Source: a virus
IMG/VR virus record: IMGVR_UViG_3300025669_000078
Location: 1-41,981 of that record
Strand: one strand, 5' to 3'
DNA length: 41,981 nt
Shown here: in pieces, positions 1 to 41,981 of the stretch
How the letters are laid out: each line of letters opens with the position of its first letter
How positions within the stretch are numbered: the stretch's first letter is position 1
Position numbers and translations under genes: made by a program
The notes under the pieces: model-generated
What the model was told of the DNA's origin: nothing
Databases searched by the model: none
Seen by the model: only the letters and a program-made list of their open reading frames with translations

Positions 1-54
1 GCAAAACGTATGTATCCGCAAGTTTTCAAAGTTTAGCGGAGCGAGGATTTTAAA

Positions 55-309
55 ATGGGAAAAGGTTATATTAGAATTACAAACAAATTAATTCAGGATG
101 CGTTAAGGTTTCCCAATGATTGGGAAATTGAGGAAATTACTCCATCGTTTAATCGCGCTGGCCTTCCAGTTGATGGAGAATCAATAATGTTAATATCTGG
201 AAGTGATTTTCCGAAAACTAATAATCGTGGTCAAGCCGAAGATGTTACATTGACTTTTCACAAGGAGGCCACCCGGATTGAGGTGGAAAGAATCGATAAC
301 GACAAATAA
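55..309 (+). CDS. hypothetical protein, first gene of the packaging block
   Basis: An 84-residue soluble protein with no family I recognise. The ATG follows a purine-rich GAGCGAGGA sequence at a suitable distance. It lies immediately before the small terminase gene and on the same strand, so it is probably co-transcribed with packaging genes. The composition is mixed and mildly acidic, with no signal peptide, membrane segment or cysteine motif. The middle contains an SGSDF segment and the C-terminus looks like beta strands. Function unknown. Confidence 0.7.
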   Translation: MGKGYIRITNKLIQDALRFPNDWEIEEITPSFNRAGLPVDGESIMLISGSDFPKTNNRGQAEDVTLTFHKEATRIEVERIDNDK

Positions 310-339
310 GGGTTATTGATTTAAAGTGAGGTTTTAATC

Positions 340-888
340 ATGGGAAAGCGAGGACCAGCAAAGAAACCATCGGCACTTGAGAAGCTGCACGGCAACCCGG
401 GCAAGCGCAAGCCGAATAAAAAAGAGCCTAAACCGGAAACCGGCATTCCGATCACACCGGCATGGCTGGACGGCAAGGCCAAATATTTCTTTAAGGAAGT
501 CGGCACACTGCTTGACGACATGAAGGTCATAACCAAAGCGGATAAAAAGGCTTTGGAGCTTATGGCCGATGCGTATTCCGAATGGCGGGAAGCCCGGGCG
601 TTTATCCGCGAGCATGGGCAATCGTATATCCAGAAACATGAACCGGAAAAGGCCATGATCGACACTGACGGTAAAGTTGTTCTTTCGCCGGCGCAAATAA
701 CCTGGAAGATTTACCCACAGGTCAAGATCGCTTCCGATGCATGGCGGCGGTGCATGGACGGTTTAAAGCAGTTTGGGCTGACAGCTTCATCGAGGACCGG
801 GATTAAAACGCGACCGGACGGAAAAGATAAAGCGGATCCGCTGGCCGAATTTATGAAACGCGGCGGTAAGCCGTATAAGGTGGATTGA
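340..888 (+). CDS. terS: terminase small subunit, P27 family
   Basis: A 182-residue protein that would recognise phage DNA and recruit the large terminase for packaging. The N-terminus has the hallmark basic motif of P27-type small terminases: GKRGPAKKPSALEKLHGNPG, rich in Gly, Lys and Pro (residues 2-21). A helical core follows, and residues 130-160 carry the usual SDAWRR...LKQFGLT segment. The length is normal for the family. It precedes the large terminase by two small genes, as in HK97-like siphophages, and has a good AAAGTGAGG-type ribosome site. The identification is by motif and by context. Confidence 0.93.
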   Translation: MGKRGPAKKPSALEKLHGNPGKRKPNKKEPKPETGIPITPAWLDGKAKYFFKEVGTLLDDMKVITKADKKALELMADAYSEWREARAFIREHGQSYIQKHEPEKAMIDTDGKVVLSPAQITWKIYPQVKIASDAWRRCMDGLKQFGLTASSRTGIKTRPDGKDKADPLAEFMKRGGKPYKVD

Positions 889-889
889 T

Positions 890-1093
890 ATGAAACCCGA
901 TAAAATTAAACAGTTTGAAACCATGCACAAAGAGGATTTGGCCGAAATAGAACATTTTCAGGCAAAGGGACATTCACGCCATTGCGCATGTCGTATGATA
1001 TGGGGCGATGGGGAGTGTGAGTGCGATTTATACAATAAAGGCTATGATCCATATGCATGGATGAAACTCACAAGTAATTCTAAACAGGATTAA
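890..1093 (+). CDS. small cysteine-rich protein between terminase genes
   Basis: A 67-residue protein starting one base after the small-terminase stop, so probably translated by coupling. It contains HSRHCACRMIWGDGECECD: a CxC pair, a WGDGE turn and a second CxC pair, which together could bind one metal ion. Motifs of this kind recur in small phage proteins of unknown role. No membrane segment. The place between terS and terL suggests a packaging or regulatory accessory role, but this is inference. Confidence 0.75.
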   Translation: MKPDKIKQFETMHKEDLAEIEHFQAKGHSRHCACRMIWGDGECECDLYNKGYDPYAWMKLTSNSKQD

Positions 1094-1095
1094 CC

Positions 1096-1149
1096 ATGGT
1101 AATTTTAGAAGTTATCATCACAATTTTAAAGATTATTTTTAATGGCTGA
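1096..1149 (+). CDS. possible 17-residue hydrophobic leader peptide before terL
   Basis: A tiny reading frame, MVILEVIITILKIIFNG, preceded by AGGA six bases upstream. Its stop codon overlaps the start of the large terminase gene (AATGGCTGA). The terminase start itself has no clear ribosome site, so coupling through this peptide would explain how terL is translated. The peptide is mostly Ile, Leu and Val. It could be chance; the evidence is only the AGGA, the overlap and the missing terL site. Confidence 0.3.
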   Translation: MVILEVIITILKIIFNG

Positions 1150-2974
1150 CCACGTATCAACCAAATACACAAAGGATGTTCTGGCCGGAAATATCCTTGC
1201 CTGTAAATGGGTCAAGCTTGCATGTCAAAGGCAACTTGATGATCTGAAACACGGCCATGAGCGCGGGCTATATTTTGATTATGACGCGGCAGACCATGCA
1301 CTTGATTTCTTTTCCCATTTAAGGCTTTGGAAGGGGCGGGACTACAAAGGCAAAGAGTTCGTGCTGGCGCCGCATTATCAGTTTATCGTATCGGTGATTA
1401 TGGGGTGGAAGCGTGCGGACGATACGCGTCGTTTCAGAACCGCATACGTTGAAATGGGTCGGAAGGGTGCGAAGTCTACGTTTGCCGGTGGCCTGGGCGC
1501 TTATTTTTTCGTTGCTGATGGTGAGGATGGCGCCGAATGCTACACGGCAGCCGTAAAGCAAGATCAGGCGGCTATTGTTTGGGAAAACATTAAAAATCTG
1601 ACACGGCCATCGATATTTGCTCCGCTGATTAAATATCCAAACTCGAACAAAGTCTATAATCTTTCCATCGAATCCACATGGTCGAAGTGCGAGGCGCTGG
1701 CTTCCGATTCGAAATCCCTTGACGGTTTAGATACTCACTTTTGCGCCCTGGACGAATTGCACGCGAGCCCTACGCCGAAAGTTTATGATCTGGCGGTCGA
1801 TTCGATTGGTTCACGTTCGCAGCCGTTGATTTTGATAATTACAACGTCAGGGTTTGATCAGTCCGGAATCTGCTATAGTCGGCGCGAATATTTGACTAAG
1901 ATTTTAAAAGGCGTCGTTGATCCTGGACCGGTTCCATTTCAGGATGATTCTTTTTTTGGAATAATCTACACACTGGACGTTAAAAAAGACTGGGCGGAGC
2001 TGGTCAGCGTTAAAGAATCCAAAGCCGGCAAAAAAGGCACGGTTGAGGATGATTGGACCGACGAATCGAAGTGGGTCAAACCTATGCCGGGGCTTTGTGG
2101 AACAAATGAGCCGGGCTTGCCGAACAGTCTTGACACAAATGGGCGCCCGACCGGATACATGACAAAAATCGAGGATGTGCGGGATAAATGCAAGATTGCA
2201 AAGGAGATTGTCAGCGCACAAAATAATTTCTTGACCAAACGGATGAATATCTGGACCCAACAGTTTAGCCGGTGGATCGATCTTGAATTATGGGACCGGA
2301 ATTATACCCGGGAAATTGACGAATCGAAATTAAAAGGCCGGCGGTGTACGGGCGGTATCGATTTATCGGCGGTATCGGATTTAACGGTGTGGGTGATGCT
2401 ATTTCCGGATCTGGTTGTGCCGGATCTGGTTGACATCCTGATACGTGTCTGGTGCCCCTCAGTGCGGCTGTATGACAAGAGCAATAAGTATGCGGATCAG
2501 TATCAAGCCTGGGAGAAGCAGGGCTATTTAACGACGACTCCGGGCGATGCAATTGATTATGCTTTTGTCCGGGCTCAAATTGTGGCCGATGCGAAAGTTT
2601 TTGATATTGATTCGATTTCGGTAGATCGGCTATTTCAGGGTTACGAGTTTTCGCAAAAGCTTGATGAAGAACTCGGCGGGAACAAAAAGGCTCCGAAGGT
2701 TTTTCCGTGCGGCATGGGTTATGAGTCGATGGCCGGGCCGATGTTGGAAATTGAGCGGCGTTTACTTGAAAACCATATGAACCACGGCGGTAATCCGATA
2801 TTGCGACACATGGCTGATAACGTGTCAGTAACCGAAGGGCCGGCAGGAAAGACGAAACCGGACAAGTCCACCAGTCAGGGCCGGATCGACGGCATCATAG
2901 GCATCCTGCTTTCGCTGGATCGATTAATGCGGGCTAATATTAAACCTAAAGGGAATGATGGGAGTTTGATATGA
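1142..2974 (+). CDS. terL: terminase large subunit
   Basis: A 610-residue packaging ATPase and nuclease that docks on the portal. Walker A is GRKGAKST at residues 106-113; Walker B is CALDE at 201-205, followed by LHA. The coupling region is LIITTSG near 231-237. The nuclease half starts with GGIDLSA (404-410), whose aspartate would bind metal, and ends with the conserved DGIIGILLSLDRL region. The length is typical for the HK97/Terminase_1 type, and all key residues are present. The start lacks a clear ribosome site (see the leader peptide at 1096). The stop overlaps the next gene by 4 bp (ATGA). Confidence 0.96.
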   Translation: MADHVSTKYTKDVLAGNILACKWVKLACQRQLDDLKHGHERGLYFDYDAADHALDFFSHLRLWKGRDYKGKEFVLAPHYQFIVSVIMGWKRADDTRRFRTAYVEMGRKGAKSTFAGGLGAYFFVADGEDGAECYTAAVKQDQAAIVWENIKNLTRPSIFAPLIKYPNSNKVYNLSIESTWSKCEALASDSKSLDGLDTHFCALDELHASPTPKVYDLAVDSIGSRSQPLILIITTSGFDQSGICYSRREYLTKILKGVVDPGPVPFQDDSFFGIIYTLDVKKDWAELVSVKESKAGKKGTVEDDWTDESKWVKPMPGLCGTNEPGLPNSLDTNGRPTGYMTKIEDVRDKCKIAKEIVSAQNNFLTKRMNIWTQQFSRWIDLELWDRNYTREIDESKLKGRRCTGGIDLSAVSDLTVWVMLFPDLVVPDLVDILIRVWCPSVRLYDKSNKYADQYQAWEKQGYLTTTPGDAIDYAFVRAQIVADAKVFDIDSISVDRLFQGYEFSQKLDEELGGNKKAPKVFPCGMGYESMAGPMLEIERRLLENHMNHGGNPILRHMADNVSVTEGPAGKTKPDKSTSQGRIDGIIGILLSLDRLMRANIKPKGNDGSLI

Positions 2975-3189
2975 CAGAATATTGTGTAAAATGTGGTGAT
3001 CCAATCGATGAATCGATACCGGGTGTTTTATCTGGTAGTGAGTTCATCGATCCGCAAACATTCGGCCACGCTGGTTTTATTTGTTGCAATTGTAGCCTGT
3101 TTGGACCAAACAAAGAACAGATAAAAAAAGATATGGACGTTGAGCGCAGAAGGGCAGAGTTTGTAATAATTGGCGCAATGGCTCGTTAA
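2971..3189 (+). CDS. small zinc-finger-like protein
   Basis: A 72-residue protein whose ATG overlaps the terL stop by four bases, so it is translationally coupled. It has CVKCGD near the N-terminus and CCNC about 35 residues later, making a probable four-cysteine zinc site, followed by a charged helix (KEQIKKDMDVERRRAEF). Its role is unknown. It is the last gene before a terminator and so closes the packaging transcription unit. Confidence 0.8.
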   Translation: MTEYCVKCGDPIDESIPGVLSGSEFIDPQTFGHAGFICCNCSLFGPNKEQIKKDMDVERRRAEFVIIGAMAR

Positions 3190-3200
3190 TCTAACCAAAC

Positions 3201-3260
3201 ATCCGCACGATTTAAGCCCGATTCTGCAAAGATTCGGGCTTTTTTGTTATATCCGCACGA
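3201..3260 (+). repeat. 10-bp direct repeat flanking the terminator
   Basis: ATCCGCACGA occurs at 3201-3210 and again at 3251-3260, on either side of the terminator hairpin. No open reading frame covers it. It could be a duplication left by a small rearrangement or a protein-binding pair. Only the two perfect copies are visible. Confidence 0.45.
3214..3247 (+). terminator. Rho-independent terminator after the packaging genes
   Basis: AAGCCCGA (3214-3221) pairs with TCGGGCTT (3234-3241), an 8-bp GC-rich stem with a 12-nt loop, followed by a run of T. It lies 25 bp after the zinc-finger gene and before the next promoter, so it separates the packaging unit from the head unit. Confidence 0.85.
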
Positions 3261-3295
3261 ATGATAAACAATATCGAATGATTATAGATAACGCC

Positions 3296-3313
3296 CTGTG
3301 TAACAATACACAG
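3296..3313. promoter_or_regulatory. operator-like inverted repeat upstream of the head-gene promoter
   Basis: CTGTGTA and TACACAG form perfect 7-bp arms around the spacer ACAA. The site ends 13 bp before the -35 box at 3327. The core GTGTA...TACAC is shared with the palindrome at 39410-39421 in the early divergent promoter region, so the same phage regulator may bind both. Confidence 0.5.
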
Positions 3314-3326
3314 TAAAAATAAACAC

Positions 3327-3355
3327 TTGACAGCACATTGAAAATCCTTTAAAAT
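3327..3355 (+). promoter_or_regulatory. sigma70-type promoter for the head genes
   Basis: A perfect -35 box TTGACA (3327-3332), a 17-bp spacer and a -10 box TAAAAT (3350-3355, five of six consensus bases). Transcription would start near 3362 and run into the small membrane protein and portal genes. The decamer ACACTTGACA is identical to that at 39418-39427. Confidence 0.75.
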
Positions 3356-3388
3356 CCCTTTAAGCTAACTGACGTTTTTTTGGATTAA

Positions 3389-3406
3389 TTTAAATCGCGA
3401 TTTAAA
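3389..3406. promoter_or_regulatory. perfect 18-bp palindrome between promoter and first head gene
   Basis: TTTAAATCGCGATTTAAA reads the same on both strands. It lies about 27 bp after the predicted transcription start and 2 bp before the GTG start of the gene at 3409. It may be an operator for a dimeric repressor or an RNA hairpin controlling translation. It differs from the GTGTA operator motif, so a second factor would be needed. Confidence 0.5.
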
Positions 3407-3408
3407 AT

Positions 3409-3588
3409 GTGACAAGCATCGATTTTCCGGACGTTCTGATTTTTTCGGGGCTCACTTCAATAGGGGTGGGCCTTTTTTTATTGTACGGGCTGCCGTGGGC
3501 ATTGCTGGCGGTCGGATCGTTGCTATTTAGCGTGGGGATTTTACAGGCGTGGGTATCTTCTCGAAAGGTTTCAGAAGCCAAGTCATAG
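3409..3588 (+). CDS. small two-segment membrane protein ahead of portal
   Basis: A 59-codon frame with a GTG start immediately after the palindrome. Two hydrophobic stretches, about residues 9-26 (VLIFSGLTSIGVGLFLLY) and 30-47 (WALLAVGSLLFSVGILQA), are joined by a GLP turn, and the tail is basic. This hydrophobic hairpin layout is common in small proteins before siphophage portal genes. No Shine-Dalgarno is visible at 3409; GTG 3466 is a later alternative. The 3' 40 bases overlap the portal gene in another frame. Function unknown. Confidence 0.65.
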   Translation: MTSIDFPDVLIFSGLTSIGVGLFLLYGLPWALLAVGSLLFSVGILQAWVSSRKVSEAKS

Positions 3589-5549
3589 GCGGTGGCAGTT
3601 TAACCGTCACTGACGATTTTTGGTACGGACTCGGTGGCAGTGTCTCCGAATCCGGCAAATCTGTAAATCAACAAACGGCCATGAGACTTGCGGCGTGGGC
3701 TTCCTGTATCATGTTGGTTGCATCGGATAAAGCAAAATTACCGCTGAAACTTAAACGGCCAAAAAAAGGCGGTGGGTCCGAAGATGCAACCGATGAGGAT
3801 CTTTATTATCTCCTAAAAGATCAGCCAAATCCGGACATGAACTCGTTTACATGGCGGGAAACCAACCAGGGCCAAATAATGACAGATGGTAACTATTTTG
3901 CATTTATTGAGCGATCCGGCATGGGTATAAAAGCGTTGTGGCCAATTAAGCCGGAACTGGTAACGGTTAAGCGCGGCAAAGGCTGGACCGAAAAAGATAG
4001 ATACGGAAACCCCCGGAAACGCGGACCGCTTGTGTATAAAATCCAAGGTGAAATAAAAGATCGACCGGCAAAAGATATTCTGCATGTTCCCGGGTTTGGT
4101 TTCGACGGATTGTCCGGTGAATCGGTCATTAAAAACTTTGCGCGGGATTCTATCGGCATTGGCCTGAGTCAAAAAGAATTTGAGGCCATATATTACAAGC
4201 AAGGATTTTCACCGGCTGGATTTTTTACGTTTCCGGGGTCACTGGGAAACAATAAAAAGACATTTACCAAAGCTGTCGATAAGCGGTTCATGGGCACGGG
4301 TTCAACCGGCTCACGGCGCCCGATGGTTATGGAAGATGACGGTAAATTTGTTCCATTCGATATTAAATTTGCCGATGCACAACTGCTCGAAATGATGCAG
4401 ATGACGCGTGAAGATATTTGCGGAATTAATCGCGTGCCTCCTGCAAAGATCGGGATTTTTACCAAAGGCGCGAACTACAACAACACTGAGCAACAGAATA
4501 AAGCCTATGTTGATTCTTGCCTATCGGGCTGGACCGTGCGCGATGAACAATCGTTCAATATGCAATTATTGACTGAAGAAAAACGCCGGGCCGGTTGGTT
4601 TTGGAAATACAATCTTGATGCGCTTCTCCGCCCGGATGCCAAGTCACGTTCCGAAATCGATCAACGATATTGGCAGATGGGCAAACCGTTAAATATAATG
4701 CTTGACCGTGATGATGAAAATCCGGTCAAGGGTGGTGATGTTGGTATGGTGCCATTAAACTTTGTGCCGGTGGGTGAGCCACGCGAACCTCCTCCCGTTC
4801 CCGTACAGGCAAGTATTCGGGCGCTTGAGTTTAGAGCAACGGCCTTAAAGTCTGTACGCGGGCGGGATCGGGTATCAAAACGGTTTTATCCGCTTTTCCG
4901 TGACGCTGCACAAAAGATAATCAATCGGGAATCCATTGCCGTTAAAAAAGAAGTGGATAAACAGTCCAAAGATCGGGCTAAACGGAACATGGAAACTTGG
5001 CTGGACAATTTTTATCGGGATATGCCGACATATATTAACGACACCATCGGCCCGACCATGCGGAGCTTTGCGGAATCGATCCAAGAAGCTGCAGCTGCTG
5101 AAATCGGCGCTGATGTTGGGTTGACCCCGGAACTTGAGGACGAAATCAGGGAATATATTGACGGATTCACGGCTCAGTATGTTGGATCCTCGCGCGGGCA
5201 GCTTGTGGCGCTTATCGGTGACGAATTAACAGAGCTTGAAACGCGGGTTGATGAATGGCATGAAAAGCGAGCGGACAAGGTCGCGAATCGGCAAACGGTT
5301 TCGATGGCCAGTATGGTTGCGGCCTCAACTTTCTTTTCGGGCGGCTTCCGTTCCGTGTGGGCTATTCGGGGACCGGAAACGTGCCCATACTGTCAATCCC
5401 TTGCCGGTCGTGCGGTTAAACGGGGCGAAGCGTTTGCCGAAGCCGGAACCGAAATAGAAGTCGAGGGCCAAGATCCGATGCCGATTTATGGGCTAACGAA
5501 ATATCCGCAACTGCATGGCGGTTGCGACTGTTTTATAACTGCGGGGTGA
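3549..5549 (+). CDS. portal protein fused to a Mu gpF-like minor head domain
   Basis: A 666-residue protein with a GTG start and GGGGA 10 bases upstream. Residues 1 to about 410 are an HK97-type portal: an AWASCIMLVASD helix near the N-terminus, LKDQPNPDMNSFTWRE, and the RVPPAKIGI segment near 297. Portals form the ring through which DNA enters the head. Residues about 420-666 resemble the Mu gpF/SPP1 gp7 minor head proteins, with a long helical stretch and a C-terminal CPYC (612-615), H656, C659 and C661 set. The two parts are separate genes in many phages. No stop or frameshift is seen between them. Confidence 0.92.
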   Translation: MGIFSKGFRSQVIGGGSLTVTDDFWYGLGGSVSESGKSVNQQTAMRLAAWASCIMLVASDKAKLPLKLKRPKKGGGSEDATDEDLYYLLKDQPNPDMNSFTWRETNQGQIMTDGNYFAFIERSGMGIKALWPIKPELVTVKRGKGWTEKDRYGNPRKRGPLVYKIQGEIKDRPAKDILHVPGFGFDGLSGESVIKNFARDSIGIGLSQKEFEAIYYKQGFSPAGFFTFPGSLGNNKKTFTKAVDKRFMGTGSTGSRRPMVMEDDGKFVPFDIKFADAQLLEMMQMTREDICGINRVPPAKIGIFTKGANYNNTEQQNKAYVDSCLSGWTVRDEQSFNMQLLTEEKRRAGWFWKYNLDALLRPDAKSRSEIDQRYWQMGKPLNIMLDRDDENPVKGGDVGMVPLNFVPVGEPREPPPVPVQASIRALEFRATALKSVRGRDRVSKRFYPLFRDAAQKIINRESIAVKKEVDKQSKDRAKRNMETWLDNFYRDMPTYINDTIGPTMRSFAESIQEAAAAEIGADVGLTPELEDEIREYIDGFTAQYVGSSRGQLVALIGDELTELETRVDEWHEKRADKVANRQTVSMASMVAASTFFSGGFRSVWAIRGPETCPYCQSLAGRAVKRGEAFAEAGTEIEVEGQDPMPIYGLTKYPQLHGGCDCFITAG

Positions 5550-5550
5550 T

Positions 5551-5673
5551 ATGGGAAAGCGAGCGGAGCGACGACGACCGACCAGGGCCGAAAAGATTCA
5601 AGCGGCGAATGACCGGAAACGGGAAAACGCCATGATGGATAAGGAAAAAAGGCAGGGCTATGAAAAAAGATAA
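5551..5673 (+). CDS. 40-residue highly basic peptide between portal and protease
   Basis: Starts one base after the portal stop codon (TGATATG) and overlaps the protease start by 14 bases, as expected for coupled translation. About half the residues are Lys, Arg or Glu (for example GKRAERRRPTRAEK), so a single charged helix is likely. It might bind DNA or act as a short scaffold, but no family is recognised. The close spacing on both sides supports a real gene. Confidence 0.55.
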   Translation: MGKRAERRRPTRAEKIQAANDRKRENAMMDKEKRQGYEKR

Positions 5674-6283
5674 GGAAGAAATCCGAGAAGTACGGATGCT
5701 GGCGGCATCTGAACTGCGGGTAAGTCGTGACGGCGATAATCCCCCGAAGATTACCGGGTACGCGGCGGTGTTCAATTCGCTATCTGATGATCTTGGCTGG
5801 TTTCGGGAAAAGATTAAGCCGGGTGCGTTTAAGAATGCGCTGAAAACTTCTGATGCCCGGGCATTGTGGAATCACGATTCGAACTTTGTCCTGGGCCGTG
5901 AATCTGCCGGCACGCTGGAATTGCGGGAACGTGCCAGGGGTCTTTACATGGAAAATACGCCACCGGATACGCAATGGGCGCGTGATCTTATGTTGTCCAT
6001 CGACCGGGGCGATGTAAAGGAACAATCCTTTGCGTTTACCGTGAAGCAGGACAAGTGGGAATCATCGGCAAACGAAGGTGAACCGGAAATCCGGACTATC
6101 ATCGAAGTTAAAGAAATATTCGACGTTAGCCCGGTTACGTTCCCAGCATACCCGGACACGACCGTTGCAAAGCGGTCAAAGGATGTATTCAACGCGGCGA
6201 ACCGCGACGAAGATAAAACAGCGGAGGCGAACCTCCGGCTAATCAGAAACCTTCAAACAATTTCAAAATCATACGAGGTGTAA
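5660..6283 (+). CDS. HK97-type prohead maturation protease (U35)
   Basis: A 207-residue serine protease that cleaves the capsid scaffold domain during head maturation. The U35 motifs are present: ITGYAAVFN near residue 31, LWNHD with the likely catalytic His72, and KEQSFAFTV with the likely catalytic Ser123. The usual DVSPVTFPAYPDT region follows near 165-180. The length is normal. The gene lies between portal and capsid genes, the standard order, and ends one base before the capsid ATG. Confidence 0.95.
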   Translation: MKKDKEEIREVRMLAASELRVSRDGDNPPKITGYAAVFNSLSDDLGWFREKIKPGAFKNALKTSDARALWNHDSNFVLGRESAGTLELRERARGLYMENTPPDTQWARDLMLSIDRGDVKEQSFAFTVKQDKWESSANEGEPEIRTIIEVKEIFDVSPVTFPAYPDTTVAKRSKDVFNAANRDEDKTAEANLRLIRNLQTISKSYEV

Positions 6284-6284
6284 A

Positions 6285-7700
6285 ATGTTAAAAGAATTGC
6301 GAGAAAAACTTAAGAAAGCTATTGAGCGCATGAAGGCTCTGCGAGCGATTAAGCCGGAAGAAATGACCGACGAAAAAAGAACAGATCTCGAAACCGTCAT
6401 TTCTGAATGTGAGGGCTTGAAAGTTCAGATCGAAACCGAAGAACGTGCAAATGAGCTTGACGCCTTTGCAAACCGGTCAATCAACGATCCACCCGATGCC
6501 GGTGATCCAGGTGGCGATGGCGATCCGCCTCCGAGCAATATGGACGTGCCGGACAACCCGATTTACCGAGGGGATGAAACTCGGGCGCTTACCGCTCAAA
6601 TCCGTGATACCATTGTAATGATGACAAACCGTGAGCGCAACCAGAGCGATGAGGTAAGGAAGGCGGCGGAAAAACGGTACAACGAGAACCGAACTCGGGA
6701 AATTACCCTTCTGGAAAAAGATCAGCCGGATTTTCGGGCAGCCGGAACCGGCCAGGTGCAGGGCATTGCTTCCGAGGGCGGTATGTTCCTTACCGGATCA
6801 ACGGCGGTCGAAATCATGGACCGTGGATTTAACAACTCCGAAGTTTTATCAAGATGCCGACGGATTACCCTGGGCGCCGGCGAAGCGTGGGCCGAACTCA
6901 TTGACATTGACGAAACCAGCCGGGCGGATGATAGTCGGCAGGGTGGCATCCGTGTTTACACAGAGGCGGAACTCGGAGAATACGATTCCAGCATGACCAA
7001 ATTTCAGAAAATGCGGATCGAGCCCAAAAAGCTGACCGGCTTGATTTATTTTTCCGAAGAAATCAACATGAACGCTCCGATCATCGGCCAGGAAGTGCGG
7101 CGGTTGTTTGAAAACGAGTTTGCATGGAAGAAACAGGATCAGGTTATAGAGGGTACAGGCGCCGGTACAGCCCAGGGCATCATGAATGCCGACTGTAAGG
7201 TCAGTATTCCCAAAGAAACCGGTCAGCAAGCTTTGACCATCGTTACAGAGAACATTCTCAAGATGATCGAACGGTTCCAGCCTAACAGCGGCGGAAAGCC
7301 GGCATTCTTTTATAACCGGAACTGCTTTAGCCAGCTCATGAAGATGACCTATGATGTGGGGTCCGGCGGCGAGCTTTCCAAACTGTTTACGCCTCCCCGG
7401 AAGTCCGATGGTATCGGCGCTATTTGGGGTTATCCGGCAATTCCAATCGAACAAGCGGAAGTTTGCGGAACCGCCGGCGATATCTGGCTGACCGATTTTT
7501 CAAAATATATCGTGGCCGACAAGGGCGATGTTCTCCAGGCCGTTTCCATCCATGTAAAATTTGAGTACGGCCAGATTGCGCTCCGGTTCACCTCATACTT
7601 TGATGGGCGTCCGGTGGACGTTTCAGCGATCACGCCGTTTAAAAACTCGGTGGCCGGTTCAACGGTTTCCCCGTTTGTAAGAGTCGCTGTTCGGGAGTAA
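6285..7700 (+). CDS. major capsid protein, HK97 fold
   Basis: A 471-residue capsid subunit. Residues 1 to about 60 are a helical, charged delta (scaffold) domain that would be removed by the upstream protease, followed by a Pro/Asp/Gly-rich linker (70-95). The HK97 core starts near EGGMFLTGSTAVEIMD, and contains KKLTGLIYFSEE and FENEFAWKKQDQVIEGTG, with AIWGYPAI later. The C-terminus ends in the usual IALRFTSYFDGRPVD...F segment. No separate scaffold gene is seen. Ribosome site: CGAGGTG. Confidence 0.96.
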   Translation: MLKELREKLKKAIERMKALRAIKPEEMTDEKRTDLETVISECEGLKVQIETEERANELDAFANRSINDPPDAGDPGGDGDPPPSNMDVPDNPIYRGDETRALTAQIRDTIVMMTNRERNQSDEVRKAAEKRYNENRTREITLLEKDQPDFRAAGTGQVQGIASEGGMFLTGSTAVEIMDRGFNNSEVLSRCRRITLGAGEAWAELIDIDETSRADDSRQGGIRVYTEAELGEYDSSMTKFQKMRIEPKKLTGLIYFSEEINMNAPIIGQEVRRLFENEFAWKKQDQVIEGTGAGTAQGIMNADCKVSIPKETGQQALTIVTENILKMIERFQPNSGGKPAFFYNRNCFSQLMKMTYDVGSGGELSKLFTPPRKSDGIGAIWGYPAIPIEQAEVCGTAGDIWLTDFSKYIVADKGDVLQAVSIHVKFEYGQIALRFTSYFDGRPVDVSAITPFKNSVAGSTVSPFVRVAVRE

Positions 7701-7750
7701 TCTCGGATTGATTGATAAAAATTAAAATGTTTTAAACAGGAGATATGAAA

Positions 7751-8239
7751 ATGAACGATTTAACTTTTCCGGAACGATTTCCCCCGGTACAGGCGCACGA
7801 ACCGGGATCCGCCGATGCCATGGACAATACCTGTGCAATTATTTCATTGAAAAACGTATCGATGCTGTGGGCTGTATTTCATTTTTACGGTGCTGGGTCC
7901 GCATCAAATGACTTGATTATAACCTGGAACGAAAGCACTGATGTAGCTGGCGGAACCACAGCGGCAATTACGGAGACGTGTCCAATCTGGTACAACATTG
8001 ACACGGCAACTATCGACGGATTAACCAGGGCAACTGACGCATACACCTTTACAATCGCTGCGGCGACGCAACTTGATCAGATTTGGGTGATGGGGTTTGA
8101 TCCAGCAAAATTTTCTGACGGGTACGATTGTTTTCAGTTCCGATCAAGCGGCGGGAATGCTGGAAACTATATCGAGGTGATGTATTACCCCGATATGCTT
8201 TATCAGTCTAATAATCCGCCGTCGCTCATAACCGATTAA
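7751..8239 (+). CDS. probable head decoration or stabilising protein
   Basis: A 162-residue protein directly after the capsid gene. The second ATG (7751) is preferred because AGGAGAT lies eight bases upstream; the one at 7745 is too close. The sequence is beta-rich with aromatic residues, including AVFHFYGAGSASND and FRSSGGNAGNYIEV, and has no signal or membrane segment. Its position is where siphophages encode head decoration proteins. No family motif is diagnostic, so the role is inferred from context. Confidence 0.65.
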   Translation: MNDLTFPERFPPVQAHEPGSADAMDNTCAIISLKNVSMLWAVFHFYGAGSASNDLIITWNESTDVAGGTTAAITETCPIWYNIDTATIDGLTRATDAYTFTIAAATQLDQIWVMGFDPAKFSDGYDCFQFRSSGGNAGNYIEVMYYPDMLYQSNNPPSLITD

Positions 8240-8278
8240 TCTGGCAGATCGATTGCAAGGATTTAACCGGAGGATAAA

Positions 8279-8491
8279 ATGCAAGTTACACTTTTAAAAC
8301 AAATTAGCGGGCACTGTGCCGGAACGACTGTCGGTGTGTCTGATGACCGTGCCTATTTATGGATGGTCAACGGACTTGCCAAGCCGGACCGGGAGTTTTT
8401 AGCGGCTCGCAAGGTGGAAACTGACCGGTTGCTTGCCAAGGCTGAAAAAGCCGAACGGAAGGCGCGAAAAGCGGCCAAGGGGGAGAAATAA
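8279..8491 (+). CDS. small head-region protein with basic coiled tail
   Basis: A 70-residue protein with a strong GGAGGATAAAATG start. The N-terminal half is compact; the C-terminal half is a Lys/Ala/Glu-rich helix (LLAKAEKAERKARKAAKGEK). Small proteins like this often lie between capsid and connector genes in HK97-like phages. Its end abuts the next gene by two bases. Function unknown. Confidence 0.7.
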   Translation: MQVTLLKQISGHCAGTTVGVSDDRAYLWMVNGLAKPDREFLAARKVETDRLLAKAEKAERKARKAAKGEK

Positions 8492-8493
8492 AA

Positions 8494-11400
8494 ATGAAAA
8501 AGCTCAAATTTCTGTCACTCATAGCGATTATGATTTTGCTGACAGCGCCCATGGCACTCGCTGCGGGTCAGTGGTCGCCGTTGTTTACGAAAAAGCAACC
8601 GGGCGGCATTTACGGCGTAATCGATACGTCAAAAACGACCGGTGATATTTGGTATGTTGATTCAGGGACCGGAACCGATGGCGCCGGGTACGGGCGCAAC
8701 CCGTTAAGCCCTACGGCAACCCTTGACTATGTAATCGGCTTGACCACGGCCAGCAACGGTGACGTAATTTATGTTGCGGCGGGCCATGCGGAAAGCGGAT
8801 CCGCTGCAAATCTGGTGGATATCGATAAAGCCGGATTGCGGGTTGAGGGCCTGGGCGTTGGCGCAAATCGGCCGTCGTTTACGTTTTCCGATACCGATAC
8901 GACCTTTGCAATCGGTGCGGCTAATGTTACGGTCAAGAATATCCAGTTCATTGCCGGGGTGCATGCGATCGAGATCGGTATTGCGGTTGAGGCTGCTGGT
9001 ACTGGATTTACACTGGAGGACTGTATATTTCCGGAACCGACAACGAGTTCCTGGGAGTTTATCGACGCGATAGATCTTGAAGCGTTGGTATCCGGGATGA
9101 CCGTTAAGAACTGCACTTTTTATAACGCGGACGCGACCGGCGGTTCTCATTTTTTAGAGGCCGGGAACGGTGTAAACACGAATATCCAACTCATTGACAA
9201 TTACATCTATGGTGAGTTTGGGGTGGCGTGTGTTTGGTCAAACGATACGGATCTGGAATGGCTTATTCAGGGCGGAACGTATACCAACTTGACCAATGAT
9301 CAGCATGCGCTTGAATTTGTCACAGGGACCGCAACGGGTCAGATTATAGATGTTCTGGTGCGGACAAATGCACAGGGAACTGCTGTTGATCCGGGCAGCA
9401 TGACCATGAGCAACGTGTTATGGGATGATGACACTACGGCGGATACGGTTGCCATTCCGGTTGTCATGTCAACTGCCGGCGCTGGCAGTATCGGTGCAAT
9501 AGACGATGCGACCACCGATAGCATTCATGGCAAAATTGGGACTGATTCCGAAATGGGCGACGTGTCCATGTACGACCAATGGATTCTTGACCAAATTGAC
9601 CTGGACGCGATTCTTGCCTCAGTGCCTTCCGGTATGAGCTACGTTGCTGCGGTAACGACCGCAACCGACACGACTCATACAAGCTATTCCGCTTTGATCG
9701 GTTTGGGTACGAATTACTTTGTAAACGGTTGGACAATGATCGTTATATGGGACGCTAACGGCGGAAATGCGGCTCCCGAGGGTGACGTGGTTGACATTTC
9801 AGCCTTTAACACAACGACCGGCGCCGTTACGCATGGCGCTGTTACGACCCTTGCCGAAAATGACAAGGTTTTGTTTGTCAGGGATGAACTGGTTTCTATA
9901 TATCAAAAAGCGTTGGCGACTCCGGTTACCAACTCGCTTGCATATCGCATAAGTCAATATATTGCGTCTGGCGATGGTGATTTTGTTGGCGGAACGGCTT
10001 TGGCTTCGAATGTATCCCTTGTGGACGCCTTGGGCCAAAATGGGGCTGATACGACCGTGGCTCCGGATCGAAACGCGGCGAAAATTCAGGAACGGATCGA
10101 TGCAATTACGACCGTAATGCAGATGGTCGACGCGGCGGGTGCGAACGGTTGGGAAGATGACGGATCCGGTGGAAATCTCTATACAACCTTTAACAGTACA
10201 GATGCGAACGCAAATCTGTTTTCCGGTGATGGTGGAAAGGTTAAAGATGACAATGTTTTTTCCTACTTTGCACAACTGGAAAGAATGTCGGAAGAAATCC
10301 TATCCGGAATGCGGGCATCTGGCAAATCCGTTGGAAATGTCTGGTATGTCGATTCGGTAACCGGTGCCGGTGGTGACGATGGGTCAACCTGGGCGCTGGC
10401 AGAGGCCACTCTTGCTGCCGGCATTGCTGATGCGACGGCCAGCAAGGGCGATGTTGTTTTCGTCGCTCCTGCGCATGCTGAAACAGTATCAGCGGCCATT
10501 ACCGCCAATATTATCGGCGTAACGGTTATCGGGCTCGGGACTGGCTCGCAAATGCCGACGTTGACCTTTAATCATGCAAGCTCATCGATTGATATTTCGG
10601 TTGCCGGGGTGACGATTCAAAATCTTCGGCTTTACAATACCACAGCGGCGACTGATAACGCGATTTCGATTCTTGCCGGCGGTGATTATGCGGTAATTGA
10701 CGGAATCGAGTTTACAGATACCGGTGCCGGGAACTTTGTTCATACCATCGGCATCCTCTTGGCTTCCGGTGCGGATATGGTGACGGTGCGAAACTGTTCG
10801 GTTTACAATACGCAGAGTGGTGCCACTTCCTTCATCGACGGTACAACCGGGATCGTCAATCGCTTGCTGGTAGAGAACAATGATATATGGGGTGATTATT
10901 CCGACGCAGCTATCAATTCGGATAAGGCGCTGACCAACTTTATTCTCAGAAGCAATCTTATCCGGAATGTTCAGGCTGCTGACCATGCGGTACAGTTAAG
11001 CGGTGCGGCGACCGGGTATGCATACGACAACATTCTAACAGGGACGGTGCCGGGTGCAATCTTCGACCCGGGGTCATTGCTTGCCTTTGGTAATAAGATC
11101 GTCGAAAGCGATAAAACGGACGCTCCCGACAATGCATGGCTTGAGGATGGCAAATGGTTTTATGCGGAAGCCACGTTTGAGCTTGACGGCGCTGCGAATA
11201 CGGACAATTTGTTTACCGTGACCGGATCTGTCGAGGTTAAGGTTTACGGAACTGTTACTGAAACGCTGACAAGCCATAGTGATACCATTGCCATAGGGAC
11301 CGCTGACAGCACGACGTTGTTGATTGCGGCTACTGGCGGCGATGCTCCGATGACAAGTGGCGATACCTGGACATCGGCAACCACGGCGAAAAGTGCGGCA

Positions 11401-11535
11401 TCTCCGACAACCTACATCCTTGATGATGATAACATTGCAATTACCCAAAGTGCTACAAACTTGGCAGATGGAACGGTAGTTATTCACGTGTATTGGAGAG
11501 CCTTGACCGAAGGCGCAAGTGTTATTCCGATATAA
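8494..11535 (+). CDS. giant exported double beta-helix protein
   Basis: A 1013-residue protein. Residues 1-23 form a classical Sec signal peptide with a basic start, the hydrophobic stretch FLSLIAIMILL and cleavage after ALA. Two related right-handed beta-helix modules follow, one starting at DIWYVDS (51-57) and one at NVWYVDS (615-621). Each continues with a KGDVVFVAPAHAE-like segment and short repeats rich in V, I, N and G, ending in lists such as VTVRNCSVYN. The last 120 residues form another beta domain (FTVTGSVEVKVYG ... VIHVYWRAL) like those in virion proteins. Beta-helices often bind or cut polysaccharides. A Sec signal on a gene in the virion cluster is unusual. The exact role is unknown. 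Confidence 0.75.
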   Translation: MKKLKFLSLIAIMILLTAPMALAAGQWSPLFTKKQPGGIYGVIDTSKTTGDIWYVDSGTGTDGAGYGRNPLSPTATLDYVIGLTTASNGDVIYVAAGHAESGSAANLVDIDKAGLRVEGLGVGANRPSFTFSDTDTTFAIGAANVTVKNIQFIAGVHAIEIGIAVEAAGTGFTLEDCIFPEPTTSSWEFIDAIDLEALVSGMTVKNCTFYNADATGGSHFLEAGNGVNTNIQLIDNYIYGEFGVACVWSNDTDLEWLIQGGTYTNLTNDQHALEFVTGTATGQIIDVLVRTNAQGTAVDPGSMTMSNVLWDDDTTADTVAIPVVMSTAGAGSIGAIDDATTDSIHGKIGTDSEMGDVSMYDQWILDQIDLDAILASVPSGMSYVAAVTTATDTTHTSYSALIGLGTNYFVNGWTMIVIWDANGGNAAPEGDVVDISAFNTTTGAVTHGAVTTLAENDKVLFVRDELVSIYQKALATPVTNSLAYRISQYIASGDGDFVGGTALASNVSLVDALGQNGADTTVAPDRNAAKIQERIDAITTVMQMVDAAGANGWEDDGSGGNLYTTFNSTDANANLFSGDGGKVKDDNVFSYFAQLERMSEEILSGMRASGKSVGNVWYVDSVTGAGGDDGSTWALAEATLAAGIADATASKGDVVFVAPAHAETVSAAITANIIGVTVIGLGTGSQMPTLTFNHASSSIDISVAGVTIQNLRLYNTTAATDNAISILAGGDYAVIDGIEFTDTGAGNFVHTIGILLASGADMVTVRNCSVYNTQSGATSFIDGTTGIVNRLLVENNDIWGDYSDAAINSDKALTNFILRSNLIRNVQAADHAVQLSGAATGYAYDNILTGTVPGAIFDPGSLLAFGNKIVESDKTDAPDNAWLEDGKWFYAEATFELDGAANTDNLFTVTGSVEVKVYGTVTETLTSHSDTIAIGTADSTTLLIAATGGDAPMTSGDTWTSATTAKSAASPTTYILDDDNIAITQSATNLADGTVVIHVYWRALTEGASVIPI

Positions 11536-11538
11536 ACC

Positions 11539-12846
11539 ATGAAATATAAACTTAAAATAATAGGCGTTTTGGTGGCGGTCTTATTGATCGTCACCTACGC
11601 CTATGCAGACAGGTGGCTTGACCAGGTTAAGTCTGATGGACTTGCCGGGGAACCCGATTCCGTTGCGTATCGTTTACATGCCATTCAAGAAAACGCCGGG
11701 GCTGCGGCGAGTGGTCGGGCGGTTACCGACACGCTGTATGTTTCCCCGAACGGAACAAACACGGATGGCAAATCATGGACCACAGCTTACACAACCATTC
11801 AAGGGGCCCTTGATGCGGCCAGTACGGATGCAAATGAACTCACACTGATTTTAATCGGGATCAATACCGGGTCGGATTATTACGATATAGCCACGGCCAG
11901 CGATCCGACATGGACCGGTAATTATATTCTCAAGGGCTCACATCGAACGTGGGTGAAAATTAAAAACGATACTGGCGATTCGATTCTAAAGTTTACCGGA
12001 TACGTTTCTTTAATCGATTTAAACTTTAATCTCGGGACCGATAATAACGGCGTGATCATTACCAAAGGCGCTTTTCGAGTCAGCCATTGTCAATTCGTGG
12101 GTGAGGATCTTGACGGTGCGATTACGAGGACCGCCCTGCATATCGACGGGGCCAGTCTGTTAAAACATGGCCAGGTTTCGGATACTCATTTTCTTGGGGA
12201 TGGCACAACCCGCTTGACCGCGATCAAGCTTGATCATGTTGCGCGGTCGGAATTTAGCCACGTTGAAATACATGAATGCAAAACCGGTATTCAGATAACA
12301 GAAACCGATTCCGATTCAAATTATTTTTACAATGTCGATATTGGTGATAGCGCAACCGGGCTTGATCTTGACGCCGGGAATGAACAGCATTTTGAGAGTA
12401 TTTCATTTCATCATAATACCGCAAATGTTGATGATGCGACCGTCGGCCAAAGTGATCATCATTATAATAATATTAGCGGCGAATTTAAAATAGCTGCATA
12501 CCCGGAAGATGTTGACGGAACTCCTGTTGCTGGTCATGCAAACGCGGACGAATTTGGGACCGATACGGAACTACGGGCGGCTGTGACTGCGACAAAACCG
12601 TTTAAGATCGTTGGGTATGCTTTTAAATTGGCGGTAACTCAGGAGCATTTAATCGGGTTTAGTACGGATAGCGGGTCAACTTATTTTAATCAGATGATCG
12701 TCGGGTCCACAAAGGGGCAAGCAACTGCCGCGACTGCTGATACTGATTTTATCTTTAATCCGGGAACGCGGATAAGCGCAAGGGTCATGGCAGAGTCGGA
12801 TGGTGGAGACATTGTCTATATTTGGCTCAAAATTCAGGAGATTTAA
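11539..12846 (+). CDS. exported beta-helix protein
   Basis: A 435-residue protein with a Sec signal peptide (hydrophobic IIGVLVAVLLIVTYAYA, cleavage likely before DRW at residue 24). The mature part opens with a TLYVSPNGTNTDG block that parallels the WYVDS blocks of the preceding protein, then parallel beta-helix turns (residues 90-310) with many N, D, G and H. The C-terminal about 110 residues form a distinct beta domain (FKIVGYAFKLAVTQEHLIGF). It starts three bases after the previous gene, so it is co-translated in the same cassette. Likely surface- or polysaccharide-binding; not proven. Confidence 0.7.
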   Translation: MKYKLKIIGVLVAVLLIVTYAYADRWLDQVKSDGLAGEPDSVAYRLHAIQENAGAAASGRAVTDTLYVSPNGTNTDGKSWTTAYTTIQGALDAASTDANELTLILIGINTGSDYYDIATASDPTWTGNYILKGSHRTWVKIKNDTGDSILKFTGYVSLIDLNFNLGTDNNGVIITKGAFRVSHCQFVGEDLDGAITRTALHIDGASLLKHGQVSDTHFLGDGTTRLTAIKLDHVARSEFSHVEIHECKTGIQITETDSDSNYFYNVDIGDSATGLDLDAGNEQHFESISFHHNTANVDDATVGQSDHHYNNISGEFKIAAYPEDVDGTPVAGHANADEFGTDTELRAAVTATKPFKIVGYAFKLAVTQEHLIGFSTDSGSTYFNQMIVGSTKGQATAATADTDFIFNPGTRISARVMAESDGGDIVYIWLKIQEI

Positions 12847-12849
12847 ACA

Positions 12850-13362
12850 ATGAAAAAATCATTAATTGCAATATTAATCAGCTTTCTTTTGCCGGTGATG
12901 GCATTTGGAGCGGTCGGGACGGTGACGCAAACTCCATTGATTATCGATACCCATTCGCGGATCATAACATTTATTTGCATCGGTGGAACTGCCGGCGAAA
13001 CCGGAACGATACCGAATACCGCAACGAATGCGGCGAATACCCTGTTTATTACGGGTTGGTATCTCACAGAAGTTAAAGCATTCAGGACCGTCGGCGGAAC
13101 GCAACCGGACGCGGGAAGCGTGCTGGTTTACGACGCTTCAGGGGTCGATTTGCTCGGCAGTATCGATAATTCAACGGCATACCAGGGGCTTAACTTGCTC
13201 CATGAGTCACTGGCTAAAAAGTGTATGCCGGATATGTACTTGACCAGGGCCGGAACGCATCAGCTTTATTATCCGCTGGTTACCGGTGCGCTTACCCTGG
13301 ACGTTGACGATCAGGTCACGGCCAGCGCCGACTGGACCATCGTAATGACGTTTGAAAAATAG
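12850..13362 (+). CDS. small exported beta-rich protein
   Basis: A 170-residue protein whose first 20 residues are a Sec signal peptide (KKSLIAILISFLLPVMAFGA). The mature part is beta-rich and contains FITGWYLTEVKAFRTVGG and LYYPLVTGALTLDVDDQVT, with an even hydrophobic pattern typical of a compact sandwich domain. The ribosome site AGGAG lies nine bases upstream. No enzymatic motif is seen. It belongs to the run of signal-peptide genes from 8494 to 15478 and resembles phage structural domains in composition. Confidence 0.65.
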   Translation: MKKSLIAILISFLLPVMAFGAVGTVTQTPLIIDTHSRIITFICIGGTAGETGTIPNTATNAANTLFITGWYLTEVKAFRTVGGTQPDAGSVLVYDASGVDLLGSIDNSTAYQGLNLLHESLAKKCMPDMYLTRAGTHQLYYPLVTGALTLDVDDQVTASADWTIVMTFEK

Positions 13363-13370
13363 GGGCTGAT

Positions 13371-14375
13371 ATGAAATCATTAAAAATCGCAATATTTACC
13401 TTTGTGTTGATCGGGTTGTCTACGCTCGGCTTGCGCTCAATCCCTCAACCGAGTTTACCGCTTGCCGTTGTAGACGGTGGGACCGGGTCGGGCCTTAAAC
13501 TTGGCGATGTGGTGACGACCACACCTATCACCGGGGGCGTTAATGATATCTTTCCTGGGGCGGATGCTGATACGTTAACGCTCGGAATTACAATGCTTGG
13601 CGATCTGGCAGTCACGGCTCCGGTAACTGGTGCGGCATCTGATGTTTTTCCTGGGGCGAATGGCGCAAAGGCGACGATAGGGGTTGCAACGGCCTTGACA
13701 TCGGCAGAGGGTGTATCTGAGTTGGCCACAGGCGCGGAGACAATAACCGGTACGGCAACTGATAGGGTTGTCACTCCTGCCGGCCTCGTGGCGCGTCTGA
13801 CCGATATCGGCACGACTATCACTGATGATTTTCCGGATATTGACGCTGCGGAAACCGTGGCGCTGGATATAACCGGGCTGCCTGGGGATGATGTTCAGTC
13901 AACCTTGATCCGGATCTATCTTGCTGATGGCGTAAATGATCCGGGCGCGGATATTAACGTCAACTTTCGGCTTGAATTTTTCACAAAGGATACAAAGCTC
14001 GGCCAGGACCGGATCGGAAAACCGATTTATTTCAATTTGACTTATACGGAAGTTAAAACCGGAACTTGGTCGGCGGCTGGAACGGGCGGGGATTTGGACA
14101 GCTCTGCTGGGTTGCTTGTTTACGATTGGATTAGGCTCATGGGTGGTACGGCTGAATCGGTCAACCTTGTGACGATCACAGATGCCGATACAGTGGTTGT
14201 GACAACCCTGGTAAACGGTCATGCGGTTGATGAAGGAATATGCCGAGAAGTTAGAATCGTTGACAGCTTTCCACTTAGCGATGCCGACGAAACCGGCGAA
14301 ATCCATGCAAAGTTAACATCCCTTGCGGATCCGGGCGATGCAATCGGAATCACCATAGCGGTTACGGTGAAGTAA
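13371..14375 (+). CDS. fibre-like protein with hydrophobic N-terminus
   Basis: A 334-residue protein. The first about 20 residues are hydrophobic after MKSLK and could be a signal or anchor; the cleavage site is unclear. Residues 30-145 contain tail-fibre signatures: VVDGGTGSG, a repeat of the DIFPGAD / DVFPGAN kind, and ELATGAETITGT...RVVTPAGL, which is common in phage fibre shafts. The C-terminal half is a beta domain with INVNFRLEFFTKD. A fibre shaft motif behind a signal-like N-terminus is odd. The stop shares one base with the next ATG. Confidence 0.65.
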   Translation: MKSLKIAIFTFVLIGLSTLGLRSIPQPSLPLAVVDGGTGSGLKLGDVVTTTPITGGVNDIFPGADADTLTLGITMLGDLAVTAPVTGAASDVFPGANGAKATIGVATALTSAEGVSELATGAETITGTATDRVVTPAGLVARLTDIGTTITDDFPDIDAAETVALDITGLPGDDVQSTLIRIYLADGVNDPGADINVNFRLEFFTKDTKLGQDRIGKPIYFNLTYTEVKTGTWSAAGTGGDLDSSAGLLVYDWIRLMGGTAESVNLVTITDADTVVVTTLVNGHAVDEGICREVRIVDSFPLSDADETGEIHAKLTSLADPGDAIGITIAVTVK

Positions 14376-15478
14376 TGAAAAAACTTTTTGTATATTTATT
14401 AACTTGCCTTTTTCTTTTCGCTCCCGTTGCTCATGCATGGGACGGAGTTGCCTTTAGCAGTAGGGCAGGAGTAAATCCGACAGGGTTAGTATTTGCAGGA
14501 CTTCCTTTACATTCAACACTTTCGTCTATTCGGGATAGGAGTAGACAGGATAATGATTTCGAACAGAATACGGTCGGAAAACAATACGCTTTTGCTTCGT
14601 CAATGAATGCTTCCAATCCTGTTTGGGATTTGGATGGTTCTGATTTTATTGCTCAAAAAACTTACGATATCAATCAAGGGGCAATGACATTTGTGGCTGA
14701 TGCTGGAGCGGCTGAGTTTCGTGATGCCGGGCAAGATTTTAGCGATTGGGAAACAGCGCCGGCGGCCGGGTTGGCATCATATCGAATAGTTATTACTACG
14801 AACAACGGGATTTCATACGGATACATGGGCGCATCAAATAACGGTGGCACCGATATTGATATTTATTCGGACTACGCTCTGACGACTCGGGGATGGAAAG
14901 GAAGAACAACTCCGCAGGTATCACCAGATACGGCAGCATCTTATGTGGTATATAAAATCATCGGAACCACGAATCTGGCTGGTGACCAGAGCCATATATT
15001 TCTTGGAGTGAAACCGGACGATGGGCAAGGCGTTGATCAGACTTTCTCATCTATACAGGATAATAGCCTGGGCGATTTTAGATCCATGCTTTTTTATAAA
15101 AAAGACGATGGGCATGTATGGATTTATCTAAGCGGTGACGGGGTTAACACAACATATGAAAAAACAGATGCCGTTATATATGCAAACGGAGCGCAAGCGT
15201 CATTTAATCAAATTGGATTTGTCTATAATGGAACTACTTGCGTTATATATAATAATGGGAGTGTTGAGGCATCTACAACTACGGGGGCTATTCCTGCATC
15301 TTTTTTTGATTCACACATTCCCCTCGCCATTGGGGGTTTAAATGTTACATCGCTTCCTGCCGGTTATCTCAATGGCCAAATCGCCCTATACCTGATATAC
15401 GAACGGGCGCTAACCGCCGCAGAAGTCCAACGGCTGGTATTGCAAGCCTGGGAAGAGGGTTTGGTAAGTCAGAATTAA
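14375..15478 (+). CDS. exported LamG/concanavalin-like lectin domain protein
   Basis: A 367-residue protein with a clear Sec signal peptide (VYLLTCLFLFAPVAHA, cleavage before WDG). The C-terminal 130 residues show the pattern of a laminin-G/concanavalin A-like sandwich: FNQIGFVYNGTTCVIYNNG and GYLNGQIALYLIYERALTAA followed by EVQRL. Such domains bind sugars and are frequent in phage fibres and in bacterial surface proteins. The coding sequence is noticeably AT-richer than its neighbours. It is the last member of the exported cassette. Confidence 0.7.
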   Translation: MKKLFVYLLTCLFLFAPVAHAWDGVAFSSRAGVNPTGLVFAGLPLHSTLSSIRDRSRQDNDFEQNTVGKQYAFASSMNASNPVWDLDGSDFIAQKTYDINQGAMTFVADAGAAEFRDAGQDFSDWETAPAAGLASYRIVITTNNGISYGYMGASNNGGTDIDIYSDYALTTRGWKGRTTPQVSPDTAASYVVYKIIGTTNLAGDQSHIFLGVKPDDGQGVDQTFSSIQDNSLGDFRSMLFYKKDDGHVWIYLSGDGVNTTYEKTDAVIYANGAQASFNQIGFVYNGTTCVIYNNGSVEASTTTGAIPASFFDSHIPLAIGGLNVTSLPAGYLNGQIALYLIYERALTAAEVQRLVLQAWEEGLVSQN

Positions 15479-15491
15479 GTGGAGGCCGATA

Positions 15492-15695
15492 ATGCCAAAG
15501 TTTTCAAAAGATTCTTTTCAAGGATATTTAGTTTGGCTTTTAATAGCGATGATCGGTGTTTTTCAGCTTTGGAATACAAACACAGTCGCGTGCTTCCGCG
15601 ATGATTATGTAACCATTAACCGGTACGAAACCGACCAGGGGCGTATTGAAAAAAAACTTGATCTGCTTTTAGATTTGGCAATAGGCAAAAAATGA
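15492..15695 (+). CDS. single-pass membrane protein with coiled-coil tail, holin or spanin candidate
   Basis: A 67-residue protein with one membrane segment (YLVWLLIAMIGVFQLW, residues 12-27) and a C-terminal charged helix (TDQGRIEKKLDLLLDLA). The ribosome site is GGAGG. The 4-bp ATGA overlap with the next gene shows coupling to a head-tail connector. Short membrane proteins of this shape near head-tail genes may be holins or spanin-like, but no diagnostic motif is visible. Confidence 0.65.
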   Translation: MPKFSKDSFQGYLVWLLIAMIGVFQLWNTNTVACFRDDYVTINRYETDQGRIEKKLDLLLDLAIGKK

Positions 15696-16471
15696 AAACT
15701 CAACTCGTAACAGGACCGGCATTAAACCCGGTATCGCTGGTGGAAACAAAGGCGCACTTGAATCTTAACCCGTCTTTTACCACCGACGATACCTTGTTGA
15801 ATGCTCAAATCTTAACAGCGGTTTATTTTGCGGAAAACGCAACCTTTCGTCGGCTGGTATCGCAAACTTGGAATCTGTATCTTAATAGTTGGGCCGGGAA
15901 TGATCCGAATCGATACTTTCCCCGGGGCTTTTATATTCTGTTTGGCCAGCTTCAATCGGTGTCTCATATCAAGTACACGGACACTGACGAAGATCAAACC
16001 GAGTGGGCGGATACTGAGTACGATGTTGACACATACGATGAACCCGGGGCCGTTGTGCTGGCTTACAACAAGAGTTTTCCGACGGCATCGCTTTATCCGA
16101 CTAATCCGATTGAGGTGCAATTTGTTTGTGGCTACTTTCAGGGCAGCTTGTATGTGGTTTCAACAGATTATTCCGAGGATGATTATATCGTGCCGACGAC
16201 CGGAAACGGCTTTGTGTATCAGGCCGGTGGTGCTGGCACGTCCGACACGGCGGAACCGACATGGACGCGTACCATTGGCGGCACAGTGGTCGATAATGAC
16301 ATTACATGGACCTGTGTAGGCCGTGCGGTGCCAGCTACGATCAAACAAGCAATCCTGCTTTCCATTACGGAAATGTATTCAATCCGCGAGGTAACCATGC
16401 TTAACGTGTCTGTCAATAAGCTGGATACGATCGGCAACTTGCTCAGATCCAAAACGCTTTGGGAGTTTTAA
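15692..16471 (+). CDS. head-tail connector protein, HK97 gp6-like, with inserted beta domain
   Basis: A 259-residue connector that would sit below the portal. The N-terminal part has the family pattern: LVETKAHLNLN, then TTDDTLLNAQILTAVYFAEN and the W-x-L-x-L strand. The C-terminus ends with an all-helical AILLSITEMYSIRE segment. Between them (about residues 160-210) is an insertion containing EPTWTRTIGGTVVDNDITWT, a W...GGTV.D..ITW motif seen in phage fibre proteins. The insertion makes the protein about 60 residues longer than usual. It overlaps the preceding gene by 4 bp. Confidence 0.85.
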   Translation: MKTQLVTGPALNPVSLVETKAHLNLNPSFTTDDTLLNAQILTAVYFAENATFRRLVSQTWNLYLNSWAGNDPNRYFPRGFYILFGQLQSVSHIKYTDTDEDQTEWADTEYDVDTYDEPGAVVLAYNKSFPTASLYPTNPIEVQFVCGYFQGSLYVVSTDYSEDDYIVPTTGNGFVYQAGGAGTSDTAEPTWTRTIGGTVVDNDITWTCVGRAVPATIKQAILLSITEMYSIREVTMLNVSVNKLDTIGNLLRSKTLWEF

Positions 16472-16473
16472 AA

Positions 16474-16761
16474 ATGACGGTATGGATTAAACAAGGAGTG
16501 CTCGGGCGGCTATCACCATCGATGCGGCGGTGCAAAGGTCGGTTGATTGATTTCTATAAGTTTCGTGGAAGTGATTTTTTTATAACTTCAAAAGGGGAAG
16601 GAAATCATAATCGGGCATCGTGTCATTACGAGGGCGATGCAATCGATTTTAAACGTAAAGGATTTTCAAAGTCGGATATTGTTGATGTTTGCGGATCTGA
16701 TTTTGACGTGGTTGAATATTCAAATCTTGACATTTTCCATGTGGAGTATGATCCAAAATGA
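16474..16761 (+). CDS. M15-family peptidase, putative endolysin
   Basis: A 95-residue protein from the ATG at 16474, which has GGGAG upstream. It carries the zinc-binding signature of M15 DD-carboxypeptidase/endopeptidase proteins: SCHYEGDAIDF, giving S49, H51 and D58, and later FHVEYD with H89 and E91. These would coordinate zinc and cut peptidoglycan cross-bridges. It is compact, at the short end for the family, and has no signal peptide, so release would depend on a holin. It sits among head-tail joining genes rather than at a dedicated lysis locus. Confidence 0.8.
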   Translation: MTVWIKQGVLGRLSPSMRRCKGRLIDFYKFRGSDFFITSKGEGNHNRASCHYEGDAIDFKRKGFSKSDIVDVCGSDFDVVEYSNLDIFHVEYDPK

Positions 16762-17081
16762 TACCAATCCGCCGGGGCGATTTAAGACATCAGGTCGTAA
16801 TTAAAACCGTGACGACAGTTGCGGACGGCATCGGTGGGTTGACAGAAACAGAGGTAACATTTTTAACATGCCGTGCTGCAATTTGGCCGGCATCGGCAAG
16901 GGAGCAGATGCAATCCGATCAGCTCGAAATGCAAACGACTCACCGGATCCGGATCGATTGGCAGACCGGAATTTTACCAGCGATGAAAATCTACCACGGT
17001 ACAAGAGCCTTTGAGATTGTGTCAATTATAAACGTTGAAGAACGTAACGTAATTTTAGACATCTTGGCAAAGGAGTATTAA
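16758..17081 (+). CDS. head-tail adaptor / head closure protein
   Basis: A 107-residue protein of the head-tail joining type. Characteristic are the N-terminal IRRGDLRHQVVI and the middle WPASAREQMQSDQLEMQTTH, followed by a strand pair ending in AFEIVSIINVEERN. It closes the head after packaging and joins the tail. Normal length, four-base overlap with the preceding gene, and the expected position after the connector. Confidence 0.9.
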   Translation: MIPIRRGDLRHQVVIKTVTTVADGIGGLTETEVTFLTCRAAIWPASAREQMQSDQLEMQTTHRIRIDWQTGILPAMKIYHGTRAFEIVSIINVEERNVILDILAKEY

Positions 17082-17083
17082 GA

Positions 17084-17149
17084 ATGAAAAGGCTATTTTT
17101 AGCGGTTTTAATCGTGTGTTTTTTGAGTGGTACGGCGTGGCATCTTTAA
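17084..17149 (+). CDS. orphan Sec signal peptide, out of frame with the serine protease
   Basis: ATG at 17084, two bases after the previous stop, opens KRLFLAVLIVCFLSGTAWHL, then TAA. This is a textbook signal peptide that stops just where the next frame (17116) carries ASLTGLE and the serine protease. Restoring one base near 17140 would give the cleavage motif TAWA followed by SLTG in one frame. A T_TTT_TTG heptamer at 17119-17125 also lies in this frame and permits a -1 shift. So this is most likely the broken or frameshifted 5' end of the protease gene. Confidence 0.6.
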   Translation: MKRLFLAVLIVCFLSGTAWHL

Positions 17150-17928
17150 CCGGACTAGAAGCCCATGAAAAATACCTTTATCCGGTTGTAAGGGTTTCGT
17201 GCGGGAGTAGTTCTGGATCTGGTACGATCATTTATTCAGGCATGGTCGAATCAGAAAAGTATTCAACCTACATTTTAACGAATCATCATGTTATTGCCGG
17301 CGCCATTCGCATTGCTGATGAATGGGATTCAGACCTCGGCAAAGAGATTAAAAAAGAGATTCGGTCTATCGTTTATGTCGAGGTGTTTAAGTACCGGAAT
17401 CTTTCAACTCCCGTCGGAACGATGAAGCTCGAAGCTGATGTGGTGATTTATAACAAAACCGAGGATATGGCGATTGTAAAAATCCGACTTGATGACAAAA
17501 TGAAATACATTGCAACACTTCCGGCCAAAGACAAAACCGAGGAATATAGAGTTGCCGATGAATCCATTGCGTCGGGTTGTTCCTTGGGGTGGCCTCCATT
17601 GCTTTCAAAGGGGCTTATTACTAGAATTGGGTTACAGGCCAAGTCGCTCCCGTTTGATATGTCATCTGCACAGATTATATTCGGTAACTCCGGCGGTGCA
17701 ATGTTTACCGCAGACGGTACGTTGATTGGGGTCCCAAGTATGATAGCCTCCATGGGTTGGTCAGGCGTGGTATCACATATGGGCCTTTTTATTCCGATCA
17801 AACGGATTTATGAATGGCTGGAAAAAGAACACTATGATTTCATTTATGATCCGGCTAAAGATGAAAAAACTTGTCTTGAAGCCCGAGAAAAAGAGATCGA
17901 GGAAAAGAAAAAGGCGGCCAAGGAATAG
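17116..17928 (+). CDS. trypsin-like serine protease (signal peptide in another frame)
   Basis: A 270-codon frame opening at GTG 17116. It has a complete trypsin/DegP-like triad: H58 in TNHHV, D117 in EDMAIV and S192 in GNSGGA, with GSGTII near 34-39 forming the first strand. There is no PDZ domain; the C-terminus is a charged helix (EKEIEEKKKAAKE). The natural start is probably the signal peptide at 17084, which lies in another frame. The mature protease would act in the periplasm or outside. Proteases of this kind are not usual in a head-tail joining region. Confidence 0.8.
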   Translation: MFFEWYGVASLTGLEAHEKYLYPVVRVSCGSSSGSGTIIYSGMVESEKYSTYILTNHHVIAGAIRIADEWDSDLGKEIKKEIRSIVYVEVFKYRNLSTPVGTMKLEADVVIYNKTEDMAIVKIRLDDKMKYIATLPAKDKTEEYRVADESIASGCSLGWPPLLSKGLITRIGLQAKSLPFDMSSAQIIFGNSGGAMFTADGTLIGVPSMIASMGWSGVVSHMGLFIPIKRIYEWLEKEHYDFIYDPAKDEKTCLEAREKEIEEKKKAAKE

Positions 17929-17931
17929 TAA

Positions 17932-18024
17932 ATGATCGACAACTTTAAATCATGGCTAATCGTAGCGGCGGTAAGTATCGGTGGGGCTGCGGTAATACTT
18001 CTGTCGATACTGCCGACATTATAG
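17932..18024 (+). CDS. 30-residue single-pass membrane peptide
   Basis: The ATG follows AAGGA by seven bases, a better ribosome site than that of the overlapping frame at 17952. The peptide is SWLIVAAVSIGGAAVILL (residues 7-24) flanked by a short charged start and a LPTL end, so one membrane helix. It could be a small holin, an antiholin or a regulator. It shares most of its DNA with the zinc protein in a different frame, so one of the two might be spurious. Confidence 0.45.
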   Translation: MIDNFKSWLIVAAVSIGGAAVILLSILPTL

Positions 18025-18155
18025 AATATGTTTATCATTGTGCATCATGTGGTTGGATAAAACGGGATTGGGATTTTGGGCCATACGACATAGAATGTCC
18101 CGAATGCGGGGAACGGGTTAAAGCAATGCAAATGAACATCGAGGCAAAACCATGA
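17952..18155 (+). CDS. small zinc-ribbon protein
   Basis: A 67-residue frame with HCASCGW and, 16 residues later, ECPECGERV, a typical four-cysteine zinc ribbon. The stop overlaps the next gene by four bases (ATGA), which supports translation of this frame. The start at 17952 lacks a ribosome site and lies within the membrane peptide above, so translation may be coupled to it. Role unknown; it sits between two lysis-type genes. Confidence 0.65.
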   Translation: MANRSGGKYRWGCGNTSVDTADIIEYVYHCASCGWIKRDWDFGPYDIECPECGERVKAMQMNIEAKP

Positions 18156-18655
18156 AACCTGAATTAAGGACAGGCGATATTTTTTGCACACGCAATCCGA
18201 TGGCGCTTGGCCGGGCGATTAATCAGATTCAAAAGTTTTGGTCAAGCGATAACGAAAGCGAATATAGTCATTCCGGGATTATCTGCAATCCAAAGGGAAT
18301 CACTTTTGAGAGTTTGTGGACTATCCGCTATTCGAAACTTGACGCATATGCCGGCAAACAGGTGATCATCGGGCGGCATTTCGGCATGAATCAAGAGGCG
18401 TTTGACGAGGGAATACGCGGTATTGCGAAACACGAAAAACAGATATATCCGTTTCATCGTTTGCTTTTCCATCTGTTTCCGCCAGCTGCAAAGTACATTT
18501 CGAGCGGTGGTTTTCCGGTGTGTTCTGAGTTGGTCTGTAAGTTTTTATGCAAAGCCGGGCTGATGCCGACATGGAAAGGTAAAAATCCGGATCACGTTGC
18601 TGATATGATCCATAAGTGGAGAACGTGGGAAGTTGTTTTTGAGGGTGCGCTGTAA
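18152..18655 (+). CDS. permuted papain-like (NlpC/P60-type) cysteine hydrolase
   Basis: A 167-residue protein of the YiiX/LRAT-like permuted papain fold. RTGDIF at residues 6-11 is the usual first strand; YSHSGII carries the likely catalytic H40, and PVCSELV the likely nucleophile C124. Members cleave peptidoglycan or acyl amides, and the position among virion and lysis genes suggests a wall-digesting role. No signal peptide. It overlaps both neighbours by 1-4 bases. Confidence 0.75.
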   Translation: MKPELRTGDIFCTRNPMALGRAINQIQKFWSSDNESEYSHSGIICNPKGITFESLWTIRYSKLDAYAGKQVIIGRHFGMNQEAFDEGIRGIAKHEKQIYPFHRLLFHLFPPAAKYISSGGFPVCSELVCKFLCKAGLMPTWKGKNPDHVADMIHKWRTWEVVFEGAL

Positions 18656-19107
18656 TGCCAATAGCGAATTACAGAATAGAATGGAACGATGAAAGCGTTA
18701 TCCGTGCCATCGAGGGCGCTGTTAAAGTTGCGACAAAAGAAGGCGCAAAAAAGGTGGCGGCAACTGCGCGGCGGCTATGTCCGGTGGAGAAGACCGGCAA
18801 GCAGGATAAATGGGGCAATCGGCCTGGATCATTAAAAGCGTCTATTAGGGTTGAAAAGAGCAAGTTTAAGAATGGCGGATATCTTGTCAAGGTCGGTGGT
18901 AAAGGTGCTTGGGGCGATCCGTTCTATGCGCCATTTGTGGAGTTGGGCACGCCGGGAACATCATATCAAACGCATGCTCCGAAAAGAAGCGGGCCAAGGT
19001 CATCGATAAAAGCACGCGCTTTCCTGCGGCCCGGGCTGGCGAGAAATAAACGGAAGTTTAAAAAAATGTTTCAAAACGAAATCGCTAAAACACTGAGCAG
19101 AAAATGA
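18655..19107 (+). CDS. head-tail joining protein, HK97 gp10-like
   Basis: A 150-residue protein with the gp10-family layout: an N-terminal strand IEWNDE, the helix EGAKKVAATARRLCPVEKTG, then GSLKASIRVE and the C-terminal FYAPFVELGTPG followed by ARAFLRPGLARN. It belongs to the neck between head and tail. Length and position (before the tail terminator) match siphophages. Confidence 0.9.
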   Translation: MPIANYRIEWNDESVIRAIEGAVKVATKEGAKKVAATARRLCPVEKTGKQDKWGNRPGSLKASIRVEKSKFKNGGYLVKVGGKGAWGDPFYAPFVELGTPGTSYQTHAPKRSGPRSSIKARAFLRPGLARNKRKFKKMFQNEIAKTLSRK

Positions 19108-19508
19108 AAGAACTCTTTACCGGCCTGATGACATACTTTAACGCTGTGAAAACTGCGGGTGGTTTCTATGCGGCTATCGGCGGTCGGTTGAGCAATACTT
19201 TTGCTAAACAAAAAACGGCTTATCCATACGCGGTTTTCTTCCTGGTGGTCGATGTTGCGGAATGGCGTTTCGGTGGCGAAATGCAGGATGATATTATTAT
19301 TCAATTCAATTTGTTTTCAGACAAAAATTCAGGAGTTCAAGTCAATGATTTGTACACAAAGCTAAAGGCACGGTTTGATAACTGTGAGTTGACCGTTTCA
19401 GGGTATCGGCACATTACTTTTACGCGGACCATGGCACGACTTTTAAGGGATGAGGAACGGGCAGTCTGGCAATATTCGGTTGAATATGACATTATGATCG
19501 AGAAATGA
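19104..19508 (+). CDS. tail terminator / tail completion protein
   Basis: A 134-residue protein of the tail completion type. It begins with a helix (KELFTGLMTYFNAV) and has AYPYAVFFLVV, then IQFNLFSD and a middle helix VNDLYTKLKARFD, followed by YSVEYDIMI at the end, the normal strand order. It caps the tail tube and binds the head. Four-base overlaps with both neighbours. Confidence 0.85.
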   Translation: MKELFTGLMTYFNAVKTAGGFYAAIGGRLSNTFAKQKTAYPYAVFFLVVDVAEWRFGGEMQDDIIIQFNLFSDKNSGVQVNDLYTKLKARFDNCELTVSGYRHITFTRTMARLLRDEERAVWQYSVEYDIMIEK

Positions 19509-20098
19509 AATCTTTATTTAAAAAATATGATGGCCAAACGATTAACATCGTCGGGAGTGGTTCATCGATTAGATATTTAAACAAAGATTATTTTATTGAT
19601 GGTCCGGTGGTGGCGTTGAATTTGGCTATTGTCTCTGTTGAAAAACTTGATTTATTAAATCCGATTTATTCAATGCAAAAGGATAAAGGGCGGTATGTAA
19701 AAACTAAAAATAGCCGCTTAGGAGTCTCTAATCCTACGTGCGACCGTGCTCTTGGTTGTGGGGAGATTTGTGGGCCGTGTCCGACAAAAGTACGACCGAA
19801 AAAAGCAACGCTATTGCTTGACATGAATGATTCGGCTTGCTGTTTTCCTGATTATAATCCCCGTATTTTAATCAATCAAGGCGGCCTTGGATTGAAATGG
19901 GACATGGCATCATTCTTTGTGGCGCTTCGGTTAGGGGGTTTCTTTGGTTGCCTAAAATATCGGATTATTTCGTGCGATACTATTGCCGGAATTGATAACG
20001 TGTATCAGTACCGAGGGCAGCATAGAATATCGAAAGTTTTTTTACCAACTATAAACTATGAATTTATAACACCAACTAAAAAGGACGGAGCAAAATGA
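19505..20098 (+). CDS. Rossmann-like protein, possible glycosyl or nucleotide-sugar related (DUF115-like)
   Basis: A 197-residue protein. The start INIVGSGSSIRYL resembles the nucleotide-binding loop of DUF115/sialyltransferase-like proteins, followed by PVVALNLAI. It has four to five cysteines in the middle (CDRALGCGEICGPCP) and NQGGLGLKWDMASFFVALRL, then ISCD near the end. The gene is AT-rich. It abuts the glycosyltransferase gene that follows. Phage proteins of this type may modify glycans or the virion. Substrate and activity are unknown. Confidence 0.5.
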   Translation: MKSLFKKYDGQTINIVGSGSSIRYLNKDYFIDGPVVALNLAIVSVEKLDLLNPIYSMQKDKGRYVKTKNSRLGVSNPTCDRALGCGEICGPCPTKVRPKKATLLLDMNDSACCFPDYNPRILINQGGLGLKWDMASFFVALRLGGFFGCLKYRIISCDTIAGIDNVYQYRGQHRISKVFLPTINYEFITPTKKDGAK

Positions 20099-21444
20099 GA
20101 AAAGTATCGATTATAATTCCAGTGGTACGACCAGATAAAGCGGAGCGGTGCCGAAAAGCGATCATCAAGAATGCGGGTATCCCTCCGCATCAATATGAAA
20201 TTGTTACTGAACAAGACGTGGACGGCATCGGCTGCCCGGCTATGGTCAAACAGCTCACAGCGGCCACACGGCACGATCTTGTTATGTTCCTGGGTGATGA
20301 TACCGTTCCGGAGCCGGGGTTTCTTCTGGCGGCTCTCACGGCCATGGATACCCTGCTGGACGGATGGGGCGTGGTCGGCTTAAACACCGAGGGGCCAAAA
20401 TTCGGTGTTAATGATCCGCTTATTCCCAAAAATAGCAACCCTTTGGCGCATTGGATGGCGGACAAGCGGATGCTTGAGCATATACCCGGCGGCAACTTTT
20501 TCCCGACTGATTACCGGCATTGCTTTGGAGATAATGAGTTGTATGATATCGCGGATGGACTTGGCCGGTGGGTGTTTGCTGCCGATTCGAAAATCAAGCA
20601 TGATCATCCGGTTAATACCGGCGATGAAATGGATGATCTATTAAAAAAGGCGTATTCGAAAGAGAATTTAAAGCACGATCAAAACACATATTTAAAAAGA
20701 AAAATAGATCGGATGCGTAATTGCAGCTATACGGGTATCAAGCTGGCGCTGGCATATCCGGTGACATATGAAATCCTATACGCCCAATTCTGTTTTACCA
20801 ATTTGAATATCGTGTGCCAATACATTACCGGTGCAATGCGCGACGGTGCGGGCATGCCTCAGATCGATATTTTATTGCCGATTCATCCGGGTAATCATGA
20901 CGCTGTGCGGAACAATTTGGTGAGCCAGGCGTTGAATAAGGGTTGCACACACATATTGATGATGGACACGGATCAGGTTTATTATGATTCGGATACAATC
21001 AAAAAGCTATTGGCTCACAATAAGCCAGTGGTAGGTGCCCGGGTTCATCGCCGGTATCCTCCATTTGATCCAATTCTTCTTAGGGAAACGGAAGATGGTC
21101 GGCATTACCATATGGATTATGATGAAATCGATCGCATCGTAACTGCCGGCGAAACTGTCAAAGTACCAGCGACCGGCTGCGGCTGTATTTTATATGATAC
21201 TAAAGTTTTCCTTGACATAGATCCGCCATGGTTTCTGCACACCAAAACTGCGGCGGGTCGAACAAAGGGTGAAGACATATATTTTTGCGAGCAACTAAGG
21301 CGGAGCGGATATGATATCTTTGTCGATACGTCGATTAATATATCTCATCTTTCAATTCAGGAAATTGGGATGGATCAATATCGACTGTATCAAAAACTGT
21401 ATGAAAAACAGAACGAAAAATTAAACGAGGTGGATCATGGCTAA
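20095..21444 (+). CDS. tandem-domain glycosyltransferase
   Basis: A 449-residue protein with two GT-A type domains. The first (residues 1-200) starts with VSIIIPVVRPDKAERC and has VMFLGDDTVPEPG around 63-75, where the DD pair would bind metal and the nucleotide-sugar. The second (about 255-430) has IDILLPIHPGNH and ILMMDTDQVYYDSD near 287-300, with a DxD pair (D291, D293), then GEDIYFCEQLRRSGYD, a typical acceptor-site segment. It could glycosylate virion proteins or host glycans. It lies between the tail terminator and the tail tube. Confidence 0.8.
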   Translation: MRKVSIIIPVVRPDKAERCRKAIIKNAGIPPHQYEIVTEQDVDGIGCPAMVKQLTAATRHDLVMFLGDDTVPEPGFLLAALTAMDTLLDGWGVVGLNTEGPKFGVNDPLIPKNSNPLAHWMADKRMLEHIPGGNFFPTDYRHCFGDNELYDIADGLGRWVFAADSKIKHDHPVNTGDEMDDLLKKAYSKENLKHDQNTYLKRKIDRMRNCSYTGIKLALAYPVTYEILYAQFCFTNLNIVCQYITGAMRDGAGMPQIDILLPIHPGNHDAVRNNLVSQALNKGCTHILMMDTDQVYYDSDTIKKLLAHNKPVVGARVHRRYPPFDPILLRETEDGRHYHMDYDEIDRIVTAGETVKVPATGCGCILYDTKVFLDIDPPWFLHTKTAAGRTKGEDIYFCEQLRRSGYDIFVDTSINISHLSIQEIGMDQYRLYQKLYEKQNEKLNEVDHG

Positions 21445-21889
21445 AGAATCAAAAGCGAGTTTTTTCGGCAAGGTAACAATCGGCGACGTCTCTGTGCTCG
21501 GTATGGGAACATGGACTTGGAGTGGATTCACGAGGGATACGGTCGAGGATATCGAGTTTGGTATAGGGATAGCAACCTATGAAATGGATGTTCTGCGACC
21601 GGGTACGATTAGTTTTGACGGCAATTACAAAAAAGACGATACGACAGGCCAGGACGAACTTCGGTCGTATCATATCAACGAAGTCGAAATGACCGACATT
21701 CGATTTTATGTTGACTCGGTATCCTATTACACGCCGAACAGCACAACAGCTGCCGGTGGCGGCCTCCTGGAAGGGGAAGAAGTTGCAAGTGTAATTATCA
21801 CGTCGGTTGATCCGATTGCTTTCAGCTTGGGATCCGTCGGCAAAATCGGTTTCAGCGTACAACTGACCGGCCATATGCGGCTTATTTAA
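21437..21889 (+). CDS. major tail tube protein
   Basis: A 150-residue protein directly before the tail chaperone genes. It is beta-rich, with the opening SFFGKVTIGDVSVLGMGTW, then the middle GTISFDGNYKKDD and a C-terminal strand IGFSVQLTGHM. This layout, and a downstream hairpin terminator, match siphophage tail tube genes, which are highly expressed. The length is normal. It overlaps the glycosyltransferase stop by eight bases. Confidence 0.85.
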   Translation: MAKESKASFFGKVTIGDVSVLGMGTWTWSGFTRDTVEDIEFGIGIATYEMDVLRPGTISFDGNYKKDDTTGQDELRSYHINEVEMTDIRFYVDSVSYYTPNSTTAAGGGLLEGEEVASVIITSVDPIAFSLGSVGKIGFSVQLTGHMRLI

Positions 21890-21896
21890 TCACATC

Positions 21897-21964
21897 GCGC
21901 GGGATAGGGGATTCAAGACCGAAAAGCGTGTTTGCTCCGGCACGCCTTCCCGCGCTATCTTTTA
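21897..21964 (+). terminator. nested hairpin after the tail tube gene
   Basis: GCGCGGGA (21897-21904) pairs with TCCCGCGC (21948-21955), and inside it GCGTG (21926-21930) pairs with CACGC (21941-21945). The outer stem is followed by TATCTTTTAA. It begins eight bases after the tail tube stop and precedes the chaperone gene, so it would limit downstream expression. It may be a partial terminator or an mRNA stabiliser. Confidence 0.65.
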
Positions 21965-21998
21965 ACGGAGCCATAACGATAAATAGGAGTACGGAGCA

Positions 21999-22553
21999 AT
22001 GCCTTTTGACTTAAAAAACACGAATCCGGCGGAACGGTTTTACTATCCTGACTATGCAACGGCAATGGCCATGCCCGAAGATAAGCGGGAATGGGTTGAA
22101 CAACGGCTTTGTATCGGTGATCCGCTAAAAGAGATCGAAAAGCAGACCGATACCAAAAAGTTTGAGCATGTTCAGCCGAAGAAAAAGAACGGAAAAATTA
22201 ATCACCGGGCACCATTACAGCGAATTGAATTTGTTGAAACGGATGAAGAACTGCACCATGAATTGACGTTTGATTTCACAATTTATGATTGGCAGATTTT
22301 TGACGATAACGGCAATCCGATCCCGTGCAACCTGGAAAATAAAATGATCATGCTCGGCATCTTTAAGTTCAATCAGTTTGTCGGTGAAAACATGGAAAAG
22401 CAAGTCGACGGCGATAAAGAACGGGCGGAGGATCAGGAATCAAATTTGCCGACTACTGTGAGCGGATCTCAGGAAAGCCGGACTGTAAAGTCTGCCGGGA
22501 AACATACGCCGCATACGAAGACGGAGAAGAACCCGACTGCGAAAACTGCTTAG
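21999..22553 (+). CDS. tail assembly chaperone, unshifted product (gpG-like)
   Basis: A 184-residue protein between tail tube and tape measure, the invariant position of tail assembly chaperones. It begins with PFDLKNTNPAERFYYPDY and contains HELTFDFTIYDWQIFDD. Up to residue 148 it looks like a folded protein; after the slippery site at 22442 the remaining sequence is a low-complexity Thr/Ser/Lys/Pro tail, as expected when the real downstream product is read in another frame. The longer frameshift product is listed at 22448. Ribosome site GGAGTACGGAG. Confidence 0.85.
   Translation: MPFDLKNTNPAERFYYPDYATAMAMPEDKREWVEQRLCIGDPLKEIEKQTDTKKFEHVQPKKKNGKINHRAPLQRIEFVETDEELHHELTFDFTIYDWQIFDDNGNPIPCNLENKMIMLGIFKFNQFVGENMEKQVDGDKERAEDQESNLPTTVSGSQESRTVKSAGKHTPHTKTEKNPTAKTA
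22442..22448 (+). other. predicted -1 ribosomal frameshift site A_AAT_TTG
   Basis: In the gpG frame the codons are TCA AAT TTG, giving the canonical X_XXY_YYZ heptamer A_AAT_TTG. Slipping back one base changes the codons to AAA TTT and enters a frame that is open from 22418 to the stop at 22778. Tail assembly chaperones of siphophages commonly use such a slip to make G and G-T proteins, so the location is exactly as expected. Confidence 0.8.
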
Positions 22554-22780
22554 ATGATTTAAAAATACCGGAATTGTTACCGGAAAATATCGAAGTCTAT
22601 GAGATTTACGACATGATACGCAATCAGCATATTATGGGTGCATCCGGGCCGGTTGATCTAAACCTGATACCTGTTTTCGAGGTGATGAACCGACGCGGCG
22701 TTAAAGACTGGGAGCGTTGTCTTAATCTTCTCCGGATGGTTTACGATCTGGATATTAAACGGCTGTATAGGGATAAATAA
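22448..22780 (+). CDS. tail assembly chaperone -1 frameshift extension (G-T), zinc-ribbon
   Basis: Read in the -1 frame after the slip, this adds 110 residues to the first 150 of the chaperone, about 260 in total. The early part has DCKVC and DCENC separated by 15 residues, a probable zinc ribbon absent from the unshifted product. The rest (PENIEVYEIYDMIRNQH, then EVMNRRGVKDWERCLNLLRM) is helical and likely contacts the tape measure. No good independent start exists before TTG 22574, which supports frameshifting. It ends at the tape measure ATG with one shared base. Confidence 0.75.
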   Translation, partial: ADYCERISGKPDCKVCRETYAAYEDGEEPDCENCLDDLKIPELLPENIEVYEIYDMIRNQHIMGASGPVDLNLIPVFEVMNRRGVKDWERCLNLLRMVYDLDIKRLYRDK

Positions 22781-25700
22781 TGGGCGCGAGTTTAGGTGCT
22801 GCATATGTTGGCATCCGTGGTGACCGGAAACATTTAAAAGGTGATTTTAACAAAGCCCTTAGAACCACGGACACCTTCGCCGGCAAGATGCAAAAGCGGA
22901 TTAGTCGTATCAATTTCAAGGTGATCGGTATTGCGGCGGCTGCGGCGGCAACTGCGGCTGTATACGCCATGAGAAAGGTTATTAATGTTGCCTCTGACCT
23001 TCAGGAAACAACCGGTAAATTCGACGTGGTGTTTAAGGGTCAAGAAGCCGTCGCGCGTGCATGGTCGAGAACTCTGGTTGATGCTTATGCCATGTCAACC
23101 AGAGAATCCAAATTATACTTATCATCGATTCAAGACCTATTAGTTCCGATGGGTATGAATGCAGAGGCGGCCGGAAAGATGTCGTATGAGGTTGTTAAGT
23201 TATCTGCAGACCTGGGTAGTTTTAACAACCTTCCCACGGCTCAAGTTATGGCGGACATGGAAAGTGCGCTGGTAGGCAATTTTGAAACGATGAAAAAATA
23301 CGGAATTGTTTTAAATGAAACCGTGGTAAAGCAAGAAGCGTATGATTTAGGGTTGGTCAAAACAGGTGAAAAATTAAATGCTGCACAAAAATCACAGGCG
23401 GCATATTCTCTTATGGTTAAAGGATCAGCCGCAGCCGTTGGTGATCTTGCAAAAACGTCGGATAGTTATGCCAATTTGGTAAAAAAATTAACGGCTATGG
23501 TTGAAGATATCACGGCCTTTATTGGCGATCAATTTTTACCTATTGCATCCAATGTGGTTAAATGGGTAAATAAATGGATCAAGGCGAATCAGGAACTTAT
23601 TAGGCAAAAAATACAAGACTATATTAAAACAGTAAAAGACGTAGCCATACTTTTAGGTGATGCGTTAAAAATAGTATGGGACTTGCTTATAGCTCCACCA
23701 TTAGCGGCTATTAAATTTATGCAAGATTTAAGCGGTGAAACCGAAACGGCCACCGAAAAGGCAAAGGATTTAAAAGCCGAATTGGTAGAAGCCCCGGGTG
23801 AAATCAAAACAGCTTGGATGGATTTACTCGGTTTTTTTACTGTGTGGGGTGATAATATAGTTGATGTTGTTAGCGCATCATTTAAGACAATACTGAAAAC
23901 AATCTATGCGGTATTGAATCAAACGGGCCGTCTGCTTGAATTGGCATTTCGGACGTATAATAATATAACGAGTGGACATTTTAAACAAGTCATAAAGGAT
24001 GTTAAAACGTTTGCCAAAGATACAAAGAATGTTTTCGGCAAATTGGGTAGCAGTATTTCATCGGATTGGAAATCAGCTATTGATCGGATGATGAAACGGT
24101 GGAAATTTTTTGATAAAGACTTGGAGCTTCGATTTAAAAACGCGAAACGGAATGCCGAAAAAGCCTTTAAGGGAATACGAACCGCATCTCAAATGGCAGC
24201 TGATGGATTAAAAATAGACACGGAAGTTATGGGAATTTCGTGGGCTCAATACATGAAAGACATTGAGGACGAAGCCACAACAACATGGGCCGTCTTGACT
24301 GATCTTCCGACGGATATGCTTGACGCTATTGAACTCGGCAACCGTCTGGCAGAACAGGATTTTGCAGATACATACTCAACTATCGAAAAAAATACCATAG
24401 ATTTTGCCGGCGTTGCATCAAGATCGTTATCAGAAAGTTTCTTTGCTGTAATTAAAGGGGATATAACGTCACTCGGTGGTGTGTTTAAAAGTTTCATTGA
24501 TGCGATGATACGGCAGCTTACGGATTTTCTTGCATCCAAGGTTGTTTCGAGTATAATAAAATTATTTAGCGGCGGATTGTTTGGTGGCGGTGGATCAGGT
24601 GGCGGTGGAATTTTAAGCGGTATTCTTAGCGGTATCGGGAAGATTTTTGGATTTCAAGAAGGCGGTATCGTACCAGGGGAAGGTCCACAGCTTGCCATGG
24701 TACACGGAGGGGAGATTGTTTTGCCGCTTGACGCATCAAAACAAATTACAAGCGGTAATCTTTCGCGTGGATCTTTTGGTGGTATCCAAAGCGGTGGAAA
24801 TAATTTAGGTTCAGCCGGGGCAACAACAGTGGGCGGCAAGCCATTTACCGGTGATCCTGTCTTGCCGGACGATATAACCAAAACGGTCGGCCTTGCATCA
24901 CTCCTGGGGGCTTTGAGCGGTGGCGGTGTTGGTGCTTTTTCGGGTGCGATTGGCGCACTTTTGACCGAGGGATTTAAGGCTGCCTTTGGTTTCCGGGGCG
25001 CTTTCTTTGATGTGCCGGCGTTATTGGCACGAACATTGGGCGGGCCGATCGGGGCGATATTAAGCCCTGTAATCGGCATGCTCGGGGATGCGATTGGCGA
25101 CCTTACAAATCTCAGGAGTAAAGAACCATTACGCGATATGCTTGAGAGTTCTTTTGGATATAAAGGCGGGCGGCTTGGTTTTGCAGAATCATTTCACGAC
25201 AAAGTTGGAACTGAAGAAGATCCGCTCGGCGTTGATCAAACTATTGCTAATTTTACCGGAATATTTGACGGCTTTATTGAAAAAAATAAAGAGGCGTATG
25301 CAGGCTTCGGTATTGATGTTCAAGCATTGCAAGACGAAAACTTTGGAGAGCTTGCTAGATCGATGGGGTTTACGACCAGTCAAGTCGAATTTTCGTTAAA
25401 AGATTTTGGAGTAAATGCAGAAAAAATGTCAGCAGCTTTCGGTTTAGAAGTTGATAAGGTTGGAATAAAAGGCAGAACATTTTCCCAGCACGGCATAAGC
25501 GCCATGTCAAATCTGGAAGCGGCTACCATGAACATGGGCCTGGGCATATCGGCGGCGGCAGTGGACATGGGAACATCTATCGAAACTACTATGGAGGCGA
25601 TGGACAGAGCATCGTTTGATCTCGGTGCTTCAATGACTGACGCTCTTGGCGAATTTGGAGAAGTTACAACGACAGCCATTGATGATATAAGTATAGATGT

Positions 25701-26163
25701 CGGTGACTTTTCAGCTTCATTTGGGAATGCCATGGAAACTGCCGAAAATAATGTCAATGACGCGGTTGACAGGGCGAATGATGCAGCCAATAACGCAAGA
25801 GATGCGGCTGACAGGGCTGGAACCGACGGTGGAGACTCAGGGCAAGACTCAGGGCAAGACACAGGCGGTTACGGTACAGGGCAGGGTGGCGATGTCGATA
25901 CGGACACGGGCTATGCAACCGGTTCATGGTTTACCCGGGCGGGTGGTCGAACGCATGCAGGTGAAATCGTTATCCCACGATCAGAAGCGGATAAGGTGCG
26001 TAAAAGCAAAATAACCGGCGGCGGTCAAGACAGTGGACGTCCGATAAAAATAGTTCTGCAGATCGGCCGGTCTGAATGGGCAGCCGAAGTGAATGCGATC
26101 AGGGATGTTGAACGGGTCAAGCTGGCAAAACGCCCGGTTGGATCAAGAAGGATTTCCTACTAA
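22780..26163 (+). CDS. tail tape measure protein
   Basis: A 1127-residue protein whose length sets the tail length. Residues 48-70 are Ala-rich and hydrophobic (IGIAAAAAATAAVYAM); the region 75-300 has tape-measure features such as QETTGKFDVVFKGQE and IQDLLVPMGMNAEAAGKM. Hydrophobic and coiled helices fill the middle. A GGIVPGEGP...HGGEIVLP motif near residue 627 and a similar THAGEIVIP motif near 1065 flank a Gly/Ala-rich stretch, as if a C-terminal module were duplicated. It has the best single-copy length evidence in the tail cluster. Confidence 0.92.
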   Translation: MGASLGAAYVGIRGDRKHLKGDFNKALRTTDTFAGKMQKRISRINFKVIGIAAAAAATAAVYAMRKVINVASDLQETTGKFDVVFKGQEAVARAWSRTLVDAYAMSTRESKLYLSSIQDLLVPMGMNAEAAGKMSYEVVKLSADLGSFNNLPTAQVMADMESALVGNFETMKKYGIVLNETVVKQEAYDLGLVKTGEKLNAAQKSQAAYSLMVKGSAAAVGDLAKTSDSYANLVKKLTAMVEDITAFIGDQFLPIASNVVKWVNKWIKANQELIRQKIQDYIKTVKDVAILLGDALKIVWDLLIAPPLAAIKFMQDLSGETETATEKAKDLKAELVEAPGEIKTAWMDLLGFFTVWGDNIVDVVSASFKTILKTIYAVLNQTGRLLELAFRTYNNITSGHFKQVIKDVKTFAKDTKNVFGKLGSSISSDWKSAIDRMMKRWKFFDKDLELRFKNAKRNAEKAFKGIRTASQMAADGLKIDTEVMGISWAQYMKDIEDEATTTWAVLTDLPTDMLDAIELGNRLAEQDFADTYSTIEKNTIDFAGVASRSLSESFFAVIKGDITSLGGVFKSFIDAMIRQLTDFLASKVVSSIIKLFSGGLFGGGGSGGGGILSGILSGIGKIFGFQEGGIVPGEGPQLAMVHGGEIVLPLDASKQITSGNLSRGSFGGIQSGGNNLGSAGATTVGGKPFTGDPVLPDDITKTVGLASLLGALSGGGVGAFSGAIGALLTEGFKAAFGFRGAFFDVPALLARTLGGPIGAILSPVIGMLGDAIGDLTNLRSKEPLRDMLESSFGYKGGRLGFAESFHDKVGTEEDPLGVDQTIANFTGIFDGFIEKNKEAYAGFGIDVQALQDENFGELARSMGFTTSQVEFSLKDFGVNAEKMSAAFGLEVDKVGIKGRTFSQHGISAMSNLEAATMNMGLGISAAAVDMGTSIETTMEAMDRASFDLGASMTDALGEFGEVTTTAIDDISIDVGDFSASFGNAMETAENNVNDAVDRANDAANNARDAADRAGTDGGDSGQDSGQDTGGYGTGQGGDVDTDTGYATGSWFTRAGGRTHAGEIVIPRSEADKVRKSKITGGGQDSGRPIKIVLQIGRSEWAAEVNAIRDVERVKLAKRPVGSRRISY

Positions 26164-27149
26164 TGTTATTGGTTCAAAAAACCATAAACGCGGTTGTCAA
26201 TAAGATTTCAACGGAAACTCAACATTTAGCTGCGCCGTATTATAATCATATTTTCAACATGGATTCGCTAAATCAGGGAATCCCCAAAGCATACGGCGGA
26301 TATTTCCGGGCGGACATGGGCGGATATTCTCTTTCCCCGGCGTTGTTTGCAGACGATTGGCCTCCGCCGGTAAGTTGTGCGGTTTCAATGGCGTACTCGG
26401 CAACGACGGAAGCGGCGGCAGTTAATTTTTTAACTGGCACGGCGCATCGGTCACAGTTTAATCGGGAATCGATTGATTATGCTATTTATTCCCCACAAAA
26501 TAGCTATGTATTGCCTGATTCAACGGCCTTTGACGATACCCTTGTCAACGCACTAACATGGATGGTTAATGCTGCCAGAATGGATCTGACGCTTGATAGC
26601 ACGCTTGCACGCAATCCTTCACCGACGGTTGACTATACGACCAGCGGCGAGCAACTCGGAATAGATTTTTTAAGCGATTTAACAGCGTTTTTCTCTCATA
26701 TGTTTTATATTTCGGGGAGCACGTTATACCTGCTGGACATGGCAGCCGATAACGGATCGCGGACATTGGCAGAGAATGATTATTTTGCGCCGGTTGAATC
26801 TCCGGTCGATTATTTCAACAACGTGCCTTGCGCGATTGCAAAGGCCGGGGAGTATAGTCAGCAATCTGCACATCTTTATGGTGACGAAATAGCAGAAACC
26901 GCTTTTGAAACCGAACAGGCAAAAATTGAGGCGGCACTTGCGTTGATCATCACATATCAAAATAAAGATCGGGCACGGCTTGCGATTCCGTTTATCGGTG
27001 ATCTTCCATCGCCGGGTGAAAAAATATCATGGACTGATACATCTCAAGTGGTTTCAACCGATATGTGGATCCGGGCCCGGATTATTCAATACGATTTCGA
27101 CAATGATCAAATCATTATCGAGGGCGAAGGCGCGGTGAGCGAAACATGA
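26163..27149 (+). CDS. tail tip / baseplate protein
   Basis: A 328-residue protein following the tape measure, where siphophages encode distal tail or hub proteins. It has HLAAPYYNHIFNMDSL near the start, an acidic ADDWPPPV loop, and ends with IIQYDFDNDQIIIEGEG, a strand pair also typical of tail hubs. No enzymatic motif is seen. It overlaps the next gene by four bases. The role is inferred from position and beta-rich character. Confidence 0.75.
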   Translation: MLLVQKTINAVVNKISTETQHLAAPYYNHIFNMDSLNQGIPKAYGGYFRADMGGYSLSPALFADDWPPPVSCAVSMAYSATTEAAAVNFLTGTAHRSQFNRESIDYAIYSPQNSYVLPDSTAFDDTLVNALTWMVNAARMDLTLDSTLARNPSPTVDYTTSGEQLGIDFLSDLTAFFSHMFYISGSTLYLLDMAADNGSRTLAENDYFAPVESPVDYFNNVPCAIAKAGEYSQQSAHLYGDEIAETAFETEQAKIEAALALIITYQNKDRARLAIPFIGDLPSPGEKISWTDTSQVVSTDMWIRARIIQYDFDNDQIIIEGEGAVSET

Positions 27150-27949
27150 AAGTTCTATATCCAAATAGTTACGCAACCACAATCGAAGCATCGGAAGCGG
27201 ATGCTTCGTATCCGATTACAAATGTTCAGGATAGCAATACTCAAAAAATATGGAAAGCAACCAGCGCGGATGTGGTCGTTTCGCTGATGTGTACGGCTGG
27301 CGCAACTGCGGTGGTTGTTTTCAATACGAATGCCACGGCAATCAGTGTCGTTACTCGGCAAAGCCTTGGCCTTGATCCGCAAGCCGATAATGCGTCGTGG
27401 GGTTTAGACACTCAGTTGGCGGACGCGTCGTGGGGATTGCAACCGACATTACAAACAGCGATATCTGCGGATTATGACATATCAGCGTCTACCATCGGTC
27501 AGCTTTGGGCAGACTTTGCGACATATACCGAATCATTTGTCGTTGATCTTGTAATGACGGCGGCAGCCGGGACGGTAATTCAGGCCGGAATAATTCAAGC
27601 AGGAATACCTAAAGAATATAAAGATCCGCAATATGTAATACCTGAAGGATTTAAGGATTATTCAATAAAAAAAGAATTAAACTCTGGCGGATTTTATGTG
27701 CGTAAAAGATCGGTGGCAAGACGGCTTTCTTTTCGGTTGCTTGAGGATCGGGACGTTGATTTTTACGAGTTTATGTATGACGTAGTTCAAGTAGTCGGGC
27801 CGGGACCGCTGGCATGGCGAATTGTTTCTAAAAATAACACGGATTGGGAATGGATCATATTTGCGTTGTTTGATGACGAATTACCGCAAGGTTCCCATGA
27901 TCATAAAAAATATAGTTATATTGATATTGCATTAATAGAGGCGATATAA
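27146..27949 (+). CDS. tail tip protein with DASWGL repeat
   Basis: A 267-residue protein. A short imperfect repeat (NASWGLDTQLADASWGLQ) lies near residues 87-105. The N-terminal half is beta-rich and hydrophobic (VVVSLMCTAGATAVVVF). The C-terminal half has EDRDVDFYEFMYDVVQVV and WIIFALFDDELPQ. The order after the tape measure and the hub gene suggests a baseplate upper protein. No signature domain is recognised. Confidence 0.65.
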   Translation: MKVLYPNSYATTIEASEADASYPITNVQDSNTQKIWKATSADVVVSLMCTAGATAVVVFNTNATAISVVTRQSLGLDPQADNASWGLDTQLADASWGLQPTLQTAISADYDISASTIGQLWADFATYTESFVVDLVMTAAAGTVIQAGIIQAGIPKEYKDPQYVIPEGFKDYSIKKELNSGGFYVRKRSVARRLSFRLLEDRDVDFYEFMYDVVQVVGPGPLAWRIVSKNNTDWEWIIFALFDDELPQGSHDHKKYSYIDIALIEAI

Positions 27950-27950
27950 A

Positions 27951-28217
27951 ATGGCAACTCCCAAACTTTGGTATGCGACTTCACGAACGGGCGGCGGTGC
28001 AAAGGCGCTGGATGCGATAGACGGCGACTCGTTAACCGATCTGGATGTCAGCATTGTTTTAGCATCGAATAAAGCATATTTTTATATACTTGACGATGAC
28101 GCCAGCGGCGCCGAATTGGACCCGAGCATTATTAATCCAGACACAAACCCTGGTACCAAATCATGGATTTTGCAAAGGACCGGAATATCGTTTTTGCAGG
28201 GACAAGTTTTTAGTTAA
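27951..28217 (+). CDS. small tail-tip protein with TGGGAKALDAIDGDSL motif
   Basis: An 88-residue protein starting two bases after the preceding gene. It has TGGGAKALDAIDGDSLTDLD, then AYFYILDDDASGAE and TNPGTKSWIL. This layout recurs in small phage tail proteins before the fibres, where it is thought to be a trimeric attachment or fibre base. No enzymatic residues. Confidence 0.7.
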   Translation: MATPKLWYATSRTGGGAKALDAIDGDSLTDLDVSIVLASNKAYFYILDDDASGAELDPSIINPDTNPGTKSWILQRTGISFLQGQVFS

Positions 28218-28237
28218 AAAACAGGGAGAATTTTAAA

Positions 28238-28600
28238 ATGGCTATCGGCGATGCAGTAGCAAAAGCACTTTTGAGCGGATCAACGAACGGTAGGGGCATA
28301 AAGGTTGTTCAAGCGGCAACGGCAGGGACGGCCATTCACACGGCTGTAGCGGGGGCACTATCGATAGATGAGGTGTGGTTATGGGCCTTGAATACGCACT
28401 CTGCGGCAGTTGATTTAACTATCGAATGGGGTGGCGTGACAGATCCTGATGATTTAATCAATTTCGATGGCATTCCGGTCGAAGCGGGACCGACTTTGAT
28501 AGTACCTGGATGGTGCTTAAACGGTGGGCTTTCCATTGCCGCATTCGGTTCTGTTGCAGATGTGCTTGTCATTTTTGGGTTTGTTAATAAATTAACGTAG
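28238..28600 (+). CDS. small virion tail or fibre-associated protein
   Basis: A 120-residue beta-rich protein. It has IKVVQAATAGTAIHTAV, a middle WLWALNTHSAAVDLTIEWGG and a final SIAAFGSVADVLVIFGFVN, a pattern common in phage proteins next to fibre genes. The ribosome site is GGGAG. No catalytic motif. Likely part of the tail tip. Confidence 0.65.
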   Translation: MAIGDAVAKALLSGSTNGRGIKVVQAATAGTAIHTAVAGALSIDEVWLWALNTHSAAVDLTIEWGGVTDPDDLINFDGIPVEAGPTLIVPGWCLNGGLSIAAFGSVADVLVIFGFVNKLT

Positions 28601-28608
28601 GGGGCATC

Positions 28609-29295
28609 ATGACACGTTCAGCGTATAAAAGCCGGTTGATGCTTCCGCCATTTTCGCACTTTGCGCCATTATTTCCCGATCTTCAAACCTTTCTGGCAAC
28701 AGGCACATGGTATCGACCACCGGGAGTTGAGTATGTGCTTGTTATCATCGCAGCCGGTGGTGGGGGTGGGCAACGAGGGGAAACTGCTGGTACAGATGGC
28801 GCTGGTGGAGAGGGTGGAGAGTGCAAGACTGAAGTGGTTAATGTTCGTGGGACCTCAAGCGAAACGGTAACGATTGGCACGGGTGGTGCTGGGGGTGCTG
28901 GCGGAGATCATGCTGTGGGTGCTTCAGGGATAGCATCGTCTTTTGGAGCTTTGGTAACATCTGTAGGTGGTAAAGGCGCGAATGCTGATCAGACTGACAC
29001 TTCGACTGGTGAAACTCATATTGGCGGCGGAAAGGGTGGCCGGCAACATGTTTTTGGCGGTGCTGGCGCATATGGAGTAGGGGGTGTTGCTGGTGGATCG
29101 TCTGGCGGTGGCGGAAGCTATGGTGCCGGTGGTGCTGGACCTGCTACAGAAGGTCCAGGAGTTGCAGCGGCTGCTAATACCGGTGGTGGCGGTGGTGGCG
29201 GGTGGGGCGTTGGTGGTGGCGCTCAACACGGAGGAAACGGCGGCTCTGGCATTTGTATTGTAATTCCACTCCCAAAAACATTTATTTTACCATAG
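28609..29295 (+). CDS. glycine-rich tail-tip adhesin
   Basis: A 228-residue protein. After about 45 ordinary residues comes VEYVLVIIAAGGGGGQRG and then a domain dominated by Gly runs (GGAGGAGGDHAVGA, GGSSGGGGSYGAGGAG), ending with GSGICIVIPLPKTF. Poly-glycine domains of this type fold as glycine-rich sandwiches in tail adhesins that decide host specificity. It has no signal peptide. The glycine codons give a GGT/GGC-rich stretch of DNA. Confidence 0.75.
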   Translation: MTRSAYKSRLMLPPFSHFAPLFPDLQTFLATGTWYRPPGVEYVLVIIAAGGGGGQRGETAGTDGAGGEGGECKTEVVNVRGTSSETVTIGTGGAGGAGGDHAVGASGIASSFGALVTSVGGKGANADQTDTSTGETHIGGGKGGRQHVFGGAGAYGVGGVAGGSSGGGGSYGAGGAGPATEGPGVAAAANTGGGGGGGWGVGGGAQHGGNGGSGICIVIPLPKTFILP

Positions 29296-29302
29296 GTGAA
29301 AC

Positions 29303-29494
29303 ATGAAAAAAGTAGCCGAAATATATCAATCAAAAGTCGTAGGAATCCATGAAGTGCCGGACGACTTCACCGTTGGATTTTCCCCAAAGTCATTCCGGTT
29401 TGCTATCGATTTAACTGGTATCGATCCGCAACCTGTAGCTGGCTGGATATACAGTTTTGAAACAGGTGAATTTTCTGAACCCGATCACAAGTAA
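29303..29494 (+). CDS. small tail-fibre-associated protein
   Basis: A 63-residue protein with a GGTGA ribosome site, directly after the adhesin gene. It starts KKVAEIYQSKVVGIHEVPD and ends with AGWIYSFETGEFSEP. Mixed composition and no motif. Position suggests a fibre assembly or tail tip accessory role, which is not tested. Confidence 0.6.
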   Translation: MKKVAEIYQSKVVGIHEVPDDFTVGFSPKSFRFAIDLTGIDPQPVAGWIYSFETGEFSEPDHK

Positions 29495-29705
29495 AGATTT
29501 CTTTTTAAGATTCACAGGACCGGAGCGGATTGCATTTACCGGGTCGGTTGATAACCAGGTCAAGCAGTTTGCTTTCTGGATTCAACTTGAAGGTGATGTC
29601 GATCTTTCGGCTGATATAACGTCTCAGGCGTGTGCTATGTTGGAGTCGGAAGGAATTATAGCGGCGGGTCGGACTGCTGAAATTTTAACGATAGAACAAG
29701 GATAA
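29466..29705 (+). CDS. small protein at end of late operon
   Basis: Up to 79 residues from GTG 29466 (an in-frame TTG at 29457 is also possible). It has FLNPITSKDFFLRFTGPERI and ends with EGIIAAGRTAEILTIEQG. A small LxxIT.KDF..RFT...E family is common at the end of phage tail clusters. Its 3' end overlaps the minus-strand primase gene by 50 bases, tail to tail. Start is uncertain. Confidence 0.6.
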   Translation: MNFLNPITSKDFFLRFTGPERIAFTGSVDNQVKQFAFWIQLEGDVDLSADITSQACAMLESEGIIAAGRTAEILTIEQG

Positions 29706-30303
29706 TAAACTCAATCAAATCATCCTCAGTTTTAATATCAAGGGCCATCTTGCCAAATCGGGTGGCCTTTTTCTTTTTGTATTCCTCAACTGATTTTTGC
29801 CATTCCTTAACCAGTGCCGGGCGTTTAATAATCCATCGGCGCCACCGGTTAAACACCATGAGCCTGAAATGTTCCGGGCGATGCCACGGTTGCCAATTAT
29901 CAATGCAATAATCAAGAATACGTTGACGCCTGGACTCGCTCAAGTGGTCGAAATAGACAGCTTTCCAAAGATCCATATACAGACACAGCTTTTTATGCCT
30001 GGTGGCCGCTGTGTCGATCCTGCGTCGTCTGGTGGGCTTGTAGTCCGGTTTCAGCATCTTGATTGCCCCTGGCAAGGTTACGCCGTGGTATTTTTGCAGA
30101 AAGTCGAACACGTCTCCGGATTCTTGGCAGCCGAAACAATGGAACCGTTGATCATCTGCAAACACGGTAAACGATCCGGTCTTTTCGTCATGGAACGGGC
30201 AGCAACCGACGTGCCGTGATCCGCGTTTATCCAAGTCAACGACTTCCGAAATCACGGCTACGATATCGGTCTGCTGCTTTATTTCGGGGATGTTATTTTG
30301 CAT
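29656..30303 (-). CDS. primase-type CHC2 zinc-finger protein without TOPRIM domain
   Basis: A 215-residue protein from ATG 30303, which overlaps the stop of the preceding small gene (TGATG). A GTG at 30321 would add six residues but has a poor ribosome site. The CHC2 zinc finger of bacterial primases is clear: CPFH with C35 and H38, then FHCFGC with C56 and C59, and the flanking VISEVVDL and GDVFDFLQK. There is no TOPRIM catalytic domain; residues 90-215 form a basic helical region. It may recognise priming sites and work with a host primase. It is the last gene of the early minus-strand operon. Confidence 0.85.
   Translation of the reverse strand: MQNNIPEIKQQTDIVAVISEVVDLDKRGSRHVGCCPFHDEKTGSFTVFADDQRFHCFGCQESGDVFDFLQKYHGVTLPGAIKMLKPDYKPTRRRRIDTAATRHKKLCLYMDLWKAVYFDHLSESRRQRILDYCIDNWQPWHRPEHFRLMVFNRWRRWIIKRPALVKEWQKSVEEYKKKKATRFGKMALDIKTEDDLIEFIILVLSLKFQQSDPPL
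29743..29778 (+). terminator. terminator of the late operon, inside the antisense primase gene
   Basis: GGCCATC (29743-29749) pairs with GGTGGCC (29761-29767), with one wobble pair, followed by TTTTTCTTTTT. It lies 38 bases past the last plus-strand gene and falls within the 3' coding region of the minus-strand gene, where the T run encodes a Lys cluster. Confidence 0.75.
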
Positions 30304-30446
30304 CAACTCCAAAACAGACACATTAAAATAGCGATTCCTTGAAAATAAGTTCGCTCAAATGCTTTATCGGGTGTTAATTTTGATAAAAAATAGTTTACAA
30401 ACGCAAAGCTACTAAATATTATAATGTGTGTTATCAAAGCATCCAT
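30303..30446 (-). CDS. 47-residue two-segment membrane protein
   Basis: The ATG at 30446 follows AAGGAG at nine bases. Two hydrophobic segments are visible, LITHIIIFSSFAFVNYFL and FQGIAILMCLFWS, with a charged middle (SKLTPDKAFERT). Its TGA overlaps the ATG of the primase-type gene. The good ribosome site and tight spacing support a real gene. Membrane effector or host-interaction role possible; unknown. Confidence 0.65.
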   Translation of the reverse strand: MDALITHIIIFSSFAFVNYFLSKLTPDKAFERTYFQGIAILMCLFWS

Positions 30447-30459
30447 TTCAAAACACTCC

Positions 30460-30690
30460 TTATTTTGCACGGAAAATGAACATAAACGTAAACCAAAGAT
30501 AACGGATTTGGAAATGGTTCTCTTTGATTCCCCAAAACCAACAGGCGCAGCAAAGTCTATGCCAAAAATTACAGTTAAAATCTATAATGTTTACCCATGG
30601 CCATTTCAATAAACCGAATGCAAAGCCGTTTTTATTATGTGTAATCTTAAAGGCTAAACCTTTGTCAGAATGTGCTTTTTCTATTTTCAT
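30460..30690 (-). CDS. hypothetical aromatic-rich small protein
   Basis: A 76-residue protein. AAGGAG lies about nine bases upstream of the ATG. The C-terminal half is rich in W, F, C and I (NFWHRLCCACWFWG, then YLWFTFMFIF), possibly membrane-associated, while the start is charged. The ATG overlaps the lipoprotein stop by four bases. The region is AT-rich. Function unknown. Confidence 0.6.
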   Translation of the reverse strand: MKIEKAHSDKGLAFKITHNKNGFAFGLLKWPWVNIIDFNCNFWHRLCCACWFWGIKENHFQIRYLWFTFMFIFRAK

Positions 30691-31085
30691 TTTAAAATGC
30701 TCCTTAGTTTGTCCGGATTAGCAACCACCGGACGTTTCCAGTTTAGCAAATGGTTTAATTCATGGCCAAGTATCGCCTGATTAACGATGATCTTTTCATT
30801 AACCATTTTTCCGAATATCCATATTTCATTCTTGGTATTCGCGTATCCGGCAATCGGGGAGTTTTCATCAGCAACTGCCGGCCAGTCAAACAATGAACGA
30901 TCTGAAACGATATGAACCTTAACATCTTTCAAGGTTATCGTTTCATGAAATTGCTCTGTTGATTCAAGTTCATAGAATGCGCGATTGAAAGAATCGAATC
31001 CGGCTTGATGGTCAGTGTGATATGACGCGCAGCCTTGGAATATTATCAGGAATAAAATACACATGATTATGTAAATGGATTTCAT
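30687..31085 (-). CDS. lipoprotein with HExxH metallopeptidase-like motif
   Basis: A 132-residue protein. The first 18 residues are a lipoprotein-type signal (YIIMCILFLIIFQG) ending at C19, although FQG before the cysteine is a non-standard lipobox. Near the C-terminus is GHELNHLLNW with H108, E109 and H112, a zinc metallopeptidase HExxH motif; a third ligand is not obvious. It would be anchored in the host envelope. It could block superinfection or process a host surface protein. ATGA overlaps link it to both neighbours. Confidence 0.6.
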   Translation of the reverse strand: MKSIYIIMCILFLIIFQGCASYHTDHQAGFDSFNRAFYELESTEQFHETITLKDVKVHIVSDRSLFDWPAVADENSPIAGYANTKNEIWIFGKMVNEKIIVNQAILGHELNHLLNWKRPVVANPDKLRSILK

Positions 31086-31342
31086 AATTCCCTACCACAG
31101 CAAGCACAGAAGGTCATGTCAAAATCTTTGTTTTGTTGGCATTCCGGGCACTCTTTATTTGTTTTAAAGGTTATTGATTCAACCGGAACATTAACAACTT
31201 GCCCATTGCTAAGCATGACTATTGCGGTTGAATACATGCCAGGTGCAGTACCAACAGCCGTATATGCTACTCCAAACTCAAGGAATGTTCCGAATCTTAT
31301 AGGTTTTGTTTCATCGGTTATGACAACTTTAGTACCTTTCAT
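31082..31342 (-). CDS. small protein with C-terminal zinc ribbon
   Basis: An 86-residue protein from ATG 31342, with AAGGA seven bases upstream (a start at 31360 has no site). The N-terminal part is a beta domain (FGTFLEFGVAYTAVGTAP) and the C-terminus is a zinc ribbon with CPEC and CACC 12 residues apart. Its stop overlaps the lipoprotein start by four bases. Function unknown. Confidence 0.65.
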   Translation of the reverse strand: MKGTKVVITDETKPIRFGTFLEFGVAYTAVGTAPGMYSTAIVMLSNGQVVNVPVESITFKTNKECPECQQNKDFDMTFCACCGREL

Positions 31343-31361
31343 TTCAAAATCCTTTCTCATC

Positions 31362-31496
31362 TTAAATAATTATAATAGCTAATAGTTCCCAACGATTAAA
31401 GCGCAAGGATAAATCAAGCTCATCATTATAATAAAATTCAGGTTCAAAACTATGATGAATATAAAGTAGACCATGCTTTATAAACATTGAGTACAT
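31362..31496 (-). CDS. 44-residue hypothetical protein
   Basis: The ATG at 31496 is preceded by AAAGGA at about eight bases. The protein is HGLLYIHHSFEPEFYYNDEL in the middle and ends in a hydrophobic ELLAIIII. It fills a gap that otherwise has no gene between the HTH gene and the zinc-ribbon gene. Function unknown. Confidence 0.5.
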   Translation of the reverse strand: MYSMFIKHGLLYIHHSFEPEFYYNDELDLSLRFNRWELLAIIII

Positions 31497-31526
31497 TTTT
31501 TAAATCCTTTTGGTGTACGGTTAGGG

Positions 31527-31775
31527 TTATTTGATTTTATATCCAAGAATGTGCTTATGCTGGTTATCATCTTTTGAAGAAACTCTTTCAATTAATCCAA
31601 GAGACTTTAATTTTTTAATGTTTCTTGGTATAGTGCATTTGTGACTTCCTAATGCAGTTGCAATCTCTTTTGTTTTTTTAATTTTTACTTGAGAGTAAAG
31701 GTATCCGAAAATTAATTTTTCAGTTGCTGATAGATCGGTTCTTTTCAATATATTTTTTGGTATAACGGTATCCAT
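31527..31775 (-). CDS. winged-helix DNA-binding protein
   Basis: An 82-residue protein from ATG 31775, which follows AGGAGG; an in-frame ATG at 31805 lacks a site. It has the winged helix pattern: TDLSATEKLIFGYLYSQ, helix-turn-helix KTKEIATALGSHKCTIPRNI followed by KKLKSLGLIERV, then a wing. It is similar to MarR-type or replication-initiator winged helices. It follows the SF2 helicase gene in the same operon. It may regulate early transcription or bind the origin. Confidence 0.7.
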   Translation of the reverse strand: MDTVIPKNILKRTDLSATEKLIFGYLYSQVKIKKTKEIATALGSHKCTIPRNIKKLKSLGLIERVSSKDDNQHKHILGYKIK

Positions 31776-31783
31776 GAATCCTC

Positions 31784-33568
31784 CTATCTCAAATCCAATT
31801 TCCAAAATCCGCCGGACTTAACAACGCCGACGCGGTTGGGTAAATTTTTTAAAAAATCACGACCAAGTTTAATCGCATCGTTATTATTGGCCGGATATTT
31901 ACCGACTAATTTAGTAAACAACGACTTTCCGCGCATCCGTGCCCGAGCGCCGGTAATGCCGGTCAGGTCCATAAACTCGTTGACATAGACGTCTTTACCG
32001 CCATTGACCTTGCAGGACACTTTTAAAAGTAGGCCTTGATTGCCAGCCCTTGACGTGTGCAACTTCAATGATTTTTTACCGACCATGGCCATTACCGCCG
32101 CGTTATTAAACTTGACATTGGATAGCTCGTATTGATTGTTGTCTTCGGTAAACTTAGCGGTAACTGGTTTCGGTTGTTTAAATGGGGTTAAACATTTCAT
32201 ACAAAAGTTGGTTTTATATGGTCGGATTTGCGGGGTTTTGCAGACTTCGCACGTCCGAATCTTTTGCTTTGCGGCGAAATGATCACAAGTAAAATCCTTT
32301 GCAACGAAATGACGGAATGCAATTGATTTCCGGTTTGTGCAAATCAGCTTGCGGGAATCTTCGTTAAACTGAGCAAATCGGCATTCATTACAGATTTCCT
32401 CCTCCGCTTTCCGTTCTTTTTTGCTCTTTGTCGGAATGACAATCTCCGGATCATTTGGATTCCCATGCGTGCGAAAGAGGTTTGCCATGTCGAGCATGAG
32501 GCAATCGATCTTTCCATCGTGCAACCGAAGTCCTCTGCCGAACATTTGGACAAAGAGAGACGGACTTTTTGTCGGTCGAGTGAATAAAATGCAGTCGATA
32601 CAAGTGCTGTCAAATCCGGTGGTGAGGGATTCAACTGAAACAAGGATTCCACCATCGCGTTCAAATCGTTTGATCGATTTAACAATTTGATATTCCTCCC
32701 TTTTACTGTGTACGGTTTCAGACATATAGCCAGCTTTCCTAAATGCCCCGGCAACCCGTTCAGCATGCGCTATATCGACACAGAACACCGCGAGGTGATT
32801 ACGACCCTGGGCATACTTTTTTATGGCACTGACGGCGCTGTCAACGTGCCGTGGCTTCTGCATTGTGTCTGATAACTGATTCGATTTATAATCACCGGTA
32901 TTATTCGTTTCGATGCCATTTAATTCAGCTTCAATGTTTACGATCTCTTTTGCCTGGTACGGAACAAGATATTTTTGATCCTGCAGCTCGGACATGGTGA
33001 TCTGATAATCAAGATCGTTAAACCAGTTGATCGTTCCCGGGCTGCAATTATCGCCATAGATCATGCCGGATGTTAAGCGGTACGGCGTTGCGGTAAAGCC
33101 GATAACTTTTAAATTCGGATTCTGTTTCTTCTGTGATTCAAGGAATGTTCCCATCTGGCTTTTACGGTTGCGGCTGTTTAACTGATGGACTTCATCGATG
33201 ACAATAAGGTCGAACGGTACGGCTGGCTGATTATTGATCAGGGTTTGAATGGTGGCTATTGTGATCGGTAAGTTTGTTTCGACATTGCTTGATATTTTTT
33301 TACTGGCAATACCGATTTGACCGAATACCGCCAAGGGAAATTGACCCATTAGTTTATCATACGCCTGCGTGACAAGGGTGCCTATCCTGGTTACGATGCA
33401 AATTTTCCGATCCTTAAACATGCCACGATACCGCTTCGTGATGTTGCTGAAAACAATCGTCTTGCCGGATGCGCACGGTCCCATGATTAAAAAATCGTCT
33501 TTTACATCGATATTGTCGAAAAAGACTGCTTCCATGTCGTTTTGGTATGGTCGATTTTTTAGGGCCAT
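31784..33568 (-). CDS. SF2 helicase (DEAD/DEAH-type) with cysteine-rich C-terminus
   Basis: A 594-residue protein that unwinds or remodels nucleic acid. Motif I is GPCASGKT (30-37), motif II DEVH (125-128), motif III TATP (159-162) and motif VI QMFGRGLR (341-348). After residue 390 it has at least three cysteine pairs (CNEC 393-396, C440/C443, C456/C459), so probably two zinc modules, then a basic C-terminus. Related proteins are found in replication modules of many phages. It starts three bases after the upstream gene. Its nearest counterparts are the ResIII-type helicases. Confidence 0.9.
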   Translation of the reverse strand: MALKNRPYQNDMEAVFFDNIDVKDDFLIMGPCASGKTIVFSNITKRYRGMFKDRKICIVTRIGTLVTQAYDKLMGQFPLAVFGQIGIASKKISSNVETNLPITIATIQTLINNQPAVPFDLIVIDEVHQLNSRNRKSQMGTFLESQKKQNPNLKVIGFTATPYRLTSGMIYGDNCSPGTINWFNDLDYQITMSELQDQKYLVPYQAKEIVNIEAELNGIETNNTGDYKSNQLSDTMQKPRHVDSAVSAIKKYAQGRNHLAVFCVDIAHAERVAGAFRKAGYMSETVHSKREEYQIVKSIKRFERDGGILVSVESLTTGFDSTCIDCILFTRPTKSPSLFVQMFGRGLRLHDGKIDCLMLDMANLFRTHGNPNDPEIVIPTKSKKERKAEEEICNECRFAQFNEDSRKLICTNRKSIAFRHFVAKDFTCDHFAAKQKIRTCEVCKTPQIRPYKTNFCMKCLTPFKQPKPVTAKFTEDNNQYELSNVKFNNAAVMAMVGKKSLKLHTSRAGNQGLLLKVSCKVNGGKDVYVNEFMDLTGITGARARMRGKSLFTKLVGKYPANNNDAIKLGRDFLKNLPNRVGVVKSGGFWKLDLR

Positions 33569-33571
33569 GAG

Positions 33572-33715
33572 TTAAGATTTCTCTAACTCAGCCGCATCAA
33601 TATATCCGCACAGCCATTCATCGTAATTTAAACTTTCTTCATCGTATGGATTCATATCGTCGTCTAATCCAGCCTCAAAAGCGTCACGTCCTTCAATTAG
33701 TGCCGGTGTTTGCAT
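33572..33715 (-). CDS. 47-residue RMF/CrpP-like small protein
   Basis: Start at ATG 33715, which follows AAGGAGG; a longer in-frame start at 33766 has no site. The sequence has ALIEGRDAFEAGLDDDMNPY then LNYDEWLCGYIDAAE, the G..A...G....NPY......W..GY..A pattern of ribosome modulation factor-like and CrpP-like small proteins. It ends three bases before the helicase start. Many phages carry such a protein near early genes; the role is unclear. Confidence 0.55.
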   Translation of the reverse strand: MQTPALIEGRDAFEAGLDDDMNPYDEESLNYDEWLCGYIDAAELEKS

Positions 33716-33746
33716 TCCGCCTCCTTTTTTAAACGCAACTCTCTTT

Positions 33747-33806
33747 AAAAAACCCCGTTCAGACATCTGGCAGCCTGTTTGCAGATGCTTACTTTACCCG
33801 TCGGGG
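33747..33806 (-). terminator. possible composite terminator or RNA structure, minus strand
   Basis: On the minus strand CCCCG (plus 33802-33806) can pair with CGGGG (33753-33757) and then six T follow (33747-33752). Inside, CATCTG (33764-33769) and CAGATG (33782-33787) form a second hairpin. It lies between the small gene ending at 33835 and the RMF-like gene. The outer stem is only five base pairs with a long loop, so it is a weak call. Confidence 0.35.
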
Positions 33807-33834
33807 TGGCCGGATTGGTGTATCGATGCGCTGT

Positions 33835-34008
33835 CTATGCCAATGATACGAGGTCAAGCACCTGGATCGTGTGGGCGGCATGCAGTGCGGCCTGTGTGTA
33901 CTTCAGAGCTTCATCCATCGAGACAGGGCCAGTTAGATCACCATTCACCACCTTGTCCGCAAGGACTTCAATCGCCTTTACCAGTTTTTTTGTCACTTCC
34001 GTTGACAT
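33835..34008 (-). CDS. 57-residue helical hypothetical protein
   Basis: The ATG at 34008 is preceded by AGGAG. The sequence is STEVTKKLVKAIEVLADKVV followed by DLTGPVSMDEALKYTQAALH, probably two helices. No cysteine or membrane motif. A plus-strand frame covers the same DNA but lacks a ribosome site. Function unknown. Confidence 0.65.
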   Translation of the reverse strand: MSTEVTKKLVKAIEVLADKVVNGDLTGPVSMDEALKYTQAALHAAHTIQVLDLVSLA

Positions 34009-34079
34009 AGGGTTTTATCTCCTATAGTCGCCGCATTGTTTACTCGCGCAATCCGAAGCGGCTTTTCCGGGTTGCGTGC

Positions 34080-34313
34080 TTAAATATCGGCAACCGTTGA
34101 ACCAGATGATGGATCTTGTATTTCGTTATGAGGGTTAATGCCCGGATCAAGAATTGAGCCATTATTCTCTTTATCGGCCCATGACCACGACATAGCACCC
34201 TTTACATGGATATGAAACGGAATTTCGGTTGTTGGCAATTCGGGGTGATTTGTTTTTCTTAAAATCTTTTGAATTTCATCTGATATCTTTCTTTTTTGAG
34301 CTACTGAAAACAT
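34080..34313 (-). CDS. hypothetical 77-residue protein
   Basis: A strong AAGGAGGATAAT ribosome site precedes the ATG. It opens with FSVAQKRKISDEIQKILRKT and then is Pro/Asn-rich (GINPHNEIQDPSSGS). It may be partly disordered. No family recognised. Confidence 0.65.
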   Translation of the reverse strand: MFSVAQKRKISDEIQKILRKTNHPELPTTEIPFHIHVKGAMSWSWADKENNGSILDPGINPHNEIQDPSSGSTVADI

Positions 34314-34339
34314 GATATTATCCTCCTTGTAAATAAAAT

Positions 34340-34615
34340 TTATTCAGCTTTAAACTCGGTCCCGCATACCCTGCAGACGTTAACGGGGAAATCGGCAAAG
34401 ATATCTTTTTGGGTTGGATTTTTCGGATGCAATGCCGATACCGTTTTGATCCGATGCGCCTTTTCAAATAATTCCGAACCGCAACTTCCGTTTGAACATT
34501 TGCACGATTCCAGATCCGCTGGATTGATTTGAACGTCGACTTGCTTTACGCCTTGTGCGCCCATGGCTTTACGTTGCCTTTCCTTTAATCTTCTGTGGTT
34601 TCTTGCTTCTCCCAT
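34340..34615 (-). CDS. small zinc-binding phage protein
   Basis: A 91-residue protein with AAGGAGAC upstream. A basic N-terminus (RNHRRLKERQRKAMGAQ) is followed by CKCSNGSCGSELFEKA and a C-terminal VCRVCG, so four or more cysteines likely bind zinc. The middle has HPKNPTQKDIF. Such proteins are common in early phage operons. Function unknown. Confidence 0.65.
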   Translation of the reverse strand: MGEARNHRRLKERQRKAMGAQGVKQVDVQINPADLESCKCSNGSCGSELFEKAHRIKTVSALHPKNPTQKDIFADFPVNVCRVCGTEFKAE

Positions 34616-34629
34616 TTGGAATGTCTCCT

Positions 34630-34878
34630 TTATGCCTTATGCTCTGCGAACCACGCCTTGCCGTTATCGTCAATCAAATACAGATCATCGTTGCACGGGA
34701 AACCTTCGACGGCCTGGGCATAGTGGGCATAGGCTGTAATAAGAATCTCGCTGCAAAAACCACGATTTCTTGAAAGATGATGGGCATATTCAATAGCCAG
34801 CTTGGGCGCATCTTTCATTGGAATGTTCATCAACATTGCAGCCATTTCCATTGCTTCTCCCATTTTGATTATCACCAT
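34630..34878 (-). CDS. hypothetical 82-residue protein
   Basis: It begins VIIKMGEAMEMAAMLMNIPM (ATG 34878, with AAAGGA close by; ATG 34863 is another option) and has KLAIEYAHHLSRN, then EILITAYAHYAQAVEGFP. Helical with conserved-looking His and Tyr residues, no motif recognised. It overlaps the upstream gene by seven bases. Confidence 0.6.
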   Translation of the reverse strand: MVIIKMGEAMEMAAMLMNIPMKDAPKLAIEYAHHLSRNRGFCSEILITAYAHYAQAVEGFPCNDDLYLIDDNGKAWFAEHKA

Positions 34879-35051
34879 TTTCCTTTCTCAATAATTCCGA
34901 TAAGCTCATCCTTGGTGTAATATCCAGCCACATAAATCTTTCCAGGGGTGCAGCTTTTCCGGACTTGATTGTTAAGGCTTAGATTTCTAAACTTTTTAAA
35001 ATCCTTATACAAATTAAAAACCTTCCTAATCTTTTTAAATACCCTGTCCAT
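34872..35051 (-). CDS. small basic protein
   Basis: A 59-residue protein from ATG 35051; an upstream TTG at 35066 is possible. It is basic at the start (DRVFKKIRKVFNLYKDFKKF) and has a GKIYVAGYYTKDELIGII segment. GGAG lies ten bases upstream. It follows the structured element at 35091. Function unknown. Confidence 0.55.
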   Translation of the reverse strand: MDRVFKKIRKVFNLYKDFKKFRNLSLNNQVRKSCTPGKIYVAGYYTKDELIGIIEKGKW

Positions 35052-35090
35052 AAAGCTACTCTCCAATTTTTAATGCTCTTTTTAAATTAA

Positions 35091-35153
35091 TTGCGGGCGG
35101 CTGAGTCGAACAGCCCATTTCTAACTCCGGCCAAAGGTTTCGGATTCCCGCAA
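35091..35153 (-). ncRNA. tRNA-like folded element after recT
   Basis: Read on the minus strand the 63 bases start TTGCGGG and end CCCGCAA, a perfect 7-bp acceptor-like stem. Near the 3' end, GGCTG and CAGCC form a 5-bp stem around TTCGACT, just like a tRNA T-arm. An anticodon arm is missing: only 11 bases lie between the candidate D-arm and the T-arm. It may be a tRNA-like processing signal, a decayed tRNA or part of an attachment site. It starts six bases after the recT stop. Confidence 0.4.
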
Positions 35154-35159
35154 AACTGT

Positions 35160-37016
35160 TTACGCCTTGCTCATATTCTCAATAAACTTCACGAAATGTT
35201 CCCGCATTTTCTCCGCTGTACCATCCGGCAATCCGGCAGCCAATTCCTGCAAGCTAATGTCGAAGCCTTCCTTGATGAAGACCTGTGTATCGCTGGCTAG
35301 CTTGGTAAACTCCGGTGACCATAAATCGGCCTTTGACGTGCCTGTCAGGTCGGCAGCATAATTAACCGCATCCATTACCGTTTTCAGCGTGGGCAAGATT
35401 TTAGATTCAAGCGGCTGTTGTTTTTGTGGCGGCATGTCGGGGGGCCCGGCGCTTTGATTCTTTGCCGGATCGGGTACCGCGGCAATCCATTCGTCCATGC
35501 TATCTTGAACCCATTCGATGACCTGGGGCTTATCGTAGATTTCGTAAAGATCGGTAATTTCCCCGGTGATCTTTGGCGAAAACTCCCGGATTTTAGAAAT
35601 GGCCAGGGCGATCACATTGACCTTTTTTCCAGCTTTGTCTGTGATCTTCTGGACATTTTGCAGCAAGTAGGACAAACCATTTACAGGGATCAAGGCATCG
35701 AGTAGGCTAAAGGCATCGGTTGCTTTCTGCAATGTGATATCCTTGCTGGACGTGATGTCGAATTTGGCAAACATGACCTTCTGTGTGCCGACCGGATCAA
35801 GCCCCATTTCGCGGATTGTCGCATGCAGTTTTTTCAGCAACGTATGATCCGGATCATCGCCGATCTTATCCGTGGGGGCACCGGTGAATTTTCCTGCATG
35901 GGCTTTACCGGCGGTTTGCGCTGCTTTCCATTCCTGGTACGCCGGGTGCTGAATATCCCATTTCTGGTTTTCGATCTTTGTCCACAGCATTCTGAGGATA
36001 TGGCCCGCCGTCGCTTCGACTCTGCCCGGGGCGTCAAGTAATGCCTGGACTGCCGGTTGCCGTTTTCGGTAAAAATGTTCCGCTTCGATTGGTTCAGGCT
36101 TGGGCGGCTCAGGCAGCGGCGGTTCTTCTTTTTTCGATCCGTCCATTTTAAGGCCTCCCGGGGGGCCTTCCTGGGATGTGCGGTGGCCGGTGAAACTACC
36201 GGTAACGCCTGGGCCTGGTGGAGCGTTTACGGGCTCCTTGTCTTTTATTTCAACCTCGTTTCCGTTGTCATCTAAAAAGATCGGCTTTGGCGGCGGGGCA
36301 TCCTTAAAGTTTTTTGGATCGGTTAAATCGTCCATTGTCGCCTTTTCCGTAACATCGTAATTCGGCTTGCCGGTGGTGGTTTCCGGGGTGGATGTTCCGT
36401 GGACCGGGATCAGTGGCGATGCGGCGGCGGTATCCATCAATTCTTCCGAAGATTGCATGCCGATTTTAACCTCCGGGCAATGAATATTTGCGAAGAAAGA
36501 AGCTGCGCGATACTGAAACATAAGATCCGGCATGGTGTTCCATTTTGAATCAGACCTTTTGTTCCATCCTTCAGCCACAACCATTGCCCATGTAACCCAT
36601 GTTCCTTCGCATAAAGGTTCATCCGGGTGAATATTCCGGTTTGCAACTGCTCGGCACTTCCGGATATCGCCTTCACCTTTAAACTCAAACCGGAGCGGAC
36701 CCCGAAACAGACCGGACTTGTTTATCAGGGCGATGATCAGTTTACCCTCAAGGCCGGGTTTGCCATGTACTATGTACATTGACGACATGAGCATAAAAAC
36801 GTCAAGCTCCATCCGTCCGGCCATGTTCAGCGCGATCATGCAGTTTCCGATATTACCTCTAAAACTTTCCGGCACGATGCTTGACGATGCCAGCGCATTT
36901 GCAACCCTCTGCGCCAATACGAACCGGGCGGTATCGGTAAAGATCGAATCGCCTACGATTTCCGGAATGGTTACCTCTTTAACTGTTGGTAAATTTTCTG
37001 TGTTTTCGGTTGTCAT
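35160..37016 (-). CDS. recT: RecT-like single-strand annealing protein with long C-terminal extension
   Basis: A 618-residue protein, twice the usual RecT size. Residues about 25-195 match RecT: FRGNIGNCMIALNMAGRMEL, then YIVHGKPGLEGKLIIALINK and SGLFRGPLRFEFKG, with RAASFFANIHCPE near 180. This anneals single strands during recombination. From about 200 to 320 it is Pro/Gly-rich and probably disordered, and from about 320 to 618 it has two or three helical segments with no recognised domain. The AAGGAGC ribosome site is strong. It pairs with the exonuclease at 37493. Confidence 0.85.
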   Translation of the reverse strand: MTTENTENLPTVKEVTIPEIVGDSIFTDTARFVLAQRVANALASSSIVPESFRGNIGNCMIALNMAGRMELDVFMLMSSMYIVHGKPGLEGKLIIALINKSGLFRGPLRFEFKGEGDIRKCRAVANRNIHPDEPLCEGTWVTWAMVVAEGWNKRSDSKWNTMPDLMFQYRAASFFANIHCPEVKIGMQSSEELMDTAAASPLIPVHGTSTPETTTGKPNYDVTEKATMDDLTDPKNFKDAPPPKPIFLDDNGNEVEIKDKEPVNAPPGPGVTGSFTGHRTSQEGPPGGLKMDGSKKEEPPLPEPPKPEPIEAEHFYRKRQPAVQALLDAPGRVEATAGHILRMLWTKIENQKWDIQHPAYQEWKAAQTAGKAHAGKFTGAPTDKIGDDPDHTLLKKLHATIREMGLDPVGTQKVMFAKFDITSSKDITLQKATDAFSLLDALIPVNGLSYLLQNVQKITDKAGKKVNVIALAISKIREFSPKITGEITDLYEIYDKPQVIEWVQDSMDEWIAAVPDPAKNQSAGPPDMPPQKQQPLESKILPTLKTVMDAVNYAADLTGTSKADLWSPEFTKLASDTQVFIKEGFDISLQELAAGLPDGTAEKMREHFVKFIENMSKA

Positions 37017-37019
37017 TGT

Positions 37020-37169
37020 TTAATGCTCCTTTTTGATTGTTGGATTTCCGTAAATATCAGAAACCGGTGTATTTTCTTTTTTCCCCCAAAAATATCTAAG
37101 GCATAAACAGCACATCCAAAATAAAGGATATTGCCATCGGTGATTTTTAGGGTGTGGACAATGATCCAT
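37020..37169 (-). CDS. 49-residue cysteine-rich hypothetical protein
   Basis: Found between the membrane gene and recT, with AAGGAAG before the ATG at 37169. It has DHCPHPKNHRWQYPLFWMCC then LCLRYF, a mix of Cys, His and aromatic residues, and a basic tail. The stop is four bases before the recT ATG and contains its ribosome site, so it may couple translation to recT. Function unknown. Confidence 0.6.
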   Translation of the reverse strand: MDHCPHPKNHRWQYPLFWMCCLCLRYFWGKKENTPVSDIYGNPTIKKEH

Positions 37170-37183
37170 TTTAATAATCTTCC

Positions 37184-37342
37184 TTATTGAATTTTATCCT
37201 TAGCCGTGCTGATGCCAAATGCCAAGAATACGGCAACGCACATACCGATCAACAGCGCCCAAATATTGTCTAATTGAATTGCACACCATCCTGAAACAGC
37301 GATGATTCCGACTGATGATATTGCCATTGATAGATATTTCAT
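37184..37342 (-). CDS. 52-residue two-segment membrane protein
   Basis: ATG 37342 with CAGGAGCG upstream is the natural start. A hydrophobic start (LSMAISSVGIIAVSGWCAI) and IWALLIGMCVAVFLAFGI separated by QLDN suggest two membrane passes, with a short charged end. Its ATG overlaps the TGA of the interrupted gene upstream (TTATGA). Possible envelope role; unknown. Confidence 0.65.
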   Translation of the reverse strand: MKYLSMAISSVGIIAVSGWCAIQLDNIWALLIGMCVAVFLAFGISTAKDKIQ

Positions 37343-37503
37343 AACGCTCCTGTTTGAATTTGTATTGCGCCTGTTCCCGTTTGTCGGGCCAAACATGCAA
37401 AACTCATCCTGTTATGGGTAGAGTGGTCAACCAGTCGCTAAACCAGGCTATTGCATGCCCATCCGGTGATCAACCGGCAGTCGGCGCAAGATTCAATATT
37501 CAT
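37339..37503 (-). pseudogene. small zinc-finger gene interrupted by one in-frame amber codon
   Basis: The frame from ATG 37503 overlaps the exonuclease stop (GGATGAATATTGA) and its final TGA overlaps the next ATG (TTATGA), as in a coupled gene of 55 codons. A single TAG at codon 22 (37438-37440) splits it. Before the amber are C6, C9 and C17 (CADCRLITGWACN); after it are H27, H30 and C37 (HSTHNRMSFACLA), so a complete metal site needs both halves. It may be a true nonsense mutation, an assembly error or a suppressed amber. Confidence 0.5.
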
Positions 37504-38401
37504 CCATATTATCCCAAACATCCTGAGATACGGTTAAGGCTTGCCGGGAAAATTTCAGCGGCTCGTTATTCAATGCGTATGCCGGCCAGGTATCCGTTTT
37601 CAGACACTCGGCATACTCCTTGATCTTTGATCGGTACTGAAGCCGCCCTATTTCCATTGTAGCGGTATCGATAGGAAATACGGACACTGCATGCGGTTCG
37701 GCAGTTTCAACGGCCACGATCCGCATGCGCTGGTGATGGTAGCCGGTAACTGCTGTCATGCCGTCAAGATATAAAGCGTGCCAGTGATAATTCAGGTGCC
37801 CGATGTACCGCAAAAAATTCCGGGGTCGGGCATCCGGGCAGCTTTTAAACTCTATGTATTCCGAATCAGCGGTCAGGTAATCCGGGCGGCACTTTAACCA
37901 GACTTGATATTTTTCATCAAACCAGAAAAAGGATCTTTCCGCAATACCGCCGGAAAGCAGCGGACCAGCTTCGGGATGCTCAAATGTCTGTTCACGGATG
38001 CGGTCGATTTTATGGAAGTGATCTTTTTTGGATAAAAACTCTTTAGTGGTTATGATGTTCTTACCGGCGTTTTCAGCTTCCCATGCTTTCCGCAAATCCG
38101 TCGATCCCTTCCCGGAAAACTTTGGCTTGACTTTCATTGATCCAAACCAGGCGCCTTTCTGCTTTTTCCAAATAGCCGGTTCCAGAACTGCCGTGTGAGC
38201 ATCGGTCCCAAACTCCATGATCGGTGACGGCACCATCGGAAAGTTCACTGAGGCTTTGTAATGCGCCCATGAGCGATCACCTTTGACCAGGGCAGACTTG
38301 GACATGACCGGTTCCAGCTTGCCGGTGATCGGGCTCATGGCTTGCGCTGAATGGTAATCGTGGTTTGATATGTCGTATATGCCGGGCTTTGTGATTATCA
38401 T
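37493..38401 (-). CDS. RecE/exonuclease VIII-like PD-(D/E)XK nuclease
   Basis: A 302-residue protein from ATG 38401, with GGAGA upstream; a start at 38431 lacks a good site. It has IMEFGTDAHTAVLEP in the usual N-terminal position and CRPDYLTADSEYIEFKSCPD, where D of RPD and the EFK form the PD-(D/E)XK catalytic set. Such 5'-3' exonucleases work with RecT, which lies downstream. The start overlaps the stop of the small membrane gene by four bases (CAATGATAA). Confidence 0.85.
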   Translation of the reverse strand: MIITKPGIYDISNHDYHSAQAMSPITGKLEPVMSKSALVKGDRSWAHYKASVNFPMVPSPIMEFGTDAHTAVLEPAIWKKQKGAWFGSMKVKPKFSGKGSTDLRKAWEAENAGKNIITTKEFLSKKDHFHKIDRIREQTFEHPEAGPLLSGGIAERSFFWFDEKYQVWLKCRPDYLTADSEYIEFKSCPDARPRNFLRYIGHLNYHWHALYLDGMTAVTGYHHQRMRIVAVETAEPHAVSVFPIDTATMEIGRLQYRSKIKEYAECLKTDTWPAYALNNEPLKFSRQALTVSQDVWDNMDEY

Positions 38402-38568
38402 TGCGAAAGTCTCCACAGAGCCATGCACCATCCGATCACAAAAAAAGCAGCGGACAGAAAAATAAAGGGGATCGCTTTACACAGAAAAGCGTCTACACGT
38501 TCCCACATAATGATCGAGTTAACCCGTTTGATCATCGGTGACACTGGACCTGTCAGTTGAGTCGGCAT
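38398..38568 (-). CDS. 56-residue membrane protein
   Basis: ATG at 38568 with AGAGGA ten bases upstream, stop TGA overlapping the exonuclease ATG. The C-terminal half is hydrophobic (KAIPFIFLSAAFFVIGWCMA), one membrane segment, after a polar start. Unlisted small genes of this kind occur repeatedly in this operon. Function unknown. Confidence 0.65.
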   Translation of the reverse strand: MPTQLTGPVSPMIKRVNSIIMWERVDAFLCKAIPFIFLSAAFFVIGWCMALWRLSQ

Positions 38569-38571
38569 AGT

Positions 38572-39147
38572 TTATCCTCTTATAAATTCGGTTAAGGTTT
38601 GAACCGGGTAATCGATTTTGCGGGGCTTTGAACTCTTGTCCGTGTAAAGGTATCGGTTTGGGGTGAAGGTGGCCTTGAACAGCTTCTGAGGCACTATTTT
38701 CTGCACATAAACCCCGAATCGCTGATAAACCCATTTTTGATTGATTGTAAACAGGCGGGTCATGTTCTGCATATCGAATGATGGCTTAACGTCGATGAAT
38801 GAAGTGCCGTATTCGCTGCTGAAAAACGGACCTCCATTCAGCTTGTTTATATCAAAAAACAAGTTAATGGCGCTGGCATTCCATTCAATTTTAAAGTCAG
38901 CCTGGTATGAATGCGCCCGCAGCAAGGTGGTAGTCATTTCCTTCTTTTTGGTTTTTAACGACAAAATCCAATTATATCGAACCGGATCGAATAAGCTAAA
39001 CGGCTCGGGCTGCCGGCAATATTCATCGATATAGCCAGCTTCAAACAATTCATCGAGATACCAGGAAAAATAGATTTCCTCTTTGGAATCGTAGGAGATG
39101 CCGTTATAAGTGTAACCACCTTGAGATGGCTTGAGTATCGGCGTCAT
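38572..39147 (-). CDS. PD-(D/E)XK recombination nuclease, DUF1064-like
   Basis: A 191-residue protein starting at ATG 39147, which overlaps the regulator's stop (ATGA). It has SYDSKEEIYFSWYLDELFEA near residue 19, the E of a nuclease core, then SYQADFKIEW and later FIDVKPSF, whose D-x-K completes a PD-(D/E)XK-like set. Phage DUF1064 proteins of this type act as recombination or replication endonucleases. The first gene product of the early operon after the regulator. Confidence 0.7.
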   Translation of the reverse strand: MTPILKPSQGGYTYNGISYDSKEEIYFSWYLDELFEAGYIDEYCRQPEPFSLFDPVRYNWILSLKTKKKEMTTTLLRAHSYQADFKIEWNASAINLFFDINKLNGGPFFSSEYGTSFIDVKPSFDMQNMTRLFTINQKWVYQRFGVYVQKIVPQKLFKATFTPNRYLYTDKSSKPRKIDYPVQTLTEFIRG

Positions 39148-39350
39148 ATCGCCACCAAATACCCTTTCAGCCGTTTCAAGATCCGGATCGATTCGGGGCC
39201 GGAACGATAGCCAGACAGGGCCATGCAAAGGCTGTTTCGATTGCAGCCGATTTCCGATGCCAGGAAACCTTGAGATCCTTCCATCTCCTTGCGGATTAGA
39301 AGGATCTTTATTGATTGCCTTAACTTTTTATGGTTCGGTTTAGTTTTCAT
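39144..39350 (-). CDS. Cro/C1-type HTH regulator
   Basis: A 68-residue protein. A helix-turn-helix is clear in GFLASEIGCNRNSLCMALSG followed by YRSG. There is no dimerisation domain, so it is Cro-sized. The ATG has no Shine-Dalgarno, and the predicted transcription start falls on or next to it, so translation may be leaderless. It is the first gene of the leftward early operon and is the natural candidate to bind the GTGTA-type operators. Confidence 0.8.
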   Translation of the reverse strand: MKTKPNHKKLRQSIKILLIRKEMEGSQGFLASEIGCNRNSLCMALSGYRSGPESIRILKRLKGYLVAI

Positions 39351-39357
39351 GAGTGAC

Positions 39358-39386
39358 TTTTAACACACAAGATAAATTCCTGTCAA
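39358..39386 (-). promoter_or_regulatory. leftward early promoter
   Basis: On the minus strand TTGACA (39386-39381), a 17-bp spacer and TTAAAA (39363-39358). The -35 box is perfect, the -10 box weak. A TTGTGTGT operator half-site overlaps its downstream part, suggesting repression. The start point would be within a few bases of the regulator's ATG. Confidence 0.55.
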
Positions 39387-39405
39387 CAACTATTTTAAAT
39401 TATTT

Positions 39406-39421
39406 TTGTGTGTAATTACAC
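39406..39421. promoter_or_regulatory. operator-like palindrome between divergent early promoters
   Basis: TTGTGTGTAATTACAC contains the perfect 12-bp palindrome GTGTAATTACAC (39410-39421). It abuts the rightward -35 box TTGACA (39422). The half-site TTGTGTGT occurs again on the minus strand next to the leftward -10 box. The site is related to the one at 3296-3313. Confidence 0.6.
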
Positions 39422-39450
39422 TTGACATTAAAAACAGGGCGTGTTACTTG
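39422..39450 (+). promoter_or_regulatory. rightward early promoter
   Basis: TTGACA at 39422-39427 with ACAC before it, a 17-bp spacer and TACTTG (39445-39450), a poor -10 box. The decamer ACACTTGACA is identical to that at 3323-3332. The weak -10 box suggests that an activator or a phage factor may be needed. It would drive the genes from 39482. Confidence 0.5.
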
Positions 39451-39481
39451 TCACTGGAACCAAACTATAAAGGGGGTTAAG

Positions 39482-39853
39482 ATGACCATATCATGCAGTT
39501 GTGATTATGACGAAGGGATTTTAACGGTAGGCTATCCGAAAGAGGTAACTTGCCGGACCGCCCGCAAATGTTCCACTTGCTTCAAACCGATAAGCGTAAA
39601 CGATAAAATGTATCGGTGGAGTATGTATGATTATGATAATTACCAAACAGTTGCGCCGTGGTGGTTGTGCGAAAGTTGCGGCGACATGGCGCTCAATTTA
39701 ATGGTTCATGGATTTTGTTTTGATTTAGGGGAAAGTATCCGTGATCAATGGCTTGAGTATCTTTGGGACATAAACGATCCAGCATACGAAATCATCAAAA
39801 AGGAGGAACAATGCCAGACTATACCAACCATCCAAACACAAAAGACGATCTAA
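39482..39853 (+). CDS. cysteine-rich zinc-binding protein
   Basis: A 123-residue protein from ATG 39482, with GGGGGTT upstream. Cysteine pairs lie in ISCSCDY, CRTARKCSTCF and WWLCESCGD, enough for one or two zinc sites. The rest is acidic at the end (KKEEQC). It is the first gene of the second early operon. Function unknown. Confidence 0.7.
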   Translation: MTISCSCDYDEGILTVGYPKEVTCRTARKCSTCFKPISVNDKMYRWSMYDYDNYQTVAPWWLCESCGDMALNLMVHGFCFDLGESIRDQWLEYLWDINDPAYEIIKKEEQCQTIPTIQTQKTI

Positions 39854-40125
39854 GCCCGGTTGATTGGGGGAAGCGGGTAAGCCCGATTGATGAATATAAA
39901 GCGTTGTGGGCGTCTATGCTGATTCAGATGATCGAGGATTACCGATCTTTTTCAAAAAGGGTAATCGGTTTTTCATCTTATCCGACAGCGAGGGATTGGA
40001 GAGTTGCAAGGGCATGGCTTAAATCGGATCGTAAACATGCACCGGGATCGTTCCTTGCGGTTTGTGATACGCTGGATCTTGATCCGGTGGCGGTGCGGGA
40101 ATCGCTTTTTGGGAATACCGCTTGA
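39811..40125 (+). CDS. hypothetical early protein
   Basis: A 104-residue protein from ATG 39811, with AAAGGAGG upstream; the longer frame start at 39763 lies inside the previous gene. It contains KALWASMLIQMIEDYRSF and RVARAWLKSDRKHAPGSF, then DLDPVAVRESLFG. A helical phage protein of a type often seen near early regulators, with a weak HTH-like end. Its stop overlaps a -35 box. Confidence 0.65.
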   Translation: MPDYTNHPNTKDDLSPVDWGKRVSPIDEYKALWASMLIQMIEDYRSFSKRVIGFSSYPTARDWRVARAWLKSDRKHAPGSFLAVCDTLDLDPVAVRESLFGNTA

Positions 40126-40150
40126 CAAATTTAAAAAAGTATATTATAGG
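40122..40150 (+). promoter_or_regulatory. promoter before the replication-organiser-like gene
   Basis: TTGACA (40122-40127), a 17-bp AT-rich spacer and TATAGG (40145-40150). Transcription would start near 40157. The next ATG is at 40160, so the message may begin with almost no leader and runs straight into the long hairpin. Confidence 0.65.
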
Positions 40151-40159
40151 TTTAATATC

Positions 40160-40282
40160 ATGGAATATAGCGGATTCCAATCAACCTCAAATACACAAGT
40201 CTTCCCACAACAACAAGCGCACCCTTGCGCTTGTGGGCCGCTATCCCACGTTGTGGGAAGACTTGTGCTTTTGAGGCTGTGA
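40160..40282 (+). CDS. possible 40-residue leader peptide spanning the hairpin
   Basis: ATG at 40160, three bases after the predicted transcription start, opens a 40-residue frame that ends TGA at 40280-40282, two bases before the next start. It contains EYSGFQSTSNTQVFPQQQ, then CACGPLSHVVGRLVLLRL. The frame crosses the whole hairpin, so ribosomes reading it would melt the structure. No ribosome site is seen; it may be leaderless or chance. Confidence 0.35.
   Translation: MEYSGFQSTSNTQVFPQQQAHPCACGPLSHVVGRLVLLRL
40185..40276 (+). promoter_or_regulatory. long inverted repeat (27-bp arms) that masks a ribosome binding site
   Basis: Arms 40185-40211 and 40250-40276 are complementary at 25 of 27 positions (two mismatches, at 40192/40269 and 40193/40268). 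Between them 40213-40221 pairs with 40226-40234 (9 bp, CCCT loop), and GGG at 40235-40237 can pair with CCC at 40245-40247, giving a three-arm fold. TTGTGGG occurs twice, so the arms can re-pair. The ribosome site GAGG of the next gene (40273-40276) is inside the 3' arm. Confidence 0.75.
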
Positions 40283-40283
40283 G

Positions 40284-40577
40284 ATGGACTACATTATGAT
40301 TTCCAACTGGAAAAAATGGCAAACCTACCGATCCGATAGAGGACAGCCGCCTTGGATAAAAATTCATCGATGCCTTATGCGTAATGTTGAATGGGTATCC
40401 TTGACAGATTCAGAAAGAGGGCAACTTGTCGCCATGTGGTTGCTCGCTGCGGACCGCGATGGCGTCATACCGGCGTCACCTGATATACTTCAAAAAATAT
40501 GCTTTATGACGGATAGTCCAGATATCAACAAATTCACAGATTTAGGGTTTATTGACGCCAACGTGACGCCAAGCTGA
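40284..40577 (+). CDS. phage replication-organiser-like protein (short)
   Basis: A 97-residue protein. It begins DYIMISNWKKWQTYRSDRGQ and continues PPWIKIHRCLMRN and GQLVAMWLLAADRDG then FTDLGFI, the typical N-terminal layout of phage replication/DnaD-like organiser proteins (NWxxFQxYK..PPWIK...). It stops at TGA followed by C, a leaky context, and the same frame then codes 15 residues (RQHDQPEAEEEAEEE) until TAA. The start lies behind a hairpin. It may assist initiation of replication. Confidence 0.7.
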   Translation: MDYIMISNWKKWQTYRSDRGQPPWIKIHRCLMRNVEWVSLTDSERGQLVAMWLLAADRDGVIPASPDILQKICFMTDSPDINKFTDLGFIDANVTPS

Positions 40578-40633
40578 CGCCAACATGACCAACCAGAAGC
40601 AGAGGAAGAAGCAGAAGAAGAATAAAGAAGCAA

Positions 40634-40708
40634 ATGAAGAATCGGATTTCCCTGAAGGAAAAAATGTATTTAGTAAACTATGTAATACATAATAGAAAAA
40701 ATATCTGA
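40634..40708 (+). CDS. short frame, 5' part of a possibly broken gene
   Basis: A 24-residue frame KNRISLKEKMYLVNYVIHNR that ends TGA at 40706. The next frame, shifted by one base, is open from 40686 to 40881 and continues with SENQKALKFKRIF, so the two may be one gene split by a frameshift. AAGGA precedes the internal ATG at 40664. Confidence 0.3.
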   Translation: MKNRISLKEKMYLVNYVIHNRKNI

Positions 40709-40883
40709 AAATCAAAAAGCCTTAAAGTTTAAACGAATATTCTATAATGGAAGTTTAGCCGATATGAATAAGAAAATAAACGAAGCCCGTAAAGTTTACG
40801 GTGATAAAATAACTTTAATTGTCATTCCGGGGGTTGATCCGGACAACGAAGGGGAGGAACCGATATGGAAAGCAGAGAATTAA
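40686..40883 (+). CDS. hypothetical protein, start unclear (possibly frameshifted)
   Basis: An open frame with no good start near its 5' end; the first ATG is at 40764, after GGAAG, giving 39 residues. The sequence reads FKRIFYNGSLADMNKKINEA then VYGDKITLIVIPGVDP, with an acidic C-terminus. The frame before it (40634) has a proper start and may supply the true N-terminus after a +1 shift. No family recognised. Confidence 0.35.
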   Translation, partial: YIIEKISENQKALKFKRIFYNGSLADMNKKINEARKVYGDKITLIVIPGVDPDNEGEEPIWKAEN

Positions 40884-41041
40884 GAGCAATGCGAACAATG
40901 GCATGGGAACGTGCCAAGGGTGAAATTGAAGCGATGAAAACAACTTATTACGCCAGTGGTATCGATGATCGACTTGAACGGTTTATCGAGGTTGTCGATT
41001 CTTTCATTGAACATATCGAAAATCACGGGTTGCAGGAATAG
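40865..41041 (+). CDS. 58-residue helical hypothetical protein
   Basis: ATG 40865 with GGGGAGG upstream. It is almost entirely helical and charged (ESRELRAMRTMAWERAKGEI, then DDRLERFIEVVDSFIEHI). It lies between the replication-type gene and the HNH gene. No motif recognised, but start and spacing are convincing. Confidence 0.65.
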   Translation: MESRELRAMRTMAWERAKGEIEAMKTTYYASGIDDRLERFIEVVDSFIEHIENHGLQE

Positions 41042-41051
41042 AGGAAACCTA

Positions 41052-41393
41052 ATGCCATCGATAACCCGACCATGCCGAAACAGAGGTTGCCCAAATAGCC
41101 AGCCCTGCCCCGATCATCCGGACAATAAAGAGTATGACCGCCATCGCGGCTCGGCAGCTTCCCGTGGTTATGATCGAGCATGGCAAAAAGCCAGGTCGGT
41201 AAAGCTGACAAATGATCCTCTATGCGAAAGATGCCAGCGTATCCACAACCGTATCAGGGCCGCTGTGCTGGTACATCATATCAAACCCGTTGACTTATAC
41301 CCAGAACTGCGGCTTGTACGCTCAAATCATGAATCAGCATGCTTTGATTGCCATGAGATTATGGAAGGGAGAAAGGCGGATGAATCGATATAA
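41052..41393 (+). CDS. HNH endonuclease
   Basis: A 113-residue protein from ATG 41052 with GAGG upstream. It has an N-terminal PCRNRGCPNSQPCP, then CERC (58-61), LVHHIKPV with H75 and H76, and SNHESACFDCHE with N92, C97, C100 and H101, so a complete HNH centre with a zinc-binding pair. HNH proteins encoded next to the terminase are needed for cos cleavage in HK97-like phages. In a circular map this gene lies just before terS. Confidence 0.9.
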   Translation: MPSITRPCRNRGCPNSQPCPDHPDNKEYDRHRGSAASRGYDRAWQKARSVKLTNDPLCERCQRIHNRIRAAVLVHHIKPVDLYPELRLVRSNHESACFDCHEIMEGRKADESI

Positions 41394-41562
41394 ATGTCCT
41401 ATATGTTTTTGGATTGGCACAGAGGATGAAATGGAAGCGGATTCTTTTGGAGAGCCATCTGACGAAGTGTGGTCAAATTGGATTTGTCCTAAATGTGGAG
41501 CTTGGCATCAACTTAACGACTATGTGATAATTCCGAATGAAGCAATACATGGACCCAAATAG
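41380..41562 (+). CDS. 60-residue zinc-ribbon protein
   Basis: ATG 41380 with AAGG upstream, overlapping the HNH gene by 14 bases. It has YKCPICFWIG and WICPKCGAWHQL about 32 residues apart, a clear four-cysteine ribbon. Acidic in the middle. Role unknown; the overlap suggests co-expression with HNH. Confidence 0.75.
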   Translation: MNRYKCPICFWIGTEDEMEADSFGEPSDEVWSNWICPKCGAWHQLNDYVIIPNEAIHGPK

Positions 41563-41683
41563 GCAAGAATATTACGACGAACGCGCAGCGATCATCGAAT
41601 ACGATGGCAAGGTTAAGCGCGAGCTGGCCGAACGCATGGCCGAAATGGAGACAGTTAAGAAGTTTGGGAGGGATGGACAATGA
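41549..41683 (+). CDS. 44-residue hypothetical protein
   Basis: It overlaps the previous gene by 14 bases and the next by four (ATGA). The sequence DPNRQEYYDERAAIIEYDGK then KRELAERMAEMETVKKFG is helical, with the YYDERAAIIEYDG motif that recurs in small phage proteins of early operons. Function unknown. Confidence 0.7.
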   Translation: MDPNRQEYYDERAAIIEYDGKVKRELAERMAEMETVKKFGRDGQ

Positions 41684-41937
41684 TGCAAAGGTGGACAGTA
41701 TTATATCATGGTTTTATCGAAGACGATGAAGGTAAGTGGGTTGATTTTAAGGATGCTGTAAAAGCGTATTGCGAAGGTGTCCGAAGAGGGGCTGGCTTAG
41801 AACATCGGCAAATTAAATCCGATCACGTATCAACTAAAATGGTTCAGCGCATTGAGTGTTTGGAATCTAAGGTGCAAAGAATAGGCGACGGCGTTGATCG
41901 GCACTTGTGGAAACATATAAATGATCGCAAAGGTTAA
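41680..41937 (+). CDS. hypothetical 85-residue protein
   Basis: ATG 41680 (or 41683) with GGAGGG upstream. It begins QRWTVLYHGFIEDDEGKWVD and has VKAYCEGVRRGAGLEHRQ, then helical SKVQRIGDGVDRHLWKHI. It is the last gene of the window. Function unknown. Confidence 0.65.
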   Translation: MMQRWTVLYHGFIEDDEGKWVDFKDAVKAYCEGVRRGAGLEHRQIKSDHVSTKMVQRIECLESKVQRIGDGVDRHLWKHINDRKG

Positions 41938-41981
41938 GCAGGGGGCGGGTCTAATTTGTTTTGAGGTGCCCGGCTGTAGAC
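41938..41981. other. end region, candidate packaging (cos-like) sequence
   Basis: 44 bases after the last gene and the right window edge. GCAGGGGGCGGGTCTAAT and CCGGCTGTAGAC are GC-rich and have no coding capacity. The same kind of G-rich GGGCGGGTC segment between the HNH and small terminase genes is where cos sites are found in HK97-like phages. Joined to 1-54 it would form a gene-free stretch. This is position and similarity only; no cohesive ends are proved. Confidence 0.35.

Follow-up and report, generated by a model that had tools for sequence, protein, structure and literature searches.

The region upstream of the replication-type gene in the window, which is the whole 41,981-base stretch of the virus record analysed here, is probably an antisense RNA module of the C4/CI type that heads a replication operon and gates the translation of a leader ORF, as far as can be judged from sequence. 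The DNA itself displays the anatomy of such an element, its recurrence, the complementarity between a loop and a leader target in diverse phages, and covariation in a sister family; expression of the RNA, its action in trans, the direction of repression and the link to immunity are what we infer. The most suitable reading is that of a variant of the antisense control exerted by C4 and CI, joined here to a leader-ORF switch ahead of a replication gene.

Table 1. Features of the antisense element and its surroundings in the window.
Feature	Positions	Strand	Description
Probable promoter	40122-40150	+	TTGACA 40122-40127, 17-nt spacer, weak -10 TATAGG 40145-40150; read from sequence
Leader ORF	40160-40282	+	40 codons and TGA; spans the whole hairpin; stop 1 nt before the next start codon
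Target hairpin at leader start	40161-40179	+	TGGAAT - ATAGCGG (loop 40167-40173) - ATTCCA, 6 bp; from fold
Long stem P1	40185-40276	+	40185-40191 with 40270-40276 (7 bp); 40194-40211 with 40250-40267 (18 bp)
Inner hairpin P2	40213-40234	+	9 bp, loop CCCT; from folds
Inner hairpin P3	40235-40247	+	GGG-CCGCTAT-CCC; antisense loop 40238-40244; from folds
GAGG ribosome site of the replication gene	40273-40276	+	pairs with CCTC 40185-40188; 7 nt 5' of ATG 40284
Replication-type gene	40284-40577	+	97-aa N-terminal domain of an O-like / replisome-organiser initiator

The initial annotation had described a near-perfect 27-bp inverted repeat that carries the GAGG ribosome site in its 3' arm, and both statements are confirmed. 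P1 consists of 25 pairs and 2 mismatches and lies within an inverted repeat (40182-40211 and 40250-40279) with arms of 30 nt and 90% complementarity, and the GAGG hardly ever escapes pairing in the free RNA, with an unpaired probability of at most 0.004, which rises to 0.19-0.96 if the 5' arm is held open. The segment 40180-40283 has a free energy of -59.5 kcal/mol (z about -11.7), which was matched by none of 200 shuffles, and the core 40194-40267 one of -46.8 kcal/mol (z -10.8). The 18-bp core stem holds two inner hairpins, P2 and P3, which had gone unnoticed before, as had the fact that the loop of P3 is a perfect 7-nt complement of the ATAGCGG at the leader start. No DNA match to the window stretch was present in the named-phage collection. 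Within the window record the hairpin occurs as a single copy, by which a mobile repeat is ruled out.

Relatives of the gene were collected, first thirteen in IMG/VR and then a wider set. The long stem with two inner hairpins is present in the window, in L004, L005, L006, L011, L012 and L015 and in the L038 family. In five of these (L004, L005, L006, L011, L012) the element stands 5' of the same gene with unrelated letters, and L007, L013 and L021 have related shapes; no such element adjoins the gene in the relatives L008, L014, L016, L018, L020, L033-L036 and L136. In further phages the same design, again with unrelated letters, stands before replication or other early genes. L005 contains two elements (1220-1313 and 2863-2953), one of them a second copy before another gene, and L015 also has two (3371-3448 and 3690-3767), the second one located 5' of an antirepressor Ant gene (phrog_63, E=7e-55). 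Genome contigs yielded one further relative, from a Phycisphaerae MAG, and no clear element was seen on that contig. A broad multiloop scan was discarded as too permissive, with many matches in coding and GC-rich DNA.

A U tract follows the stem in L004, L005b, L006, L012, L015 and the L038 family, which would suit an ordinary intrinsic terminator, or an RNA-processing stem, without any regulation. This is very improbable, however, as the element sits between the promoter and the gene that it serves, the U tract 3' of the window stem is weak (CTTTTG), and a terminator requires no pair of inner hairpins and no match of a loop to the leader start.

The leader frame of 40 codons and its probable promoter are located where the initial annotation had placed them, with a predicted transcription start at about 40157. 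The TTGACA site of the window was omitted by a consensus promoter scan because of its weak -10, but an exact TTGACA within 110 nt 5' of the stem is found in six of the eight leader-ORF elements versus a background of 0.06. On the - strand a 10/12 promoter-like site (40322-40293) points leftward through the hairpin; such sites are no commoner than in shuffles. Since an ATG ORF spanning such a hairpin is expected by chance in about 22% of cases, the leader ORF alone is weak evidence, and it is its recurrence that counts: an ATG ORF crosses the stem in 8 of 12 window-type elements, where 2.7 would be expected, and the stops of these eight range from 22 nt 5' of the next gene to 1 nt inside it. 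L006 has an additional longer frame across the stem, L145 has a GTG leader with a stop overlapping the next ATG, and the leader of L148, with a GTG or ATG start, extends beyond the start of the next gene. In the L038 family a consistent leader ORF was not found (13 of 30, in differing frames), and the leader ORF as a general feature is therefore unsupported there.

Translational attenuation, by which the initial annotation had explained this arrangement, is partly supported. Opening of the stem by the leader ribosome is plausible because leader ORFs through the hairpin recur, in L145 and L148 as well, and end at or near the next start. Hiding of the ribosome binding site, the core of the model, is clear for the window, and in L004, L005b, L006, L012 and the L038 family a terminator-like U tract 3' of the stem takes its place. 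A plain attenuation in cis, with a stem that covers the GAGG until the leader ribosome unwinds it, and without antisense action, is rather unlikely: the pairing of the GAGG in free RNA agrees with it, as does the leader stop 1 nt before the gene together with the leaders of other phages, but hiding of the site is clear in the window only, and the match between loop and target as well as its covariation would be left unexplained.

That match is better than expected by chance. In the window the 7-nt complementarity has p=0.005 against shuffled leaders and p=0.001 if a hairpin-loop target is required. For ten elements with unrelated letters the longest matches sum to 59, versus 45 on average and at most 53 in shuffles (0/1000), and with hairpin-loop targets only to 52, versus a mean of 33.6 and a maximum of 44 (0/1000), although these ten-element tests are partly post hoc, since some of the elements had suggested the idea. 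Five further elements were tested once the idea was formed. L007 has a match of 9 nt (p=0.001), L145 one of 8 nt (p=0.008), and L148 and L013 have 6 nt each (p=0.07 and p=0.10, the latter 0.02 as hairpin loop); in L144 the stem is present and the loop-target match absent. The combined p of the five is 2e-4. In the leader-ORF elements the target lies at about -7 to +23 of the start codon and thus within reach of the initiating ribosome. Between the stem and the end of the window ATAGCGG does not occur on the + strand. If the whole inner region is tested against the leader by duplex energy, the signal is weak (combined p=0.03) because paired parts are then included.

The loop could also pair with the target on the same molecule. 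In the nascent RNA (40157-40248) the minimum free energy fold pairs the target with the loop and uses the first TTGTGGG copy, which pairs with the 5' arm; the doubled TTGTGGG pointed out in the initial annotation is real. From this one could propose an attenuator acting in cis only, in which target-loop pairing competes with the stem before the 3' arm is made and nothing happens in trans. We regard this as improbable, because the stem outcompetes the target-loop pairing once the 3' arm is present and the plan matches that of P1 C4, which acts in trans (PMC5320573). A change of loop and target together across many phages would be expected from an immunity group as well, so that the cis-only proposal keeps some probability. 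Action in trans is favoured further by the position of the target at the base of the long stem and of the loop at its tip.

Covariation was analysed in the family of L038 (phage MW202462), in which the element is located directly 5' of the initiator gene. That gene (1027-1728) is unannotated in the public record. It has 438 relatives in IMG/VR, and the element is present in 40 of the 80 that were fetched. The set comprised 29 distinct sequences and 43 pairs, taken from the stem, the inner hairpins, the target hairpin and two loop-target helices. Standard pairs fill 99.4% of the cells, versus 35-45% in slid controls; ten pairs show two-sided change, and the covariation score was reached by none of 500 shuffles. 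Three of the pairs with two-sided change belong to the loop-target helix, and variants of the loop are accompanied by matching variants of the site directly beside the stem (TACTGTG/CACAGTA, TACTGAG/CTCAGTA, TATTGCG/CGCAATA and TACTACG/CGTAGTA). The second pairing, TTGGCG with CGCCAA, is invariant and thus uninformative either way; in the terms used for C4, site b' covaries and a' does not vary. The covariation therefore belongs to a sister family with letters unlike those of the window and without a consistent leader ORF. For the window's own type there is none, because the window and L011 share a single loop-target pair. What is conserved and covaries is the antisense loop with its match at the leader start, a feature absent from the initial annotation.

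These data also bear on a role of the repeat at the level of DNA, be it as a cruciform or single-strand origin close to the replication gene or as a mobile palindrome. In its favour, the element adjoins an initiator gene with iteron-like repeats, and an inverted repeat can fold whichever strand is considered. Such a role is nevertheless highly unlikely: the orientation is fixed relative to promoter and gene, G-U pairs occur in the L038 family, the loop-target covariation reaches outside the palindrome, and the hairpin is single in the window record while its letters differ from phage to phage.

Among the closest known counterparts is the C4 RNA of P1 and P7 (RF01695), whose anatomy and processing by RNase P have been described (PMC5320573); c4-a1b1 is listed as well (PMC2864571). 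In the P1 record, C4 is annotated with a1 (TTGACAG) and b1 (GTTAGTG) upstream, and P1 C4 folds into a long stem with two hairpins, as do the elements listed above, with CACTAAC in a loop and CTGTCAA in the junction. L038, L021 and L015 share with it antisense sites in loop and junction and upstream leader targets in the same antiparallel order, the two collinear sites having been assigned by eye in L021 and L015, and one L015 element precedes an antirepressor gene like C4 before icd-ant. Unlike C4 with its two antisense sites, the window shows one, and at the ribosome site of its replication gene no further target pair (a2/b2) was found; a leader ORF through the RNA, a replication gene downstream and, in many elements, a U tract are further differences. 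Rfam detects C4 (68.8 bits) and c4-a1b1 (RF03163, 51 bits) in P1, but the models for C4, c4-a1b1 and isrK (RF01394) gave no match at gathering or permissive thresholds in the window, six relatives, L015, L038, L012, L021 and L041. The elements thus seem to work like C4, as far as their letters tell, but stand outside the Rfam family.

The control of a replication-type gene by such an RNA, which had at first looked new, is not wholly so, as the CI RNA of P4 controls the replication operon of the phage, where pairing with the leader leads to premature termination (PMC4825925). With CI and its seqA/seqC targets the window shares a leader RNA before a replication operon and a complementary leader target, a likeness drawn from the description of P4; unlike in P4, the window stem itself is the block and the target overlaps the start of the leader ORF. 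For premature termination as in P4 the U tracts of several elements are suggestive only. IsrK of Gifsy-1 (PMC4825925) is a short RNA that acts on the read-through mRNA from its own locus. The shared locus is one likeness; others are the target at the start of a small ORF upstream and the coupling of the following gene to that ORF. IsrK activates, however, the order of terminator and ORF differs, and the Rfam model finds nothing here. The leader ORF ending at the replication gene and the stem-hidden ribosome site, found together in the window only, resemble the IncI arrangement, as does the target loop TTGGCG of L038. The repY-repZ system of ColIb-P9 and IncI plasmids has a leader peptide ORF that ends at the replication gene, a stem covering the ribosome site of that gene, and a loop that pairs with another part of the leader. 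There, repZ is activated when the loop pairs, and the antisense Inc RNA is transcribed from the opposite strand, whereas the antisense loop here is on the same strand, inside the stem.

For the antisense module that we favour, the following course can be assumed. Transcription would begin just 5' of the leader ORF, and the stem with its two inner hairpins would act either while still part of the leader or, after cleavage or termination, as a separate short RNA. The loop would pair with the leader-start hairpin in trans on other copies of the transcript, perhaps also in cis on the nascent RNA, and thereby stop translation of the leader. Without a leader ribosome the stem would form and the replication gene would be off, with the ribosome binding site hidden in the window and an intrinsic terminator formed in the relatives with a U tract; if the leader is translated, the ribosome would open the stem and pass on to the replication gene. 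In a lysogen, replication would be kept off, and an incoming phage with the same loop would also be silenced.

Antisense RNA is known as the basis of only a few phage immunity systems, among them those of P1 (C4) and P4 (CI). P22 sar is another. The design described here is found repeatedly in diverse environmental phages and is similar to the immunity RNAs of P1 and P4; this points to a widespread class of RNAs for the self-control of phages that is not yet catalogued. We put forward more tentatively that in this class a fast-changing loop and its leader-start target set the specificity of superinfection and gate the initiation of replication, the leader ORF passing through the RNA so that the leader ribosome instead of a protein repressor is the switch. 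As the loop is readable from sequence, cross-immunity groups might become predictable, and a leader ribosome turning replication on makes a testable case.

The product of the replication gene matches a replication protein family (phrog_26426) with E=0.001, and its full-length relatives clearly match O-like, DnaD-like and replisome-organiser families. Where the initiator domain ends (40553-40589), the window contains three 11-bp repeats TGACGCCAA(C/G)N; repeats of this type after the N-terminal domain number six in L007 and are also present in L004, L008 and L034. They are probably iterons, with the origin located within the initiator gene or immediately 3' of it, as in lambda O. In the window (40574-40620), L004 and L007 the initiator frame ends at an in-frame TGA within the repeats (TPS*/TPT*), giving 97-101 aa, and in the window RQHDQPEAEEEAEEE follows in frame after the TGA, as in the longer relatives. 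The initiator gene of L012 at 5001 carries an insert at residues ~105-180 that resembles homing-endonuclease families (phrog_18411, phrog_681). Elsewhere in the window, an int-alpA RNA (RF02996, 39.8 bits) is located on the + strand at 21897-21968.
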